A stretch of 64,000 nt of DNA from Methanoculleus frigidifontis (GTDB lineage: Archaea; Halobacteriota; Methanomicrobia; Methanomicrobiales; Methanoculleaceae): positions 1 to 64,000 of the forward strand of contig NZ_VCYH01000006.1 of the NCBI RefSeq assembly GCF_030464345.1. Reading direction: 5' to 3'. The position numbers were made by a program, and so were the translations under genes. The notes beneath the pieces were generated by a model. It was not told the DNA's origin. It searched no databases and saw only the letters and a list, made by a program, of their open reading frames with translations. Below, piece by piece: positions 1-64,000 of the stretch. Within the stretch, counting starts at the first letter, position 1. Each line of letters opens with the position of its first letter.

Positions 1-99
1 AGGATCAAAACCGGAGTGTCATGGTTTGAAGCGAAAGCACAGATCCATCGAGAGGCGATAAAAACCTACATCAGAAATCCGAGGTATGCGCTGGGATAA
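1..99 (+). CDS. C-terminal end of an unidentified protein (partial)
   Basis: The first reading frame is open from base 1 and gives 32 residues ending in RNPRYALG before a TAA at 97-99. The composition (few Arg/Pro/Ser runs, alternating charged and hydrophobic residues) looks like a real protein tail rather than a shadow frame, but the piece is too short to identify. Its start lies outside the window. No gene follows it on this strand for more than 2 kb. Confidence 0.5.
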   Translation, partial: RIKTGVSWFEAKAQIHREAIKTYIRNPRYALG

Positions 100-450
100 A
101 ACGGGGAAAGGAAAGAGAATGGGGAGGTTTCTCCAACTGCGTAACTCCTACCTTTTTCAGAGCAGCAAACTTTACACCTCCTCTTCCATTCCACGCCTGG
201 AAACCAACATTGATGTTTGATCAGTTCTTTTCGGCAGATTTTCATGAATTTCTCTCTATAAATTTGCTATAGCCTCTCTCAATCTCCCCCTTCGCCCATC
301 CCACAGAGCCGCCAGCCCCCACGCCCCGCCCGCAATCGCACTGCCGAAGGCCGCACACCCTGAGAGCGATGCGTATCCCCGCCGGGACGAGGCGGCGAGC
401 GGAGTAGAGCGCCGGAGCTTCGGGGCGGAGAGCCTCTGCCGGCCGGCCAT
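100..450. other. Gene-poor stretch downstream of the partial gene
   Basis: I see no supported gene here. Stop codons are frequent in the AT-richer part (100-290), which includes a CTCTATAAATTTGC stretch near 255-268. The GC-rich part holds copy A of an imperfect direct repeat (327-390). Short frames on both strands give Arg/Pro/Gly/Ser-rich translations typical of non-coding GC-rich DNA. Confidence 0.6.
327..390 (+). repeat. Imperfect 64-bp direct repeat, copy A
   Basis: Aligned without gaps to 1619-1682, about 51 of 64 bases agree. The best conserved core is GAGCGATGCG followed by ATCCCCGCCGGGA. The two copies have the same orientation and bracket the adenine methylase gene. The family is not one I recognise. 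Confidence 0.65.
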
Positions 451-506
451 ACGGAGAAGAATGCGGTTTGCAACGACGTTTTCCCACGCCCCGCTGCTGT
501 TTTCCA

Positions 507-1451
507 TCAGCACACCGATGGGCCGCTTCTGTCGGTACTGTAGTTGGTAATGATGAGCTCGTTGATCTCGCCCCGCCGCTCCCCGTTGGAGTTGATCATA
601 CGGCGGGCGGAGACCCGCTCGATGGTATACTCCGGGTAGAGGTCTTCAAAGAAGTGATCGTTCGGGTCCTCGTTCTTCGGGTCCGAGTTGCTCAGCATCA
701 GCTGTGCCCCTCGTGCGTCCAGCTCGTGGAAGTATTTGGCGAGGCGTCTCTGGTCGTCGTCTCCGAATCCGTCTTTGGAGTACGAGGTGAAGCGTGACGT
801 CCGGTTCAGCGGCCGGTATGGCGGGTCGAAGTACACGAAGGTGTTTGCATCGACGTATCGGGCAGAATCTGCGAAGTCACCGAGATGAATGCTTGTATTC
901 TCGAGGAGAACGGAGTCGCTCCGCAGCACTTCCTGGTTCAGTATCTGGGGATTTTTGTACCGGCCGAAGGGGACGTTGAACCCGCCCTCTGAATTGACCC
1001 GGAACAGTCCGTTGAAGCAGGTCCTGTTCAGGAAGATGAGATCCGCCGCTCTCTGGATCCAGGGCTTGCCATATCTGTCCCACCGGATTGAGGCTTTGGA
1101 TCCATTGTACCTGGTGCGGACAGTGTAGAAGAACTCCTGCCGCTTTTTTGTATCCAGCTCCAGGTATGCGGTTTCTGTATCTCTCAGAACCTCGATGAGC
1201 TCCTCGACGTCGTTCCTGACGACGGTATAGGCGAGCACCAGTTCTTCGTTGATGTCAAAGATGTGGCACTCGTCGAATGCATAGTGATTATTGATACAGA
1301 AGTAGACGGCTCCCCCGCCTACGAACGGTTCAACATAGGTATCGGTACGGCCTTCTTTCACCGCCCGCGGGAGCCGGACGGCAAATTCCCTGAGCAGTTG
1401 GCCTTTTCCGCCCGCCCACTTCAAAAACGGTCTGGCGCTCTGAACTCTCAT
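507..1451 (-). CDS. DNA adenine N6-methyltransferase, D12 class (Dam/M.DpnII type)
   Basis: This 314-residue protein should transfer a methyl group from S-adenosylmethionine to adenine in a short DNA target, often GATC in this family. The N-terminus has the family's FLKWAGGKGQLL motif (AdoMet binding), followed by YVEPFVGGGAV, and the catalytic DPPY is at about residues 209-212 inside TFVYFDPPYRPLNRT. Length is normal for Dam-like enzymes. I prefer the ATG at 1451, preceded by CAGAGG, because the family usually starts a few residues before the FLKWAGGK motif; a GTG at 1490 is also in frame. No restriction nuclease gene is next to it, so it looks like an orphan methylase or a remnant of a restriction-modification system. 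The specificity cannot be read from sequence. Confidence 0.93.
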   Translation of the reverse strand: MRVQSARPFLKWAGGKGQLLREFAVRLPRAVKEGRTDTYVEPFVGGGAVYFCINNHYAFDECHIFDINEELVLAYTVVRNDVEELIEVLRDTETAYLELDTKKRQEFFYTVRTRYNGSKASIRWDRYGKPWIQRAADLIFLNRTCFNGLFRVNSEGGFNVPFGRYKNPQILNQEVLRSDSVLLENTSIHLGDFADSARYVDANTFVYFDPPYRPLNRTSRFTSYSKDGFGDDDQRRLAKYFHELDARGAQLMLSNSDPKNEDPNDHFFEDLYPEYTIERVSARRMINSNGERRGEINELIITNYSTDRSGPSVC

Positions 1452-1618
1452 CCCGTTGAACCTCTGTACGATACTCTGATTGATTGACACTGCGTATAAT
1501 CGACCGGGCTATCTGGCTGTACGGTATGCGGTCTGAAACAAAAAAGGAATGTGAAGGTTCCACGGGAAAGGTATCACTGAACGCCGGTTCCGCGACCGGC
1601 CTCACCCGGCCTCCGTCG

Positions 1619-1682
1619 TGCCCGCACTTGCGCTGCCGGAGGCTGCAGAGCCCGGGAGCGATGCGGATCCCCGCCGGGATGG
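1619..1682 (+). repeat. Imperfect 64-bp direct repeat, copy B
   Basis: Same orientation as copy A at 327-390, about 80 percent identical by eye, and placed about 170 bases upstream of the methylase start, so the pair flanks the gene. The interval 1452-1756 holds no supported gene apart from this repeat. Confidence 0.65.
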
Positions 1683-1756
1683 GGATGACGATCGGATACG
1701 GCATCCGGGCGCGGTGCCGGGGAGAACCGGGGGAGTTTAGTCCGTTCGCCCCGGTC

Positions 1757-2164
1757 TTACCAGGCGGGGATTACTGCAACAGCGTCAATCTCAACGAGCC
1801 AGTCGGGATGGGCAAGTCCGGCAACGAACAGCACGGTTATTGCAGGGTACCCGGTATCTGCAGGCCACTTTTTCTGGAAGGCCTGGAACCCTTCCTGTGG
1901 GTTTTGGCCCTGGCGAACATATATCGTGAGTTTGATAACGTTCCCGATCCGTGCGCCCGCGCTATTCACGATCTTTTCGATATTGTCGAGAACCTGCCCG
2001 GTTTGTTCTCCGAGATTGCCGTTACCGACAAGAAGCCCGTTCTCATCGACGGCATTCTGTCCGCCGATATACACCGTCGTGTGATCCCCGCTGACGGATA
2101 CTGCGTGCGAGTACCCCCGGGGCGCTGTCATACCGGCCGGGTTTATGTACTCCAGTCTGTTCAT
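1757..2164 (-). CDS. RidA/YjgF/UK114 family protein
   Basis: A 135-residue protein of the Rid superfamily, which forms trimers with ligand sites between subunits. The family pattern is clear: an N-terminal NPAG segment, YIGGQNAVDENG, the middle helix, and LVEIDAVAV at the C-terminus, which keeps the conserved Glu. The arginine that binds the substrate carboxylate in true RidA, in the segment before the last strand, appears as Ile109 (YPAITVLFVAGL). The protein is therefore probably not a classical 2-iminobutanoate deaminase, and its ligand is unknown. It is monocistronic and points toward the methylase. Confidence 0.88.
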   Translation of the reverse strand: MNRLEYINPAGMTAPRGYSHAVSVSGDHTTVYIGGQNAVDENGLLVGNGNLGEQTGQVLDNIEKIVNSAGARIGNVIKLTIYVRQGQNPQEGFQAFQKKWPADTGYPAITVLFVAGLAHPDWLVEIDAVAVIPAW

Positions 2165-2748
2165 GCTTTCACCCCTCCTGTACGAAATGGAGACGAAGCC
2201 GTTCTCCTATAGGTGGCATCGCTCTTCAATGCAGTGTTCCTCTGGTCGGGACGCTCGCCGTCTCCCCGGCGTACGTGCTCAGCCCCGGGACGTGAACGTT
2301 TTTCCGAGCCGCCGGGCGTTTTTGCCGTGGAGGATGCGTTGATGCACTGACGTGACGGGTTTTGCGCTGGCCAACCCGGGCACGATCGTGGTTTAAAGGA
2401 TCGTGCAGTGATTCCGGCATCCTGGTTTGGGGGGTGCAGGATTGGGCGGGCCGGACTGCTTGCCGTTGGAGGCCTGGTATCGGGGAACCCGGTGTATCGG
2501 CTTTTCGGTGCGGCTCCTTCGCCCGGCAACCGGGTTCTGCTGACGGGTTCGGATGCGGTCAGGGCATTGCTCCCCAGCTCCCGGGGATCCGGGTGGCGAG
2601 CGGGAAGACCCTGCGGTCAGTCGGGGCCGGCGGCCACGGAAGATGACCGAAACTGCGGTGCGCGAGGGACCTCCCGCCCCGATATCTCTCGCAGTAATAT
2701 CGCAACCCTTATCCCGTCTGGAACAAAACCCCCGGATCAGGAGCTGGT
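2165..2748. other. Gene-poor GC-rich stretch
   Basis: No frame on either strand gives a convincing protein: translations are rich in Arg, Pro, Gly and Ser and change frame constantly. I see no repeat, tRNA or strong TATA box. It may be eroded coding DNA, but I cannot identify a source gene. Confidence 0.5.
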
Positions 2749-3231
2749 ATGGGCCTGCTGGACGGACTGAAGGGTGAGCTGAAGGTGCGGCTCTCCGACG
2801 AACCGGAGTGGAAAGAGAAACGGTTCGAAAATTACGTCGCAAGGCTCTTCGACCCACGTTCGTATGCGGTGGTGGGGAGGAACGGCGACTCCTCCGCCGC
2901 GAACGCACCGCACCCCGACCTCGTCTTCAGGTGCCGGCGGACCGGGGAGCTCTTCGCCGTCGAGTGCGAGTACCGCTCGGAACTCGACCCGGAGGGCATA
3001 CTTGAGTGGCCCGACCCGGAGCAGCTCGAACGCTGCCGGGCGTTTGCCCACGAACGGTATGTCCCGGTCTTCGTCGTCGTCGGGCTCGGCGGCTTCTCCG
3101 ACGAACCGGAGTGCATGTTCGTCATCCCGCTGAAGGACGCAGAATATCCCGCCCTCTCCCCGGGCGCCTTCACTCGCTACAGCCGGAACCCGAAAGAGCC
3201 GTTCTTCTGGGAGCGCGGCAGGCTGTCGTAA
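2749..3231 (+). CDS. Uncharacterised protein with possible nuclease-like fold
   Basis: The 160-residue product is soluble, acidic and has no signal or membrane segment. The order is an amphipathic N-terminal helix, FENYVARLFDPRSY, HPDLVFRCRRTGELFAVECEYR, and a C-terminal half with the hydrophobic strand VPVFVVVGLGG. The arrangement of an Asp in a PD pair followed by a beta strand ending in E-C-E resembles the PD-(D/E)XK nuclease core, but the usual Lys is absent, so this is only a structural guess. It lies 96 bases before the next gene on the same strand. I do not recognise a named family. Confidence 0.75.
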   Translation: MGLLDGLKGELKVRLSDEPEWKEKRFENYVARLFDPRSYAVVGRNGDSSAANAPHPDLVFRCRRTGELFAVECEYRSELDPEGILEWPDPEQLERCRAFAHERYVPVFVVVGLGGFSDEPECMFVIPLKDAEYPALSPGAFTRYSRNPKEPFFWERGRLS

Positions 3232-3327
3232 CCGTCTCTTCTGCAAATCCCCTCTCTCCCGCAGCGCTCCTCCCCGCCGGAACCCAAAAGAAAAATAGTT
3301 GTATCATACCGCGACAATGTACCATCG

Positions 3328-4293
3328 ATGGAAGACGGGATGCGGGATAAGGCGCGGAGCGTTCTGAAACAGATCCTCACCGCCGCCTCATACGATGTGC
3401 ACGAAGAAGACGATCCCCTGGACCTCTCTGCCGTCGGGAGCGACGACGCCCTCGTCGTGCTCTGCTCCGACGACCCGGACGCGATCGAGGAGTTCGATGA
3501 GACCACCTATCGCCTCCGGTCCGGCGACGGCGAGATAGTCTGCGGAAAACTGCTCCTCTCGGCGGACGGCGCGGCCGCTGCAGGGAGCTGCACCTGCTGG
3601 GACATGGACGACCTGGCGCGCTGCGCCGGCGAGGCCGCACGCGCCTACGTCCTCGGCCGGCGGCTCGCCCTCGATCTTGCGGCACCGGAGCCTGAACCGG
3701 TGCAGCGGCAGCGTCCGGCTGCGGCTCTGCCGCAGCCGCAGGACGAGCTCAGCGGCCCTGAGATCCCGCACCTGCCGGTGCAGGTCAGCGAGACTCGGGC
3801 CGTCGGGATCGCCGGGGTGAAGGGGGCGGCCAAATGCCGGTTCATCCCGCACTGGCACTACCGCTGCACCAGCACCGGCGACCGGCAGATCAAGGACAAA
3901 TACGTCTCGTTCGAGGCCGACGAGACCGGCGTCCTGAACGGCATCAACGGCCTGCGGATGGAGATGGAGGCCGACCGGGTCGAAACCTCGGCCGTGCCGT
4001 TCGGCTCCGAGGTGCTCCGGCCGCATATCGAGAAGGACGAGGCGGAGGAGCGGCTGCGCAGGGAGGTAATCGAGAACCTGACACAGAAGGTCCGGTTCCG
4101 GCAGGCGAAAGGCGACGCCATCTTCTACGAGGAGAAAGTCCTCAAGCCGGACAAAAATAACATCACCGTCGACGTCCGGCTGATCTACGTCCCGGTCTGG
4201 CAGATCCGCGGCGGCAGCAGGATCGTGGAGGTCAACGCCTTCACCGGCGAGGTGCTCTCCACGCCCATGGACGAGGGCGTCGAGCTGTTGTGA
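3328..4293 (+). CDS. Uncharacterised two-domain protein
   Basis: The 321-residue protein has an N-terminal domain (about 1-115) beginning ARSVLKQILTAASYDV, with the strand DALVVLCSDD; then a Pro/Gln-rich linker (about 120-145); then a C-terminal domain with FIPHWHYRC, a charged helix (about 232-265) and a final segment YVPVWQIRGGSRIVEVNAFTGE. No signal or transmembrane segment is seen. The first domain resembles the nuclease-like sensor domains seen in archaeal hypothetical proteins, but this is inference. A start at the second Met (3340) is also possible. The next gene begins 10 bases after the stop, suggesting co-transcription. Confidence 0.8.
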   Translation: MEDGMRDKARSVLKQILTAASYDVHEEDDPLDLSAVGSDDALVVLCSDDPDAIEEFDETTYRLRSGDGEIVCGKLLLSADGAAAAGSCTCWDMDDLARCAGEAARAYVLGRRLALDLAAPEPEPVQRQRPAAALPQPQDELSGPEIPHLPVQVSETRAVGIAGVKGAAKCRFIPHWHYRCTSTGDRQIKDKYVSFEADETGVLNGINGLRMEMEADRVETSAVPFGSEVLRPHIEKDEAEERLRREVIENLTQKVRFRQAKGDAIFYEEKVLKPDKNNITVDVRLIYVPVWQIRGGSRIVEVNAFTGEVLSTPMDEGVELL

Positions 4294-4303
4294 GCAGGGA
4301 ATC

Positions 4304-5644
4304 ATGATCGTCGTTATCGGTGGAGGACCGGCGGGGCGTATCGCGGCGATGCGGCTCGGGCAGGCGGGGCGCGAGGTCAGGCTGATTGAGAAGCGGGCGA
4401 TCGGCGGCCAGTGCCTGCACGACCGCTGTATGGTCGTCTGCGCCCTCGCAGACGCTGCGCGAGCGGTCGAGCGCTCGCGGCGGATGTACGACCTTGGGAT
4501 CCTCGACGCGGCGCCGCGGGTCTCGTTCCCGACGCTGATGACCCGGATGCGGGAGGTGCAGCAAAAGCTCGCCGCCGTCCTCGACGAAGAAACCCGGAGT
4601 ACGGGCGTCGAGGTGATCTACGGTGCCGAAGGCTCGATCGACGGCTCAACGGTCTTCGTCGACGGCGAGAGGATCCCGGCCGAGGCCGTCATCGCCGCCA
4701 CCGGATCGCGTGCGGTACTGCCGGCGATCCCCGGGATCGAGCGCGACGGCGTCTACACCTACGAAACCCTCCGTCTCCTCCCCGAGGTGCCGGGGCGGAT
4801 CGCCATCATCGGCGGCGGCACCGTTGCGGCTGAGTTCGCCCATATCTTCCGGGCGTTCGGCGCGGAGGTCACCGTCCTCGCCAGGTCGCGGTTCCTCGGC
4901 GACCTCAACGAAAAACTCCGCGCCGCCGCCTTCCGCGATCTCGCCGGCATGGATATCCGCGAGCAGACGGCAGCCGAGAGCCTCGAGGGTGGCGGGCGCG
5001 TCCGGTCGGTCGCGGTGCGGACGGCCGCCGGCACGGACACCATCGACGTCGACGCCGTCTTCCTCGCGACCGGGCTTGCGCCCCGCTCGGAGATGTTGCA
5101 GGGCATCGGCAAAAAGCCGGACGGCAGCGTCATCGTCGACGCCCGGATGCGCACCGATGTTCCGGGTGTCTACGCGGCCGGCGACGTCATCGGCCCCCCC
5201 TACCTCACGCCGGTGGCGCGGCGTGAGGGCGTCGTCGCCGCTGACACCATTCTCGGCCGCGACACGGTCATGGATTACACCGGCGTCCCCCGGGCGCTGG
5301 AGCTCGGCTACGAGTTCGCCTATGTCTCGGTGGACGGCGACGACGACCTTGCTCTCTCCTCCCCCGCTCCGGCAGGCCCGGGCTCGTTCTGGGACGTCCC
5401 CCGCAGCTGGACCGGCATGGCGCAGATCCGGGTCGACCCGGAGACCGGCCGCCTTGTCGGGGCCTCGGCGGCGGCGCCCGGCGCGTCGCTCCTCATCTCC
5501 TATATCGGGTCTTTGATGAAGAAGGGGATCCGCGTCGGCGACTTCGACGACTTCGCCGAGATCCATCCCTCGACCGACGGCGTCTACTGGCTCAGCCGTT
5601 ACGCGGCCGGGCTGCTGCGAAAAAAGAATGGCGACGAGCCCTGA
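4304..5644 (+). CDS. FAD-dependent pyridine nucleotide-disulfide oxidoreductase (dihydrolipoamide dehydrogenase-like)
   Basis: A 446-residue class I flavin disulfide reductase. It has the N-terminal FAD site VVIGGGPAGRIAAMRLG, a redox-region motif GGQCLHDRC (Cys37 and Cys42 keep the family's CX4C spacing but the surrounding residues are atypical), the second dinucleotide site AIIGGGTVAAEFAHIF, the FAD motif VYAAGDVIG, and a C-terminal dimerisation domain ending IHPSTDGVYWLS. In lipoamide dehydrogenase that end reads HPTxxE; here the His-Pro is kept but the Glu is not at the expected place. The natural disulfide substrate is unknown. There is no 2-oxoacid dehydrogenase gene nearby. The stop codon abuts the stop of the convergent pyrophosphatase gene. 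Confidence 0.9.
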   Translation: MIVVIGGGPAGRIAAMRLGQAGREVRLIEKRAIGGQCLHDRCMVVCALADAARAVERSRRMYDLGILDAAPRVSFPTLMTRMREVQQKLAAVLDEETRSTGVEVIYGAEGSIDGSTVFVDGERIPAEAVIAATGSRAVLPAIPGIERDGVYTYETLRLLPEVPGRIAIIGGGTVAAEFAHIFRAFGAEVTVLARSRFLGDLNEKLRAAAFRDLAGMDIREQTAAESLEGGGRVRSVAVRTAAGTDTIDVDAVFLATGLAPRSEMLQGIGKKPDGSVIVDARMRTDVPGVYAAGDVIGPPYLTPVARREGVVAADTILGRDTVMDYTGVPRALELGYEFAYVSVDGDDDLALSSPAPAGPGSFWDVPRSWTGMAQIRVDPETGRLVGASAAAPGASLLISYIGSLMKKGIRVGDFDDFAEIHPSTDGVYWLSRYAAGLLRKKNGDEP

Positions 5645-7264
5645 TCAGGCGTTCTTGAACATCTGCCCGAACTGGGGCAGAAAATCTTTTTTCCGGGACA
5701 TGACGCCCTCGAGCCGGTGCGGCTGGTCTTGCAGGTCGAGTCTTTTCAGACAGGTGTCCTCGCCCGCCGCGAAGAGGTCGCTTGCGTTTGCGAAGACGTT
5801 GGTGAAGAGCGCGATGAAGCAGTCGACGCCGGTGGACGCCCGCAGCCGCTCCAGCGTCTGCAGGACCTCGTTGGCGTGGCTCTCGGAGTAGTCGAAGGTC
5901 GAGACCATCACCTGGGCGATCATCACCGTCTTGCCGAAGAGGTTGTAGCGCTTCATATCCCGGGTCAGGAGCTCCTCCGGCGAGAGCGAGCCGAGCTCCA
6001 TCCCCTTCCCGATCAGCTCCGTGCCGTACGCGACCGGGTCGTACCCCGTCAGGCCGGCGAGGTACCCGGCGGCCTTCGTATCCGCCGGCGTCGTCGTGGA
6101 GAGCTTCATCACCATGGTGTCGGAGAGGATGCCGGAGAGGAGGAGGCCTGCGGTCGAAGCGGAGGGTTCCAGGTCCGCCTCGATGAACTTGTTCGTGATG
6201 ATCGTCGAGGTCGAGCCCACCGGTTCGTTCAGGAACTTCACCGGCTTGAGGGTCGATATCGCGCCCAGGCGGTGATGGTCGACGATCTCCAGGATATCGG
6301 CGCTCTCGATCCCGTCGACCGCCTGGGAGTACTCGTTGTGGTCGAGGAGGATCACCGACTTCTGCACCGACTGCATCAGCGTCGTCCGGGAGACGAGCCC
6401 GATATGCCTGCCGTCCGGCCCGACGGCGCAGGCCGTCCTGAACTTCGAGGTCGAGACGATCTCCTTGGCGTACTCCAGGGAGTCCTCCATCCTGACGATG
6501 GGGAGATCGGTCTTCTCCATGATCAGGTGGGCGGGCAGCGAGAGGCTGATCATCTTGCCGACCGAGAAGGCGTCGAGCGTCGTTGCGAGCATCGAGACGC
6601 CGCGTCCCTCTGCGGCCTTGATCACCCGCTCCCCTGCAGGGGCTCCTTCGGCGATGATCATCGCGGCAATGCCTGCGGAGATCAGCGCGAGCTGGGCGGG
6701 CTCGTTGTCGCCGACGATCGCGATATCGTTCGGCGTCATCCGCGAGAGCGTGACGTGGAGGGCATCGATGACCGTGTACACCCTCCCGCCACCGATCGTC
6801 TCCCGGTCGGCGGTGACGATCCGGCCGTCCAGAATCCGGGCGAGCGTCTCGAGTTTCATCGGGACGAGAGAGAGCTGCTCGCCGGTGTTCTTCCGCACGT
6901 ACGAGCGTGCCAGGCCGTACTCACTGACGAGCCCGAGCAGGACGCCGGCCTCGTCGGTGATCGGCACGTTCCGCATATCGTAGGTGTCCATCATCGCGGC
7001 GACGTCGATCGTCGGCACGTCCTGCCTGGCGCTCCGGGAATCGAGCGGCATATCCGATACCGTCGGCTCGATGCTTGCGATGTAGAGCGGCGGCTCCGCC
7101 CCGAACGTTGCGAGGGCGAACTGTGTCTCGGCGTTCACCTCGCCGCACCGTGCCGGGACGTAGGTCCCGGTCCCGGTCTGGTTCAGGAGCTCCGCATACC
7201 CGATGACGCTGCAGATGCTGTCGGTGTCCGGCTGCTTGTGTCCGATGATATAGATTTTCGTCAG
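5645..7264 (-). CDS. ppaC: Manganese-dependent inorganic pyrophosphatase (family II) with CBS-DRTGG regulatory insert
   Basis: The 539-residue enzyme hydrolyses pyrophosphate to phosphate in the cytoplasm, pulling biosynthetic reactions forward. The DHH domain begins KIYIIGHKQPDTDSI, continues after the insert with the VDHHRLG motif, and is followed by the DHHA2 domain. Between the two parts of the catalytic DHH domain lies a long insert with CBS repeats around a DRTGG domain, as in nucleotide-regulated CBS pyrophosphatases. No ATG, GTG or TTG sits where family members start. The codon in place is CTG at 7264-7262, seven bases after GAGGAGG, so a CTG start is proposed. It follows the HTH regulator gene on the same strand by 85 bases. 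Confidence 0.92.
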   Translation of the reverse strand: MTKIYIIGHKQPDTDSICSVIGYAELLNQTGTGTYVPARCGEVNAETQFALATFGAEPPLYIASIEPTVSDMPLDSRSARQDVPTIDVAAMMDTYDMRNVPITDEAGVLLGLVSEYGLARSYVRKNTGEQLSLVPMKLETLARILDGRIVTADRETIGGGRVYTVIDALHVTLSRMTPNDIAIVGDNEPAQLALISAGIAAMIIAEGAPAGERVIKAAEGRGVSMLATTLDAFSVGKMISLSLPAHLIMEKTDLPIVRMEDSLEYAKEIVSTSKFRTACAVGPDGRHIGLVSRTTLMQSVQKSVILLDHNEYSQAVDGIESADILEIVDHHRLGAISTLKPVKFLNEPVGSTSTIITNKFIEADLEPSASTAGLLLSGILSDTMVMKLSTTTPADTKAAGYLAGLTGYDPVAYGTELIGKGMELGSLSPEELLTRDMKRYNLFGKTVMIAQVMVSTFDYSESHANEVLQTLERLRASTGVDCFIALFTNVFANASDLFAAGEDTCLKRLDLQDQPHRLEGVMSRKKDFLPQFGQMFKNA

Positions 7265-7349
7265 GCGTATTCCTCCTCGCGGTGCCGGTCGGCCGGCAGG
7301 TTTGGATAGTGGTACGCTGCGCTCGCCCAAAAGATATTGCCCCGGCCGA

Positions 7350-8033
7350 TCAGTACCCGGCCAGGAGGATCGCCATGATCCGTGATTCCGCACGCCGCAG
7401 GTGTTCGATGGCCGTGGCCTTGCTGACGCCGGCCGCCTCCGCGAGCGCGCCGCCGTTCGTCTTCCGCGGATACTCGTAGTATCCGCAGCGTTTCGCGGCA
7501 AGGAGCATGCCGCGCTGTTTCTCGGTCAGCATCCCGAGGATGTCGCGGCCGTCGTAGGTCACCGGCTGGAAGGTGACGTCCAGGATCTCGCCGTAGGACG
7601 CGAGCAGGCCAAGGAACCGCTGCAGGTTTGCATCATCGCCGATGCAGGAGTAGACGACGTGCGTCGGGGATTTTTTGATCGGCGTCGTCCAGATCAGGTC
7701 GAGATCGAACTCCTGCATCTTCTGCCGGAAGAACTCGTCATGCGCCTGGCCGCGGATGAGGCAGGTGTGGACTCTGCCCTGCACCCTGACGACGTGCAGG
7801 ATCTCCATGACTCCCGGGATGGTGATCTCGTCGATGGAGCAGCCGTCCGCGACGGTGATCTCGCAGAGGACGAGCTTGAGCCCCTTCTCGAAGTCCACCT
7901 TCAGGATCTCAAGGAGCGTCACCGACTCGATCTTCTCAAAGACGCGCGTCCACTCCCGCAGTTTCTCCTGCAGCTCCGGCGGGGCATCGGGAACGGTTAC
8001 CCGCGGGCGGATCTCGACGATCAGTTTGCGCAT
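7350..8033 (-). CDS. Bat-type helix-turn-helix transcriptional regulator (HTH_10)
   Basis: The C-terminal 55 residues (LTEKQRGMLLAAKRCGYYEY, then a recognition region with AEAAGVSKATAIEHLRRAE) are the archaeal HTH_10 domain found in bacterio-opsin activator relatives. The N-terminal 165 residues form a sensor region with no membrane segment; it includes paired Cys residues but no recognisable ligand motif. The 227-residue gene is divergent from the ABC cassette and its TATA box (8055-8062) is directly followed upstream by a perfect palindrome at 8065-8080, which fits autoregulation and control of the cassette. What it senses is unknown. Confidence 0.88.
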   Translation of the reverse strand: MRKLIVEIRPRVTVPDAPPELQEKLREWTRVFEKIESVTLLEILKVDFEKGLKLVLCEITVADGCSIDEITIPGVMEILHVVRVQGRVHTCLIRGQAHDEFFRQKMQEFDLDLIWTTPIKKSPTHVVYSCIGDDANLQRFLGLLASYGEILDVTFQPVTYDGRDILGMLTEKQRGMLLAAKRCGYYEYPRKTNGGALAEAAGVSKATAIEHLRRAESRIMAILLAGY

Positions 8034-8054
8034 GGATCAGGTATAGACGGCAGA

Positions 8055-8062
8055 GCATAAAG
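8055..8062 (-). promoter_or_regulatory. TATA box of the HTH regulator gene
   Basis: Read on the minus strand the sequence is CTTTATGC, ending 22 bases before the regulator's ATG (8033). This predicts a transcript that starts at or a few bases before the start codon. Confidence 0.5.
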
Positions 8063-8064
8063 TG

Positions 8065-8080
8065 CCCGTACATGTACGGG
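8065..8080. promoter_or_regulatory. Perfect 16-bp palindrome, candidate operator
   Basis: CCCGTACATGTACGGG is its own reverse complement over all 16 bases. It sits between the divergent HTH regulator and the ABC cassette, next to the regulator's TATA box, where bound protein could block or recruit the basal factors. The regulator at 7350-8033 is the natural candidate ligand; this is inference. Confidence 0.6.
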
Positions 8081-8190
8081 GCAATCCTCATGTAGCCGGG
8101 AGAGCAATACTTCGTCTGGAGAGATGACCTCGCCCCCCCGCGTGCAGCCTGCAAAAGGCTATCAGGCGGCAGGACAAGGGGAGGATAGGA

Positions 8191-8211
8191 ATGCAGAGTG
8201 TGATCCGATGA
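8191..8211 (+). other. Six-codon upstream ORF overlapping the start of the surface protein
   Basis: A good GGGGAGGATAGGA site precedes ATG 8191. The frame reads MQSVIR and stops with TGA at 8209-8211, overlapping the ATG at 8208. If the 8208 start is right, this could be a translational coupling device; if 8259 is right, it is chance. Confidence 0.25.
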
Positions 8212-9377
8212 ACGACCAGAAGGGAATACGTAAAACGAGGGGCGGCGGGAGAATCAGGATGGCGATATATGCAATAGTCTGCGCCGTTCTTCTGCTGATC
8301 GCTCCGGCGCTCGCGGCACCGGCGGACGTGACGGTGACGTCGGTCTCTCTCGACCCGGCGGTGCTGATGCGGGGGGACGAAGGGATCCTCACCGTGACCG
8401 TGCAGAATACGGGGCTCGAGCCCGTGCCGATCAGCCGCGCCCGGCTCTACGGCGACGAGGTCGTGGTGCTGAGCGATCCCTACCCCTCGGTCGGGGACAT
8501 CGGTGCCGGGAACACCAAACAGTTCACCTTCACCGTCCGGGCGGACGCCCCCGACGGGACCTACTACCCGCGGTTCGTTCTCGAGTTCCGGGACGACGGC
8601 AGCCTCCGCTACCCGGTCCCGGTGCGGGTGGAGAGCACACCGCTGCAGGCGGCGGTGGTCGATCGGCCCGACACCTTCTCGGAAGGACGGGAGGCGGACG
8701 TTGCGGTCAGGGTCGGCAACCCCCGGTCGACCGCGGTGACCGGCGTCCGGGTCGTCCCGGAGGGTTCCGGGTTTACCGCGATCCCCTCGAGCGCGTTTAT
8801 CGGCACCCTCGCGCCCGACCAGGCGGCGGTGGCGCTCTTCAACATCACTCCGCAGGAGGAGACGAACCTCACGTTCCGCGTGATCTACCAGAACGGCCGG
8901 AACGTCCACGAGACGACCCTGGCGCTGCCGCTTACCCTCGGCGAAGGAAAGATTCGTGCCGATCCCGTCCTGACGGGCATCGAGGTGATACAGGAGGCGG
9001 GCATCTGGCGGGTGACCGGCGACGTGACCAACGCCGGCCTCGAGACGGCGCGGTCGGTGATCGTGACGAGCGCCGCTCCGGCGATGCCGACCGATCCGTT
9101 CCGGGTCTACGTCGTCGGGACGCTCGACCCCGACGACTTTTCGAGCTTCGAGGTGACCTTCGAGACGGCGGGCAATGTCTCGGAGGTGCCGCTCGTGGTC
9201 GAGTACCGTGACGACGACGGCAACCTCTTCACCGAACAGAGCATGGTCGCGCTCGAGAACCGGACGGCAGAGGAGGACGAAGGAGATCTCCCGCTCCTGC
9301 CGATCGTCGTCGCCCTTGTGGTGGTGATCGCGGCCGCGGCCGCCGGCTACTACCTCCTCCGGCGGAGACGCGGATGA
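8208..9377 (+). CDS. Surface-anchored secreted protein with CARDB/S-layer-like domains
   Basis: The roughly 389-residue protein has a signal peptide (MAIYAIVCAVLLLIAPALAA), about 330 extracellular residues made of beta-rich repeats of the CARDB/COG1361 type (for example LTVTVQNTGLEPVPISRARL and WRVTGDVTNAGLETARSV), and a C-terminal membrane helix (LPIVVALVVVIAAAAAGYYL) followed by RRRR. It would sit on the outer face of the cell membrane. The ATG at 8208 is chosen; ATG 8259, just before the signal core and preceded by GGGAGA, is an equally good start. The stop overlaps the ATPase start by 4 bases, so it is part of the transporter cassette, probably as an external partner of the permeases. Confidence 0.85.
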   Translation: MNDQKGIRKTRGGGRIRMAIYAIVCAVLLLIAPALAAPADVTVTSVSLDPAVLMRGDEGILTVTVQNTGLEPVPISRARLYGDEVVVLSDPYPSVGDIGAGNTKQFTFTVRADAPDGTYYPRFVLEFRDDGSLRYPVPVRVESTPLQAAVVDRPDTFSEGREADVAVRVGNPRSTAVTGVRVVPEGSGFTAIPSSAFIGTLAPDQAAVALFNITPQEETNLTFRVIYQNGRNVHETTLALPLTLGEGKIRADPVLTGIEVIQEAGIWRVTGDVTNAGLETARSVIVTSAAPAMPTDPFRVYVVGTLDPDDFSSFEVTFETAGNVSEVPLVVEYRDDDGNLFTEQSMVALENRTAEEDEGDLPLLPIVVALVVVIAAAAAGYYLLRRRRG

Positions 9378-10048
9378 GCGACGAGCCGGTCATCCGGTTC
9401 GACGACGTCTCGAAGGTCTACTCACTCCCCGGCGGGGACGTCGTCGCGCTCGACCACGTCACCCTCACCGTCGAGCCCGGTGAGTTCGTCGCGGTGATGG
9501 GGCCGTCCGGGTCGGGAAAATCGACCCTCCTCAACCTGATGGGCTGCCTGGACGTCCCGACCTCGGGGCGGATCTTCATCAACGGCGAGGAGATCAGCCG
9601 CATGAGCGACGACGTCCTCACCCGGCTCCGCCGCAACCACATCGGGTTTATCTTTCAGCAGTTCAACCTGATCCCGCTCCTCTCGGCGCTCGAGAATGTG
9701 GAGTTTCCGGTCGTCCTGACCGAGCGGCGGGGCGAGAGCCGGGAGCGGGCGATCCGCGTCCTCCGGTCGATGGACCTTGAGGAGGAGCTCTTCTCCCATA
9801 AACCGAGCGAGCTCTCGGGCGGCCAGCAGCAGCGCGTCGCCATCGCCCGGGCGCTTGTCAACGAGCCCGAGCTCCTCCTCTGCGACGAACCGACCGGCAA
9901 CCTGGACACGAAGACCGGGACCGCCATCATGGACCTCCTCCGCCTGGAGAACGGCGAGGGCAAGACTATCGTGATGGTCACCCACGACCCGAAGGTCGCC
10001 GAATACGCTCACCGCCATATCCGGATCGTGGACGGCAGACTGGTATGA
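9374..10048 (+). CDS. ABC transporter ATP-binding protein (MacB/LolD type)
   Basis: A 224-residue nucleotide-binding subunit with Walker A GPSGSGKSTLL, the Q-loop FIFQQFNLIP, signature LSGGQQQRVAIARAL, Walker B LLLCDEPTGNLD and the H-loop VTHD. These features and the length are those of the MacB/LolD group, which drives mechanotransmission rather than substrate passage through a channel. It overlaps the surface-protein gene before it and the first permease after it by 4 bases each (ATGA), so the genes are translationally coupled. It is the only ATPase for three permeases. Confidence 0.96.
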   Translation: MSDEPVIRFDDVSKVYSLPGGDVVALDHVTLTVEPGEFVAVMGPSGSGKSTLLNLMGCLDVPTSGRIFINGEEISRMSDDVLTRLRRNHIGFIFQQFNLIPLLSALENVEFPVVLTERRGESRERAIRVLRSMDLEEELFSHKPSELSGGQQQRVAIARALVNEPELLLCDEPTGNLDTKTGTAIMDLLRLENGEGKTIVMVTHDPKVAEYAHRHIRIVDGRLV

Positions 10049-11247
10049 TATTCTTCAATTTTGCGGTCAGGAATCTCAGGCGCCACTGGATACGCTCGGC
10101 GCTCTCGATCATCGGGATCGTCATCGGCGTGATAGCGATTGCCTCGCTCGGGATTATGGGCAACAGCATCAACCTCCTCGTCGCGAACCTCATCACCGAC
10201 GTCGGCGACACCATTGTGATCACGCCGCATACCCCTTTTGGAGACACCTTCGCGGGTGACCCGCGGACGGCGGTGGACGCCGCGATCCCTGCCCGGCAGG
10301 TGGACGAGATCCGGCGGGCGGCGAGCCCCCATCGGGTGATTCCGGTACTGCAGGGGGCGGACGAGGTGGATTTCGGCGGCGGCGAGAGCGGCTATGCCCA
10401 GGTGATCGGGCTCGACGTCGAGGACATCCCGGTGCTCCTCGAGCTCGAGGGCGGGCAGTACCCGAGGGCGAACCAGCCGGGCGCCCTCGTCGGGACGTAT
10501 CTCGCAGACGAGTACGACATCGCGTCCGGGGCACGGATCACGATCGGGGATGAGGAGATGCGGGTGACCGGCGTCCTGGCGGAACGGGGCTTTGCCTTCG
10601 ACATCAACCCCGACTACGCCATCGTCGTGCCGGCGGACTGGTACCGTGACCACTTCGGCGCGGAGGACGAGTACTCCATGGTCGTCGTCCGGGTCGGCGA
10701 TATCGCCGAGATCGACGCCGTGAAGGATGCGGTGGACAACCAGCTCAACCGCCGCGAGGAGACGGTCGACATCGTCGATTCACGGGATCTTTTAGCGCAG
10801 TACGAGGAGATCTACCAGCAGATAACCGTCTTCCTCCTCGGCATCGGGGGGATCTCCCTGATCGTCGCCGCCGTGAACATCCTCAACGTCATGTACATCT
10901 CGGTGACCGAACGGATCCGCGAGATAGGGATCATGCGGAGCATCGGCGTCCGGCGGCAGGAGGTGCTGCGGCTCTTCCTCTACGAAGCCGCGATCCTCGG
11001 CATCGTCGGGAGCGTCATCGGCGGGGCGTTCAGCGCTGTCGGCGGCTACGTCATCAGCGTCGCCGCGGTCGAGGTCTTCACCGCCGGGACGACCTTCGGC
11101 GAGAACTTCACCGTCTTTGACGCAACGGCCGTCGGGTTCGTCGTTTTCGGGATGCTCTTCGGGATAGGGACGAGCATCGCCGCCGGGTTCTACCCGGCCT
11201 GGAAGGCCGCGCAGCAACTCCCGATCGAGGCGATGCGCCATGACTGA
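10045..11247 (+). CDS. MacB/FtsX-type ABC permease, paralogue 1
   Basis: A 400-residue permease. One transmembrane helix near the N-terminus (SALSIIGIVIGVIAIASLGI) is followed by a large extracellular MacB_PCD-like domain (about 50-255) and three C-terminal helices of the FtsX domain; the coupling segment TERIREIGIMRSIGVRRQEV and the end FYPAWKAAQQLPIEAMRHD are typical. It overlaps the ATPase by 4 bases and the next permease by 8. It probably works with the cassette ATPase on a membrane or surface substrate that I cannot name. Confidence 0.95.
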   Translation: MIFFNFAVRNLRRHWIRSALSIIGIVIGVIAIASLGIMGNSINLLVANLITDVGDTIVITPHTPFGDTFAGDPRTAVDAAIPARQVDEIRRAASPHRVIPVLQGADEVDFGGGESGYAQVIGLDVEDIPVLLELEGGQYPRANQPGALVGTYLADEYDIASGARITIGDEEMRVTGVLAERGFAFDINPDYAIVVPADWYRDHFGAEDEYSMVVVRVGDIAEIDAVKDAVDNQLNRREETVDIVDSRDLLAQYEEIYQQITVFLLGIGGISLIVAAVNILNVMYISVTERIREIGIMRSIGVRRQEVLRLFLYEAAILGIVGSVIGGAFSAVGGYVISVAAVEVFTAGTTFGENFTVFDATAVGFVVFGMLFGIGTSIAAGFYPAWKAAQQLPIEAMRHD

Positions 11248-12454
11248 CGGCTACCGGACGATCCTCGCCAGCCTCGCGGTGCGGAATCTCCGGCGGCACG
11301 CCGTCCGCTCGAGCCTCGCCACGGTCGGGATCGTCATCGGGGTGATCGCGGTCGCCTCGCTCGGGATCATGGGCAGCAGCCTCTCGGCGCTCTTCGGCGG
11401 CCTGGTCTCGGACGTCAGCGACACCGTCCTCGTCACCCCGCACCTCGCGGCGTCCAGCGGCGACCCGTTCGACCCCCGGAACACCCTCGCCTCGCGGCTG
11501 TCGGAGCGGGACGTTGCGGAGATCGAGAAAGCTGTCGGGCAGAACCGGGTCATCCCGATGATCCGGGCTTCGGAACGGGTGACGGTCGGCGATACGGGCG
11601 GGTATACCCAGGTGTACGTGCTGCCGGCGGAGGACATTCCCTTCCTGCTTGAGAAAGAGGCGGGCCTCTATCCGCAGACGACCTCGTCGGGCGTGATGGT
11701 CGGCGCGCTGCTGGCGGACGAGTTCGACCTGCACCCCGGGAGCCGGATCGAGGTCGGAGGCGAGAACGTCCGCGTCGTCGGCATCGCCGCCGAACGGGGA
11801 ATGGGGATCGATATCAACCCCGACTATGCCGTCATCGTCACCGAGGCGTGGTACGCCGGGCGGCACGACGAGCAGGGCTACAGCCAGGTCGTGGTGAAGG
11901 TCGGCGACCTCGACGAGGTCGGGGAGGTGAAGGCCGCCATCGAGCAGCAGCTCAACCGGAGGGAGGAAGAGGTGGACGTCCTGGACTCGCGGGAGATCCT
12001 GGAGATCTACTACGAGACCTCCGACGCCATCAGCGTCTTCCTCATCGGGATCGGTGCGGTATCCCTCTTCGTCGCGAGCGTCAGCATCCTCAACGTGATG
12101 ATCATCTCCGTCACCGAACGGACGCGGGAGATCGGGCTGATGCGGAGCATCGGGGCGGAGAAGCGGGAGGTGATGGTCATGTTCCTCTACGAGAGCCTTA
12201 TTCTCGGCATCGCCGGAAGCGTCGTCGGCGGGCTCGTCAGCGTCGTCGTCGGCTACTACGTCACCGCATCGGTCGCCGGGTTCCTGACCGGGTTCGTCGC
12301 GGCGGACGGGGGGACGGCAATCCTCTCTCCGGCCGCGATCGGCTACATCGTCTTCGGCGTCCTCTTCGGGATCGCCGCGAGCGTCATTGCCGGGCTGTAC
12401 CCTGCCTGGAAGGCGGCGCAGCAGAGCCCGATCGAAGCCCTCCGTTACGAGTGA
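11240..12454 (+). CDS. MacB/FtsX-type ABC permease, paralogue 2
   Basis: A 404-residue paralogue of the preceding permease with the same plan: N-terminal helix (VGIVIGVIAVASLGIMGSS), extracellular domain with the shared segment RGMGIDINPDYAVIV, and three C-terminal helices with TERTREIGLMRSIGAEKREV and YPAWKAAQQSPIEALRYE. Its start lies inside the end of paralogue 1, so the pair is coupled. MacB-type permeases act as dimers, so a heterodimer with a neighbour is possible. Confidence 0.95.
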   Translation: MTDGYRTILASLAVRNLRRHAVRSSLATVGIVIGVIAVASLGIMGSSLSALFGGLVSDVSDTVLVTPHLAASSGDPFDPRNTLASRLSERDVAEIEKAVGQNRVIPMIRASERVTVGDTGGYTQVYVLPAEDIPFLLEKEAGLYPQTTSSGVMVGALLADEFDLHPGSRIEVGGENVRVVGIAAERGMGIDINPDYAVIVTEAWYAGRHDEQGYSQVVVKVGDLDEVGEVKAAIEQQLNRREEEVDVLDSREILEIYYETSDAISVFLIGIGAVSLFVASVSILNVMIISVTERTREIGLMRSIGAEKREVMVMFLYESLILGIAGSVVGGLVSVVVGYYVTASVAGFLTGFVAADGGTAILSPAAIGYIVFGVLFGIAASVIAGLYPAWKAAQQSPIEALRYE

Positions 12455-12509
12455 TCGGCGGCGGAAGGGTTATCCCTCCGGCCGCCCCCTCACCCTTCCG
12501 GAGACCGGC

Positions 12510-13697
12510 ATGATCTTCTTCGACTTCGCCCGGCGGAACATCAGGCTCCACTGGTTCCGGTCGGTCCTTGCGGTCATCGGGATCGTCATCGGGGTGATCG
12601 CGATCGCCTCCCTCGGGATCCTGGGTAACAGCCTCGTCCTCTCGATCACCGAGACGATCTCGGACGTCGGCGACACCGTCATCGTTACCCCGCACACCGG
12701 CGCCGCCGCCGCCGGAAACGGCCCGGGTCCTCCCGGCGGGGGCGCCGTCACGAGCAATACCATCTCGGAGCGGCAGGTCGGGCAGATCGAGCGGGCGGTC
12801 GGCCCGAATACGGTGATCCCCCTCGCGCAGGGCGGTGATGCGATCGCCGTCGGCAGCGAGACGGGGGCGGCGGTGATCTATGCCATGCCGGTCGAAGAGA
12901 TGCCGGCCCTCCTCGATCTTGCGGACGGTATCTACCCACGGAGCACCGGCGGTGCGCTTGCCGGCAGCGCTCTTGCAGCGGAATTCGGCATGCAGCCGGG
13001 AACCCGCGTCCAGGTCGGGAGCAACGCCTCGAATACGCTCCGGGTGGTCGGCGTCATCGAGGAGCGCGGCGTCGGGTTCGACATCAACCCGGACTTTGCC
13101 CTGATTGTTCCGCACGCCTGGTACAGCGATGTCTACGACGAGGAGGAGTACGACCAGGTGATCGTGAAGGTCAGGGACGTCGGCGACATCGACGTGGTGA
13201 AGGCGGCGATCGAGGAGACGCTCAACCGGCGGGAGACCGTCGTCGACGTCCTGGACACGCGGATGATCCTCGAGAGCCTCTTTCAGGTATTCGAGCAGAT
13301 CACCGTCTTCACCCTCGCCATCGGGAGCATATCGCTCGTCGTCGCCGGCGTCTCCATCCTCAACGTCATGATGATGTCGGTCTCGGAGCGGACGCGGGAG
13401 ATCGGGGTGATGCGGAGCATCGGCACCCGGCAGCAGGACGTGCTGCGGATGTTCCTCTACGAAGCCCTGATCCTCGGGCTGATCGGCAGCATCATCGGCG
13501 GGGTGATGAGCATCGGCACCGGTTACCTGGTTAACGCAGTCGTCCTCCAGCGCCCCGAGTTCCTCTTCGTCCCCTCAAGCCTTGTCTACATCCTCTACGG
13601 CATGGGCTTCGGGGTCGCGACGAGCATCGCCTCCGGGATCTATCCGGCCTGGAAAGCCTCGCGTCTCAATCCCATCCAGGCGCTCCGGTTCGAGTAG
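12510..13697 (+). CDS. MacB/FtsX-type ABC permease, paralogue 3
   Basis: A 395-residue permease starting MIFFDFARRNIRLHWFRSVL, nearly the same opening as paralogue 1 (MIFFNFAVRNLRRHWIRSAL), which fixes the ATG at 12510. The extracellular domain carries a Gly/Pro-rich loop (about residues 68-80) and RGVGFDINPDFALIV; the C-terminal FtsX part has SERTREIGVMRSIGTRQQDV and YPAWKASRLNPIQALRFE. A 55-base gap separates it from paralogue 2, so it may have its own ribosome site. A T-run at 13739-13744 follows. Confidence 0.95.
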   Translation: MIFFDFARRNIRLHWFRSVLAVIGIVIGVIAIASLGILGNSLVLSITETISDVGDTVIVTPHTGAAAAGNGPGPPGGGAVTSNTISERQVGQIERAVGPNTVIPLAQGGDAIAVGSETGAAVIYAMPVEEMPALLDLADGIYPRSTGGALAGSALAAEFGMQPGTRVQVGSNASNTLRVVGVIEERGVGFDINPDFALIVPHAWYSDVYDEEEYDQVIVKVRDVGDIDVVKAAIEETLNRRETVVDVLDTRMILESLFQVFEQITVFTLAIGSISLVVAGVSILNVMMMSVSERTREIGVMRSIGTRQQDVLRMFLYEALILGLIGSIIGGVMSIGTGYLVNAVVLQRPEFLFVPSSLVYILYGMGFGVATSIASGIYPAWKASRLNPIQALRFE

Positions 13698-13985
13698 CCG
13701 GGCGGCGAATCTCTTTAACGCCTCCCGTCCCGGTAAGGTTTTTTAATACATGAACGCCACTTTGGTACTTGGGAGGCATCATGCCGGACCGCCCGGAGAT
13801 GCGGACAGGCCCCCGGGCGGCTTTGGCACCACGCATACTCCCGGATCCACCGTGCGTCATTGCCGGTGACGACGTCGCGCTTCGCCCCCAGGACCGCCTT
13901 GCGGCATCACGCGCGAACGATAATCCCCTCCATCGATATCGCTGCCCGAAAATAACCGCCCGAGCGGACGGAATGCAGGTAGAAT

Positions 13986-15146
13986 ATGTTGCAGATGATC
14001 ACCTGGCTGAATAAGACCTTCGGCACCTTTGAGCCGACGCGCGAGATCGTCATGCGGGCGCTGCGCCACCTCCGGCCCGCAGACAGGAAAAAACTCTTCT
14101 CCGAAGATATCCCCCAGATGCGGACCGCCGAAGGCCGGTGGTACGAGGCGATCATCTACGAGATGGTCATTGACCTCTCCATGCAGTCCGACCTGATCCG
14201 GTCGGTCGTGATGCGCGGGGCGGATGCCCCGGGCAGGCCGAAACGTGCCCAGCTCGGGCAGAACGGGCTCTTCTATTCGAACATCGGCGATATCAAGGTC
14301 CGGGGCAACGGCCAGGACCTCGCCGAGGTCGACCTGGTGCTGATCGACCATGCCGGGACGTTTGCCTTCGGGGAGATCATCACTTCCCCCGCCGACCTCA
14401 AGGAACTCGAGGAAGAGATCCACTACAAAAAACGCCTCTTCGGCTACCTCTACGGCCAGCCGAACGTGCCGTTCCTGCTGATCTCATCCGTCGACATCTC
14501 GCGGACGGCGGTTGTCCGGCGGCTCATGAAAGAGCCGGACAACGTGCTCCTGACGACCTCGTCCTGCGAGAACCTCAAATCCCTTATCCGGCCGCGGGAT
14601 CTCCGGCGCGTCCCGGCAAAGCAGCGGATCAAAAACCCGAAGATGATCCCCATCGCGGAGATTGCGCCCCGCCGGCCGTTCGACTACAAACAGCTCCACG
14701 ACGAGCGTCTCCAGAGCATCATCGCGTCCGTGACCGGGGACGGGGGGATCGAGGCGCTCAGAGCGGCCGACGAGATCCCGCCGATCGTCAAGAAGGTCCT
14801 CTTCGGCGGGCTCTACCCGTCCGCCATCCGGATGCTCGACCAGCACCATCCCATCCGGATCAAGGGAAAGGGCTACGACCCGGACGCGATCGCAAAACAG
14901 TTCTCAAAGGTCGTGCTGGCGGTCAACCTTCCCGAGTACAAACCGATCATCTACCTGCGCGCGCGCGATCGGCGGGAGTACCTCAAGATGGTCCCCGACC
15001 GATCGGGCGGATTCAAGTTCGAGAGCCGCAGGACGCCGCATATGGCCGGCTTCTTCATCTGGCTCGAGTCGACCCGGCCAGCGATCGGGGGTGAGATCAC
15101 AAAATCGCTCCTGGATACCTTCGCGACCATGCAGAAGCGCTCCTGA
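13986..15146 (+). CDS. Uncharacterised cytoplasmic protein
   Basis: The 386-residue product has no signal or membrane segment. Notable segments are MRALRHLRPADRKKLFSEDI, the strand pair AEVDLVLIDHAGTFAFGEI followed by ITSPADLKELEEEI, the strand VPFLLISSVDIS, and a C-terminal half with YKPIIYLRARDRREYLKMV. The D-loop-E arrangement in AEVDLV...FGEI recalls restriction-endonuclease-like folds but lacks the catalytic Lys pattern. ATG 13986 is preceded by AGGTAG; ATG 13995 is an alternative. I do not recognise the family. It stands alone between the ABC cassette and marC. Confidence 0.85.
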   Translation: MLQMITWLNKTFGTFEPTREIVMRALRHLRPADRKKLFSEDIPQMRTAEGRWYEAIIYEMVIDLSMQSDLIRSVVMRGADAPGRPKRAQLGQNGLFYSNIGDIKVRGNGQDLAEVDLVLIDHAGTFAFGEIITSPADLKELEEEIHYKKRLFGYLYGQPNVPFLLISSVDISRTAVVRRLMKEPDNVLLTTSSCENLKSLIRPRDLRRVPAKQRIKNPKMIPIAEIAPRRPFDYKQLHDERLQSIIASVTGDGGIEALRAADEIPPIVKKVLFGGLYPSAIRMLDQHHPIRIKGKGYDPDAIAKQFSKVVLAVNLPEYKPIIYLRARDRREYLKMVPDRSGGFKFESRRTPHMAGFFIWLESTRPAIGGEITKSLLDTFATMQKRS

Positions 15147-15174
15147 CCCGGCCGGGCGGGAACCCGCGTACTTC

Positions 15175-15182
15175 TTATAAAT
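15175..15182 (+). promoter_or_regulatory. TATA box upstream of the MarC-family gene
   Basis: TTATAAAT lies about 80 bases before the ATG at 15261, predicting a leader of about 50-55 bases, unusually long for this window. The leader contains the inverted repeat at 15208-15235. Confidence 0.5.
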
Positions 15183-15207
15183 CGCCGTACCAGATCCGAC
15201 AGGACGA

Positions 15208-15235
15208 CCGGCGGCATCCCCGGAGGGTCCGCCGG
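15208..15235 (+). promoter_or_regulatory. Hairpin in the predicted leader of the MarC-family gene
   Basis: CCGGCGG and CCGCCGG are perfect inverted repeats of 7 bases around a 14-base loop, within the predicted 5' leader and ahead of the GGGAGGGT ribosome site. It may affect translation; no known riboswitch class is recognised. Confidence 0.35.
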
Positions 15236-15260
15236 CCGGGTTTCACGGAGATGGGAGGGT

Positions 15261-15899
15261 ATGGCAACGATATCCGGGACAGAAGGGCTGCTTGAATTCG
15301 CCCTGGTCTCCTTCGCCTCGCTGATCGCCATCATCAACCCCGCATCGACGACGGCGGTCTCGACGGCGCTTCTGGAGGGAATGCATGAGTCGGAACGTCG
15401 GAAGGTGATCCGACAGGCGCTGAAGATCTCGCTGATCGTTATGGTCTTCTTTGCGTTCACCGGGCAGCTCCTCTTCTCGTTCTTCTCGATCACCGTCCCG
15501 GCGTTCCGGATAGCCGGCGGTATTCTGCTCGTCAGCACCGCGACGGAGATGCTCAAACCCCGGAAGGAGACCTACTCGGGGGAAGAGCTCGAGAACATCG
15601 CCATCGTGCCGCTGGCATTCCCGCTCACCTGCGGGGCCGGCACGATCACCACGGTCATCCTGCTCGCCTCCGGTTCGAACGGCCCGCTCCAGCTCGCTGT
15701 GGTCGTCGGGGCGATCCTGCTCGCGATCGCCATCTCATACGCAGGGATGCTTTATGGCCCTGAGATCTTTCGCTACATCGGGCGGGAAGGGCTCAACGTC
15801 ATCCCGAAACTGATGGCCATCATCGTTCTGGCGCTTGCGGTGCAGTTCATCATCAGCGGGATCGCCGAAGCGCTGCCGCAGATAGTGAGTAATCTATGA
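15261..15899 (+). CDS. MarC family integral membrane protein
   Basis: A 212-residue protein with about six transmembrane helices and the family's conserved opening LIAIINPASTTAVSTALLEG, a middle AGGILLVSTATEML, and PLAFPLTCGAGTITTVILL. MarC proteins are widespread; the name comes from a locus once linked to multiple antibiotic resistance, but that role was withdrawn and transport activity is not settled (an amino-acid exporter role has been proposed for some relatives). ATG 15261 follows GGGAGGGT. The PAP2 gene begins 16 bases after its stop, so the two are probably co-transcribed. Confidence 0.93.
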   Translation: MATISGTEGLLEFALVSFASLIAIINPASTTAVSTALLEGMHESERRKVIRQALKISLIVMVFFAFTGQLLFSFFSITVPAFRIAGGILLVSTATEMLKPRKETYSGEELENIAIVPLAFPLTCGAGTITTVILLASGSNGPLQLAVVVGAILLAIAISYAGMLYGPEIFRYIGREGLNVIPKLMAIIVLALAVQFIISGIAEALPQIVSNL

Positions 15900-15915
15900 T
15901 GAGAGGAAGATATGC

Positions 15916-16905
15916 GTGAACGGGTGGATGGAGGTTCAGATCGGGATCATTCAGGCGCTCCAGAGCCAGGCTGCCTGGCTTGACATTCCCATGCGCATCT
16001 TCTCGTTCCTGGGGCTGCCGGAGTTCTATCTCCTCGTTATCCCGCTCTTCTACTGGTGCCGCGATCCCCGGTTCGGCCTCCGCATCGGCCTTCTCCTCGG
16101 GCTCACCGCCGGCCTGAACGACGCCCTGAAGATCGCGTTCCACCTGCCGCGTCCCTACTGGGTCAGCGGGGAGGTCGCGGTGCTGAACACCTACCCCTCG
16201 TTCGGCCTCCCCTCAGCGCATGCGCAGGGGGCAGCAACGTTCTGGGGCTATATCGCCGCAAAGGCCCGGCGGTGGTGGGTGACCGCCCTCGCCGCGGTGC
16301 TGGTCGTCCTCATCGGCGTCTCGCGGGTCTATGAAGGGGTGCACTTCCCGATGGACACCGTCGCCGGGTGGGTGGTCGGGCTTGCCGTCCTGGCGGTCTT
16401 CCTCCGCTTCGAAGAGCCGGCCGCCGCCCGGCTCGCCCGCCTGCCGGTGCAGCGGCAGGTGCTTGCGGCGGCGCTGGCCTCGCTCGGGCTGCTGGCGCTC
16501 TCGCTCGCCGCCGTCGCGAGCCTCGGGGACTGGCACCTCCCGCAGGCATGGGTCACGGAGGCGCTTGCGCGGTCGGGCGAGCCGATCGACCCGCTCTATC
16601 CCCGGGACGGCCTGATCGCGACGGGCATGCTTTTCGGGTTTGCAGCGGGCGCCGCCCTCCAGTCGCACCGCGGCAGTATGTGCAGTGCCGATGCCCGGGC
16701 CGGGGTGCTGCTCCTCCGGTATCTCTTCGGGATCGCCGTTGCGGGAGCCATCTGGCTCGGGTTCGGGCTCGTTGTGCCGGACGGCGACGGCTTTGCCGCA
16801 TACGCCCTCACCTACCTCCGGGCGACGGTGGCGGCCGGGTGGGTCTCGTTCGGCGCTCCGGAGGTCTTCTACCGGATGAACCTGGCAAAACGGGAAGAAG
16901 GATGA
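15916..16905 (+). CDS. PAP2 family membrane phosphatase
   Basis: A 329-residue multi-pass membrane protein with all three PAP2 motifs: KIAFHLPRP (KX6RP), PSAHAQG (PSGH-like, Ala for Gly) and SRVYEGVHFPMD (SRX5HX3D). Such enzymes dephosphorylate lipid phosphates or polyprenyl pyrophosphates at the outer membrane face. The C-terminal third adds further hydrophobic helices beyond the PAP2 core. The start is the GTG at 15916, 8 bases after GAGAGGAAG; an out-of-frame ATG lies 4 bases earlier. The substrate in this organism is unknown; polyprenyl phosphate recycling for S-layer glycan synthesis is one possibility. Confidence 0.93.
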   Translation: MNGWMEVQIGIIQALQSQAAWLDIPMRIFSFLGLPEFYLLVIPLFYWCRDPRFGLRIGLLLGLTAGLNDALKIAFHLPRPYWVSGEVAVLNTYPSFGLPSAHAQGAATFWGYIAAKARRWWVTALAAVLVVLIGVSRVYEGVHFPMDTVAGWVVGLAVLAVFLRFEEPAAARLARLPVQRQVLAAALASLGLLALSLAAVASLGDWHLPQAWVTEALARSGEPIDPLYPRDGLIATGMLFGFAAGAALQSHRGSMCSADARAGVLLLRYLFGIAVAGAIWLGFGLVVPDGDGFAAYALTYLRATVAAGWVSFGAPEVFYRMNLAKREEG

Positions 16906-16923
16906 AGACGGAAGATAGGTAGG

Positions 16924-17541
16924 ATGAAGACCGGTATGGATGAGAGCGGCGTGACCGTCCTCGAAGCGATCCTGACCGTTATCGTTGCGGGTATCGTCGT
17001 GGCGCTTGCGATGCAGCATCTGGCTGCGCCGCCGGCCGTTCCCGGCGGGGTGGTCGTCGCCGGCCTCGAAGAGACGGGCGGCATGCTCTGCCTCGAAGGC
17101 AGCGTCTACGGATACGCCTGCGTGAACGGGAACGTCGGCGACGCCTCTCTCTGGTGCGACCAGCCCGACCCGGGGCGGATGGGCTCGGTCTCCTTCACGA
17201 TAGGGCTCTTTATCGGGGACATGGGGGCGGTCGATATGAGCAGGGCAACGGTGACGTTCGCGACCAGAGCCGGCCGGGAAGTCCTGCCGCTCACAAGCGC
17301 CGTCCCGGTCCGCCCGCAGAACTGGACGGTCCTCCGCAGGTTCCACCGGATACCGGGACAGCAGGCGGACGACGACGATATCCTTGAACCCGGCGAGCAG
17401 TTCGAGGTACTGGTCTACCCGGGCACTGCGCTCCCACCCTACGAGCAGTTCACCGTCACCATCGCGCCGCCCGGGAGCGAGCCGTTGCCGGTGTCGCGCA
17501 CCGTGCCGCCGGGGGTTACGCAGGTGATGGATCTCGGCTAG
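16924..17541 (+). CDS. Archaeal type IV pilin-like secreted protein
   Basis: A 205-residue protein with a class III signal sequence: a short charged head (MKTGMDESG), then VTVLEAILTVIVAGIVVALAM, the hydrophobic helix used for pilus assembly. Cleavage would fall near the Gly at residue 9. The remainder is a beta-rich domain with four Cys residues in pairs (MLCLEG, YACVNG, LWCDQ) and an EPGEQFEVLVYP segment like those of archaellin-related proteins. No archaellum or pilus assembly gene is adjacent. It starts 18 bases after the PAP2 gene. Confidence 0.82.
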   Translation: MKTGMDESGVTVLEAILTVIVAGIVVALAMQHLAAPPAVPGGVVVAGLEETGGMLCLEGSVYGYACVNGNVGDASLWCDQPDPGRMGSVSFTIGLFIGDMGAVDMSRATVTFATRAGREVLPLTSAVPVRPQNWTVLRRFHRIPGQQADDDDILEPGEQFEVLVYPGTALPPYEQFTVTIAPPGSEPLPVSRTVPPGVTQVMDLG

Positions 17542-17557
17542 TCCGGTTCCGGGATAG

Positions 17558-17565
17558 TATTTATA
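17558..17565 (+). promoter_or_regulatory. TATA box of the nfeD-SPFH operon
   Basis: TATTTATA ends 22 bases before the ATG at 17588, which predicts an essentially leaderless transcript for the NfeD gene. Confidence 0.6.
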
Positions 17566-17587
17566 GAGAGGAACCGTATCCTCCTTC

Positions 17588-18049
17588 ATGCTCATAGAGG
17601 GTGTCGCTCTCGGCTGGATTCTGATCATACTGGGAGCTGTCCTGCTGCTGATCGAAGTGTATCAACCGGGCTTTTTTATCGCCGTCCCCGCCACGGTGCT
17701 GATCATCCTCGGCATTCTTCTGCTGCTCGGTGTCGATATCCTCAGTTCCGTCTGGGGGCTGATCGTCGGCGTGATCGCCGCCATCGGCACCGCCCTGATC
17801 ACAGTCTGGGCGTACGGGCGGCTGACCCCGGATAGAATGCCGACGACGATCAGCCGCGACTCCCTGGCGGGCCGGGAGGGCATGGTCGTCCGGACGGTGG
17901 ACGAAGAGACCCTCGCCGGCAAGGTGACGATCGGGAGCAGCGAGTGGAGCGCCCGGTCGGAGAGCGGCACCATCCCGGTGGGGAAAAGGGTTATCGTGCT
18001 CCGATCGGAAGGGGTGCATATCGTTGTTGAGGAGAAGGAGAGCCTATGA
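17588..18049 (+). CDS. NfeD family membrane protein
   Basis: The 153-residue protein has about four hydrophobic segments in the first 85 residues (WILIILGAVLLLIEVYQPGF onward) and a C-terminal soluble OB-fold domain (from LAGREGMVVRTVDEETLAGK). This is the short NfeD form without the ClpP-like protease part. NfeD proteins pair with SPFH proteins in membrane microdomains, and here the next gene, overlapping by 4 bases, is exactly such a partner. Confidence 0.93.
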   Translation: MLIEGVALGWILIILGAVLLLIEVYQPGFFIAVPATVLIILGILLLLGVDILSSVWGLIVGVIAAIGTALITVWAYGRLTPDRMPTTISRDSLAGREGMVVRTVDEETLAGKVTIGSSEWSARSESGTIPVGKRVIVLRSEGVHIVVEEKESL

Positions 18050-19143
18050 TTCCTACGGGAGAGTTTCCGATAACCGGGATAATCACCATCTTTCTGATTA
18101 TCGTCATCATCGTCATCTTCGCCCAGGGCGTGGTGATCGTGCAGCCGTACCAGCAGGGTCTGGAGATCCGCCTCGGGCAGTACATCGGCAGGATGAACCC
18201 TGGGTTCCGGTGGGTCGTTCCGCTGATCACCGTGGTCGAGAAGCTCGACCTCCGGACCCAGGTGATGGACGTGCCCTCGCAGGAGGTGATCACCAAGGAC
18301 AACTCGCCGACGAATGTCGACGCGATCGTCTACGTCCGGGTGATAGACCCGGAGAAGGCGTTCTTTGAGGTGATGAACTACCGGGCGGCGACGGTGGCGC
18401 TCGCCCAGACGAGCCTGCGCGGCATCATCGGGGATATGGAGCTTGACGAGGTGCTCTACAACCGCGACGTCATCAACGCCCGCCTGCGGGACATCCTCGA
18501 CCGGGAGACCGATGCCTGGGGTGTCAAGGTCGAGCGGGTGGAGATAAAAGAGGTTGACCCCGTCGGCGCCGTCAAGCAGGCTATGACCGAGCAGACCGCC
18601 GCCGAGCGCGAGCGGAGGGCGGCGATCCTCCGTGCCGACGGCGAGAAGCGCGCCGCCATTCTGCGGGCGGAAGGAAGCCGGCAGAGCATCATCCTCGAGG
18701 CCGAGGGTGAGCGGCAGAGCAAGATCCTGCGTGCCGAGGGCGAACGGCAGAGCCAGATCCTCCGGGCGCAGGGAGAGGCGCAGGGGCTGCGGATCATCTC
18801 GGTCGGCGCCCAGCCCCTCGACCGGCGGGCGATCACCGTCCTCTCGCTCGATGCCCTCAAACAGATGGCCGACGGCCAGGCGACGAAGATCATCTTCCCG
18901 TTCGAGCTCTCGAGCCTGGTGAAGCAGGTCGCGTCGTACCTCGGGGCGACCGAGGAGATGGGGGAGGTGCCCGAAGGGAAGGCCGTGACCGACGAAAGCA
19001 TCCTCGGGGAGATCCCAAAAGAAGAGGAGATCGCGGTTGTCAAAGAGGCTGCACGGGGCATCGAGACGGACATCTCCGGCGAGCTCGGCCCGGCCATGAG
19101 CCCGGCGATGCGCAAGACGAAAGAGGGAGAAGAGCAGCCCTGA
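18046..19143 (+). CDS. SPFH/band 7 (stomatin-like) membrane protein
   Basis: A 365-residue protein with one N-terminal membrane helix (IITIFLIIVIIVIFAQGVVI), the SPFH domain (VQPYQQGLEIRLGQYIGRMN through IKEVDPVGAVKQAM), then a long coiled coil that includes near-tandem 11-residue units of the form ILRAEGERQSK, and a C-terminal acidic tail. Such proteins oligomerise into cages or scaffolds at the membrane and regulate proteases or channels. It overlaps the NfeD gene (ATGA) and is followed by a hairpin terminator. Confidence 0.95.
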   Translation: MIPTGEFPITGIITIFLIIVIIVIFAQGVVIVQPYQQGLEIRLGQYIGRMNPGFRWVVPLITVVEKLDLRTQVMDVPSQEVITKDNSPTNVDAIVYVRVIDPEKAFFEVMNYRAATVALAQTSLRGIIGDMELDEVLYNRDVINARLRDILDRETDAWGVKVERVEIKEVDPVGAVKQAMTEQTAAERERRAAILRADGEKRAAILRAEGSRQSIILEAEGERQSKILRAEGERQSQILRAQGEAQGLRIISVGAQPLDRRAITVLSLDALKQMADGQATKIIFPFELSSLVKQVASYLGATEEMGEVPEGKAVTDESILGEIPKEEEIAVVKEAARGIETDISGELGPAMSPAMRKTKEGEEQP

Positions 19144-19151
19144 TGCGGACG

Positions 19152-19181
19152 GAGAGGGCGATCCCCCTCTCGCGGCTTTTT
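19152..19181 (+). terminator. Hairpin and T-run after the SPFH gene
   Basis: GAGAGGG and CCCTCTC form a perfect 7-bp stem with a 6-base loop (19152-19171), followed by GCGGC and five T residues. It lies 8 bases after the stop. The 19182-19348 stretch beyond it holds no supported gene. Confidence 0.55.
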
Positions 19182-19348
19182 GAGAGTGATTTTGGATCGG
19201 ATCCTTCTTCATCCCAATCCTCCTGATACGAAGAGAGATCACAGCGATTTTGAATCGTATCGTGATTGCCGGGTCTGGAAGAATTGAGAATGGTGACGCC
19301 TTGTATGTCTATGAAACGTGAAAAGATGAGAAGTGCCTTAATCTGATT

Positions 19349-20101
19349 TCACAACGGTTTTCTCATCACATAGTACGTATTCCCAAACTCATCCGGGTAT
19401 TTCTCAAAGATTCTGGTCTGCCTTTTCAACCCCTCAATGACCATCAGAGCGCCCTCGTCATCTGCATATTCCTCTTCGAGCTCTCCAAACTTCTCCCTCA
19501 GGTTACCGTAGAAACTCTCTTCCCAGACCCGTGAAGGGAGCCTGAAGGATCCGACCATCTCAAGTCCGGCATTCCGGATGATCTCAGATCCTTTCTCTTC
19601 GATCATCATTGCGGGATGGAACTCGGCGAAGAATTCCCGCGCCTCATCGGAGGGGGTCTCTGTAAACCAGAATATATCCGAGATCACCATGTATCCGCCC
19701 TGTTTCAGGAGTTTTTTCCAGTACCTGACGGCATTCTCGATGCCTATGATGGATGCGCATCCTTCAGCCCATAGAATGTCGAACGACTCCTCGTCAAAGG
19801 GAAGATCGTCCATAGATGCACGGACCGTTTTGATTCTCCCGGAGAAACCTCCGGCTGCAATTTTTTCATCCACCGCATCGAGATAACGCTGGTGAATATC
19901 TGTCGCTACTATCCTGCAGGACGGGCACAGGCGGGCAAGGGCCATCGTCTGTACGCCCTTCCCGCAACCAACATCCAGGATCTCACCACCTCCTGTTGGC
20001 GGTTCTGTGATCATGGAAAATGCCTTTTGTGTGTGGTCATCATCCCCCGCCCCCTGCCTGGGAAACGATTCAAAAATCTTAGAAACCGGATTGTCTTCCA
20101 T
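19349..20101 (-). CDS. Class I SAM-dependent methyltransferase
   Basis: A 250-residue soluble methyltransferase with motif I ILDVGCGKGVQTMAL, the acidic strand IVATDIHQ, motif II-like DLPFDEESFDILWAEG and the later strand GGYMVISDIFWFT. The fold is of the UbiE/MenG-like small-molecule group, but the substrate is not evident. It stands alone, with 247 bases to the next minus-strand features downstream and 336 bases upstream. Base composition of this gene is visibly more AT-rich than its neighbours, which may indicate more recent acquisition. Confidence 0.9.
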   Translation of the reverse strand: MEDNPVSKIFESFPRQGAGDDDHTQKAFSMITEPPTGGGEILDVGCGKGVQTMALARLCPSCRIVATDIHQRYLDAVDEKIAAGGFSGRIKTVRASMDDLPFDEESFDILWAEGCASIIGIENAVRYWKKLLKQGGYMVISDIFWFTETPSDEAREFFAEFHPAMMIEEKGSEIIRNAGLEMVGSFRLPSRVWEESFYGNLREKFGELEEEYADDEGALMVIEGLKRQTRIFEKYPDEFGNTYYVMRKPL

Positions 20102-20437
20102 ATATCATTTCAATTGCAGGATTGCATGTAGTTTGCGGTCGTCCCGGCACAGATACGCTTGTTCTCCTTATACCGGTCTGTTTTGCGGTATGCTGATCGT
20201 CGTGAGGACGATCTGAAAATGAGAGAATTACCGGGCCTGAAAGGTCTCTCCTGGGACTCTCCCCCGGCCGGTATCCGTCTTTCGAAAACCTCCTTTCTTC
20301 TCTCCGGTGCGATTGCCGTCATGGTTCCCGGGGTCGGAGGTCGCCTGTGGCACAAAACCCTGTCAGGTCTTCGCACGAGTACTGCTTCGCAGGTCCCGGG
20401 CCTGGCCAAAAAGAATCGGGTTAGAAGGGGGTCGCGT
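20102..20437. other. Intergenic stretch without a supported gene
   Basis: Translations in all frames are short or Arg/Ser/Pro-rich. An AT-richer part at about 20102-20220 could hold promoter elements for the methyltransferase on the minus strand. I see no RNA gene or repeat. Confidence 0.5.
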
Positions 20438-21808
20438 TCAGAACAGCGCTGGCAGGAGCGTCCCGGTGATGAACGGCACCACGATGCCCTTGATGGTGGG
20501 CAGCGTCATGAAGAGGACGATGATGAGGATCATGAACATGCTGATCGACGCCACGACCCGCGGTGCGTACTGCGACCATCCGCGCCGCTCGAAGATGCGC
20601 TCGATCCCCTCTTTCATGATATAGCCGCCGTCCAGGGGGACGAACGGCAGCGCGTTAAAGGTGCCGACCGCCAAGTTGAACCACGCCGTCCAGAAGAGTA
20701 TCTGGATGATCGCCCAGAACCCTGGGAAGGGAACGTCCCATCCAATCGTCTTCGGCGTATCCACGAGGAGGACGCTCAGACCGAGCGTATCGACCGCCCC
20801 GGTCTCCGCGTTCGGGATGAAGGCGTCGAACGGCGCCATCAGCATGACCAGGGGTGCGAGCGGCCCCATCCCCGCGATGGCGTCCAGGCGTGCCTGGACG
20901 GCCGCGCCGTTGTAGTAGTAGACGCCCAGAAAGCCGGAGTCCCGATCGCTTGCGAGCGCCTCCGGCCACTCGGCGAGCGTCATCGTATAAGTCTCCGGGA
21001 CGCCGTCCTTTTCGACGGTGAGCGCGACCTCATCACCGGGGCTGGTCCGATCCATGATCGCCGACACCTCTTCCTGGGTTGCGACCGGCACGCCGTTGAC
21101 CGCCGTCACCACCGAAAGCCCCGGGACGCCGGCATCGGCAGCAGGGTAGTCTACGTAGACCCCGTCGATCAGCGGCGCTCCCGACGGCACCGCAGTCCCG
21201 AGAAGCAGGAACATGACGACGAAACAGGCGACGGCGGCCACCAGGTTGTTTGCTATCCCGGCGCCGAACATCCGGATCTTCGGCATGCCCTTCGCCTGCT
21301 CCACGTCCTCCTCGTCCGGCTCGACGAACGCACCGAGCGGGATGACCGCGATCAACAGCCCCATGCTCTTCACCCGCATCCCCTCGACGCGGGCGAGGAT
21401 CGCGTGCCCGAACTCGTGGATGACGATCGTCGCGACCAGCCCGAGCCAGACGGCGACGGTGAAGGGGATAGCATCGTTGACCCCGGGGAGGGCGAGGACG
21501 TTCTGAATGCCGTGAATCCCCTCCGCACTCGGGGTGTTGGTCAAAAACCCGGGCAGCGCCAGCAGCAGGAGCAGGGTAAAGAATCCCGCGATGAAGACGA
21601 CCATCACCGCCCCGAGCGTGCCGTACCCCTGCAGTATCCTCTTGAAGCGGATGAACCAGTCGAAGAAACCGACCTTCTCGGTCTTGATCGCCATGATTGG
21701 GCCAAAAAACATGATATGATCCGCAAAGAGCCCCTTTTCCTTGATATAGGAAGCAATAAGGGCGTATGCTGCCAGCAGCAGCAGGAGTATCTGGAGCCAG
21801 CTCATCAC
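20438..21808 (-). CDS. Site-2 protease family intramembrane zinc metalloprotease (M50) with PDZ domain
   Basis: A 456-residue multi-pass protein. The zinc motif HEFGH is at residues 131-135 in a hydrophobic helix, and the third-ligand motif NALPFVPLDGG lies near the C-terminus. Between them is a PDZ domain (about 215-285: PAADAGVPGLSVVTAVNGVP). This is the site-2 protease/RseP plan: intramembrane cleavage of membrane proteins, often to release regulators. The substrate is unknown. Two adjacent ATG codons make the start 21808 or 21805. The rnhB gene ends about 50 bases upstream on the same strand. Confidence 0.95.
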   Translation of the reverse strand: MMSWLQILLLLLAAYALIASYIKEKGLFADHIMFFGPIMAIKTEKVGFFDWFIRFKRILQGYGTLGAVMVVFIAGFFTLLLLLALPGFLTNTPSAEGIHGIQNVLALPGVNDAIPFTVAVWLGLVATIVIHEFGHAILARVEGMRVKSMGLLIAVIPLGAFVEPDEEDVEQAKGMPKIRMFGAGIANNLVAAVACFVVMFLLLGTAVPSGAPLIDGVYVDYPAADAGVPGLSVVTAVNGVPVATQEEVSAIMDRTSPGDEVALTVEKDGVPETYTMTLAEWPEALASDRDSGFLGVYYYNGAAVQARLDAIAGMGPLAPLVMLMAPFDAFIPNAETGAVDTLGLSVLLVDTPKTIGWDVPFPGFWAIIQILFWTAWFNLAVGTFNALPFVPLDGGYIMKEGIERIFERRGWSQYAPRVVASISMFMILIIVLFMTLPTIKGIVVPFITGTLLPALF

Positions 21809-21860
21809 TTAGAGTAGGCTTCCGGAAATCATAAAACCCTTGCCGGATCTCCCTCGCCGT

Positions 21861-22487
21861 TCAGAAGTCCAGGATGCTCTTCTGGTAGAGGTTCGCCACC
21901 GTCTTCCAGGTCTTCCGGGCGCATCCGGGCGGCTGGCCGTGAACCCGGATGTAGTCTCTCAGAAACGCGATCGTCTTTGCGTCGGAAGGATAGCCGCTCC
22001 CGATCTCGCCGTACTGCTCTGCAAGATCCCGGACAGCCCGGTCGCGGGTGACCTTGGCGACGATGCTGGCCGCCCCCACGATCGTGTGGACGGCGTCGGC
22101 ATGGTGCTCGGCGACGATCCGGCAGGGGAAGGAGAGGTGGCCGCCCACCGTCCTGCCGAAGCGCTCGGCGTTCACGTCGCAGGCGTCGAGGTAGGCGCAC
22201 TCGGGCTTCAGGCCGGAGAGCGCCGATGCGTGCAGTTCCGCAACGCAGGCGTTCATGGTCATCCTGCTCCGGACGTTGTCGATCTCGTCTGCATCGATGG
22301 TGATGACGGCAATGGCGCAGTCTCCGACGATCGCATCGTAGAGGCGCTCGCGCTGCCGCGCCGAGAGCCCCTTCGAGTCCTTGATCGGCAGCGCTGCAAG
22401 GTCGTCCGTCGACCGGCACCCCACGGCAGCGACGACCATCGGGCCGAGCACCGAGCCTTTTCCTGCCTCGTCAACCCCGCATATCAC
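21861..22487 (-). CDS. rnhB: Ribonuclease HII
   Basis: The 208-residue enzyme removes RNA primers and single ribonucleotides from DNA. It opens CGVDEAGKGSVLGPMVVAAV, the family's first catalytic motif with Asp and Glu; the DSKGLS segment and AYLDACDVNAERF (further acidic residues) follow, and VVGAASIVAKVTRDRA-like sequence is present as TIVGAASIVAKVTRDRA. The start is GTG at 22487, directly before the conserved ICGVDEAGKG; no in-frame ATG is available. It is divergent from the TrkA-type gene with 59 bases between. Confidence 0.97.
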   Translation of the reverse strand: MICGVDEAGKGSVLGPMVVAAVGCRSTDDLAALPIKDSKGLSARQRERLYDAIVGDCAIAVITIDADEIDNVRSRMTMNACVAELHASALSGLKPECAYLDACDVNAERFGRTVGGHLSFPCRIVAEHHADAVHTIVGAASIVAKVTRDRAVRDLAEQYGEIGSGYPSDAKTIAFLRDYIRVHGQPPGCARKTWKTVANLYQKSILDF

Positions 22488-22546
22488 AGTACATCAGTCG
22501 TTTCTTTCGGAAGGTATTTTAATGCTCATGATGGAATCGAGATGGA

Positions 22547-23215
22547 ATGTACACAATCATCGTTGGACTCGGTGGTATCGGGCGGAATCTTACTGCGATT
22601 GCGGTCGGAGCCGGTGACAGCGTCGTCGTTATCGACCAGGATGAAGCACGCGCAAGCGATATCCTCGAACACTACGATGTTCTTGCCATCACCGGGAACG
22701 CCACCGACAAGTCGGTCCTTGAGGACGCCGGTATCGAGCGGGCGGACGCGCTCGTTGCGACGACGAGCGACGATGCAGTGAACCTGATGACCTGCTGGCT
22801 GGCGAAACGCTTTAACGTCATGAACGTCGTCTCGATCGTCAACCAGAAGGAGCACTCCGAACTCTTCAAGGAGGTCGGGGTGAAGATCAGCGAAAACCCG
22901 GACGAACTCGTGGCCACCCGGATGTACTACTGGGCGAAGAACCCCAACATGCAGCAGCTGGCCTCCATCCCGGGCGGGACGATCTTTGAGATTGTTGCGG
23001 AAGACGAGGCGCCGATCGTCGACCACGAGATCCGGGAGCTCGACGTGCGCGACTTCGTCTTCATCGCCATCCGGCGGGCGGGCGGCGACCTGATCATCCC
23101 GAGCGGAACGGTGCGGATCCGCCCCGGGGATGTCATCACGGTGTTCACGAAAAAAGAGGCCGAGAATGAGACGCTGAAACTGCTCAACCGGCAGCTGAAG
23201 CGCTCAGGCGAGTGA
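22547..23215 (+). CDS. TrkA-type potassium channel/transport regulatory protein (RCK domains)
   Basis: A 222-residue cytoplasmic regulator with an N-terminal Rossmann RCK domain ([13 protein letters not shown], the nucleotide site, and [14 protein letters not shown]) and a C-terminal TrkA-C domain (about 145-222: [20 protein letters not shown] onward). Such proteins bind NAD(H), ATP/ADP or c-di-AMP and gate TrkH/Ktr-type potassium transporters. No membrane subunit is adjacent, so its partner lies elsewhere. It converges on the geranylgeranyl reductase gene, overlapping it by 12 bases (23204-23215). Confidence 0.94.
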
Positions 23216-24400
23216 ATTTTTCAGTGCCCGGAGTTCCATCAGCATCTTCGGGTTGCGCTTGATCAGTTCCATGATGAGCGTCGAGACCTTAAACTCCTTC
23301 ATATCGATATTGGCGAGTGATGCGGCGAGGGTGTTGAGTTTCGCGTCGTCGAGGGTGACGAAGTAGTCCTTGACCTTATAGTTCCGCTCGATCGTCTTGC
23401 CCATGCGGGAGACGCGCCACGCCTCGTCGTACTTCATCAGCGCGCCGGCGCTGCAGTCTCCGGCGGAGATGCACTCCGACGCGACCTGTCCTGCCATCCT
23501 GCCGGTGAACATCGCGTTGAAGATGCCGCCGCCGGTGATCGGGTCGACGACGCGTGCGGCATCGCCCGCGATCATCAGGCCGTCCGCGACCGTGCACGGC
23601 AGCGGCTTGCAGACCGAGACCCCGCCGACGATGTGCTCGATTACCTTGCCGTCCGGGAAGTTCTCGGCGACGAAGCGGTCGAGGTAATGGCGTGCCCTGC
23701 TGCCGTCCCTGCTCTGTCTGCCCGAGATGCCGATACCGACGTTCGCGGTCCGGTCGCCCTTCGGGAAGACCCAGAGGTAGCCCTCGGGTGCGATATCCCT
23801 GCCGAGGTAAAAGTCGGTCGATTCCGCGTCGATCGGGATATCGGTCATGAGGTACTGGGCGCAGCTCATCATATCGCCGAGGGGCACGGTCGTGTCGAGG
23901 CCGGCCCAGCGCGCGAACTTGGACTCGACGCCGTCAGCGGCGACGACCACGTCCGCCCGGACATCGACGGGCTGGCCGCAGGCGAGGAGGCGGGCACCCT
24001 TCACGGCGCCGTTCTCCATGATGGGAGCGACCGCCCGGGTCTTGACGAAGACGTCGGAGCCTGCCTCCGCGGCGCGCCAGACGAGTTCGCGGTCGAAGAC
24101 CTTCCGGTCGATGACGTAGCCGACCTCGTTGCCGGCCTGGTGCTGCTCCAGTTTGATGGTGTCGCCGCTTGGGGCAATGATCCGGGCGCGCCTGATGTCG
24201 GCGGCGATCCAGCGCTCGTCGGGTTCGATGAAGTCTTTTAAGAGCTCCTTGCCGATCCCCTCCGCACACCGGACCGGCGTGCCGATGGCGGGCCGTTTCT
24301 CGACGAGGCAGGCCGAGAGTCCGGCCTCTGCGGCGGTTCTTGCCGCGAGCGCTCCGGCAGGCCCTCCGCCGACGACGAGAACGTCGTACCTATTCTTCAT
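23204..24400 (-). CDS. Geranylgeranyl reductase family FAD enzyme (archaeal membrane lipid saturation)
   Basis: A 398-residue flavoprotein. It has the FAD motif [19 protein letters not shown], the family segments [11 protein letters not shown] and [18 protein letters not shown], and [20 protein letters not shown] near the middle. Enzymes of this group reduce the geranylgeranyl chains of digeranylgeranylglycerophospholipids in archaea. ATG 24400 is chosen because the glycine-rich motif follows at once. Its first 11 bases overlap the end of the upstream ferredoxin gene, so the two are translationally coupled and the ferredoxin is the likely electron donor, as described for a methanosarcinal homologue pair. 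Confidence 0.94.
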
Positions 24401-24566
24401 GGACGACCTCCAGTGCTCCGAGGGGGCATGCCCGGGCACAGATGCCGCAGGAGATGCAGTCGCCTTCGAGGCTGAGGTAGGCGTCGATCAGCTCGAGCGC
24501 GCCCTCCGGGCAGACGGCGACGCAGCACCCGCAGTATCCGCATATATCGCGGTTTATTGTGAGCAT
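24390..24566 (-). CDS. Small 2[4Fe-4S] ferredoxin
   Basis: Direct translation gives 58 residues beginning [20 protein letters not shown] and ending [13 protein letters not shown]. It contains two complete cluster-binding motifs of the CxxCxxCxxxCP type ([12 protein letters not shown] and [12 protein letters not shown]), the plan of a bacterial-type 8Fe ferredoxin. It overlaps the downstream geranylgeranyl reductase start by 11 bases, which suggests a dedicated redox pair in lipid saturation. It is short enough to be missed by automatic calling. Confidence 0.95.
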
Positions 24567-24718
24567 CGTTTACATGTTGTCGTTGCAGTTCTAAAACCCT
24601 TTACTTTGCGTCTCACAAAGGAGATGCTCCTCTGGAGGAACAGGGGGTGGAAGCGCATTCTCCGCCGGATCAGTAGACATATTAGCTCCCGCGTTCAATA
24701 ATGCAAAGAATCAATCGT

Positions 24719-24740
24719 TAACGCAATTTTAATTTATTTT
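24719..24740 (+). promoter_or_regulatory. Promoter region of the cobalamin operon
   Basis: An AT-rich block with TTTTAATTTATTTTAT (24727-24742) lies about 12-28 bases before the CbiT ATG, as expected for a TATA box and a short or absent leader. Just upstream, TAACGCAA (24719-24726) is the reverse complement of TTGCGTTA, which also occurs inside the palindrome in the cbiM promoter. Confidence 0.45.
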
Positions 24741-24754
24741 ATGCAAGGGATGCT

Positions 24755-25288
24755 ATGGGATTGAAGGGAGGACCTACACAGGATGAAGTCATGGCCGTTT
24801 CCCTCCAGAAACTCGGGATCCGGCCGGGAGACGTCGTTGCCGATATCGGGTGCGGTACCGGCAAGGTCTCCGTCGCCGCAGCGGGCCTGGGTGCTTTTGT
24901 GTATGCGGTCGACCGGCGGCCCGAGGCTATCGCGTATGCGCGAGCCACGGCTGCGGACGCCGGGGTCGCGGAGATCGAGTTCTTCGAGGGCGACGCAGTC
25001 GACTTCCTGGCCGGCGCCGGCACGCTCGACTGCGCCTTCGTCGGGGGTTCGCAGCGCCTCGCCGAGGTGCTCGACCTCCTCGCCGGGAAGGTGCGGCGGA
25101 CGATCGTGGTGAACGCCGTGCTGGTGGAGACGCTCGCCGAGGCCGTCTCCTGCATGCAGCGCCTTGGGATCTTCCGGGAGGCCGTCCACGTCCAGGTCTC
25201 CCGGTCCGCGGAGCTCGGCGGCGGCGTGATGTTCCGGCCGCAGAACCCCGTCTACATCATCGTCGGGGGTGCGGCGGCGTGCTCGTAG
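24755..25288 (+). CDS. cbiT: Cobalt-precorrin-6B C15-methyltransferase / decarboxylase (CbiT)
   Basis: The 177-residue enzyme methylates C15 and decarboxylates the C12 acetate side chain of the corrin precursor using S-adenosylmethionine. It starts MGLKGGPTQDEVMAVSLQKL, where the GGPT segment is typical of CbiT, followed by the AdoMet motif VVADIGCGTGKVSVAAA and the acidic strand VYAVDRRPEA. It is the first gene of an eight-gene corrinoid operon and overlaps cbiL by 10 bases. ATG 24755 is about 25 bases after the AT-rich promoter core, so the message may be leaderless. Confidence 0.95.
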   Translation: MGLKGGPTQDEVMAVSLQKLGIRPGDVVADIGCGTGKVSVAAAGLGAFVYAVDRRPEAIAYARATAADAGVAEIEFFEGDAVDFLAGAGTLDCAFVGGSQRLAEVLDLLAGKVRRTIVVNAVLVETLAEAVSCMQRLGIFREAVHVQVSRSAELGGGVMFRPQNPVYIIVGGAAACS

Positions 25289-25896
25289 GCGTCGGGCTTG
25301 GGCCCGGCGACCCCGAGCTCCTCACCCTGCGTGCCGTCCGGCGGCTCCGCGAGGCGGACGCGGTCTTCGTCCCGGGCAGGATGGCCTACGACCTTGTCCG
25401 GCCTTACCGCGGCGACGCGGAGATCCTGGACTTTCCGATGACCAGCGACGAGGGCTATATCCGCGAGTGCCTGGAGCGGAACGCCGACCGGATCGCGCCG
25501 GCGGCAGAGAAGGGGCTCGCGGTCTTCGGGATCATCGGCGATCCGAACTTCTACTCCACCTTCTCCCGCCTCTGCGAGATCATCGACGACCGTCACCCGG
25601 GCATCGCCTTCGCCACCGATCCCGGGATCAGCTCGATCACCGCGTTCGCCGCTGTGGCCGGCGTCCCGGTGGCCGGCGGGTTCGTGGTCTCCGACGGCCC
25701 GGATCCGGATTCTCGGATCTTCATGAAGGTCAGAAGGCCGGCAGAGATGGCAGAGGAGCTCCGGAAAGACGGGTATACCGACTTCGTCCTTGTCGAGCGG
25801 ATGTTCCTGGACGGGCAGCGGGTCTACCGCACCGCCGACCTGCCGGTGACGAGCGACTACTTCAGCATCATGTTCGCGAGGCGGTCCTATGGGTAA
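25279..25896 (+). CDS. cbiL: Cobalt-factor II C20-methyltransferase (CbiL)
   Basis: A 205-residue tetrapyrrole methylase that adds the C20 methyl group. It begins VLVGVGLGPGDPELLTLRAV, the family's N-terminal AdoMet loop, continues with FGIIGDPNFYSTFSRL and ATDPGISSITAFAA, and ends DLPVTSDYFSIMFARR. The GTG at 25279 is the only start that keeps the complete N-terminal motif and gives the family's usual length. It overlaps cbiT by 10 bases and cbiF by 8. Confidence 0.94.
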   Translation: MLVGVGLGPGDPELLTLRAVRRLREADAVFVPGRMAYDLVRPYRGDAEILDFPMTSDEGYIRECLERNADRIAPAAEKGLAVFGIIGDPNFYSTFSRLCEIIDDRHPGIAFATDPGISSITAFAAVAGVPVAGGFVVSDGPDPDSRIFMKVRRPAEMAEELRKDGYTDFVLVERMFLDGQRVYRTADLPVTSDYFSIMFARRSYG

Positions 25897-26605
25897 GGTC
25901 TTCATCGTCGGTGCGGGTCCGGGAGCGCCCGATCTCATCACCGTCCGGGGGATGCGTCTCCTCGAGGAGGCGGACGTCCTCATCTACGCAGGTTCGCTCG
26001 TCAACCCGGAGCTCGTGGAGCGGTCGGGCGCGGCCGTCAAACTCGACAGCTGGGGGATGAGCCTTGCCGAGCTCGTCGACGCGATGGCGGAGCACGTGGC
26101 CGCCGGGAAAAAAGTCGTCAGGCTCCACTCCGGCGACCCCGCACTCTACGGCGCGATCGTCGAGCAGATGACGGAACTCTCCCGCCGCGGGATCGAGGCC
26201 GAGATCGTCCCCGGCGTCTCCTCGCTCTTCGCGGCGGCGGCCGCCTTACAGACGCAGCTGACCCTCCGCGACGTCTCGGAGAACCTCATCATCGCCCGGC
26301 CGGCCGGGGCGACGCTCGAGAAGGATCAGATCGCCGAGCTCTCCCGGCACGGGTCGACGATGGTGGTCTTCCTCGGCACCGAGATGCTGGAGGAGGTGCT
26401 CGCGAAGGTGGAGTACCCGCCCGAGACGCCGGCGGCGGTCGTCTACCACGCGTCCTGGCCCGACCAGAAGATCGTCCGGGGAACCGTCGCCGACATAGCC
26501 GCAAAAGCGCGGGACGCCGGCATCGAGAAGACCGCCCTGATCGTCATCGGCGGCGTTGTCGACCCGGCGACCTCAGGGTTCGGCAGATCGGTACTCTATT
26601 CATGA
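25889..26605 (+). CDS. cbiF: Cobalt-precorrin-4 C11-methyltransferase (CbiF)
   Basis: A 238-residue tetrapyrrole methylase that methylates C11. The motifs are FIVGAGPGAPDLITVRGMRL, DVLIYAGSLVNPELV, RLHSGDPALYGAIVEQM and EIVPGVSSLFAAAAAL, with ENLIIARPAGATLE typical of CbiF/CobM rather than of other methylases of the fold. It overlaps cbiG by 4 bases (ATGA). Confidence 0.97.
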   Translation: MGKVFIVGAGPGAPDLITVRGMRLLEEADVLIYAGSLVNPELVERSGAAVKLDSWGMSLAELVDAMAEHVAAGKKVVRLHSGDPALYGAIVEQMTELSRRGIEAEIVPGVSSLFAAAAALQTQLTLRDVSENLIIARPAGATLEKDQIAELSRHGSTMVVFLGTEMLEEVLAKVEYPPETPAAVVYHASWPDQKIVRGTVADIAAKARDAGIEKTALIVIGGVVDPATSGFGRSVLYS

Positions 26606-27474
26606 CCGATACCGCCGTCATCGCCCTGGAACGGTTCGAACCCGATGCAGGGAGGATCGCCGCCGGCCTCGGCGCCGACGTGGTTCTCTATACTCCGGAT
26701 GCATTCCGGGCGGCGTTTGCCCGCTACCGGCGGATCGTCGCCCTGATGTCGGCCGGGATCGCGGTGCGGCAGGTCGCCCCCCTGCTCGCCGGCAAGTGGC
26801 AGGACCCGGCGGTCGTGGTCGTCGGCCCGGACCTCCGCTACGCCGTCCCGATTCTCGGCGGGCACCACGGCGCAAACGACCTTGCCCGGGAGCTTGAGGT
26901 TTTCGGGATCACGCCGGTGATCACCACCGCGACCGAGGCGCTCGGCCGCGAGTCAGTGGAGGGGATTGCCCGCGCCGAGGGCTGCGAGGTCGTCAACCGC
27001 GACTCGACCCGGCGCGTCAACGCCGCGCTCCTCGACGCCGATCTCCCCCTCTACACGATCACCGGCCCGGGGCTCGTCATCGCGGGCCCCTGCGTCTCCC
27101 TGCTCGTTCGGAAGGGCGAATACGCCGTCGGCGTCGGGTGCCGGAAGGGCGTCGCGGCCGCGGAGGTCGCCGCCGCTATCCGGGAAGGGCTTGCCGCCGC
27201 CGGCATTGCGGAGGACGAGGTGCTGGTCTACGCGACGACGGCGAAGAAGCGCTACGAAGCGGGGCTCTGCGAGGCCGTCCGGGAGCTTGGGGGAAACCTG
27301 GTCTTCATCGACGATGCGGCGATCAACGCCGAGCAGGAGATCGGGCCTTCGCGGGCGTCCCTGATCGGGCTCGCCGGCGTTGCCGAGCCCTGTGCGCTCG
27401 CCGCCTCGAAGCGAAGAGAACTGATACTTGCAAAACAGATATATGGAAGTGTTACCGTTGCAGTCGCGCGATAG
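26602..27474 (+). CDS. cbiG: Cobalt-precorrin-5A hydrolase (CbiG)
   Basis: The 290-residue protein opens the delta-lactone ring of cobalt-precorrin-5A and releases acetaldehyde in the anaerobic pathway. The order is an N-terminal part (AVIALERFEPDAGRIAAGL), the central segment VALMSAGIAVRQVAPLL with LGGHHGANDLARELEVFG, and a C-terminal CbiG domain (VGVGCRKGVAAAEVAAAIRE and PSRASLIGLAGVAEPCALAA). Start overlaps cbiF by 4 bases and its end overlaps cbiH by 32. Confidence 0.96.
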   Translation: MTDTAVIALERFEPDAGRIAAGLGADVVLYTPDAFRAAFARYRRIVALMSAGIAVRQVAPLLAGKWQDPAVVVVGPDLRYAVPILGGHHGANDLARELEVFGITPVITTATEALGRESVEGIARAEGCEVVNRDSTRRVNAALLDADLPLYTITGPGLVIAGPCVSLLVRKGEYAVGVGCRKGVAAAEVAAAIREGLAAAGIAEDEVLVYATTAKKRYEAGLCEAVRELGGNLVFIDDAAINAEQEIGPSRASLIGLAGVAEPCALAASKRRELILAKQIYGSVTVAVAR

Positions 27475-28240
27475 AACGGGAGGAAGACTTTACATCGTCA
27501 GTACGGGACCGGGAGACCTGCAGCAGATGACGCCCCGGGCTCTTAAAGCGCTCGCCGAGGCGGACTCTGTCATCGGGAACGCCTTCTACCTCGACCTCGT
27601 CGAGCCGCTGCTCGCGGGAAAAGAGGTGATCACAAGCTCGATGGGCCGGGAGGTCGAGCGGGCGAAGAAGGCGCTCGAACGTGCAGAGCATGAGACCGTC
27701 GCGATGGTGAGCGGCGGGGACGCCGGGGTCTATGGCATGGCGAGCATCGTCCTCGAGGTCGTGGAGCGCTCCGGCTCGTCCGTCCCGGTCGAGGTCGTTC
27801 CGGGCGTCACCGCGGCGCTCTCGGCGGCATCGCGGCTGGGCTCGCCGCTCTCCGGGGACTTCGTCACGCTCAGCCTCTCGGATCTGCTCACCCCCTGGGA
27901 GGTTATCGAAGAACGGCTCGACCTCGCGTTTCGGATGGGCGTGCCGGTCGCCCTGTACAACCCGCGGAGCAACGGCAGGCCCGAGAACCTTGCGAAAGCC
28001 GTCGCCATCGCACGCCGCCATGCTACACCAACAACCCCTGTGGGCGTGGTGAAGAACGCCTTCCGGAAGGGTGAAGAGATTCTGGTGACCACGCTGGAAG
28101 CGTTCGAAGACCGGCTTGATTTCGTCGACATGCGGTCGATCGCCATCGTCGGCGGCGAAGAGAGCAGACTATGGAGGAGGGACGCGGATGTCAGAGGAAT
28201 CATCACGCCACGGGGATACCACCGGAAATACGTATACTGA
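27443..28240 (+). CDS. cbiH: Cobalt-precorrin-3B C17-methyltransferase (CbiH)
   Basis: A 265-residue tetrapyrrole methylase that methylates C17 with ring contraction. Motifs are GRLYIVSTGPGDLQQMTPRA, VAMVSGGDAGVYGMASIVLE and VEVVPGVTAALSAASRLGSP, with the C-terminal FVDMRSIAIVGGEESR diagnostic of CbiH/CobJ. ATG 27443 is chosen; an in-frame TTG at 27428 is less likely. The gene overlaps cbiG by 32 bases and cbiC by 53 bases. Confidence 0.95.
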   Translation: MEVLPLQSRDRTGGRLYIVSTGPGDLQQMTPRALKALAEADSVIGNAFYLDLVEPLLAGKEVITSSMGREVERAKKALERAEHETVAMVSGGDAGVYGMASIVLEVVERSGSSVPVEVVPGVTAALSAASRLGSPLSGDFVTLSLSDLLTPWEVIEERLDLAFRMGVPVALYNPRSNGRPENLAKAVAIARRHATPTTPVGVVKNAFRKGEEILVTTLEAFEDRLDFVDMRSIAIVGGEESRLWRRDADVRGIITPRGYHRKYVY

Positions 28241-28868
28241 TCTCGGTGCGGTCACCCCCGAGGCATACGCAATATCGAGAAAGAGCCGGCTTCTGGCACG
28301 CAGCACGCTCGGGGACAGAACGCCGGAGGATCGGATCCGGCAGCGCTGTTCGGTCGCGGTCGGGGACTTTGCGATGGCCGACCTGATGCGGTTTGCGCAG
28401 GACCCCGTCGGTGCGGGCGTGGCTGCGCTCGCGGCGGGAGCGCCGGTCATCACGGATATCCGGATGGTGCAGACCGGCATCCTGAAGAAAGGGCATGCAA
28501 GCCCCGTCATCTGCGCCCTCGACTTTGGCGAGGATCTCGCGCACGAGCGGGGGATCACCCGGACGTCCGCCGGGTTTCTGGCACTCAAAGACCGGCTTGC
28601 CGGCGCCATCGTCGTCATCGGCAACGCACCCTCGGCGCTGCTCTTGGTCTGCGCCATGATCCGGGAGGGTGTCCGGCCTGCGCTGGTCATCGGCACGCCG
28701 GTCGGGTTCGTGAACGCCGCCGAGTCGAAAGAGGAGATCCGGACGCTCGCCATCCCGTCGGTCTCAAACGCGGGGACACGTGGTGGGACGCCGGTGGCGG
28801 TCGCGGCGTGCAACGAGATTATCACCATCTATGCCGAGCGTGGCACCGATGCGGGACCCGGTAACTGA
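28188..28868 (+). CDS. cbiC: Cobalt-precorrin-8 methylmutase (CbiC)
   Basis: A 226-residue enzyme that moves a methyl group from C11 to C12. It contains EAYAISRKSRLLARSTLGDR, the conserved VITDIRMVQTGI segment, VVIGNAPSALLLVCAMIREG and the C-terminal PVGFVNAAESKEE with GTRGGTPVAVAACNEI. These are the standard CbiC/CobH motifs. ATG 28188 follows GGAGGAGGG and lies inside the end of cbiH. Confidence 0.97.
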   Translation: MSEESSRHGDTTGNTYTDLGAVTPEAYAISRKSRLLARSTLGDRTPEDRIRQRCSVAVGDFAMADLMRFAQDPVGAGVAALAAGAPVITDIRMVQTGILKKGHASPVICALDFGEDLAHERGITRTSAGFLALKDRLAGAIVVIGNAPSALLLVCAMIREGVRPALVIGTPVGFVNAAESKEEIRTLAIPSVSNAGTRGGTPVAVAACNEIITIYAERGTDAGPGN

Positions 28869-29856
28869 GTTCGAGTATCCCGACGCATGGGTGGCGGCCT
28901 GTCGGCAGCCCGACCTGCTGCCCCGGGTGGAGCAGGGCCTCTGTGTGCTCACCGCATCGGGCACGGTGCTCCGGCGCGGCTACACCACCGGGACGACGGC
29001 GGCTGCGGCGTGCAAGGCGGCCGTCCTCTCCCTGCAGCAGGGCGAGGTCACGGAGGTCGCCGTGACCGTGCCTTGCGGGCTCACCGTGACCCTCGGTGTG
29101 GACGCCCACCGGGGTCGGTCGTCCTGCCGGAAGGACTCCGGGGATTATGCGGGTGACGTGACGGCAGGGCTTGAGTTCGCCGCGTACGCCGTTCCTGCAT
29201 CATCGGGAGCCCACTTTGTCCCCGGCGAGGGGATCGGCACCTTCTCCCGGGAGACAGCGCGGCACGCCGCCGGCGATCCGGCGATCAGCGAACCGGCGAT
29301 GGCATGCATCGACCGGTCGATCCGCGAGGCAGTTGAGACGACCGGTATTGCAGGCGTGACCGTCGTGCTGAGCATTCCCCGCGGGGCGGAGACGGCGCAT
29401 CTGACGCTCAATCCCCGGATCGGGGTCGTGAACGGCATCTCCGTCCTCGGCTCGACCGGGCTCGTCGAGCCCTGGGACGACCACCTCACCGAAGCGGTGC
29501 TCGACCGGGTCGCCCGCACGGAACGGGCGGTGCTGACGACCGGCAGAATCGGACTGCGCTACTCCCGCCTCTACTTCCCGGAGCATGAGGCGGTGCTGGT
29601 CGGCAGCAAAATCAGTGAAGCGCTTGCCCGTGCACACGGTGACGTCGTCCTCTGCGGTCTTCCCGGCCTGATCATGAAGTTTATCAACCCGGACGTCCTG
29701 ACGGGCACCGGGTATGTGACGGTCGAGGATCTCTCGGCGTCGCCGGCATGGGAGGAGATCATGCAGCGGGAACTTGCGGCATTCGCGGAGCGATGCCCGG
29801 ACGTCCGGGTCGTGCTCGTCGGCCGCGACGGGCGGATCATCGGAGAGAGCGGATGA
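28849..29856 (+). CDS. cbiD: Cobalt-precorrin-5B C1-methyltransferase (CbiD)
   Basis: The 335-residue enzyme methylates C1 in the anaerobic pathway. The diagnostic motif RRGYTTGTTAAAACKAA is near residue 44, preceded by about 40 residues that include three acidic and aromatic clusters. HFVPGEGIGTFSRE, NPRIGVVNGISVLGSTGLVE and TTGRIGLRYSRLYFPEHEAV follow. The family often starts closer to the motif, so the N-terminal 40 residues are somewhat long. ATG 28849 is used; GTG 28840 is in frame too. It overlaps cbiC by 20 bases and cbiE by 4. Confidence 0.95.
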   Translation: MRDPVTEFEYPDAWVAACRQPDLLPRVEQGLCVLTASGTVLRRGYTTGTTAAAACKAAVLSLQQGEVTEVAVTVPCGLTVTLGVDAHRGRSSCRKDSGDYAGDVTAGLEFAAYAVPASSGAHFVPGEGIGTFSRETARHAAGDPAISEPAMACIDRSIREAVETTGIAGVTVVLSIPRGAETAHLTLNPRIGVVNGISVLGSTGLVEPWDDHLTEAVLDRVARTERAVLTTGRIGLRYSRLYFPEHEAVLVGSKISEALARAHGDVVLCGLPGLIMKFINPDVLTGTGYVTVEDLSASPAWEEIMQRELAAFAERCPDVRVVLVGRDGRIIGESG

Positions 29857-30425
29857 TAATCGTCGGCACCGGCTGCGGGCCCGGGATGATCACCGAAGCG
29901 GCGATCGCGGTTTTGCGGGAAGCGACGCTCGTCTACGGGTCGGAGCGTGCGATCGGTCTTGTGCGTGCCCATATCCCGGACGGCTGCGATCTCCGGACGA
30001 TCACCGACTACAGAAAACTCCGGGAGCTCCCGGACTACGCCGTCGTCCTCTCGACCGGCGACCCGATGCTTGCGGGGCTCGGGTATCTCCCCGGCAGGGT
30101 GGTGCCCGGCATCTCCTCGCTGCAGGTGGCCTTCGCCCGCCTCCGCCTCCCGCTCACCCGGGCGGCCGTCGTCGCCGCTCACGGGAGAGACCATACACAC
30201 GCGATCGAAGAGGCGGGGCGGGAGGTGAACCGCGGGAAGATCGTCTTTCTCATCGCCGATCCGGCGTTCTCGCTCCAGGAACTCGGGCGGGCGCTGCCGC
30301 CCGCGACGAAGGTCGCCGTCTGTGAAGATCTCGGCTACCCGGAGGAGCGGATCGCTCTCGGGACGGCCGGGCACCTCCCCGATGTCCGGGCGGGTCTCTT
30401 TGTCGTGGTTGCCGGGGACTTTTAG
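29853..30425 (+). CDS. cbiE: Cobalt-precorrin-7 C5-methyltransferase (CbiE)
   Basis: A 190-residue tetrapyrrole methylase adding the C5 methyl group; CbiE and CbiT together do the job of the fused CobL. It opens MIIVGTGCGPGMITEAAIAV and has VVLSTGDPMLAGLGYL and VVPGISSLQVAFARL. It is the last gene of the operon. Its stop overlaps the stop region of the convergent HELLH gene by 4 bases. Confidence 0.95.
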   Translation: MIIVGTGCGPGMITEAAIAVLREATLVYGSERAIGLVRAHIPDGCDLRTITDYRKLRELPDYAVVLSTGDPMLAGLGYLPGRVVPGISSLQVAFARLRLPLTRAAVVAAHGRDHTHAIEEAGREVNRGKIVFLIADPAFSLQELGRALPPATKVAVCEDLGYPEERIALGTAGHLPDVRAGLFVVVAGDF

Positions 30426-30919
30426 GCGGTCTCCTCCCTGATCGCCCGCACCGTCAGCCAGTGGTAGAACTGCTGCTGCCAGTAGTTCGTGTCCACGCTT
30501 CTTCTCCGCGCCCGCTCCGCCCGGAACGCCGCGAGCCCTTCCGGTGGGAGCCACTCTTCCGCACGCGGTATCATATCGTCCGCGGGCTGGCCGACGGCGT
30601 GGAGGAGCTCGTGCCAGATGCGGAGTGCGACGAGTTCGGGGCTTGCACGTTCGCCCTTCATCACCTTGACCGCCGCACGGAGATGGAGCGCCCCGCCGGC
30701 GGCACGTGACGCAAGGCCGTCGCCGCAGAAGACGTAGACTACCCCGTCATGGGCAGGAAACGGGAAGTCTGACCAGTTCGGATCGTCCGGCCAGTAGTAG
30801 GCAGTCTTCGGCTTCCCCGTCCGGACGGCCAATCGGAAGAACGCCGGGACGATCCCGAGCATGGGAGCGACGGCGCGGAGAAGTGTATTGCTCTCGAAGT
30901 AGAGGTCAAGTTCAGGCAT
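30422..30919 (-). CDS. Small putative zinc metalloprotein with HELLH motif
   Basis: A 165-residue protein without a signal peptide. Its striking feature is IWHELLHAVG at residues 101-110: HELLH (103-107) is a perfect HExxH zinc-protease motif. Acidic residues that could supply a third ligand follow (MIPRAEEWLP, about 117-126). The N-terminal half has YYWPDDPNWSDFPFPAHDGV and VVYVFCGDGLA. I do not recognise the family; a minimal peptidase is plausible but unproven. The gene is convergent with cbiE, overlapping it by 4 bases, and has its own promoter region at about 30920-30960. Confidence 0.8.
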   Translation of the reverse strand: MPELDLYFESNTLLRAVAPMLGIVPAFFRLAVRTGKPKTAYYWPDDPNWSDFPFPAHDGVVYVFCGDGLASRAAGGALHLRAAVKVMKGERASPELVALRIWHELLHAVGQPADDMIPRAEEWLPPEGLAAFRAERARRRSVDTNYWQQQFYHWLTVRAIREETA

Positions 30920-30962
30920 CGCGGTTCCATCGCCCGCAGGGGTTGTTGACTTTTCGGTGCGG

Positions 30963-32456
30963 TCAGTAGTGCCGCTTCAGGAACGCCCGGATCTTCTCGG
31001 ACTCGATCCATCCCCGGTCGAGCTGTTTGATGATCTCGTCGATGGTCATCGCCTGTTCGATGATGCGCGTCGAGGATGCATTTTCTTCGTCAAGGCTTGC
31101 AATCCCGACGATGACCTGCAGGGGGTTCCTGATATGATCGTTGAGCGTCGCGAACTGCTCCATGTTCAGTTCGATCTGCTCGAACGCCTTCGTCCTCTCG
31201 GCTTCAAGGGCTTTTCGCTCCTCTATCTCCATGCGGAGCAGTTCGGCTGCGGCATACAGGTCGCGTGTCCGCTCCTCGACTTTCCGCTCCAGGTGCTCCT
31301 TGTACTTTTCAAGCTCCTCTTCGGCCAGGCGCCGCTCAGCGATCTCGGCCTTGAGGTGTGCGTTCACCGCCGAGACCTCGGCGGTGCGTTCCCGGACGAG
31401 GTCTTCGAGGTGGTGGTGGTAGTGTTCGAGCGTCCCGAGCATCCCGTTGATCGCATCCGTCAGCCCGGTGATCTCGTCGTCTCCCTCGCTCCTGAGCCGG
31501 GACGAAAAATCCCCCGAGGAACCGATGGCAGTGACGTTTCTGTCGACGAGGGCTACCCGCGAGAGGATGTTCTTCTGGAGGAGGTAGATGGTTGCCAGAC
31601 CGAATACGACGGCGGCGATCAGGAGCAGGAGAACCATATACGTGACGGTCGCGATCCCCTGCTGGAAGATGGCTCGCGGCATATCAACCGCAAGGACGGC
31701 CGCTGGGGTGCCGTGCAGGTCGGATGCCAGGGTATATCCCGAGACCGCGTTCAGGCCGCCCGGGTGCACGGCGACGGCCCCTGCCTCCTGCAGGCCGGTG
31801 ACGACGTCTTCAGGGATGCCGGGACTCCCCGGGTCGAGGAGCCGGAGGGAGAGGTGCGTCGTCTCTGCAATATCCGCAACCACATCGTCGTCGAGGAACC
31901 TGCCCATGATAAGGGCTCCCCGAACCGGCCCTTCATCGTTGCTGGTGATGATGGGTCGTGAGGAGATCAGCATAAGGCCGCCGGGAAGCTTGATGATGCC
32001 CGCGGCGCTGCTCTCCGGGTCCGGGTGATGCGTGAGAAGCGGTTCGGCGGTTAGCTGCCCGGCGATCTCGTCCGGGAGCGGCAGGGCGGTTTCTGCGGCG
32101 AGGTCGAAGTAGGCTTTGTGGACGATCTCTCCCGAGGTGTCCGCATACAGCATCAGGTTCAGCCCGAGACCCGTAAACGTCGCATCGACGAGGTTCGACG
32201 CGATGTACTCGTCGTTTTCGTCGTCGATGAAGGCGTAGGTGTCGTCCCACGCGGCCCAGTCCTCGTTTATCGTGTCGATTGTGGCGATCTCGTTCTCGAG
32301 CGCACTCGCCGCCCGGTGCACCTGGCTCGTAACCTCCTGCTGCTCGAGGGCGGCATAACTCTCGAGCAGCACCGTGTCCGATACGAGAATCAGGGTTCCC
32401 ATCAGACAGGCCAGTGCCAGGGCGATGATGATGAGGGTGCGTGTAAGAAGATTCAT
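30963..32456 (-). CDS. Membrane sensor protein: CHASE4, HAMP, coiled coil and kinase-less DHp-like module
   Basis: A 497-residue protein with two membrane helices (about residues 5-25 and 270-295) flanking an extracellular CHASE4-like domain (SYAALEQQEVTSQVHRAASA, then NEDWAAWDDTYAFI). A HAMP domain (about 295-345) and a long coiled coil (about 345-425) follow. It ends with a 70-residue module, FATLNDHIRNPLQVIVG ... DRGWIESEKIRAFLKRHY, that looks like a histidine-kinase dimerisation helix pair with His441, but no ATP-binding domain follows. The second sensor at 44923-46656 has the same module with Gln in place of the His. The start at Met 32456 is set by alignment to that paralogue; Met 32561 is in frame and would add 35 polar residues. 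Confidence 0.85.
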   Translation of the reverse strand: MNLLTRTLIIIALALACLMGTLILVSDTVLLESYAALEQQEVTSQVHRAASALENEIATIDTINEDWAAWDDTYAFIDDENDEYIASNLVDATFTGLGLNLMLYADTSGEIVHKAYFDLAAETALPLPDEIAGQLTAEPLLTHHPDPESSAAGIIKLPGGLMLISSRPIITSNDEGPVRGALIMGRFLDDDVVADIAETTHLSLRLLDPGSPGIPEDVVTGLQEAGAVAVHPGGLNAVSGYTLASDLHGTPAAVLAVDMPRAIFQQGIATVTYMVLLLLIAAVVFGLATIYLLQKNILSRVALVDRNVTAIGSSGDFSSRLRSEGDDEITGLTDAINGMLGTLEHYHHHLEDLVRERTAEVSAVNAHLKAEIAERRLAEEELEKYKEHLERKVEERTRDLYAAAELLRMEIEERKALEAERTKAFEQIELNMEQFATLNDHIRNPLQVIVGIASLDEENASSTRIIEQAMTIDEIIKQLDRGWIESEKIRAFLKRHY

Positions 32457-32677
32457 GGGGGCGACCACGAGCGACTGGTTCTCTTGTCCGGCGGCGGCCG
32501 ACTCTTCCGGAGCCCGGGAACGGCCGCGGTTTTTCGTACCAGATAGTGGGTGTTTGCCCATATTAATGTATCAAAACATTCGGCGGACGGAACGGGGGAT
32601 TCTTCGAATTTTATGCTAATAGTGTGCGGTATGAGGAAAAAACGTCGGGTGCCGTTTTTGAGGGGCGTTATGCTATC

Positions 32678-33376
32678 TTACCGCACCCGCTCCCGGAGCC
32701 GCCGCTGGTGCCGCCGCCACCCGAGGTATGCAGCGGCGGCGGCGAGGGCGGCGAGGAGCAGCACGGCGATGCCGAGCAGGGGGCTATCCCGGTAGAGGTC
32801 GAGGATCACGTCGGTGCCGAGGGCGATGATGAGGCAGGAGGTGACCGACCCGGCCATGACACAGGCGAAGACCCGTTGTGCGTCCATCCCGAGGAGGCGG
32901 CCCAGGATCGAGCCGTTCATCGCGCCGGTTCCCTGGAACGGGAAGAATACGAAGAGAAACAGGCCGATGGTGGAGACGTTCCGAAGCCCGGGATGCTCCC
33001 TCGTGTAGGTGCTCATCATGGTGAGCCCCCGCTCCAGCAGGCCGCCGATGAGCGGTATCTTCAGTGCGAGATCGAAGTTCCAGACGATGAAGAGAGCGAC
33101 CGCTGCGTCGAGCGCGACGAGGAGCGTGACGATGAGCCACCAGGGATGGCCGGCCAGAATGGCGATCGGTATGATCGACTCCTTCCCGAAGGGAGGGATG
33201 AAGTATCCGGCAGAGAGGCCGGCGAAGAAGAGGAAGTCTCCGTGCGGCAGGGTCAGGTAGAGCAGGCCGAGGATCAGGGGAATGATGGCGAGCGGGAGGA
33301 CGAACTTCGTGGCCGCATAGGCAACGGGCCCTCTGGCCTGGAGATACGCCGATACCGCCTTTCCTGATAGTTCCAT
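32678..33376 (-). CDS. Small multidrug-export-type integral membrane protein (COG2426/PF06695-like)
   Basis: A 232-residue protein with about six transmembrane helices, including KFVLPLAIIPLILGLLYLTL, the loop SAGYFIPPFGKESIIPIAIL, and TIGLFLFVFFPFQGTGAMNG. The polar-in-membrane motifs (PPFGKE and FPFQGTGA) match the family annotated as small multidrug efflux proteins; this function is not experimentally secure. The Met at 33376 is chosen because the 55 residues of open frame upstream are Arg/Pro/Ser-rich and non-protein-like. It has no operon partner. Confidence 0.85.
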   Translation of the reverse strand: MELSGKAVSAYLQARGPVAYAATKFVLPLAIIPLILGLLYLTLPHGDFLFFAGLSAGYFIPPFGKESIIPIAILAGHPWWLIVTLLVALDAAVALFIVWNFDLALKIPLIGGLLERGLTMMSTYTREHPGLRNVSTIGLFLFVFFPFQGTGAMNGSILGRLLGMDAQRVFACVMAGSVTSCLIIALGTDVILDLYRDSPLLGIAVLLLAALAAAAAYLGWRRHQRRLRERVR

Positions 33377-33607
33377 AGTGACCAGACCCTGGGTGTGCCG
33401 ACAGGTTTGTCGTGAATGATCAGGTGCAGTCTGACAGCATATAAGCGATGCTGAAGAGGTCGGATCTCCTGCGGCAGCCCCGGCCCCATGCCTCGCGGAT
33501 GGCCGTCCCCGTCTCCGGAGCGCGGGGTGCTCTGCTCCCACAGGGCCGGGAATGAGATACCTTCAAACCCAATGCCGCATCAAGAGTGTACCAGGGATGA
33601 CTGAACT

Positions 33608-33877
33608 ATGAATGCCGGAGAATCCGATCCCGTTCGGGCTCTCCCTGCCGTGGAGATCGGGACGCGGGAGAGCGCACTCTGCACGATATGCAACGTCGCC
33701 GCCGCGCTCGAGCGCCTGCACGAGGTGCGGCGGCACGTACGCGGAGAGCACAAGCGCAGGCTCGACGAGGTTGCCGTCATTCTCCGTGTCATCGCCCTCG
33801 AGGCGCAGGCCACCTACGCAATATCCGACAGGGAGGCGACGGCGTTTCTGGAGGAGCAGCGGGTGAAGGGCGGGTAA
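33608..33877 (+). CDS. Small hypothetical helical protein
   Basis: An 89-residue frame beginning MNAGESDPVRALPAVEIGTR. The middle (ALERLHEVRRHVRGEHKRRL, then DEVAVILRVIALEAQA) is a plausible amphipathic helix pair, and the codons strongly prefer G or C in third position, as in its neighbours. Two Cys residues form CTIC. I do not recognise it, and competing frames on the same strand make the call tentative. Confidence 0.5.
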   Translation: MNAGESDPVRALPAVEIGTRESALCTICNVAAALERLHEVRRHVRGEHKRRLDEVAVILRVIALEAQATYAISDREATAFLEEQRVKGG

Positions 33878-33981
33878 GTGCCTTCCGACATCGAAATATG
33901 TTAATATGGCCTGAGTAAATGGTTTATCTGGGACGGGGCATATGCCGTACCGCCTCGTTGCCGCGCGAGGTGTTTTTTAGG

Positions 33982-35493
33982 ATGAAACATACGCTTTTGC
34001 TGCTTGTAGGGCTCTGCATCCTCGGTTGCCTCTTCTGCCCGGGCTGCACTACGTCTTCGTCGACGTCTACCGGTGCGGAGCCGGAGAGTATCGGAGATGT
34101 AAGCCTCAATCTCTATGCTCAGGACTTTCCGCCCTACAGTTTCGTGGATGAGGATGGGGCGGTCACCGGACAGTCCACCGAGATCGCCCGGGAGATCGCA
34201 CGGCGTCTGAACGAGAACGTAACGATCGAAGTGGCGCCGTGGGCAGAGGGATACCGGGCGGCACTGAGCGAGCCCGATACGGGGCTGTACCCCATCGTCC
34301 GAACCGCCGAACGCGAACCGCTTTTCCTCTGGGCAGGGCCTATCGGCACCTACGAGTACGTCTTCTACGCAAAGAACGGCAGCGCGATATCTGCCGTGAG
34401 CCTTGATGCCGTGCGGAAGGCCGGGGCGGTCGGCGTGGTGCAGGACGACGTCCGCCACCAGTATCTGGTCGAGAACGGCGTCACCAACCTCGCCCTCTAC
34501 GCGGACGACACCGCGGCCGTTCGGGCCCTGATGAACGGCACGGTCGATCTCTGGCTCGGGAGCAGCAACACTGCCTCCGAGACCGCGCTCGCCGCAGGCA
34601 TCGACCCTGCGTCGCTGATGCCGGTCTACCCGGTGAAAGAGGACGAGCTCTACATCGCCTTCAACAACCGGACGCCCGCCGCCGTGGTTGAGGCCTGGCA
34701 GGCGACGCTGAGCGCGATGAAGCGGGACGGCAGTTACGACGCCATCCTCGCGGAGTACCAGGGCGAAAAGACCGGGACCGGGAACCTGCCTGCGTACTCC
34801 GGGACGCTTGAAGTGCCCGGCGAGGTTGTGCTCGCATCGATGATCGCGTATACCGACCAGCGGCTCTCCTGCATCGCCCGGGTGTTCGAGGCTCTGGCGA
34901 CGACCGACGAGGTGCGGTCGGCCGACTGGGAGCGGATAGCCCCGCTTCTCTCCGAAGCGGAGAAGGTAGACTCCTCCGCGCGTCTCTGGTACTCCCTGCC
35001 GAACGGGACCTACTATACGACGGTCGACGGGCTGGCGGCCTCGAACCTGATGAGCCGGCCGTACTTCCCGGACGTGCTCGCGGGCAACGTCTCGATCGGC
35101 ACGGTGGTGGTCAGCCACTCGACCGGCAGGAGCACCGCCATCGTCGCGGTTCCGGTGGTGGAGGAGGGTGCGGTGACGGGGGTGCTCGGCGCCTCGGTGT
35201 ACCTGGATGAGTTCTCCGTCGAGATGCGCGAGGCGCTGGACATCCATGAGCCGTTCTTCTTCTTCGCGCTCGACCTGCAGGGGGCGTATGCGCTCCACGC
35301 GGAGGAAGCCCGTATCTCCCAGAGTTCTGCTCAGGAAGACAGCGCGTCTGCCGCAGAAGCGATGGCGACGATCCGTGCGGAGAACGAGGGCACCGTGACG
35401 TATACGTCCGAAGGGGAGCAGCGGCAGGTGATCTTTGCGACCTCCCCCCTGACCGGGTGGCGGTTTGGTCTTGGGGAGATCGCCGGAGCGTAA
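33982..35493 (+). CDS. Lipoprotein: solute-binding family 3 domain fused to a PDC/Cache-like domain
   Basis: A 503-residue lipoprotein. The signal ends in a lipobox (LGCLFCPGC), so it is anchored on the outer face of the membrane. Residues about 35-265 match solute-binding proteins of family 3 (LNLYAQDFPPYSFVDEDGAV, GQSTEIAREIARRLNENVTI, AVGVVQDDVRHQYLVENGV). Residues about 270-500 look like a PDC/Cache sensor (SSARLWYSLPNGTYYTTVDG, MSRPYFPDVLAGNVSIGTVV, STAIVAVPVVEEGAVTGVLG). There is no cytoplasmic domain and no transporter gene beside it. ATG 33982 is chosen because the signal peptide follows at once; the frame is open back to 33919. Confidence 0.9.
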   Translation: MKHTLLLLVGLCILGCLFCPGCTTSSSTSTGAEPESIGDVSLNLYAQDFPPYSFVDEDGAVTGQSTEIAREIARRLNENVTIEVAPWAEGYRAALSEPDTGLYPIVRTAEREPLFLWAGPIGTYEYVFYAKNGSAISAVSLDAVRKAGAVGVVQDDVRHQYLVENGVTNLALYADDTAAVRALMNGTVDLWLGSSNTASETALAAGIDPASLMPVYPVKEDELYIAFNNRTPAAVVEAWQATLSAMKRDGSYDAILAEYQGEKTGTGNLPAYSGTLEVPGEVVLASMIAYTDQRLSCIARVFEALATTDEVRSADWERIAPLLSEAEKVDSSARLWYSLPNGTYYTTVDGLAASNLMSRPYFPDVLAGNVSIGTVVVSHSTGRSTAIVAVPVVEEGAVTGVLGASVYLDEFSVEMREALDIHEPFFFFALDLQGAYALHAEEARISQSSAQEDSASAAEAMATIRAENEGTVTYTSEGEQRQVIFATSPLTGWRFGLGEIAGA

Positions 35494-35543
35494 CTGCTCC
35501 CCGACCCTTTTCTGCATGCCGGACCAATCTCTCCGGTGAACCT

Positions 35544-35562
35544 GAAAAAAAGCGATTTTTCG
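35544..35562. terminator. Bidirectional A/T hairpin between convergent sensory lipoprotein genes
   Basis: GAAAAAAAGCGATTTTTCG has self-complementary A and T tracts and gives a T-run on either strand (five T on plus, seven on minus). It lies in the 78-base gap between the stop of the plus-strand gene (35493) and the stop of the minus-strand gene (35572). Confidence 0.5.
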
Positions 35563-35571
35563 TGCGGCGGG

Positions 35572-37254
35572 TCAGGATGCCGCTTCCTCGGTGACCACGA
35601 TCCGCCATTCCGTCCCGTGGAGAGAGACCGTTCCCCAGATGATCTCCTTGCGCACCGGCTCTGTGCTTCCGGTCGCCAGGAACTCGTATCCCCCGGCTCC
35701 TGCAGGTTCGGCGGCGACCCGCCGTGCAACCGTCTGCAGGTCCGGGTAGTCCGCGTAGATCGGGTCGTCAAAGGTCATCTTCCCGATCTCGCCCGGATCG
35801 GGGTCGTAGAGCACCCGCCCGTCCGTCTGGATGACCGTCACCACCGCACCGGTACCGTTCGTTGCCGGGGCAATGACGGCGTCGAGGAGCAGGGCTGGCC
35901 TGAACGCGAGCGAGACGGCGCCGAGAACCTCATCTGACGGTGCGGTGACCGGCCAGGCGATTGTGGCCGCGTCAAACCCTTCCACCATGGTGAAGACCCC
36001 GCTCATTGCCGGTTCGCCGTCTTCCAGGACGCGGACGATATGCGCCTGTTCGCTGATATAGGCGCCGATGCTCCCCTGGTACTCCTCGGGCATGGCCGCC
36101 AGGATCCTGCCGTCCGGTCCGATGGTAACGGCGTCCACCGCTGCAGGCGTCGAGGCGGCGAGGTACGTGAGCACGCCGTCCGTTCCCTCTCCTTCCATGC
36201 CGGCAGCGGTGAAATGCCGGGCAGCGTCCGAGACGTTGGCGTCCAGTGCCGTAAGTGCCTCTTTTGTCCCCGTCTCGATCCCGGCGAGGAGCGCCTGCAT
36301 CTCATTCCGGAGAGCAAGCCCGTTCCCGGTCAGGTCCGAGAGATAGATCCCGGCCCCTATCCAGTAGGTGTCGTCGACTTTCCGGACGTAGCTCATCTTG
36401 GGCTCGACGGTGAGGTTGTTGGCTGGATTCGGGTAGTGGTAGAAGATGAACCCGCCGCCCTGTTCTGCAAGGTCGATCTCCACCCGGGTGACGTTGACGC
36501 CGTAGGTGTCCTGCAGGTCGAGCATGCTGGTCCCGACGAGGTCCGGCTGGTAGGGGAGGGCGAGGCAGGTGCCGTTGAAGTCGAGGGCGTAGATGTAGAC
36601 CTCACGCATGACGAAAGGGCCGTTTCTATCCATGAACCCTGCAAGGGCTTCTTCCCTGCCGTTTTCGCGTGCATACGCCGCAGCGTCCTCGACGAACCGG
36701 ACGATCTCCTGCTTTGCATGCATCTCCGCCTCGACCTGCGGGGAGGAGGATTTTGCCTCCTCACCGTAGATGCCGGAGCCCAGCCACCAGGTGTCGTCGA
36801 CGCGCATGACGTAGCTCAGCTTCGGTTCGATGGCGAAGTCCGCCGCCGGGTTCGGATAGTGGTAGCGGACAAACCCGCTTGCGTTCTTCGTCGCGGCGAT
36901 CATCTCCCGGATGAACGGGACACCGTTTGCGTCCCGGAGATCGAGGCGGTCGGTTCCGACGATCTCGGGTTGGTGGGGGAGCGCCAGCGTGGTGCCTGCG
37001 TAGTCGTAGGCGAAGATGTAGAGGTCGCCGCGGACGAACTTGCCGTCCGGGTCGTTGAATTCCCGGATCGCTGCTTCTTTTCCATGTACCCCGGCGAACT
37101 CGTAGGCCTGCTCGACGAAGGCGACGAGCTCCTCCGTCGATGCAGTCCCGTTTTCGTTCACCGCCGCCGCCTCCTCTGTGGTGCCCGTGCAGCCTGCCGC
37201 AACGAGGCAGAGGATCATCGCGAGAACGGCCGTGGCTCCGGCTGATAGTTTCAT
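35572..37254 (-). CDS. Lipoprotein with two tandem single-Cache domains and a C-terminal double-Cache-like region
   Basis: A 560-residue lipoprotein; the signal peptide ends LCLVAAGC. Two homologous sCache_2-type units follow: about 30-165 (GVHGKEAAIREFNDPDGKFV, DLYIFAYDYAGTTLALPHQP, FVRYHYPNPA, SYVMRVDDTWWLGSGIYGEE) and about 175-320 (YIYALDFNGTCLALPYQPDL, FIFYHYPNPA, SYVRKVDDTYWIGAGIYLSD). The last 240 residues form another sensor-like module (AVTIGPDGRILAAMPEEYQG, TDGRVLYDPDPGEIGKMTF). It is extracellular and has no cytoplasmic part, so any signal must pass to another protein. The start is set at the signal peptide; open frame continues upstream to 37365. Confidence 0.92.
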   Translation of the reverse strand: MKLSAGATAVLAMILCLVAAGCTGTTEEAAAVNENGTASTEELVAFVEQAYEFAGVHGKEAAIREFNDPDGKFVRGDLYIFAYDYAGTTLALPHQPEIVGTDRLDLRDANGVPFIREMIAATKNASGFVRYHYPNPAADFAIEPKLSYVMRVDDTWWLGSGIYGEEAKSSSPQVEAEMHAKQEIVRFVEDAAAYARENGREEALAGFMDRNGPFVMREVYIYALDFNGTCLALPYQPDLVGTSMLDLQDTYGVNVTRVEIDLAEQGGGFIFYHYPNPANNLTVEPKMSYVRKVDDTYWIGAGIYLSDLTGNGLALRNEMQALLAGIETGTKEALTALDANVSDAARHFTAAGMEGEGTDGVLTYLAASTPAAVDAVTIGPDGRILAAMPEEYQGSIGAYISEQAHIVRVLEDGEPAMSGVFTMVEGFDAATIAWPVTAPSDEVLGAVSLAFRPALLLDAVIAPATNGTGAVVTVIQTDGRVLYDPDPGEIGKMTFDDPIYADYPDLQTVARRVAAEPAGAGGYEFLATGSTEPVRKEIIWGTVSLHGTEWRIVVTEEAAS

Positions 37255-37372
37255 ACGGAGAGATGACCGCAGGCGGATAAAAACGCGCCGGAATCCTCTG
37301 GACCCGGCGGCACTCCGGGCGGCGGCGGAGATGCCGCAGGGTTTAATCCCCACGAAAGCGCACATATCTTAA

Positions 37373-37921
37373 ATGAACGAGTCCTCCCGGCAGCTTGTCC
37401 ACCTGGTCTTCGGCCTCGGCATTGCAGGGTTTGTATTCCTCTTCGACAGTACGATCACCATCTCGGTTCTCATGATTGCGCTCTTCGCCGGTTTCATCCT
37501 CTCCGACGCGGTCCAGCGGGGCTACACCATCCCCGGCATCTCGCAGATCCTCGAGCGGCTGGAGCGGCGCGACGCCGTCCCGGGCAAGGGCGCGCTCTTC
37601 TTCGCTCTCGGGGCACTCTTCTGCCTGATCTTCTTCCCGACCGACGTGGTCTTTCCCGCCCTCGTCGTGCTTGCGCTGCTCGACAGCGTGACGACGATCG
37701 TCGGCGTGCGCTACGGGAGACACCGGATCTACAACAAAAAGTCGCTGGAAGGCTCCGCTGCCGGGATCCTGGTGACGTTTGTGGTGCTCCTCCTCCTCGT
37801 GCCGCCGGGAGCGGCGCTGGCGGCCGCCGTCGTCGCCGGCCTCGTCGAGTTTGCAACCCCGGTCGACGACAACCTCGTCGTGCCGGTCGCCGCCTGTCTT
37901 GTCCTGACCCTCTTTGTGTGA
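37373..37921 (+). CDS. SEC59/DGK1/VTE5-like membrane kinase (dolichol/phytol kinase family)
   Basis: A 182-residue protein with about six transmembrane helices. The opening SSRQLVHLVFGLGIAG and the loop VPGKGALFFALGALFCLIFF, LALLDSVTTIVGVRYGRH and YNKKSLEGSAAGILV match the family that includes dolichol kinase, diacylglycerol kinase DGK1 and phytol kinase, which use CTP. A lipid or polyprenol kinase role is inferred. It starts about 7 bases after a TTAA-type sequence and probably has a very short leader. It is divergent from the Cache lipoprotein. Confidence 0.85.
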   Translation: MNESSRQLVHLVFGLGIAGFVFLFDSTITISVLMIALFAGFILSDAVQRGYTIPGISQILERLERRDAVPGKGALFFALGALFCLIFFPTDVVFPALVVLALLDSVTTIVGVRYGRHRIYNKKSLEGSAAGILVTFVVLLLLVPPGAALAAAVVAGLVEFATPVDDNLVVPVAACLVLTLFV

Positions 37922-38017
37922 GGGTGTTTCTCCCGATATTTCGTGGATTGAACCCGCAGGTTCAATAATTGTTTAAATGACCGTGCCTGAGGCTTATGGA
38001 GAGCAGGTGAATGCAAA

Positions 38018-38794
38018 ATGAAGAAAATGATTGCAGTATGCATGGTCTGCCTTCTCCTCCTCGCCGTGCCTGCATCTGCCCAGAAAGGGGGCAGTGATGC
38101 GGGAGGCGGGCCCGGCAATGCGGACGGGCAGGGTAACGCCGTCGGGAAGGCATACGGAAAGGAGAACGGCCCCGGACAGGCCGGTTCTGCGGTGCAGCAC
38201 ATGCTGATGGCCGAAGTGATCAACGGGACTCCGGAGGGGAACACGACACCGGCGACGAACGAGACGTTCGACGATCCGCTGGCTCCGTTCCTGAACGGAT
38301 CGCAGAACCGGAAGACGGACGAGCATCATCTCCGGATCGCAGAGCGGCAGCAGGAGCACCAGCAGGAGCAGGCGAACCGGTCGCTCACGAAGAGCCACGT
38401 CAATCCGGTGCGGTATGCCGTCCACAGTCTCCTTGCCATGGAGAACCGGACCGGCGGTATCGGGCCGCAGGTCTCGGCAATAGCACGCAGCCTGAACGAT
38501 TCGGTCAATGCGACCGAGCAGGCGGAGGAGCGGATCCGGTCGAGAAACAGCATCATGCGGATGCTCTTCGGCGGTGACGATGAGGCGGCGGGCCTGATCC
38601 GGCAGCATATCGAGCGGAACCGGGAGATGATCCGGGTTCTCTCCAGTATCAGCGAAAACGGCACCTGCGACGATGCAACGCGGGTGATGCTGCAGGAGCA
38701 GATCCAGAGCCTCGAGCAGGAGCAGCAGCGGCTTGCCGGCCTCGCCGGCCAGGAGTTCTCCGCCCGCGGCCTCTTCGGGTGGCTCTGGAAGTAG
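38018..38794 (+). CDS. Secreted Gly-rich and coiled-coil protein of unknown function
   Basis: A 258-residue protein with a classical signal peptide ([18 protein letters not shown]), then a Gly/Asn-rich stretch (about 22-58) with repeated G-x-x-G and [15 protein letters not shown]. The central and C-terminal parts are Gln/Glu/Arg-rich helices ([15 protein letters not shown] and [19 protein letters not shown]) predicted to form coiled coils. Several N-x-S/T sites suggest N-glycosylation. There is no C-terminal anchor. I do not recognise a named family. A T-run at 38826-38832 follows the stop. Confidence 0.8.
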
Positions 38795-38842
38795 ACGAAC
38801 CGGCGTGTCTGACTCCCGGTATCCTCTTTTTTGAGATCCCCG

Positions 38843-40282
38843 TCACTCCACCGTCAGGATGGTGAGCGAATCGGTGCCCGCCTCCCCGGGGGAGACACCT
38901 TCGGTGAAGAGAACCCGATCCCCCGGTGCGATCACATCCGAGGCTTTGAGAAACTCCATGATCTCCTCGTGCCAGTCTTCCCGCTCGCTCTGGATAAAGA
39001 ACGGCTGCACCCCGTACGAGAACGATAGGAACTGCGGCGTCCGGAAATTTCTGCTGAACGAGAGGATCCATCCCTCGGGTTTGAACCGCGATATCCGGCG
39101 AGGCGTGCTCCCGGTCCTGGTCGGCGTGATGATATACTGTATCCGGAGTGCGTCCCGCGCTTCGATGACGTTTAAGGAGACGACGTCGCCGACCGCCATC
39201 CCCGCCCGTCCTCTGCCCCGCCGGAAGTACTCTTCGCAGGTGCCCCCTCCGGCAAGTGCACGCCGCTGCTCCTCGGTTGTGCGCGCGATGCCGGCCATCA
39301 TCTGCACCGTCTCGACCGGAAAGGAGCCGATCGCCGTCTCGCCGGAGAGCATAACGGCGTCGGTTCCGTCCAGGATGGCGTTGGCGACGTCGGTCACCTC
39401 CGCCCGGGTCGGCCGGATATGTTCGGTCATGGACTCGAGCATCTGGGTGGCGGTGATGACCGGGCGTCCGCTGATGTTGGCCTGGTGGATGATCCGCTTC
39501 TGCACCACCGGCACCTCCTCGATCGGGATCTGCACGCCGAGGTCGCCGCGGGCGATCATCACGCCGTCGGCTTCGGCGAGGATCTCGTCGACGTTCTCGA
39601 CCGCTTCGCGCCGCTCGATCTTCGCGATGATGCGGACGCAGGGGGCAAGGGATTCCGCATACTCCCGCGCCTGCCGGACGTCCTCCGCCCGCCGGATGAA
39701 CGAGACACTGAATGCATCGACGCCTTCGGCGATGCCGAAGGCAAGCCCCTCCCGGTCGCGTTCGGTGAGCGTCTCGACGGCGAGGCTTGCCCCGAGCAGG
39801 TTCATCCCCTTGTGCGAGGAGAGGAGCCCCCCGATGACGACGATGCATACCGCTCCGTCCGGGATCATCCTCTGAACCCGGAGCTGGATGAATCCGTCGG
39901 CAAGGTAGATCGTGCTGTTTTCGGACACGAGCGATGGAAATTCTTCAAAGTCGACGGGGATCACGCCCGGCTCATCGGTCGACGCTCCCGTCGTCAGGGT
40001 CACCATGTCTCCGGGCTTCAGCATGATCGGTTCGCGCGGCAGTCTGCCGATGCGGATCTTCGGCCCCGGCAGATCGAGGAGGATGGCAATGGGCACCTTG
40101 AGTTCCTCGGCCACGCTGCGGATGGTCCTGATGCGTCGCCTGTGCTCGTCGAAGTCGCCGTGAGCCAGATTGAGCCGGGCGACGTTCATGCCGCTCTGCA
40201 TCATCTTCTGCAGCACAGGTTTTGATTCGGACGACGGCCCGATCGTGCAGACAATCTTCGTCTTATGGTCAGGAAGGAGCAT
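38843..40282 (-). CDS. pyk: Pyruvate kinase
   Basis: A 479-residue enzyme converting phosphoenolpyruvate and ADP to pyruvate and ATP. It opens [20 protein letters not shown] and has [29 protein letters not shown], the substrate Mg site [40 protein letters not shown] and the family signature region [13 protein letters not shown] with [20 protein letters not shown]. Length is standard. In a methanogen the enzyme is expected to act around glycogen or pyruvate metabolism. It is monocistronic. Confidence 0.98.
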
Positions 40283-40387
40283 TCCGTATCACCCTGTTAC
40301 TGGGAGAGAGTGCAGGTAGCAGTCAAGAACCTATCGGTGTTCCGGACGGGTCTCGCAGAAAAAGGATCATCGAGGCTCGATGCCCCG

Positions 40388-41599
40388 TCACAGGTACCCG
40401 GGAAGCCTGCCTGCAGATCCGGGCGGCATGGGCTCGGGGACAGTGACGGCAATGAGTGCTCTTCCGCTCTCGGCGCTGTACTCGGCGATCCGCCGGTGGG
40501 TATGATCGATCATCCCGCCTGACGAGAGGATCAGCGAACTCTCTCCGATAAGGCTTTTCAGGATGCACTTGTCGATGACACCGTAGGTGAAGTCCAGGAG
40601 GATGAGTTCCCGGTTCGCAAACTCCTTGGCTCTGGTGCCCATGGCCCCGGTGTGCCCGATCGGTCTCTCCGTGATGAGCCGGCGCACCGCATCGCCGTCG
40701 ACGGCATCGACGTTGCAGATGTAGACCGTTCCTGCCGCCTCCCGGGCGGTCCGAAGGCTGCTGCCGTGGAGGTGCTGTTCGATGCAGTCCGTGAACGCAA
40801 GGACGCTTCTCGGCGGCGTCCGGTCCTCGACGATGCCCCTCGCCACGAGTTCGTGGTAGAGATCGAGGATCCGGGGGGGTTTGAGGCGTGCCGCACGCAG
40901 GAGCGCATGATCCGCGAAGACCTCTTCGGGTGAGCCCCGCGCAAGAACCATGCCCTGCTCCATCAGGATGACGTGATCCGCCCACCGGTAGGCGAGTTCG
41001 ACGTCGTGCGTCGAGATGATGATCGTCCTGCCGTCCGTGGCGAGTTCGTCGAGGAGCTCCATGATCTCCTCGGAGCTCGCCGGGTCGAGGGAACTCGTCG
41101 GCTCGTCGAAGACCAGCACGTCGGGCTCCATGGCGAGGATGCCGGCGATCGCGACACGCTTCTTCTCGCCGCCCGAGAGATGATGTGGCGGGCGCTTCTC
41201 GTAGCCGGCGAGCCCGACGGCGGAGAGCGCATCCCTGACCGCACGGTCTATGGCGTCCCGGGCGAGACCGAGGTTCACCGGGCCGAAGGCGACGTCCTGG
41301 TAGACCGTCGGGGCGATGATCTGGACGTCGGGGTTCTGGAAGACGAGGCCGACGCGCCGGCGGAGGTCTCGCAGCGCTCTTGCCGTGTACTCGATCGGCG
41401 CCCCGCCGAAGCTGACGGTGCCGGCATCCGGCCGGATCATCCCGTTGAAGAGCTGGAAGAGTGTCGATTTGCCGGCGCCGTTCGGGCCGACGAGAGCGAC
41501 TTTCGAGCCCTGCACGATGCGGATACTGACGCCCCGGAGGGCCTCCGGCCCGTGCGGATACCGGTATCGCGCGTTCTGTATCTCCAGAATTCCTTCCAT
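40388..41599 (-). CDS. cbiO: Cobalt ECF transporter ATPase CbiO with an extra C-terminal domain
   Basis: A 403-residue energy-coupling ATPase. The ABC part (about 1-240) has Walker A GPNGAGKST, Q-loop LVFQNPDVQIIAPTVYQDVA, signature LSGGEKKRVAIAGIL, Walker B VLVFDEPTSSLD and H-loop STHDVELAYRW. Ordinary CbiO proteins end near residue 275; here about 125 more residues follow (VYICNVDAVDGDAVRRLITE, IGHTGAMGTRAKEFA, LILLDFTYGVIDKCI, LIGESSLILSSGGMIDHTHR), with alternating strands and helices and a final Pro-rich tail. The extension is unidentified and may be regulatory. It lies 13 bases after cbiQ in the cbiMNQO operon. Confidence 0.95.
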   Translation of the reverse strand: MEGILEIQNARYRYPHGPEALRGVSIRIVQGSKVALVGPNGAGKSTLFQLFNGMIRPDAGTVSFGGAPIEYTARALRDLRRRVGLVFQNPDVQIIAPTVYQDVAFGPVNLGLARDAIDRAVRDALSAVGLAGYEKRPPHHLSGGEKKRVAIAGILAMEPDVLVFDEPTSSLDPASSEEIMELLDELATDGRTIIISTHDVELAYRWADHVILMEQGMVLARGSPEEVFADHALLRAARLKPPRILDLYHELVARGIVEDRTPPRSVLAFTDCIEQHLHGSSLRTAREAAGTVYICNVDAVDGDAVRRLITERPIGHTGAMGTRAKEFANRELILLDFTYGVIDKCILKSLIGESSLILSSGGMIDHTHRRIAEYSAESGRALIAVTVPEPMPPGSAGRLPGYL

Positions 41600-41612
41600 G
41601 GTATGTGTCCTG

Positions 41613-42401
41613 TCAGCAGAGTGTGATAGTTGCGGTCGTCCAGGAGATGCCAGCGACGAGCCCCAGGTACAGCACGACCCCGAGCGCCCAGGTGGGGGAT
41701 ACCGGGGGCGCCTCATCGGGAAGTCCGAACCTGCCGTCGTAGCAGCGGGCGTCCATGGCCCGCACCAGGTGCTCGCCGCTCTCCCAGGTCCGCAGGAAGA
41801 GTGCTCCCGCGAGCATCCCAAACGACCTGATCGACTCCGAAAACGTTCCGTATCCGAGACGCATCCGTTGCGACCGGTAGATCTGTCCGGCCTCGTCGAT
41901 CACCACGAAGATGAACCGGTAGATGAGCATTGCAAGGTCGATGAAGACGGTCGGAAACCGGAGCCGCTGCATGATCGTAAAGATATCTGTCATCGGCGTG
42001 GTCAGCGATATGAAGAAGAGCGAACACATGCCGCCGAGAACCCGGGCGACCAGGAGGAAGGCAAGGTTCGCTCCGCCGGTGGTGACGGTGAGGGTGAAGA
42101 TGGGGAGGGGAATGCTGACCAGCACCGCACCTCCCCCGGTGAGAAAGAGGATGACGGCGATGCTCATCACCGCGAACGATGCCGGGACCAGGAGCAGGCG
42201 GGCGTAGAACCGGGGCGGGATGCGGGCGAGCCCGACCGTCGCCGCCGAGAGGGAGACTGCAATGAACAGGGGTGTAACCGGTCCCGGAGACGATATGCAG
42301 AGGAGGATGCTTGCAAGACCAAGGAGTATCTTTACGCCCGGGTTGACGTCCCGCAGCGCGTTCTCCTGAGCAAAGTCTTCGAGCAGCCGGTGCATGGTCA
42401 T
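41613..42401 (-). CDS. cbiQ: Cobalt ECF transporter transmembrane protein CbiQ
   Basis: A 262-residue integral membrane subunit with about five helices (VKILLGLASILLCISS, LFIAVSLSAATVGLARI, LLLVPASFAVMSIAVILFL). The coupling helices carry the family's ALFLRTWESGEHLVRAMDAR near the C-terminus, which docks the ATPase. It links CbiO to the CbiM/CbiN substrate module. A 53-base gap precedes it after cbiN. Confidence 0.95.
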   Translation of the reverse strand: MTMHRLLEDFAQENALRDVNPGVKILLGLASILLCISSPGPVTPLFIAVSLSAATVGLARIPPRFYARLLLVPASFAVMSIAVILFLTGGGAVLVSIPLPIFTLTVTTGGANLAFLLVARVLGGMCSLFFISLTTPMTDIFTIMQRLRFPTVFIDLAMLIYRFIFVVIDEAGQIYRSQRMRLGYGTFSESIRSFGMLAGALFLRTWESGEHLVRAMDARCYDGRFGLPDEAPPVSPTWALGVVLYLGLVAGISWTTATITLC

Positions 42402-42454
42402 CGGTCATCTCCCTCGTTCGGGTTCCTATAGTGTCGGCGCAAGAAGGGAAAAAA

Positions 42455-42754
42455 TTACGCGGTTTTTCTGCTGCCGCGCCAGTAGCCGAAGAAGTAGCCG
42501 ATGACGATCGCGCCGATGGCGGCCTGCAGGGAGAAGAAGAGCGACTCGATCTCGCCGCTCGGGGGCTCCCAGAGGGGGCTTGTCCAGGGTTCGTAGCCGG
42601 AGGACTCGATGAGCTCCGCGGCGCTCCCGTCCGCTCCCCCCCAGGCCTCTTCGCCTTCGGCAAGGTCTGCCTGGATGGCCGCGTTCTGCACCAGGAAGAC
42701 TGCGGCGAAGATGACGATGATCGCCGTGACGGCGATCTCGAGCGCGTACTTCAT
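42455..42754 (-). CDS. cbiN: Cobalt ECF transporter accessory protein CbiN
   Basis: A 99-residue protein with two membrane helices ([19 protein letters not shown] and [19 protein letters not shown]) joined by an external loop containing the family's [18 protein letters not shown]. CbiN acts with CbiM in cobalt (or nickel) binding and uptake. Its ATG overlaps the cbiM stop by 4 bases. Confidence 0.95.
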
Positions 42755-43443
42755 GCCGCCGCCTCCTGGAGCTTCCGGATGGTCGCTTCCGGAAGCAGGT
42801 TCAGCTTTGTGAGGATTTCGGGTTTGAGCTGGACGATGTACTTGAAGACCAGGGCGATGACGGCGCCTTCGATGACGGCCAGCGGCACCTGGGTGACCGC
42901 AAAGATCGCGGCGAACGCCTGGAACGCCGTGAAGAATCCTGCCTCTCCGGGGAAGGCGAGCGCGAGCTGGACCGAGGTGACGACGTAGGTGAAGAGGTCG
43001 GCGAGCGCGGCGGCGAAGAAGACGGTCACGTAGGTGTTGATCCCGGCCCGCGTCCCGGCTTTGTAGATGAGGTAGGCGACGATGGGGCCTGCGATGCCCA
43101 TCGAGAAGACGTTCGCCCCGAGGGTGGTGAGCCCGCCGTGCGCCAGGAAGAGCGCCTGGTAGATGAGGACGATCAGCCCGAGAACCGATGCGATGAATGG
43201 GCCGAAGAGGATGGCCCCAAGACCGGTTCCGGTGGGGTGCGAGCAGCTCCCGGTCACCGACGGCAGTTTGAGCGATGAGAGGACAAAGACGAATGCCCCT
43301 GCTACGGCGAGAAGCGGCAGCGTCTCACGGTTTTCTTTCACGAGCCTGTTTATCTGATAGAGCCCGATGACGATGAATGGTATCGAGAGGAGGAACCATA
43401 TCTCCCACCAGGGGCTTGGTAAGAATCCTTCCATAATGTGCAT
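42751..43443 (-). CDS. cbiM: Cobalt/nickel transport substrate-binding membrane protein CbiM
   Basis: A 230-residue S-component. It begins [20 protein letters not shown], and the strictly conserved N-terminal Met-His-Ile-Met coordinates the metal. The further metal-related region [20 protein letters not shown] and about seven membrane helices are present. It is the first gene of the cbiMNQO operon and probably supplies cobalt to the corrinoid operon at 24.7-30.4 kb; nickel transport cannot be excluded. Its promoter faces that of cbiA. Confidence 0.97.
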
Positions 43444-43469
43444 GGATCACGCTTCCTTTGGGTGGTGCC

Positions 43470-43484
43470 GTTGCGTTATGCAAC
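43470..43484. promoter_or_regulatory. Perfect inverted repeat GTTGC-N5-GCAAC in the cbiM/cbiA intergenic region
   Basis: The 5-5-5 palindrome GTTGCGTTATGCAAC lies 27-41 bases upstream of the cbiM start. A minus-strand AT-rich box (AAATAAAATTTAAC, about 43494-43507) would place the cbiM transcription start close to it. A repressor bound there would block cbiMNQO. No cobalamin riboswitch is seen. The partner regulator is unknown. Confidence 0.45.
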
Positions 43485-43574
43485 CTTTTTGGATTTAGTT
43501 AAATTTTATTTGGTATTATTCGGTTGTGTTAAGTCATATTTATTTGATCCGGTATTCAACAGTATTGCTACGTG

Positions 43575-44909
43575 ATGCTTGACATACCCCGCATTGTGAT
43601 CGCAGGAACGCACAGCGGCTGCGGTAAAACGACGTTTTCAAGCGGTTTGATGGCCGCACTGACCGCCCGCGGCTACACCGTGCAGCCCTTCAAGGTGGGA
43701 CCCGACTTCATCGATCCCACGCACCATACCGCCATCTGCGGACGATCGTCCCGCAACCTCGACCCATACCTGATGGGCGAGGACGGGGTCATGGCGACGT
43801 TCGCGGCTGCGTGCAGGGGCGCCGATATCGCCGTTATCGAGGGGGTCATGGGGTTGTACGACGGCCTTGATGCGACCGACGAGGCAAGCACGGCGCATGT
43901 TGCAAAGATCCTTTCCGCTCCGGTTCTCCTCACCGTCGATGTGAAGGGCATGTCCCGGAGCACCTGCGCCCTGATCTCGGGATACGCCGGGTTCGATCCC
44001 TGCCTCAACCTCGCAGGCGCCGTCCTCAATCAGGTCGGAAGCCCGCGCCACCGCGCCCTGATCGAGCCGGGTCTGCCGGTGCCGGCATTCGGGTGGCTGC
44101 CGAAAAGGGATGACCTGACGGTCGCGAGCAGGCACCTCGGCCTCACCATGGCGATCGAGACGGAGGCGATGGCGGCGTTCGGGGAGGTCGCAGCGTCTGC
44201 CTGCGACCTCGACGGGATCGTCGCGCTCGCCCGGTCCGCGCCGCCGCTCCCAGAGAGCCCGGCACCGGATGCGCCCCGCCGCGAGTCGGCGGTGACGATC
44301 GGAGTCGCCCAAGACCCTGCCTTCTGCTTCTACTACCAGGACAACTTCGACCGGCTCCGCGCGGCAGGAGCGGAGCTGATCTTCTTCTCGCCGATGCACG
44401 ACCGTCTTCCGACGGCCGACGCCCTCTACCTGGGCGGCGGTTACCCGGAGCTCCACGCTGCAGCGCTCGCCGCGTCCCGGTGCAGGGAGGAGATTAAGCG
44501 CGCTATAGACGACGGCATGCCGGTCTACGGCGAGTGCGGCGGCCTCGTCTACCTGACAGAAAAGATTGAGGGCGATGACGGTGCGTATCCCATGGCCGGG
44601 GTGCTCCCCGCCGTGACCGAGATGACCGGTCGGTTCCAGGGGCTCGGCTACGTCGAAGCGCGGGTGACCGGCGGGCCGTTTGCGTCCGGGCACGGAAGCG
44701 TCTACCGGGGGCACGAGTTCCACTACTCGCGGGTCGCCTGCGACCGCGACGCCCGGTTTGCGCTGGCGCTCGCCCGGGGAAAAGGAATAGATGGCGGCCG
44801 CGACGGCCTCTTCGTGCAGAACGCGCTCGGCCAGTATACCCACGCGTACTTCACGAACGATTCTGCGGCGGCCATCACCCGGGCGGCGGAGCGCTACCGG
44901 CGTTCGTAA
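43575..44909 (+). CDS. cbiA: Cobyrinate a,c-diamide synthase (CbiA)
   Basis: A 444-residue glutamine-dependent amidase. The N-terminal part has the ATP loop GTHSGCGKTTFSSGLMAAL and FKVGPDFIDPTHHTAICG; the C-terminal class I glutamine amidotransferase part has LYLGGGYPELHAAALAAS and PVYGECGGLVYLTE, with the nucleophile Cys, and RGHEFHYSR. It amidates the a and c side chains of cobyrinate. The related CfbB acts on Ni-sirohydrochlorin in coenzyme F430 synthesis; the neighbourhood favours CbiA but does not exclude CfbB. ATG 43575 is used, with a GTG 3 bases earlier. A TATA-like CATATTTATTTG lies about 35 bases upstream. Confidence 0.92.
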   Translation: MLDIPRIVIAGTHSGCGKTTFSSGLMAALTARGYTVQPFKVGPDFIDPTHHTAICGRSSRNLDPYLMGEDGVMATFAAACRGADIAVIEGVMGLYDGLDATDEASTAHVAKILSAPVLLTVDVKGMSRSTCALISGYAGFDPCLNLAGAVLNQVGSPRHRALIEPGLPVPAFGWLPKRDDLTVASRHLGLTMAIETEAMAAFGEVAASACDLDGIVALARSAPPLPESPAPDAPRRESAVTIGVAQDPAFCFYYQDNFDRLRAAGAELIFFSPMHDRLPTADALYLGGGYPELHAAALAASRCREEIKRAIDDGMPVYGECGGLVYLTEKIEGDDGAYPMAGVLPAVTEMTGRFQGLGYVEARVTGGPFASGHGSVYRGHEFHYSRVACDRDARFALALARGKGIDGGRDGLFVQNALGQYTHAYFTNDSAAAITRAAERYRRS

Positions 44910-44922
44910 GTGATCCCCGCCG

Positions 44923-46656
44923 TCACCCGTAATACCTTTTGAGAAACTCCCGTACCTTCTCGGACTCGATCCAGCCCCGGTCGAGTTCGTCGACGATCCC
45001 GTCGATCACGTCGGCGTTCTGCAGGATCTTCTCGCCGAGGACGCCGTCGTCCATGGCTGCGAGGCCGACGATGACCTGCAGGGGGTTTCTGATCTGGTCG
45101 TTCAGAATGGCGAACTGCTCGTAGTTCTTCTGGATCTGCTCGAACGCCTGCCGTTTCAGTTCGTCCATCTGTTTGCGTTCGGAGATGTCACGGGCGATGG
45201 CGATGACGATCGGGCGGTCTTCGTGCATGACGAGGTGGGCGTTGATCTCAACCGGTATGCAGGCTCCGTCGCGCGTCTGCTGCACCGTCTCGTAGAGGAC
45301 GTGCCGCTGGTCAAGAAGTTCCTGCATCTTCCCGTGTATCTCCTCCTCATCGCGGCCGACGATTCCGTCCGGCGAGCGGCAGAGCAGGCTCTCCCGGTCG
45401 TACCCGAGCCTCCTGCATGCCTCGTCGTTCACCTCGACGAACCTTCCCGGCATCCTGGCATCGTCCACGCAGAAGACATACACTGCGTCGTTTCCGCTGT
45501 TGAAGAAGAGGCGGTAGCGTTCTTCGCTCTCGACGAGCTGACCCTTCAGCCGTTTCTGCGCAGTCTCAAGGGCGTCGAGCATCCGGTTGATGTCCGTTGC
45601 AAGCGACGCGATCTCGTCCCTGCCCGGCAGTGCGACACGGGTGGAGAAGTCCCGGTTCGTCTCGATCGTGCCCACGGTCGTGCTCAGAAACGAGAGCCTT
45701 GAGAGCACCGTCCGGTCGAGGAGCAGGAGCGTGAGAACACCGAAGATAAAGCCGACGGCGAGGAGCGAGATGACAAAATACGCCGTGCTGATCGTCCCCT
45801 GTGCATAGATGTCGCGCGGGATCGCGAGCCGCATGAGGAACGCCGGGTTCCCGTAGATATCGCCGATGACGGCATACCCGCAGAGGGTATCGCCGTCGAG
45901 CGGATTGATGCAGGTCAGGACGCTGCCGGCTACCGTGTCGCCGTCCTGCCGCTCGATGAACGTCGGCAGACCGGTGGAGAGGGTAGTGCGTGCGTCCAGC
46001 ACGTCGGGCGGAAGGTCGGGAGCGTCATAGCGGTAGAGAGCGACCGGCAGGGACGTGATCATCGAGATGCGGGTCACCTCGTTCTCGTCGAGGTAGCGGC
46101 CCATCACGATCGTTCCGATAGTGCTCTCCCCCGCAGGGGAATGGCCGATCACCGGGCGCGATGCGATCAGGAGCGGCTGCTCTGCAAGTGCGAGGATACC
46201 CATGGTGCCGGAGGGATGCGCCGTCGTATTGAGAAGCGGGCGGCCCGCCGAGAGGTGTTCTGCGAGATCGTCCGGCAGGGATACTGCCTCGGTGCGCCCG
46301 AGGTCGTATGCCCGCCCGGCAACGACCTCCCCGTTCCCGTCCAGGATCAGGATGAGGTTGACACCGAGCCGTTCGAATGTCGGGTCGCTGATCTTCGTCC
46401 AGGTATCGTCGAGTGCGTCGTCTTCGAGGAGAGTGGCCGTTTCGTTCCACGATGCCATCTCGTTGGTGAGAGAATCGAGCATATTGATGTCGTTGAGCAG
46501 GGCGGAAACCATACGCTCCACGTTCTGCCGTCCGTCTTCCTTTTCCACCGTCTCGAACCCTTTCAGCACAAAGGCGTCGGAGGCGGCGTACAGGACGGCG
46601 ATCAGCCCGACGAGGGTGATGGCGACGATGAGAATGGTCTTTGCCCGTATCTTCAC
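44923..46656 (-). CDS. Membrane sensor protein: CHASE4, HAMP, PAS and kinase-less DHp-like module
   Basis: A 577-residue protein starting at GTG 46656, six bases after GGAGGAGG, with VKIRAKTILIVAITLVGLIA as first membrane helix. The extracellular CHASE4-like region contains NEMASWNETATLLEDDALDD, and the second helix is near 275-300 (YFVISLLAVGFIFGVLTLLL). HAMP (RDFSTRVALPGRDEIASLA), a PAS domain (LFFNSGNDAVYVFCVDDARM, RDGACIPVEINAHLVMHEDR) and a final module FAILNDQIRNPLQVIVG ... DRGWIESEKVREFLKRYYG follow. The residue aligned with a phospho-acceptor His is Gln521, and there is no ATPase domain, so it is not a functional histidine kinase. Confidence 0.88.
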   Translation of the reverse strand: MKIRAKTILIVAITLVGLIAVLYAASDAFVLKGFETVEKEDGRQNVERMVSALLNDINMLDSLTNEMASWNETATLLEDDALDDTWTKISDPTFERLGVNLILILDGNGEVVAGRAYDLGRTEAVSLPDDLAEHLSAGRPLLNTTAHPSGTMGILALAEQPLLIASRPVIGHSPAGESTIGTIVMGRYLDENEVTRISMITSLPVALYRYDAPDLPPDVLDARTTLSTGLPTFIERQDGDTVAGSVLTCINPLDGDTLCGYAVIGDIYGNPAFLMRLAIPRDIYAQGTISTAYFVISLLAVGFIFGVLTLLLLDRTVLSRLSFLSTTVGTIETNRDFSTRVALPGRDEIASLATDINRMLDALETAQKRLKGQLVESEERYRLFFNSGNDAVYVFCVDDARMPGRFVEVNDEACRRLGYDRESLLCRSPDGIVGRDEEEIHGKMQELLDQRHVLYETVQQTRDGACIPVEINAHLVMHEDRPIVIAIARDISERKQMDELKRQAFEQIQKNYEQFAILNDQIRNPLQVIVGLAAMDDGVLGEKILQNADVIDGIVDELDRGWIESEKVREFLKRYYG

Positions 46657-46779
46657 CGATATCCTCCTCCGTGGCGAACGGCCCTGTGTACAGGAACGCT
46701 CCGGAGGCGGAAATATCTTCTGAATGGCACCGGGCACGTGAAGCTCCCGTTTCCGGATATCGGATGCCGGAAACGGCGG

Positions 46780-46786
46780 AAAAAAA
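46780..46786 (-). terminator. T-run after the cupredoxin-like gene
   Basis: Seven consecutive T on the minus strand, 20 bases after the stop of the gene at 46807-47337, fit an archaeal U-run terminator. A short inverted repeat GCCGGAAACGGC lies next to it (46766-46777). Confidence 0.45.
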
Positions 46787-46806
46787 GGAAGTGGCGTGAT
46801 CGAGTA

Positions 46807-47337
46807 CTACGCTGTCTGGTTTGTCTCTTCGGCAGTTCCTACGATAATGTTGCCGCTCATCCCGGTGGTCAGTGATGTGTAGTTGTAGGTTCCCGGAGCG
46901 GTGAACATCCAATCGAAGGTCTCTCCGGGGGCGATAAGCCCTGAGTCGAAGTTGGTCTCAAGGCCGATGCCGGTGACGGTCTGATTCATGGTGCCTTCGT
47001 TGGTCCAGACGACGGTGCTGCCGGGGGGAACCTCCAGAGTCGGCGGATCGAAGCTCCCATCCTGGATCGCTACCATGTACTGCGTCTCGTTCTCCGCCGG
47101 GGTCTCCATCGGTGTTGCCGTCTCAGTCGGTGTCTCCATCGGCGTCGTCTCCATCGGTGTTGCCGTCTCAGTCGGTGTCTCCATCGGCGTCGTCTCCATC
47201 GGGGTTTCGGTCGGCGTTTCATTTCCGAGCCCCAGAGGGGCGCCGGGCTCTTCTGTCAGGTTCTCCACAGGCTGCGTACATCCGGCGATGCAGATGCCGA
47301 GCACCAGGATGACCAGAACACCATACCCTAGCTTCAT
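46807..47337 (-). CDS. Cupredoxin-like lipoprotein lacking the copper ligands
   Basis: A 176-residue lipoprotein (lipobox LGICIAGC, Cys20) with a Thr/Pro/Glu-rich low-complexity spacer (about 40-85) that would hold the domain away from the membrane, then a plastocyanin/amicyanin-like fold: FDPPTLEVPPGSTVVWTNEG, FDSGLIAPGETFDWMFTAPG and YNYTSLTTGMSGNIIV. In type 1 copper proteins the matching segments are about PHNVH and YxYxCxxHPxM. Here both His positions and the Cys are replaced (Asn118/Gln119, Ser155, Thr157-158); only Met160 remains. It should not bind type 1 copper. Confidence 0.9.
   Translation of the reverse strand: MKLGYGVLVILVLGICIAGCTQPVENLTEEPGAPLGLGNETPTETPMETTPMETPTETATPMETTPMETPTETATPMETPAENETQYMVAIQDGSFDPPTLEVPPGSTVVWTNEGTMNQTVTGIGLETNFDSGLIAPGETFDWMFTAPGTYNYTSLTTGMSGNIIVGTAEETNQTA
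47103..47192 (-). repeat. Two perfect 45-bp tandem repeats coding the lipoprotein spacer
   Basis: 47103-47147 and 47148-47192 are identical and encode two copies of a 15-residue Met-Glu-Thr-Pro unit (METTPMETPTETATP). A partial third copy begins at 47193. Perfect identity at the DNA level points to recent expansion or ongoing repeat-number variation. Confidence 0.9.
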
Positions 47338-47790
47338 GAGAGCTCCCGATATATTCGGCAGTTAATATACTTATCTGTCGATAATTCTGAGTGGTGCATG
47401 CCTCTGCCGATACGCCTCACCGCTGCACAGGCTTATGCCGCCCGATGGAGGCTTTCCGGGGTCTGCGCCCGGCGGCTCCGCGGCCCCACTCTCCGGTAGT
47501 GAACCCGGATAAGCCCTGACCTATTTTGGCCGAATGTTTGTACGAGCGGTTTTGGGGTGACGGTGTAATTGTGAGGGATATCTTCGTGGCGGCAGAGAAC
47601 CTGGCAATCGCCTGCACAAGGTTTGCCGGTTGCTCGGTGGCGCACTCCCGTCATCCCGGTGCCCGGCGGTTCTCCGGCATCTCCTCTGCCGGGTTCAGCC
47701 TGTGAGGCACACCCGACCGCCACAGTGATCGGCCTCGTGGCTCTCGATGAGATCATCCTCGCTCCCAAAAAACCGGCCTCTGCCGGGAAG
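47338..47790. other. Intergenic stretch without a supported gene
   Basis: The promoter of the cupredoxin-like gene should lie near 47340-47390 (AT-rich, with TTAATATACTTATCTG). The remainder has only Arg/Pro-rich or short frames. A slightly AT-richer block at about 47520-47580 has no recognisable gene. Confidence 0.5.
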
Positions 47791-48909
47791 TCACGGGAAC
47801 GAGAAACTGCCGTACCTGCCGCCGCCTCCGGGATGCAGGGTCAACTGTCCCGACCGCAGTGCGCCGATTGCGCTCCCGACGCCTGCGTGCACCGCCGCGA
47901 TCTCCGGCACCGGGATAGAGACGAGGATCGCGATCTCGTCTCCCAGCGTCTCGAGCAGGGTCTCGTAGAGGGCGATGCACTTCCGGGTCGTGGGCGAACA
48001 TGTCCCGAGCACCTGCATGACGATCTCGCCGAGCGGAATGGTGTGCAGGTACGGCGGCCGTTCCTGCGGCGGCGTATCGGCGAGTTCGGCCGCCCGGTCT
48101 GCGACGCCCTTCTTGATCCGTTTGCCGTCGGCCGGGCACCGCCACCCGAGCCCTTCCGCCTCCTGGCGGGTGTACTGCCGGTAGCAGGCGATGCAGGCGG
48201 TGCGGTTGTATTTCCCTTCTTCCGGGAAGAACCCGGCGTTCATGGCGATCCTGCCCTGCCTGAGCGCGTCGAGCACCCCTGCGGGTGTCCGGGACGCCAC
48301 CGCAAGGCCGGAAAACTCCCTGCCGAGACGGTGCGGCGCCGTGCTGTGGGCGTCGGAGTTCGAGAGAAAGGGTACGCCTGCGAGATCGGCGATGCCGGCG
48401 CCGTAGGAGCTGTCTGCGGAGAGGCCGAGTTCCAGGAAGTCGATCGGCTCGGTGCCGTAGCATTCACGCACCGATCCGGCATGGGCGTACAGTGACGTCC
48501 AGGGAGTGAAGGCGTGCGCAGGGCCGATGAGGCCGCCGAGGTCGTGCACCCGCTCTGCGATTGCTTCGCCGGAGAGGTTGATCCGCGGCCGTCCGGCGGT
48601 GACGAGATTTCTGCTGTGATCGGCGAGGAGGCCGGCAAGATCTGCGAACCCGCCAAAATCCTCCATCACGATCAGGTGATGGATGCGGGCGGCGTCTTCG
48701 ACCTCTGTGGTGGGAACGACGACGATCTCCGTCTCGTCCTCCTGGCGCTCAATCCAGCACTGCCGCCAGGCCGGGTGAAGGGCGTCGCCGCTCCCGAGGA
48801 TGCCGAGCCCCTTCCTGCCCGCTGCGTTGAGGAGCGCGTCGGGCGTCATCGTTCGGGACGTGGCCATCGAGTAGGGTGAATGGATGTGGAGATCGGCATA
48901 GAGGAGCAT
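47791..48909 (-). CDS. Endonuclease Q family protein (PHP-domain DNA repair nuclease)
   Basis: A 372-residue protein. It opens with the PHP motif ADLHIHSPYSMATSRTMTPD, followed by LGILGSGDALHPAWRQ, VPTTEVEDAARIHHLIVMED, GLIGPAHAFTPWTSLYAHAG and PFLSNSDAHSTAPHRLGREF, all with metal-binding His and Asp. The second part has a zinc-binding region with CIACYRQY and WRCPADGKRIKKGVADRAAE. This is the plan of the TIGR00375 family, which includes endonuclease Q of Thermococcales, an enzyme that nicks 5' of deaminated bases (uracil, hypoxanthine). Sequence alone does not prove the same specificity. Confidence 0.85.
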   Translation of the reverse strand: MLLYADLHIHSPYSMATSRTMTPDALLNAAGRKGLGILGSGDALHPAWRQCWIERQEDETEIVVVPTTEVEDAARIHHLIVMEDFGGFADLAGLLADHSRNLVTAGRPRINLSGEAIAERVHDLGGLIGPAHAFTPWTSLYAHAGSVRECYGTEPIDFLELGLSADSSYGAGIADLAGVPFLSNSDAHSTAPHRLGREFSGLAVASRTPAGVLDALRQGRIAMNAGFFPEEGKYNRTACIACYRQYTRQEAEGLGWRCPADGKRIKKGVADRAAELADTPPQERPPYLHTIPLGEIVMQVLGTCSPTTRKCIALYETLLETLGDEIAILVSIPVPEIAAVHAGVGSAIGALRSGQLTLHPGGGGRYGSFSFP

Positions 48910-49643
48910 GGCTGTCTCCTACAGGTTCGGCGTGCGGGTGCATAGATGTTTCAGTCGCCAAAGGCGGCTTTGGTGAGTCTTTCCATATTTTGCAGGAGTT
49001 CCTGCCCGGGGATGCGAGGGTGCCGTACGCCGGCTCCGTACCTCTTATTCCGGAACGTCCGGATCGGTTTATGGCGCGGGAGGAATCCCTGCCCGGATCA
49101 GGCCGGATCAGGATGTGGTATTCTGCTGCGCGGCGGTGCGGCAGGCTATTGGTGTAGGTAAACTATAAATATCTTCACGGTTATTCAGGGGTAGATGCGC
49201 CGGGTGAGGGGGGTGCCTGGCGGGGAGGTACTATGGTATGCTGTCTCATTGCCCCTTACATCGGCTTCGACCGGTCGACCGGAGTCCGGATTTCCGGATC
49301 CCGGCGTGCTGCGGAGGTGCTCTCCTGTGACCTGTACGCTTCCCCCGTCCCTGAAGAGAGAGTTTAAGCCCTATCAACAGGGAGAGAACAATTCAGAGCG
49401 CGAAAGCGGACGGGAGGCAGAAGCCGTCCCGGTATCCGGCTCAAAACGTTCACGGTTCGACAGGTCCGGGCACGTCCCACGAGGAAAGGCATTCCGTACC
49501 GGGTCGTCGCCCCGGTCGCCCAGGCGAGGGCCGGCACGGTGCCGCCACTCCTGGGTATGGTCGATGTGAGAATCGGCAAACGAGACCGATAGCGTATATC
49601 CGCACGCTGTTTGGTAAAAAGGGGTTTTCCGGCCTTTTGCCGC
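48910..49643. other. Long gene-poor stretch with a strong promoter-like element
   Basis: The longest gene-free stretch of the window. Frames are Ser/Arg/Pro/Gly-rich and unconvincing. The one clear signal is TATAAATA at 49164-49171, with a possible transcription start near 49195. A transcript from there could be a non-coding RNA of up to about 400 bases. I searched by eye for SRP RNA and RNase P RNA signatures and found no consistent match. Confidence 0.5.
49164..49171 (+). promoter_or_regulatory. TATA box without an assigned gene
   Basis: TATAAATA is embedded in an AT-rich block (GTAAACTATAAATATCTTC). The next gene on this strand lies kilobases away, and a 124-codon frame starting at 49195 has non-protein-like composition. 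The element may drive a non-coding RNA. Confidence 0.5.
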
Positions 49644-50390
49644 TTATCCGATGTAACTGAGTTCTTCGTCCGCCTTCATCTCTTCGGCCTCCCGGATCTT
49701 GGCAATGATCTGCTCCATATCCTCCGCACGCTGCTGGAGGAGTGTCGGGTCGATCTCGATATTGAGGAGGTTTTTCAGGACATGGAGAAGGCTTTCTGCG
49801 CTCTTCGGGTCGACGATGTAGCCTGACGTCTCTCCCATCAGGCAGATCCCCTCGATGCCGCGGTGCACGCCGAGTCCGAGGAGGAGGCCGGAGGCGCCGA
49901 CGATCACCCCGCCGTTCTGCGCATTCTCAAACGATCCCCCGGCAGCCTCGACCTCGGGTATGAGTTCGGGCATATTGACGGCTGCGAAGACTCTCGAATT
50001 CTCCACGAGGTGGCCGACGCCGTAGCCGCCGAGGGTGTATATCCGCTGGACGCCCAGTTCTTCTGCGATGTCGAGGTAGGTCTCGGTCAGAATATAGTGC
50101 CCTTCCGCCGACGTGCTCTGAAAGTCGCCAACTAAAAAGAGCAGGGTTGCATCCTCACCGGCGTAGCGGTAGATCTCGTTGCTGACGAGGTGGGAGACGC
50201 CCTCCTCGTCGATGATCACCTGGGGAGGGAAGTGGAGCGAGAAGATCTCGGCGATCTTTTCGGCCCCGAGTTCATGCATGATATGCTCGGCCGTCAGTTT
50301 CCCGACCTGCCCGATGCCGGGCAGCCCTTCGATGAGAACCGGCGCCGTGATGTCGTCATCCCGTAAAAAATTGACAGTTACATTTTCCAT
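49644..50390 (-). CDS. PAC2 family protein (proteasome assembly chaperone-like)
   Basis: A 248-residue protein of the archaeal PAC2/COG2047 family. Typical segments are VLIEGLPGIGQVGKLTAEHI, FPPQVIIDEEGVSHLV, LLFLVGDFQSTSAEGHYILT, YTLGGYGVGHL and ICLMGETSGYIVDPKSAESL. Relatives of eukaryotic proteasome assembly chaperone 2; one archaeal homologue (PbaA) helps proteasome assembly. A helical C-terminus follows. Its start overlaps the end of nop10 by 13 bases, placing it as the last gene of the information-processing operon. Confidence 0.95.
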   Translation of the reverse strand: MENVTVNFLRDDDITAPVLIEGLPGIGQVGKLTAEHIMHELGAEKIAEIFSLHFPPQVIIDEEGVSHLVSNEIYRYAGEDATLLFLVGDFQSTSAEGHYILTETYLDIAEELGVQRIYTLGGYGVGHLVENSRVFAAVNMPELIPEVEAAGGSFENAQNGGVIVGASGLLLGLGVHRGIEGICLMGETSGYIVDPKSAESLLHVLKNLLNIEIDPTLLQQRAEDMEQIIAKIREAEEMKADEELSYIG

Positions 50391-50539
50391 TCTCGTATCA
50401 CCCGTCTGTATCTCCCATGCCTGTCCTGCGGAGAAAAGCGTGCGGGATGAGCCGTCCGCGTGGGACGCCCGCAGACCGGACAGGTTTCGGAGAGTGTATA
50501 GGTTTGGTCGTGTGCACAGCGCCGGATGCGGTTGCTCAT
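50378..50539 (-). CDS. nop10: H/ACA ribonucleoprotein protein Nop10
   Basis: Direct translation gives 53 residues: MSNRIRRCAHDQTYTLSETC, then PVCGRPTRTAHPARFSPQDR and HGRYRRVIREWKM. This is the complete archaeal Nop10 with a CX-n-CPxCG zinc-ribbon-like core and the PARFSPxDxYGxYRR signature. It is a component of the pseudouridylation complex with Cbf5, Gar1 and L7Ae. The gene is too short for most ORF filters. It follows aIF2-alpha by 6 bases and overlaps the PAC2 gene by 13 bases. Confidence 0.97.
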   Translation of the reverse strand: MSNRIRRCAHDQTYTLSETCPVCGRPTRTAHPARFSPQDRHGRYRRVIREWKM

Positions 50540-50545
50540 GGCAGA

Positions 50546-51325
50546 TTAACCGGATTTCTGCTTTCGGACGAACTTGCCGGTTCCTTCAGCCCGCTCCATG
50601 ACCCCGACCGCAGCGGCCGCCGACTTCTCGATTGCCTTCTCCGCTGTCTTGTAGTCCGGGGCGGTCACCTTGATCCGGTATTTCGGGGCACCGACGTAAT
50701 TTAAGTCGATCTCGACTTCGTCCATCTTCGGCTGCGCACTCCGCAGTGCTCTCCTGATGACGTTCACGCCGTCGGGGCGTGCGGACGTCAGGACCAGGGT
50801 GCCGGTGATGGTGACCTTCGAGACCTTGACGTTCTCGTGGGCGACGGTGCTCAGCGACTCCTTCACCCCGGCGTCGAAGTTGAATTTGTCGAGCGACTCG
50901 CTGCCTGTCGCGACGATGTCTTCAAAGGCAGGGTATAAAAGCCCGTAATCGCGGTAGAACTGCTCCTCGAGGGTCTGCCGTGCGACACCGGTCGCCTCGG
51001 TGACAAACCCGATCCACTTTGCGGCCTTCTGCTCGTTCTTCCACTCGTGGATCTTCTCGCGCCGCTGGTGCTCGTTGACGTCTTTGAGAGAAAGGTCGAT
51101 GTGACCGCGTTCGGGATCGACGTTCAGCACTTTGCAGACGACCTTCTGCCCTTCGCGTACGTAATCCCGTATATACTTGATCCAGCCCCGTGCTATCTCT
51201 GATATTGGGATGAGGCCCTGTCGTCCGTCATATTCGTCAAGGTTTACGAATGCCGCAAAATCCCTGACGTTCTGCACCGTGCAGACGACCAGTTCGCCGT
51301 CATCGGGCCATTCTCTCTCACGCAT
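50546..51325 (-). CDS. Translation initiation factor aIF2 subunit alpha
   Basis: A 259-residue factor. The N-terminal S1 domain (EWPDDGELVVCTVQNVRDFA, GLIPISEIARGWIKYIRDYV, KVLNVDPERGHIDLSLKDVN) is followed by a helical domain and the C-terminal alpha/beta domain (VTITGTLVLTSARPDGVNVI, AEKAIEKSAAAAVGVM). With beta and gamma it delivers initiator Met-tRNA to the ribosome. ATG 51325 matches the family N-terminus; a GTG at 51337 overlaps the rps27e stop and is an alternative. Confidence 0.97.
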   Translation of the reverse strand: MREREWPDDGELVVCTVQNVRDFAAFVNLDEYDGRQGLIPISEIARGWIKYIRDYVREGQKVVCKVLNVDPERGHIDLSLKDVNEHQRREKIHEWKNEQKAAKWIGFVTEATGVARQTLEEQFYRDYGLLYPAFEDIVATGSESLDKFNFDAGVKESLSTVAHENVKVSKVTITGTLVLTSARPDGVNVIRRALRSAQPKMDEVEIDLNYVGAPKYRIKVTAPDYKTAEKAIEKSAAAAVGVMERAEGTGKFVRKQKSG

Positions 51326-51333
51326 ATAGGTAC

Positions 51334-51522
51334 TCACTCAAGTGCTGCCAGTATTTCAGCTTTTATGTTTGCCTTGCCGCCGGTGGGCTCTGCAAGGATG
51401 TGCCCGCAGACGGCACAGTCCACAACGGTGCTGGCCTTCTCAAAGATAATCTGTTCGTTTTCGCAGTCCGGGCACTTGACCCGATAGAATCTGCTCCGGT
51501 TCTCCCTGTTCATCTGTACCAT
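51334..51522 (-). CDS. rps27e: 30S ribosomal protein S27e
   Basis: A 62-residue zinc-ribbon ribosomal protein with CPDC (in [20 protein letters not shown]) and CAVCG (in [19 protein letters not shown]), the four Cys zinc ligands. It sits between rpl44e (4 bases upstream) and aIF2-alpha, a conserved archaeal order. Confidence 0.98.
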
Positions 51523-51526
51523 ATGC

Positions 51527-51805
51527 TCACTCCGTCAGCTCGAATTTGCTAATCCTGAATCCCGGGCGCAGGTGTGCCTTTCCGCAGACGCTGCAGCGGT
51601 ACCGGAGATTGACCTTCTTCGTCGGTTTGTCGCCGCCCGGCACCTTGTTGAACTTACCCATGTTCCCGACGGTGCTTCTGCGCGCCTTCTGGCGGTCGAT
51701 CCAGTTGAAGTGGCGGAGCTTGCCCTTCTTGACCTTCTCGATCTCGTGGATCTCGTGCTTCCTGCAGAATGGGCAGTACGTTTTAAACTTTACTGGCATT
51801 TTCAT
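51527..51805 (-). CDS. rpl44e: 50S ribosomal protein L44e
   Basis: A 92-residue ribosomal protein with two zinc-ligand pairs, YCPFCRKH and [10 protein letters not shown], and the Lys/Arg-rich middle typical of L44e. The ATG at 51805 ([11 protein letters not shown]) follows GAGG at about nine bases and matches family length; open frame extends to 51841. Confidence 0.98.
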
Positions 51806-51843
51806 GGAAATATCCTCGGTGAAATTGATACGAAGTACCAATA

Positions 51844-52488
51844 TTACTTGTTAAGTCTAATATTTAAGGCTATGTTGCGCTCACAGAGCACGTCTGCGTT
51901 CTGCTCCGGGATCGTTATGATGTCTCCCTGCTCCAGCCGGTAGACCCGACCGTCCACACCCATGAACGAGTCCATATCCTGCACGATATGGACAAGCGCG
52001 TAGGGAGCGGCCGGAGATTTTTGCCGCGCTGCAGGTTTTTTCCGCTCCTGGATGTGCACTTCCTGCTCTTCCGCCGGGAGGAGGGACGCGGCGGCACCTG
52101 CCGTCGAAAACTCCTCGCCGGAGACGAGCGTCCGCCTGCACTGCTCGACGGCGTCAACGACCTGCTGGAACATCATCCGCTCTGCCTGCAGCATCTTCCG
52201 GCTCTCGTCCCGGTCGACGTACTGGCCGTCGAACTGCTGGAACGCGAGGTCGAGGATCTGCCGTGTCCTGATGGAGAAGATCTCCTGGACGATGTCGTTG
52301 ACGTTGCGGGTCTCGTCCATGATCCGGTAGCCTTCCCCGGTCTCCAGGGGTTTTTCGAGTGCGTAGTAGGCGGATTTCAGCAGGTCGAGGTACTCCCGGG
52401 TATCGTCGTAGAAGGTATGCGGGACATCGGAGAGCCGCCCGGAGTGCTGCATGTCGAGCAGTATCTGTCGGAGTTTTTCAAGATCCAT
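51844..52488 (-). CDS. DNA replication GINS complex subunit Gins51
   Basis: A 214-residue protein: an N-terminal helical A domain (MDLEKLRQILLDMQHSGRLS through the charged helix ERMMFQQVVDAVEQC), a Lys/Pro/Ala linker and a C-terminal beta B domain (LVHIVQDMDSFMGVDGRVYR, GDIITIPEQNADVLCERNIA), the order of Gins51. GINS bridges the MCM helicase and primase or polymerase. It overlaps the priS stop by 11 bases, the coupled primase-GINS arrangement common in Euryarchaeota. Confidence 0.93.
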   Translation of the reverse strand: MDLEKLRQILLDMQHSGRLSDVPHTFYDDTREYLDLLKSAYYALEKPLETGEGYRIMDETRNVNDIVQEIFSIRTRQILDLAFQQFDGQYVDRDESRKMLQAERMMFQQVVDAVEQCRRTLVSGEEFSTAGAAASLLPAEEQEVHIQERKKPAARQKSPAAPYALVHIVQDMDSFMGVDGRVYRLEQGDIITIPEQNADVLCERNIALNIRLNK

Positions 52489-53635
52489 CGGCCTTCTCCC
52501 CTGCAATCTCTGCCATCCCCCGGCAGCAGACGAAGACCGCCAAGGCCTCCGGGACGGTGTTTGTGCCCTTCTGCAACTGGTAGGTGTTTCCGTTCATCGC
52601 CGTGGTGATGGCCATCTTCATGTCGACCTTCACGCTGCGGTCGCCGAAGACCACTGCATCCTCCAGCGGCTCGAATCCGGCGAGTTCCCCGGCGCTGAGC
52701 GGGACGACCCGCATCCCGCTCCCGCCGTGCAGCGACCCGGGCATCCGGATCAGCCGCTTGATATCGGTCGTCACCGGCTCGTCTGCGTGCGCGCCTTTCT
52801 CCCGGAGCCGCTGCTCGAAGGCCGATCCCTCCTCCGTGACGATCGCCTTCACCATGCGGCTCCCCAGCAGGGTGCGGGTCCGGTACTCCTCAAGGTCGCG
52901 TGCAAGATCGTCGATCTCCGCGAGGAACGCGGCTGCATCTGCAGCACCTCTCTTTCCGACGCCCTTGATGCCGGTAAGCGTGTGGATCCCCTCCTCTTCG
53001 GGGAGGCTTTTGAGCCAGAGCAGGTGCTCCCGGAGAGCGTCGAGGTAACGCTGCCGCCATCCGGCAGGCGCCGCATCGCTTTGCGTGAGCATCACCGCAG
53101 GATCAATTCCGGTGCCGCAGACGTAATCGATGATCTCGCGCCGCTCCTGACTTCCCCATCCCCGGACGGCGAGACTCTGGATGTGGATGTGGTAGCCGCG
53201 CCCGCCTGAGAAGACCACCGCGAGGTCCCGCGGGGAGAACCCGAGCTCGTCGGTCAGCATAGCGATCAGTTTCTCGGTCTCCTCCTTCACCCGTGCAAGC
53301 ATCTCCGTATACGGCCCTCGCATGATGTGGTCGGCGTCCAGGTCGAAGATCAGGTCGGCTCCCGTCCAGACCTTATCGTTCATCGTCGGCGCGCTCGGGG
53401 TGCTGTAGTATGCGGTGGAGTAGTAGACGTGGGCAGGAACCATATTCTTCAGGTAGTCGGCAAGTTCCCGCGGATCGGAGAAAGCCATGTGCCTGCGCAT
53501 CCGTACGTCCGAAGAGGTGTCAAAGAAGATAAAACCCCACTCCCGCTGCTCGAGTGATGATGGAACGGAGATATAACTGGTTTTGTAGTAATCGGTGAAC
53601 CGTTGTTTGAGAAATTCGAGCGTGGCGGGTTTCAT
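52478..53635 (-). CDS. priS: DNA primase small (catalytic) subunit
   Basis: The 385-residue catalytic subunit makes RNA/DNA primers. The catalytic acidic motif is in GADLIFDLDADHIM, followed by DLAVVFSGGRGYHIHIQSLA with the conserved SGGRGxHxH motif, and IKRLIRMPGSLHGGSGMRVV. ATG 53635 overlaps the elp3 stop (ATGA), and the C-terminus overlaps Gins51, so all three genes are coupled. The large subunit is not in this window. Confidence 0.97.
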   Translation of the reverse strand: MKPATLEFLKQRFTDYYKTSYISVPSSLEQREWGFIFFDTSSDVRMRRHMAFSDPRELADYLKNMVPAHVYYSTAYYSTPSAPTMNDKVWTGADLIFDLDADHIMRGPYTEMLARVKEETEKLIAMLTDELGFSPRDLAVVFSGGRGYHIHIQSLAVRGWGSQERREIIDYVCGTGIDPAVMLTQSDAAPAGWRQRYLDALREHLLWLKSLPEEEGIHTLTGIKGVGKRGAADAAAFLAEIDDLARDLEEYRTRTLLGSRMVKAIVTEEGSAFEQRLREKGAHADEPVTTDIKRLIRMPGSLHGGSGMRVVPLSAGELAGFEPLEDAVVFGDRSVKVDMKMAITTAMNGNTYQLQKGTNTVPEALAVFVCCRGMAEIAGEKADGS

Positions 53636-55212
53636 GCTAACGTCTTGATCATATATTGACCCTCTCGTTGATATCCCTGTTTCCTGTAGTAGGGGCGCAC
53701 CCCGATGCCGCTCATGACGGCAAGCCGATTGTAGCCGTGATCCCGGGCGGTCTCTTCCGCGGCAGCAAGAAGCCTGTTGCCGTAGCTGCGGTGCTGCCAT
53801 TCTTCCTTTGAGGCCTTGCCGCTCAGCGGGACGATGCTGCCGTAGACATGCAGCTCGCGCAGGAGCGCCGCACCGGCAAGCTCCGCGCGGAAGGTTCTGC
53901 CCGGGAACCGGAGCCGGGCGAACCCGACCAGCACGTCTGCAGAGCCTGCCTGGATGAAGCGCTCCGTGCCGCCGCAGCTCGCGTAGGTCAGCGTCGATAG
54001 TGATACCGCCTCGGGATCCGGCATGCGGCCGACCTCCCGGCACCGGATGCAGCGGCACCGGCCTCCCTGTGCGGCAAGCCGTTCCTGCGCAAGCTGGCGG
54101 AAGTTGCTGTGCCGCGAACCGGCGACGATGAGTTTCGCCGGGATGTCGCGCTGGATGCGCTGGAGACGGACGTACTCGGGGAGACGGGATTTGCCGTAGG
54201 CGATGAGATCGATCAGATCTTCCTCGGTGTAGGGGCTGTACTCGCCGCGCTGCCAGAGGCTCTCAATCTCGGAGCCGGGGGTGACGAGAGTCGGGTAGAT
54301 CTTCAGAAAGTCCGGCCGGAACCGGTCGTCGTCAAAGAGCGCGTCAAAGAGCCGCCGGTCGTCCTCGAGCGTACTGCCCGGGAGGTTCGGCATGATGTGA
54401 AACCCGACCTTGATCCCGGCATCGCGGAGCAGGCAGTTCGCTTCGATGCTCTGCCCGACGGTGTGGCCGCGGCGGTTGTGGTCGAGGATACGGTCGTCGA
54501 CGTGCTGGACGCCGAGTTCCACCTTGGTCACCCCCATCTCGAGCATCCGGTTGATCTCCTCCTCCCGGCACCAGTCCGGCCGGGTCTCGAAGGTGGTGGC
54601 GACGCACCGCGATCCTGCGGTCTCGTTTGCGGTGAAGATCGCGTCGAGGTCGACCGACCCTTCCTGCGGCGGCGTCCCGGCCTCCGGGTAGTCGTTCATC
54701 GCCTGAACGGCCGCGCCGACGAACCAGTGCTGGTATTCGAGCGGGCGGGCGGTCATCGTCCCGCCCATCACGATCAGCTCCACCTTGTCGATGTGGTGGC
54801 CGAGAACCTGGAACTGGGCGAGCCGCGCCTGCACCTGCCGGTAGGGGTCGTAGGCATGCTCCCGTGCGCGCAGCGCCGCCGGCTCCTCCCCGGTGTAACT
54901 CTGGGGCGACTGGAAGGGGTGGTCCGGCCCGCCCGGGCAGGGGAGACAGATGCCGTGGGGGCAGGGGTGGGGCGAGGTCATCACCGCGACGGGCGCGACG
55001 CCCGAGATGGTGCGCGTCGGCTTCACCAGCAGGATCCTGCGCAGTTGTTCGCGCTCTTCCGGCCGTGCGGCTGCAAGAACGGCGGAGTTCTTCGGCATAT
55101 CGATGCCGTACTCCCGGCATACTTCGAGTTTGATCTTCTGGATATCGGCCGCTTCGGCTCCTGCAGAATAGATACGGGAGATTATCTCCCGATACATCTC
55201 GCTTTCGTCCAT
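53632..55212 (-). CDS. elp3: Elp3 family tRNA uridine(34) acetyl/carboxymethyltransferase (radical SAM and GNAT)
   Basis: A 526-residue enzyme with a radical SAM domain (cluster motif CPHGICLPC, an elongated CX4CX2C) and a C-terminal acetyltransferase domain (LLRELHVYGSIVPLS, EWQHRSYGNRLLAAAEETAR). It modifies wobble uridine of tRNA to the carboxymethyl type using acetyl-CoA and AdoMet. Additional Cys residues in the middle (GRCRCIRCREVG) match the family's zinc site. It is followed by priS with a 4-base overlap and preceded by UPF0058 with 9 bases between. Confidence 0.96.
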   Translation of the reverse strand: MDESEMYREIISRIYSAGAEAADIQKIKLEVCREYGIDMPKNSAVLAAARPEEREQLRRILLVKPTRTISGVAPVAVMTSPHPCPHGICLPCPGGPDHPFQSPQSYTGEEPAALRAREHAYDPYRQVQARLAQFQVLGHHIDKVELIVMGGTMTARPLEYQHWFVGAAVQAMNDYPEAGTPPQEGSVDLDAIFTANETAGSRCVATTFETRPDWCREEEINRMLEMGVTKVELGVQHVDDRILDHNRRGHTVGQSIEANCLLRDAGIKVGFHIMPNLPGSTLEDDRRLFDALFDDDRFRPDFLKIYPTLVTPGSEIESLWQRGEYSPYTEEDLIDLIAYGKSRLPEYVRLQRIQRDIPAKLIVAGSRHSNFRQLAQERLAAQGGRCRCIRCREVGRMPDPEAVSLSTLTYASCGGTERFIQAGSADVLVGFARLRFPGRTFRAELAGAALLRELHVYGSIVPLSGKASKEEWQHRSYGNRLLAAAEETARDHGYNRLAVMSGIGVRPYYRKQGYQREGQYMIKTLA

Positions 55213-55221
55213 TGTCGGGGC

Positions 55222-55485
55222 TTATTCGATTGCTACCCGCTCGGAGGGCAGCTCCGGATGATATTCAATAAAAGGGGTATGGTTCGTCCGGATATGGCCC
55301 ACGATCTCGTCGCCCAGCGTGAGAATAGCCTTTTTGTGAGAAATCTTGTTTTTGTGGATGTGAACCGGAGATATATGAAGAGAAGCGTATTTGTCGGTGA
55401 GGACCTCCTCCCCGGTGATGTTCTCGTAGTATTTCCTGACATGTACCAATAACATGTGTAAGTGGAGTAGCTCTTCCTTCTGCAC
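55222..55485 (-). CDS. UPF0058 family protein
   Basis: An 87-residue protein starting at GTG 55485 with MQKEELLHLHMLLVHVRKYY and SLHISPVHIHKNKISHKKAI, the conserved pattern of UPF0058 (COG1698), an archaeal helical family of unknown function. A C-terminal tail of about 20 residues (TNHTPFIEYHPELPSERVAI) is longer than I would expect. It lies just upstream of elp3. Confidence 0.88.
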   Translation of the reverse strand: MQKEELLHLHMLLVHVRKYYENITGEEVLTDKYASLHISPVHIHKNKISHKKAILTLGDEIVGHIRTNHTPFIEYHPELPSERVAIE

Positions 55486-55541
55486 ACTATCACCTTATCC
55501 TCGAAAAATACTACAGAGGATTTCGAAAAACCGCCCTCTTC

Positions 55542-55907
55542 TCAAAAGTACTCCTCGATGATGCCCTCGGGGTGGCAGAGTTCGTAGCTGCGGCAGGCGG
55601 TCCTGGTGCAGGAGAACTCGTACTGTATCTTTGAGTTGACGATGGCCATATCGGCGCTGATGAGGGCGACGACCGGAGATTCTACCACTTCGACGGCATT
55701 GACCGAATCCATGTGAACGGGGCAGTCGTGTTTTGTGCCCGGCCGGACCTCGACGATGCGGTACTTCTTCCCCTGCTGGAGGTTGTGGCAGGCCTTGCGC
55801 ATCTTGCAGCCTTCGCACTCCTCTGAGAAACCTTCGTAGATGAATTCGAGGTCCTGCTTTGCCAGCATCGAACCAATCAGCGTCACTTTTGTCTTTTTCA
55901 GTATCAT
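55542..55907 (-). CDS. UPF0179 family protein
   Basis: A 121-residue protein beginning MILKKTKVTLIGSMLAKQDL. Four Cys in two groups, ECEGCKMRKACHNLQQGKKY and CTRTACRSYELCHPEG, with KHDCPVHMDSV between, match UPF0179 (COG1900), which is restricted to archaea and has no assigned function; the Cys clusters suggest a metal or Fe-S site. The start follows GGGAGAG closely. Open frame extends upstream into egsA, but that part is shadow. Confidence 0.92.
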   Translation of the reverse strand: MILKKTKVTLIGSMLAKQDLEFIYEGFSEECEGCKMRKACHNLQQGKKYRIVEVRPGTKHDCPVHMDSVNAVEVVESPVVALISADMAIVNSKIQYEFSCTRTACRSYELCHPEGIIEEYF

Positions 55908-55915
55908 CTCTCCCG

Positions 55916-56995
55916 TCACTCCTGATACAGCATCTTCACGAGTTTCGTCGCCGACGTACGGGTCAGGCCCGTGTCGAGGATGGTAAACCGTTCCGGCCGG
56001 ATCTGCCGTGCCGCGAGGAGTGCTTCGACCGCCGTTTCGTCGCCGACGCCGATCTCGGCCGGTGTGGTCGGCGCCCCGATCTTTTTGAGCGATCGGCGCA
56101 TCTCCCGCCAGTCCCCGCCGTGGAGATACATGGTGATGATTGCCCCGATCCCGCACTTCTCACCATGAAGCCCCTTCCCCGGCGCCAGGCGGTCAAGGGC
56201 GTGGCTGAATTTGTGCTCCCCGCCGCTCGCCGGCCGCGACGACCCGGCGATGCTCATCGCCACCCCCGACGAGACCAGTGCTTTTGTGGCGATCCAGGCT
56301 CCCTCCTCGCTCTGCGGCCGGATCAGGCCGGCGTCCTTCACCAGGATCTCCGCCGTCATGCGGGAGAGTGTCAGGGCGTACTCTGAGAGCGGTTCTCCGG
56401 TGAGGCGGTGCGAGAGCTCCCAGTCGAGGATCGCGGTGTAATTGGAGATGACGTCCGCACACCCTGCCGCAAGCAGGCGGTGGGGCGCCTGGGCGATGAT
56501 GCCGGTGTCTGCGACGACGGCGATGGGTGGATGGGCGCTCATCGAGATGTTGCCGTCCACCGTAGGGACCGATGCCCGCGACGATGCGATGCCGTCGTGT
56601 GACGCTGCGGTGGGAACGCTGATGAACTGGCGGTCGATGTTGAACGAGGCGATCTTCGCGGTATCGATCACCCTCCCGCCGCCGACACCGATCAGGAAAT
56701 CCGTGTCGCGTGCTGCCTCTTCGATCGCCGTGATGGTATCGAGGGAGATCGTCTCGGTGCTGACGACGGTGACGTCGTACTCGTCGGCGAGGTACCGGCG
56801 TGCCCGATCCCCGGCAACGTCGCGTGTCTGTTTCCCGGTGATGATGAGCGCAGAGGTCCCGAGCGACAGATCTTCGCAGATGGCCGGAAGCTGTTCGATG
56901 ACGTCGTGGCCGATCACGACATCGCGAGGCAGCTGCATCCATTTGGATTTGTCAAAAGTCTTGCTCTTGAGTAGATTTATACCATCTGCGCTCAT
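55916..56995 (-). CDS. egsA: sn-Glycerol-1-phosphate dehydrogenase
   Basis: The 359-residue enzyme reduces dihydroxyacetone phosphate to sn-glycerol-1-phosphate, the first step of archaeal ether lipid synthesis. The NAD(P) site is TDFLIGVGGGRVIDTAKIAS, and zinc ligands are expected in VPTAASHDGIASSRASVPT, SGGEHKFSHALDRL and KGLHGEKCGIGAIITM. ATG 56995 agrees with the family N-terminus. It is divergent from the DUF63 gene with only 12 bases between the two start codons. Confidence 0.97.
   Translation of the reverse strand: MSADGINLLKSKTFDKSKWMQLPRDVVIGHDVIEQLPAICEDLSLGTSALIITGKQTRDVAGDRARRYLADEYDVTVVSTETISLDTITAIEEAARDTDFLIGVGGGRVIDTAKIASFNIDRQFISVPTAASHDGIASSRASVPTVDGNISMSAHPPIAVVADTGIIAQAPHRLLAAGCADVISNYTAILDWELSHRLTGEPLSEYALTLSRMTAEILVKDAGLIRPQSEEGAWIATKALVSSGVAMSIAGSSRPASGGEHKFSHALDRLAPGKGLHGEKCGIGAIITMYLHGGDWREMRRSLKKIGAPTTPAEIGVGDETAVEALLAARQIRPERFTILDTGLTRTSATKLVKMLYQE
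56976..56981 (+). promoter_or_regulatory. TATA box of the DUF63 gene, inside egsA
   Basis: TTTATA lies 27 bases before the DUF63 ATG (57008) and falls within the first seven codons of egsA on the other strand. It predicts a near-leaderless message. Confidence 0.5.
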
Positions 56996-57007
56996 TTTAA
57001 TCAGGTA

Positions 57008-57853
57008 ATGATTAGTGAGTTCATATACAAATACTACATCGATCCAATACGATACGGCGAGGCCTATACTATTGTCGATACACTCACGTATGCGTTCATT
57101 CTGATCATTTCGGTGTATCTCGTCTATCGCTGGCTGAAGCGCTCCGGGATCGCCATCGATGAGGAACTCGTCCTTGCCACCATGCCGTACGTCGTCCTCG
57201 GAGGACTCCTGCGGGTCGTGCAGGATACGGGAATGATCACCTCGAACCTGCAGTTTCTGCTGATCACTCCGCTCATCTTCTTCACGCTCTTCTTCTACGC
57301 GATCGTCTTCCTCTTTGCAGGAAAACTGCTCGAACGGCGCGGGCTCATCTCCCGGTATAGCCGCCTGTACGGAGGGGCGGGCATCGTCTCGTCCATCGCG
57401 GCCGCAGCCGTCCTCACCTATTTCGGCCTGACGGAGACCGTAGTGGCGCTGGACGTCCTCGTGATCATCCTCGCCATGACCTCGGTTACCTCGCTTGGCC
57501 TCTGGGCGTTTTTGCGGTACGTCCTGAAGTGGGATTATGTCTCCAATAGCCTCTACAAACTCCTGATATTCGGGCATCTGCTGGATGCCAGTGCAACGAG
57601 CTACGGCATCGACCTGCACCCGCTCCACTACGTGGAGCAGCACGTCGTCGGTGCCAACCTGATCGCCCTGACCGGCACGGCGTTCTCGATGTTTCTCCTG
57701 AAACTTGCGGTCATTATCCCGGCTATTTATATCCTTGAGCTGTACAGAAAAGAAGGAAACCCCGACCTCTGGCACCTCATCGTGCTCGCGATGATCGTCG
57801 TCGGGATGGCGCCCGGCATTCGGGATATGGTGCGGATGATACTGTATGTTTGA
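57008..57853 (+). CDS. DUF63 family membrane protein
   Basis: A 281-residue archaeal membrane protein with about seven hydrophobic helices and the family's conserved opening (FIYKYYIDPIRYGEAYTIVD), the loop LVLATMPYVVLGGLLRVVQD and GHLLDASATSYGIDLHPLHY with EQHVVGANLIALTGTA. Function is unknown; conservation in archaea and the position beside egsA might suggest a membrane-lipid role. It overlaps the SpoIIM-family gene by 8 bases. Confidence 0.94.
   Translation: MISEFIYKYYIDPIRYGEAYTIVDTLTYAFILIISVYLVYRWLKRSGIAIDEELVLATMPYVVLGGLLRVVQDTGMITSNLQFLLITPLIFFTLFFYAIVFLFAGKLLERRGLISRYSRLYGGAGIVSSIAAAAVLTYFGLTETVVALDVLVIILAMTSVTSLGLWAFLRYVLKWDYVSNSLYKLLIFGHLLDASATSYGIDLHPLHYVEQHVVGANLIALTGTAFSMFLLKLAVIIPAIYILELYRKEGNPDLWHLIVLAMIVVGMAPGIRDMVRMILYV
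57021..57030 (-). promoter_or_regulatory. TATA box of egsA, inside the DUF63 gene
   Basis: On the minus strand the sequence is TTGTATATGA, ending 26 bases before the egsA ATG (56995) and lying within codons 5 to 8 of the DUF63 gene. It mirrors the element at 56976-56981. Confidence 0.5.
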
Positions 57854-58412
57854 GAAACCCTTTCTTCGGGCGGCCGGCATCGCGTTCCTGGTCTTCGCCG
57901 TATCGCTCGGTCTCGGCATCGCCGCGGTCGCCCAAGACCCGGCCATCGGCGAAGAGATGCTGCAGGTCTTTCAGGAACAGGTCGCCAGCGAACTCGCGGG
58001 TGATGCGCCGGCCGTCCTCTTCGTCAAGATATTTGCAAACAACCTCGGTGCCTGCATCCTGCTCTTCCTCGGCGGTGCGTCGCTCGGTGCACTGACCATT
58101 CTGATCCTGGGCTTAAACGGCCTTCTGATCGGCTCCATCATCGAGCTCGTGCGCCAGCAGCAGGGCATCGCTTTCATCGCCGCGGCGCTGATCCCGCACG
58201 GCATCTTTGAGATACCGTCGTTCATCGTGGCGGGCGCCCTCGGTATCCTGCTCGGCCAGGCGCTCGCCGCCGAGTGGCAGGGGGAGGGCGACGCGGCAGA
58301 GACCGCATCCCATCTTGGAAAAACCTTTGTAAAAATCGTCGTTCCGCTCCTTGCAGTCGCCGCGGTCACAGAGGCATTTATTACGCCTGCAATCCTACGT
58401 TTGATCGCGTAA
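57846..58412 (+). CDS. Stage II sporulation protein M family membrane protein (DUF95)
   Basis: A 188-residue protein with about four helices. [20 protein letters not shown] and [20 protein letters not shown] are the hallmarks of the SpoIIM/DUF95 family. Outside spore formers its function is unsettled. It overlaps the DUF63 gene and is followed by proS after 31 bases, so all three may be one transcript. Confidence 0.94.
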
Positions 58413-58443
58413 GACTCAATTCACCATCCGGGGTACGAGACGA

Positions 58444-59877
58444 ATGGAAGCAGATACAGGGGCACTCCCGACGAAAGACGACTTCAGCGGCTGGTATAAT
58501 GAAATCCTCTGGCGAGCGGAGATTATGGACGTCCGCTACCCGGTCAAGGGGTTGTATGTCTGGTACCCGCACGGATTCGCAATCAGGAAACTGGCCTATC
58601 AGATCCTCCGCGATCTGATGGACCGGGATCATCAGGAGACGATGTTCCCGCTCCTGGTGCCTGAGACCGAGTTCATGAAAGAGGCAGACCACATCAAAGG
58701 CTTCGAGAACGAGGTCTACTGGGTCACCCACGGCGGCAGAAACGAGCTCGACGTGCCGCTTGCGCTCCGGCCTACCAGCGAGACCGCCATCTACCCGATG
58801 TACGCCCTCTGGATCCGGTCGCATGCCGATCTTCCGCTCAAGCTCTACCAGATCGTCAACACCTTCCGGTACGAGACGAAGCATACGCGGCCGCTGATCC
58901 GCCTGCGCGAGATCACGTCGTTTAAAGAGGCGCATACCGTCCACGCAACGTGGGAGGAGGCAGAGCGGCAGGTAGAGGAGGCGATCGAACTCTACCGGAC
59001 GTTTTACCAGCGGCTCTGTGTCCCGGTGATCATCTCCCGGCGTCCGGAATGGGACAAGTTCCCGGGTGCCGACTACACCATCGCCGTTGACACCGTCATG
59101 CCCGATGGAAAGACGCTGCAGATCGGCACGGTGCACCTGCTCGGCGATCACTTCTCAAAGACCTACAATATTACCTTCGAGGGTGCGGACGGCGAACACC
59201 ACTACGCCTACCAGACCTGCTACGGCATCTCCGAGCGCTCCATCGCCGCGCTCATCAGCGTCCACGGCGACGACCGGGGGCTTGTCCTGCCGCCCGAAAC
59301 AGCTCCTCTGCAGGCGGTTATCGTCCCGATCATCGTCGGCAAACGGCGTGACGAGGTGCTCTCCGCCGCTGCAGCCCTCGAAGACGACCTGAAGGCCGCC
59401 GGCTTCTCGGTCAGGGTCGATACGCGCGACCTGCGGCCCGGCGCCAAGTACTATTACTGGGAGATGCGGGGCGTTCCGCTGCGGCTGGAGATCGGGCCGC
59501 GGGACATCGACGCCAACACGGTGGTCGTGGTTACGCGGACCGGCGAGAAGCACGCCATCGACCGCAGGGGCGTTGTCGAAGGTGTCGGGAGCATCCTCGG
59601 CCGCTTCCGGGAAGAGATCTTTGATAGAGCCGGCAGGTGGATGGCAGACCGGATCAGGACGGTCGATACCCTCGAAGACGCGGCAGACGCCGTGAAGTCG
59701 GGTGTTGCGGTCGTGCACTGGTGCGGTTCGCAGGACTGCGCAACGGCGGTTGAAGAGGCCGTCGACGCCAGCATCCTCGGGTCGGATATCAGATCCGAAT
59801 ATATCCTGGTCTCGACGGGCCCGTGCATCGTCTGCGGCGGCACCGGAAGATCAGCGATGGTTTCCAGAACCTACTAA
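58444..59877 (+). CDS. proS: Prolyl-tRNA synthetase (archaeal/eukaryotic type)
   Basis: A 477-residue class II synthetase that charges tRNA-Pro. Motif 2 region is [20 protein letters not shown] with [20 protein letters not shown], motif 3 is the [20 protein letters not shown] segment with arginine; the anticodon domain is about 280-390 and the archaeal C-terminal zinc-binding domain carries CGSQDC and CIVCGGTG, ending in a Tyr. Length and C-terminus are those of the archaeal form. A hairpin terminator follows 8 bases after the stop. Confidence 0.98.
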
Positions 59878-59884
59878 ACACTGC

Positions 59885-59918
59885 GTTTGAGCCCTGGAAG
59901 AGGCTCAAACTATTTTTT
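59885..59918 (+). terminator. Hairpin terminator after proS
   Basis: GTTTGAGCC and GGCTCAAAC form a perfect 9-bp stem with an 8-base loop (59885-59910), followed by TA and six T. It is the clearest intrinsic-type terminator of the window. Confidence 0.75.
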
Positions 59919-60333
59919 GGAAAATCCGGCCGACTCCGTGCGGTCACGATTCATCGTGCGCTCATCTCCAAAGATTGTCGGTGCGGCCATATCCCGAGCA
60001 GGTTCGACCGGTACGTTCCGATGCCCTGCTCCAGTAAAATCTTCCCGGTCGGTGCCGGGATATGCGAGTGCAGTTCTGAAAACGTGGCCGTGAGAGGGCT
60101 GGCCCCCTCCCCCTACGCGATATCCCCAGGAATATCCGTGCTTGCAGGTTCGCCTCCGATGCACCTTTTTTGCTGTTGTACCCGAGAGGAGTGCGTCGAT
60201 CCGGTCGATCGTTCCATCCACGAATACTTCTGGGATCTGCTCGGATCTTCGTGGGGGGCGGAGGCACACGCTCCCTGTCGGTCACCTGCACGAGAATTGC
60301 CGGGCGTTTCCGGGAGGGCCGGTGGAAAAAAGT
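59919..60333. other. Intergenic stretch between proS terminator and zinc-ribbon gene
   Basis: Several frames up to about 185 codons cross this region, but their composition is erratic and they overlap in four frames, so none is supported. I see no RNA gene. Confidence 0.5.
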
Positions 60334-60789
60334 TCAGCAGCCCGGGCAGATGTATGCCGGAGAAAACTCCGTCCGGGTAAGATCTCCACAGATCGTCTTC
60401 TTTCCGCCTCTCAGGAAAATTTGTCCGCACCTGGAGCATTTTTTAGGCTTCAGCCGGTCAAGGAGCGTCATTGCGACCTCCAGCTCGAACTGGAGCTGAC
60501 CCATGGTGACGGGGTTGCAGTTGCAGGCTTCCTCGTATTGGGAGAGCAGCTGCATGGTCTGGAGAGGGCTTGCGCCCATGCTGTCGAACCGCTTGAAGAG
60601 GAAGTAGTTAAAGATCATCCAACTGAGATCGGCTCGCTCAAGGGAATCTTCGTATTCGCCGCACACCCCATCGTCATCGTCAAGCGAGTAGCCGCAGAGC
60701 GGGCAACGTCCCCCTACCAGTTCATCGAGGAAGACCTCCTCATGGCAGCTTGGACAGGTGGTGTGGGGTGTGTGCATTCTGGATGACAT
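60334..60789 (-). CDS. Zinc-ribbon protein of unknown function
   Basis: A 151-residue protein framed by zinc motifs: TTCPSCHEEVFLDELVGGRC followed by PLCG near the N-terminus, and KKCSRCGQIFLRGGKKTICG, ending PAYICPGC, at the C-terminus. The middle is a helical segment (RADLSWMIFNYFLFKRFDSM and LLSQYEEACNCNPVTMGQLQ). Paired zinc ribbons around helices suggest a nucleic-acid or protein-binding scaffold. ATG 60789 follows GGAGATG. I do not recognise a named family. Confidence 0.85.
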   Translation of the reverse strand: MSSRMHTPHTTCPSCHEEVFLDELVGGRCPLCGYSLDDDDGVCGEYEDSLERADLSWMIFNYFLFKRFDSMGASPLQTMQLLSQYEEACNCNPVTMGQLQFELEVAMTLLDRLKPKKCSRCGQIFLRGGKKTICGDLTRTEFSPAYICPGC

Positions 60790-61085
60790 GGATAGAGCAT
60801 CTCCTCATGGCTCCGCTCCCGGAGGGCTCCCGGCAGGGGGGGCGCCTCTGAAAGCAGCCAGGTTCTACTAGGTAGTGTGTTGCTGATACTCTTATACGTG
60901 TCGTACGTGCATGTATCGCTATTATGGCATATTTGAGCGTTTTTTGCCGAACAATCCGCTATTAATGGGCTGTCGTGAACGTCAGGGAGGGCGGAGGGGC
61001 GTCCCCTGCGGGTGTCTGCAAGCGGCCCCGGGTGGATGGCACCCTCCGGCGGCATATGCCTGCCGTGACCCCGGTCGGGGAATTC
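60790..61085. other. Intergenic stretch without a supported gene
   Basis: It contains the divergent promoters of the zinc-ribbon gene and the DUF362 gene. A TATA-like CTCTTATACG occurs near 60889-60898. No protein or RNA gene is evident. Confidence 0.5.
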
Positions 61086-61093
61086 TTTTATAC
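61086..61093 (+). promoter_or_regulatory. TATA box of the DUF362 gene
   Basis: TTTTATAC ends 21 bases before the ATG at 61115, predicting a leaderless transcript. This spacing supports 61115 over earlier starts in the same frame. Confidence 0.6.
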
Positions 61094-61114
61094 GTTGGCG
61101 GATCAGTTCCGCGC

Positions 61115-62035
61115 ATGGCGTCGCCTGCCGCATCTGAAGTCTATCTGATACGCGGGAATGAGAGAAAAACCGGCATCCAGGCGCTCTGGAATGAGATCGA
61201 GATTCCTCCTCTCGCGGGAAAGCGCGTCGCGCTGAAGGCAAACTACAACAGCGACGATCCCTTTCCTGCATCGACGCATCCCGAGACGTTCCGCTCCCTC
61301 CTGGAGCAGATCCTGGCCGCCGGCGCTGCAGAGGTCACCCTTGCCGAACGGAGCGGTATGGGGCAGACCCGGGCGGTGCTGGAGAACCGGGGTGTCTTTG
61401 CCCTTGCAGAGGATTTCGGCTTCGATGCGGTCGTTCTGGATGACCTCCCTGCCGACGGATGGGAGCGGATAGATGCCGAGGGGCTGCACTGGAAGCGGGG
61501 CTTTCTCATTGCAAAGGTCTTCCGGGACGCGGATGTGGTGATCCAGACCTGCTGCCTCAAGACGCACCGCTTCGGCGGCCACGTCACCCTCTCGCTCAAA
61601 AACTCCGTCGGTCTCGTGGCCCGGCACGACCCGGACGGGACGTACGACTACATGGCGGAGCTGCACGCATCGCCGCACCAGCGCAGCATGATCGCCGAGA
61701 TCAACCGCTTCTACCCGACAGACCTGATCGTCATGGACGCAATGCAGGGCTTTGCGACGGGCGGGCCGGAACGCGGCAGCCTCATCGAGCCCGGCCTTCT
61801 CCTCGCCAGTACCGACCGGGTGGCGCTGGATGCGGTGGCAATCGCCCTCCTCCGTTTCTACGGCTCCACGCCGCAGGTGATGAAGGGGCGGATATTTGCG
61901 CAGGAGCAGATCGCCCGGGCGGCGGAGCTCGGTGTCGGTGTCCGGTCGGCCGACGAGCTCCGCCTGGTACCGCTCGATTCCGGGAGCAAATCGGTTGCCA
62001 CGGAGATCCGGCGGATCCTCGACCTGACCGGGTAG
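61115..62035 (+). CDS. DUF362 domain protein
   Basis: A 306-residue protein of the DUF362 family. Segments are KRVALKANYNSDDPFPASTH, VTLAERSGMGQTRAVLENRG, VVIQTCCLKTHRFGGHVTLS and LKNSVGLV, then LIVMDAMQGFATGGPERGSL with STDRVALDAVAIALLRFYGS. No ferredoxin-like extension is present, unlike some relatives. Function is unknown. The agmatine-pathway fusion gene begins 45 bases after its stop on the same strand. Confidence 0.93.
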   Translation: MASPAASEVYLIRGNERKTGIQALWNEIEIPPLAGKRVALKANYNSDDPFPASTHPETFRSLLEQILAAGAAEVTLAERSGMGQTRAVLENRGVFALAEDFGFDAVVLDDLPADGWERIDAEGLHWKRGFLIAKVFRDADVVIQTCCLKTHRFGGHVTLSLKNSVGLVARHDPDGTYDYMAELHASPHQRSMIAEINRFYPTDLIVMDAMQGFATGGPERGSLIEPGLLLASTDRVALDAVAIALLRFYGSTPQVMKGRIFAQEQIARAAELGVGVRSADELRLVPLDSGSKSVATEIRRILDLTG

Positions 62036-62080
62036 TCGATCCGATCGGGTTATTGGTTTCTCCGGTCAACGGTAGAGGAG

Positions 62081-63994
62081 ATGACAGAGAGCAGCACGGT
62101 GACGATCGGCCTTGTCCAGACGGCGGTCTCCGCGGACAAACACCGGAATCTGGCAGAGACACTCGAGCTGGTGCGTTCGGCGATTGCACGGGGCGCCCGG
62201 ATCGTCTGCCTGCAGGAACTCTTCCGGACACGGTATTTTCCGCAGACCGAGGATGCCGACCCCGATGCGTATGCCGAGACCATACCCGGCGAATCGACGG
62301 ACGCCTTTGCCGCGCTTGCCCGGGAGCACGGGGTGGTCATCGTCGTCCCCCTCTACGAGCGCACCGCCGTAGGCGAGTACTTCAACACCGCCGTGGTGAT
62401 CGATGCGGACGGGCGTCTTCTCCCCGCCTACCGGAAGGTGCACATCCCCTACGACCCGCTCTTTTACGAAAAGACCTACTTTTCGCCCGGTGGTGAGTAC
62501 CGCATCTACGACACCCGGCACGGCCGCATCGCCGTGCTCATCTGTTACGACCAGTGGTTCCCGGAGGCTGCGCGGGCTGTCGCCCTGCAGGGCGCCGACA
62601 TCATCTTCTACCCGACGGCGATCGGCTGGATCGCCGGTGAGGAGAACCCCCCCGAGGGCGACTGGCGCGAGGCGTGGGAGACGGTTCAGCGGGGCCACGC
62701 CATCGCAAACAGTGTCCATGTCGCCGCGGTCAACCGGGTGGGGCGCGAGGGGGACCTTGCGTTCTGGGGCAGCTCGTTTGTCTGCGACTGCTTCGGAACA
62801 ATCCTCGCCCGGGGGAGCGATACCTGTGCGGAGGTGATCGTCGCAGACCTCGATCTCTCCCGAAACGCCGCCGTCCGGGATGGATGGGGATTTTTCCGGA
62901 ACCGGCGCCCCGAAACCTACGGCCTCCTCACGGCCGCCGCCGCCCTGCAGACGCCGCGGGAGCTCGGCTACCGTATGCCTGCGGAGTGGGAGCGGCACGA
63001 TGCCATCTGGCTCTCCTGGCCGCATGACTCCGAGAGTTTCCCGGAGATCGAGGCGGTCGAGCGGTCGTATGTCTCCCTGATCGCGGCGGTCCACCGGGAC
63101 GAGGTCATCAACCTCCTGGTGCTCGACGAAGAGATGCGAGGGCGCACCCGGGATCTGTTGCGGGCTGCGGGAGTTCTGCCGGAGCGGATCCGGTTCCACG
63201 TCACCGACTACGCCGACGTCTGGTTCCGCGACTACGGGCCGACATTCGTGGTGAACCGGAGCAGCGGCCGCCGTGCTCTGGTGAACTGGACGTTCAACGC
63301 CTGGGGCGGCAAGTACGAAGAACTGATGCGGGACGACGCCATCCCGCTGACGATCAACCGGGACCTCCATCTTCCCGTCTTCACCCCCGGCATCGTCATG
63401 GAGGGCGGCTCCATCGACGTGAACGGGCTGGGGTCGCTGCTCACCACCGAGCAGTGCCTGCTGAACCCGAACCGGAACCCGCACCTCTCCCGCGGTGAGA
63501 TTGAAGATTATCTCCGGGATTACCTCGGTGCCACCCACGTCATCTGGCTCAAAGACGGGGTTGCAGGGGACGATACCGACGGCCATATCGACGACATCGC
63601 CCGCTTCGTAAACCCGACCACCGTCCTCTGCGCCGTCGAGGAGGACGAAAACGATGAAAACTACGCTCCCCTGATGGAGAACTACGGGATCCTGAAAGCC
63701 TCGGCCGACCAGGACGGCAATCCCCTGACCGTCGTTCCGCTCCCGATGCCCGGGCGCGTGGGGGGCGACCGGCGGCTCCCTGCGAGTTATACGAACTTCT
63801 ACATCGGCAATACGGTCGTGCTGGTGCCGGTCTTCGGCCACGAAAACGATGAGCGGGCTCTGCGGATCATCGGCGAGGCCTTCCCGGGCAGACGCGTGAT
63901 CGGCATCGACTGCACCGCGATGGTGCACGGCCTCGGGACGATCCACTGCATCAGCCAGCAGCAGCCCTCGCTCACCTCCTGGCCGCCCGGGTAG
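62081..63994 (+). CDS. Fusion of N-carbamoylputrescine amidase (AguB) and agmatine deiminase (AguA)
   Basis: A 637-residue protein with two complete enzymes. Residues about 1-293 are a nitrilase-type amidase with its triad Glu46 (CLQELFRTRYF), Lys119 (YRKVHIPYDP) and Cys155 (VLICYDQWFPEAAR), matching N-carbamoylputrescine amidase. Residues about 298-637 are an agmatine deiminase: YRMPAEWERHDAIWLSWPHD, DVWFRDYGPTFVVN, EGGSIDVNGLG, GHIDDIARFVNP and the nucleophile Cys623 in GTIHCISQQQP. Together they convert agmatine to N-carbamoylputrescine and on to putrescine, CO2 and ammonia. The order in the protein is the reverse of the order of reactions. ATG 62081 follows GGAGGAG-like purines. Confidence 0.95.
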   Translation: MTESSTVTIGLVQTAVSADKHRNLAETLELVRSAIARGARIVCLQELFRTRYFPQTEDADPDAYAETIPGESTDAFAALAREHGVVIVVPLYERTAVGEYFNTAVVIDADGRLLPAYRKVHIPYDPLFYEKTYFSPGGEYRIYDTRHGRIAVLICYDQWFPEAARAVALQGADIIFYPTAIGWIAGEENPPEGDWREAWETVQRGHAIANSVHVAAVNRVGREGDLAFWGSSFVCDCFGTILARGSDTCAEVIVADLDLSRNAAVRDGWGFFRNRRPETYGLLTAAAALQTPRELGYRMPAEWERHDAIWLSWPHDSESFPEIEAVERSYVSLIAAVHRDEVINLLVLDEEMRGRTRDLLRAAGVLPERIRFHVTDYADVWFRDYGPTFVVNRSSGRRALVNWTFNAWGGKYEELMRDDAIPLTINRDLHLPVFTPGIVMEGGSIDVNGLGSLLTTEQCLLNPNRNPHLSRGEIEDYLRDYLGATHVIWLKDGVAGDDTDGHIDDIARFVNPTTVLCAVEEDENDENYAPLMENYGILKASADQDGNPLTVVPLPMPGRVGGDRRLPASYTNFYIGNTVVLVPVFGHENDERALRIIGEAFPGRRVIGIDCTAMVHGLGTIHCISQQQPSLTSWPPG

Positions 63995-64000
63995 GCGGCG

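Follow-up and report, generated by a model that had tools for sequence, protein, structure and literature searches.

In Halobacterium the Bat regulon (bop, brp, crtB1) has an upstream activator sequence (UAS) with the consensus ACCNNACTAGTTNGG. In our search, the pattern CC-N2-ACTAGT-N2-GG was present upstream of four of 30 haloarchaeal bacteriorhodopsin loci (30 of the loci found); the shuffle mean was 0.23 and none of 500 shuffles reached four. This agrees with the Bat UAS. The bat gene itself is reported to lie within the Bat regulon (PMC1885257), and Bat is described as carrying PAS and GAF sensor domains (PMC11218638).

For the denitrification promoters of Haloferax mediterranei, PMC10062603 and PMC11218638 give the motifs CGAACATGTTCG and CGAATATGTTCG with the consensus semi-palindrome CGAAYATDKTYG, which in the nirp, norp and nosp promoters stands 66-79 nt ahead of the ATG and is considered there in connection with NarO-type bacterioopsin activators. 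According to the same papers, mutations of the nosp motif lowered activity in all cases tried but one, and the motif is thus a positive element (PMC10062603, PMC11218638). They also present NarO of H. volcanii, a regulator of the bacterioopsin-activator type, as the activator of nar and a nitrate-dependent repressor of dms (PMC10062603, PMC11218638). NarO and DmsR are reported to be without PAS, GAF and GAF/HTH-associated domains (PMC11218638). For CsmR, which is discussed beside Lrp/AsnC motifs, activation was inferred from a site that precedes BRE and TATA (PMC13286277).

The regulator considered here is encoded at 7350-8033 on the minus strand of the window, i. e. of the whole 64-kb stretch of DNA that was analysed. 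It is a protein of 227 aa whose C-terminal domain (residues 169-221) matches HTH_10 (Pfam PF04967, E=5e-18; 65.1 bits with a cut-off of 23.1), and its gene is the only HTH_10 gene found in the window genome. Upstream of it, at 8065-8080 (no strand assigned), lies the operator-like perfect palindrome CCCGTACATGTACGGG, fully symmetric over 16 bp. In minus-strand direction, 3 bp separate the palindrome from the TATA-like element TTTATG (8061-8056), and the regulator ATG comes next, at 8033; orthologs have a TTTATA-like sequence at the equivalent place. The distance from TATA to ATG is about 28 bp, and with the two this close the regulator transcript is probably leaderless. Gene calls and Pfam thus bear out the HTH_10 gene and the divergent ABC cassette named in the preliminary description, and the palindrome does lie, as it had stated, directly upstream of the regulator's TATA box.

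The genome to which the window belongs has 3.17 Mb in 30 contigs, the window forming the start of contig C6; in this genome CCCGTACATGTACGGG is the sole match at zero to two mismatches. At three mismatches 18 further places appear, including one at 23956 of the window. The 17 of these that were examined fall inside called genes (14) or in regions called intergenic (three); an adjacent TATA box was absent from all 17, the three intergenic ones included, and no genome-wide regulon of the palindrome emerged from them. The symmetry itself had been described as rare by chance, which was too strong: the window contains four perfect 16-bp palindromes, as against a mean of 2.05 in 20 dinucleotide shuffles (range 0-5). 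Palindromy by itself is not significant, and with four palindromes where about two are expected the case must rest on conservation, not on symmetry. It is the promoter position together with the conservation that raises the palindrome above chance. As a separate observation, the 16-mer CCCGAACCTGAACGGG, counted on either strand, has two copies in the genome, at L207 (G000:C10:89232) and at G000:C5:124624, one of them between two called genes.

A Pfam scan of the regulator returned HTH_10 alone, with no PAS, GAF or other domain before the HTH. In an AlphaFold2 model (mean pLDDT 81.7, pTM 0.70) the N-terminal part is alpha/beta and the C-terminal part an HTH. A Foldseek search with this model gave no match at E 0.001 or better. 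With VIA-align, the N-terminal part matched Ta1207 (Z 8.1, rmsd 3.5, 132 residues aligned) and the C-terminal part sigma-factor region-4 domains (Z up to 7.8). The matches of both parts are middling, and the likeness of the modelled HTH to region 4 may reflect merely a common arrangement.

On the other side of the palindrome, a divergent cassette on the plus strand begins with a CARDB-domain, membrane-anchored protein (8208-9377, with 8124 as alternative start). It continues with an ABC transporter ATPase (9374-10048; Pfam ABC_tran, 8.7e-37), the MacB/FtsX-type permease 1 (10045-11247; MacB_PCD 4.2e-23, FtsX 1.4e-18) and, likewise of MacB/FtsX type, permeases 2 (11240-12454) and 3 (12510-13697), which are 52% and 48% identical to permease 1. 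A single ATPase is thus followed, at 10045-13697, by three tandem permeases of 48-52% identity. From the palindrome to the cassette start at 8208 there are 127 bp; within the window, no TATA belonging to the cassette was recognized close to the palindrome. In the promoter comparison the flank on the cassette side (8081-8093, plus strand), GCAATCCTCATGT, is partly conserved: it reads ACAATCCTCATGT in the sister species and is GAATCTTGAAC-like in another genus.

Because a contig scan with the single regulator protein as query yielded one remote relative only, a genome search was used instead. Of 40 genomes of the family, 17 contain a regulator match with E <= 1e-20. When one mismatch at most is allowed, the 232 genomes of the order hold 17 palindrome sites, spread over 13 genomes, as against six hits of the reversed-pattern control. 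Thirteen of these sites lie just before the regulator gene, two are in called ORFs, and two precede an export cassette where there is no working regulator gene. In all 14 family loci that were measured, the palindrome (with up to two changes) is found 29-33 bp upstream of the regulator start and a TATA-like box stands between site and start codon, i. e. the conserved site belongs to the regulator's own core promoter, as is expected of an autoregulatory operator; the proteins concerned range down to 43% identity. At a fifteenth locus (G028) the 5' part of the regulator gene is lost and the site has one more change. Over the 15 loci the 16 operator columns reach a majority identity of 95%, compared with 62% for the 60-bp upstream flank and 78% for the eight downstream columns that hold the TATA. 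Many sites are imperfectly symmetric, and six of the 15 read CCCGTATATGTACGGG, so perfect symmetry is dispensable; the sites of G026 and G033 have another symmetric form, CCCGTATATATACGGG.

Eight of 20 loci carry a second, imperfect inverted repeat built on the same half-site, some 25-28 bp farther towards the cassette than the operator (flanks L041, L042, L043, L044 and L049-L056 are concerned; an example is CCGTACCGATCGGTATGG in L041). It is possibly a weaker second site, and it is absent from the window.

Elsewhere in the order, homologs of 28-39% identity have CCATACATGTATGG before their start, mostly directly before a TATA-like sequence. Relative to the window form both arms of the site are changed, i. 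e. they have co-varied. The exact 14-mer CCATACATGTATGG occurs at 13 places in the 232 genomes, 12 of them at an HTH_10 gene and one elsewhere (G202), and the control gave one; two further genomes, G128 and G127, have a hybrid, CCATACATGTACGG or CCGTACATGTATGG. Overall, 21 genomes of the order outside the family have a homolog, and in 20 of them at least 12 of 14 positions before the gene match one or the other form; the exception, G156, has no clear site. A comparison of three clades did not pin down residues behind the G-to-A switch in the operator. In a sample of 392 genomes of the phylum, CCRTACATGTAYGG was found at seven places outside the order, none upstream of an HTH_10 gene, which makes the exact site a trait of this lineage. 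One of them (G430, L183:142-155), with CCGTACATGTACGG, stands shortly past the end of an HTH_10-like reading frame at a contig end, and is either chance or a related site.

The neighbour of the regulator is less constant. The preliminary description had named a lack of conservation in related genomes with the same gene pair as what would refute it, and it withstood this check: the palindrome is conserved with the regulator, but the pairing with the ABC cassette is a minority arrangement. Opposite the regulator, most relatives have an RND cassette, and its RND protein passes the HAE3 model TIGR00921 (511.5 bits, cut-off 351.9); in another clade small membrane proteins are divergent from the regulator. 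RND-type loci have a gene for a mechanosensitive-channel-like protein and a TrmB gene close to the regulator. One regulator/RND locus also has a serpin gene nearby (L041:14038-15330; Pfam Serpin, E=4.4e-120), and at other RND-type loci genes of similar size with a like N-terminus occupy the serpin position. The conserved unit is regulator plus operator, with the adjoining exporter varying.

To count operators at cassettes, the 15 regulator sites were turned into a matrix, with which we scored the upstream regions of 59 ABC loci (the best matches, E <= 5.2e-125, weaker ones omitted) and 38 RND loci (fragments and more distant paralogs omitted). A usable upstream stretch existed for 57 ABC and 37 RND loci; one of each kind had none and another ABC locus offered only 68 bp. 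Scores of at least 24 bits were reached at five ABC and 15 RND loci, the next best score being 9.6; the 15 sites that built the matrix were also scored by it, so that their loci are not independent. The five ABC loci belong to the window's genus (G000, G037) and to G003, G009 and G027, and at the window genome's two scanned RND loci the operator is absent. Across the 40 family genomes, HTH_10 is present in 18, a cassette operator (>=24 bits) in 17, and the two coincide in 16 (Fisher p=3.8e-8, without correction for relatedness).

The regulator gene has been lost repeatedly in the family, where the exporters were retained. Among the genomes in which operator and regulator do not go together, G014 keeps the operator next to a regulator remnant that has an internal deletion, and no working copy was found there; G038 has a site with two mismatches at a frameshifted regulator; in G019 an HTH fragment is all that was found, without a site. 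Regulator remnants were noted in G027, G014 and G019 (L044:8328-8543, L155 and L259). In G003 a perfect palindrome precedes an ABC cassette that has no regulator gene, and the regulator is at the RND locus. Conversely, the regulator of G027 is at the ABC locus, and its RND locus keeps a frameshifted remnant with an intact operator, the regulator TATA being lost in an 11-bp gap. G009 has one regulator at each locus. In a tree the regulators from ABC and RND loci intermix, the one from the ABC locus of G027 grouping with those from RND loci with weak support (86/52).

At the ABC locus of G003 and the RND locus of G027 the site therefore stands at a cassette without a working regulator gene beside it. 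The simplest account of these orphan operators would be one regulator acting on both exporters via the same site. Since two genomes keep the operator at a cassette where there is no working regulator gene, the operator probably serves the cassette as well, with the regulator acting in trans. The cassette flanks beyond the operator are partly conserved, so the orphan sites could also be recent relics, and G014 tells us that a site may survive next to a regulator that no longer works.

Taken together, we consider the palindrome to be the operator of the HTH_10 regulator, bound by a dimer and serving autoregulation and most likely exporter control, with a probability of roughly 85%. We prefer this reading because the sequence recurs at the same spot in relatives with the regulator and is missing where the regulator was lost. 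Protein binding, the dimer, autoregulation and control of the cassette are what we infer from comparing sequences. That the palindrome is an operator for the HTH_10 protein was already proposed from the window's letters, and its conservation before the regulator, throughout the family and in co-varied form through the order, largely supports the proposal.

The operator might also serve the regulator's own promoter only, with the divergent ABC or RND genes as bystanders. The site stands before the regulator in every clade whatever the divergent neighbour (ABC, RND or small membrane proteins), the cassette start is 127 bp away, and ABC cassettes located apart from the regulator mostly lack an operator (five of the 57 ABC loci scanned have one). 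Yet two operators persist at cassettes where the regulator gene is absent or dead, in one case with the TATA gone, and this makes a role confined to autoregulation rather unlikely in our view. With the cassette start at this distance and no cassette TATA near the operator, the argument for control of the cassette comes from the two orphan sites and the divergent layout.

Who binds the site is a related question. A TrmB-family protein, whose gene adjoins the regulator in RND-type loci, would be a conceivable binder. TrmB homologs, however, occur in 34 of the 40 family genomes irrespective of the operator, whereas the presence of HTH_10 tracks it; the TrmB homolog of the window genome is on another contig, and the operator core matches haloarchaeal bacterioopsin-activator motifs. 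The TrmB neighbour was rejected as the binder, since its occurrence did not follow that of the operator, and some other regulator in the place of the HTH_10 protein is improbable. Still less probable is an RNA hairpin, either a terminator or a leader element. The sequence could fold into a stem of 6 bp with a CAUG loop, in which the C-to-T change that is common in the regulator sense would leave a G-U pair, but no T-run follows the palindrome in the window and variants like CCCGTACATGAACGGG and CCCGTATATGTACGGT disrupt the stem; moreover, a palindrome upstream of the regulator TATA is outside the regulator transcript, although a transcript in the cassette direction might cross it. Finally, about two perfect 16-bp palindromes are expected in 64 kb by chance, but a functionless one is hardly credible given conservation at a fixed place through the family and the co-varied form through the order.

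On the preferred reading of an HTH_10 operator, a regulator dimer would sit on the palindrome with one monomer on each half-site, CCCGTACA and TGTACGGG. The site is just upstream of the regulator TATA, where TFB would make contact, so that its occupancy would set the transcription of the regulator itself. The export cassette would most likely be controlled as well, both from this site and, in trans, from other copies of it, the target being the MacB-like ABC cassette here and the HAE3-type RND exporter in most relatives. As to the sign of the effect at the regulator promoter, we lean towards activation, by analogy: the related haloarchaeal motif acts positively, and the BRE here contains little A. 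The inference made for CsmR is the same. Repression is the less favoured possibility.

If correct, this gives a base-level prediction for an uncharacterised methanogen regulator and connects it with two families of exporters. With only one HTH_10 gene and, as a rule, one site in each genome, it would be a clean case for distinguishing activation from repression at an archaeal BRE/TATA. It also suggests a readable operator code common to HTH_10 regulators of distant archaea.

How far does the likeness to the described systems go? A search of mostly open-access literature, which is no proof of novelty, did not find the exact site strings or a paper on this regulator, and no link of HAE3 RND or MacB-type ABC exporters to an HTH_10 regulator was found in the papers searched. 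The exporters themselves are of known kinds, the RND relatives passing TIGR00921 and permease 1 having MacB_PCD and FtsX. The Bat UAS is likewise a site of an HTH_10 regulator upstream of TATA, and its skeleton CC-N2-AC-N2-GT-N2-GG is present in the window as CC-GT-AC-AT-GT-AC-GG at 8066-8079, upstream of TTTATG. This shared skeleton supports the HTH_10 protein as the binder. The centre differs, being ACTAGT in the Bat UAS and ACATGT in the window palindrome. Bat targets purple-membrane genes, and its PAS and GAF domains are missing from the window regulator according to Pfam. The window regulator is not Bat proper.

The denitrification motifs CGAACATGTTCG and CGAATATGTTCG, compared with CGTACATGTACG and CGTATATGTACG here, have the ACATGT core and the C/T variation in common. 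They differ by a symmetric A/T swap at positions 3 and 10, and the flanking CC and GG are not part of the published motif. The motif controls denitrification, and its binder in H. mediterranei is not established.

A possible generalization, which we offer tentatively, is that HTH_10 regulators from methanogens to haloarchaea use one operator code, and that in this methanogen family the regulator with its operator is a portable, self-regulating module swapped between two unrelated exporters, MacB-like ABC and HAE3 RND. Exchange of the module would sometimes leave an operator behind, so that one regulator could govern both exporters in trans. The code would consist of an AC-(AT/TA)-GT centre and symmetric, lineage-specific pairs: RT/AY with CC/GG in the sites described here, GA/TC in the denitrification motif, and N2 with CC/GG in the Bat UAS.
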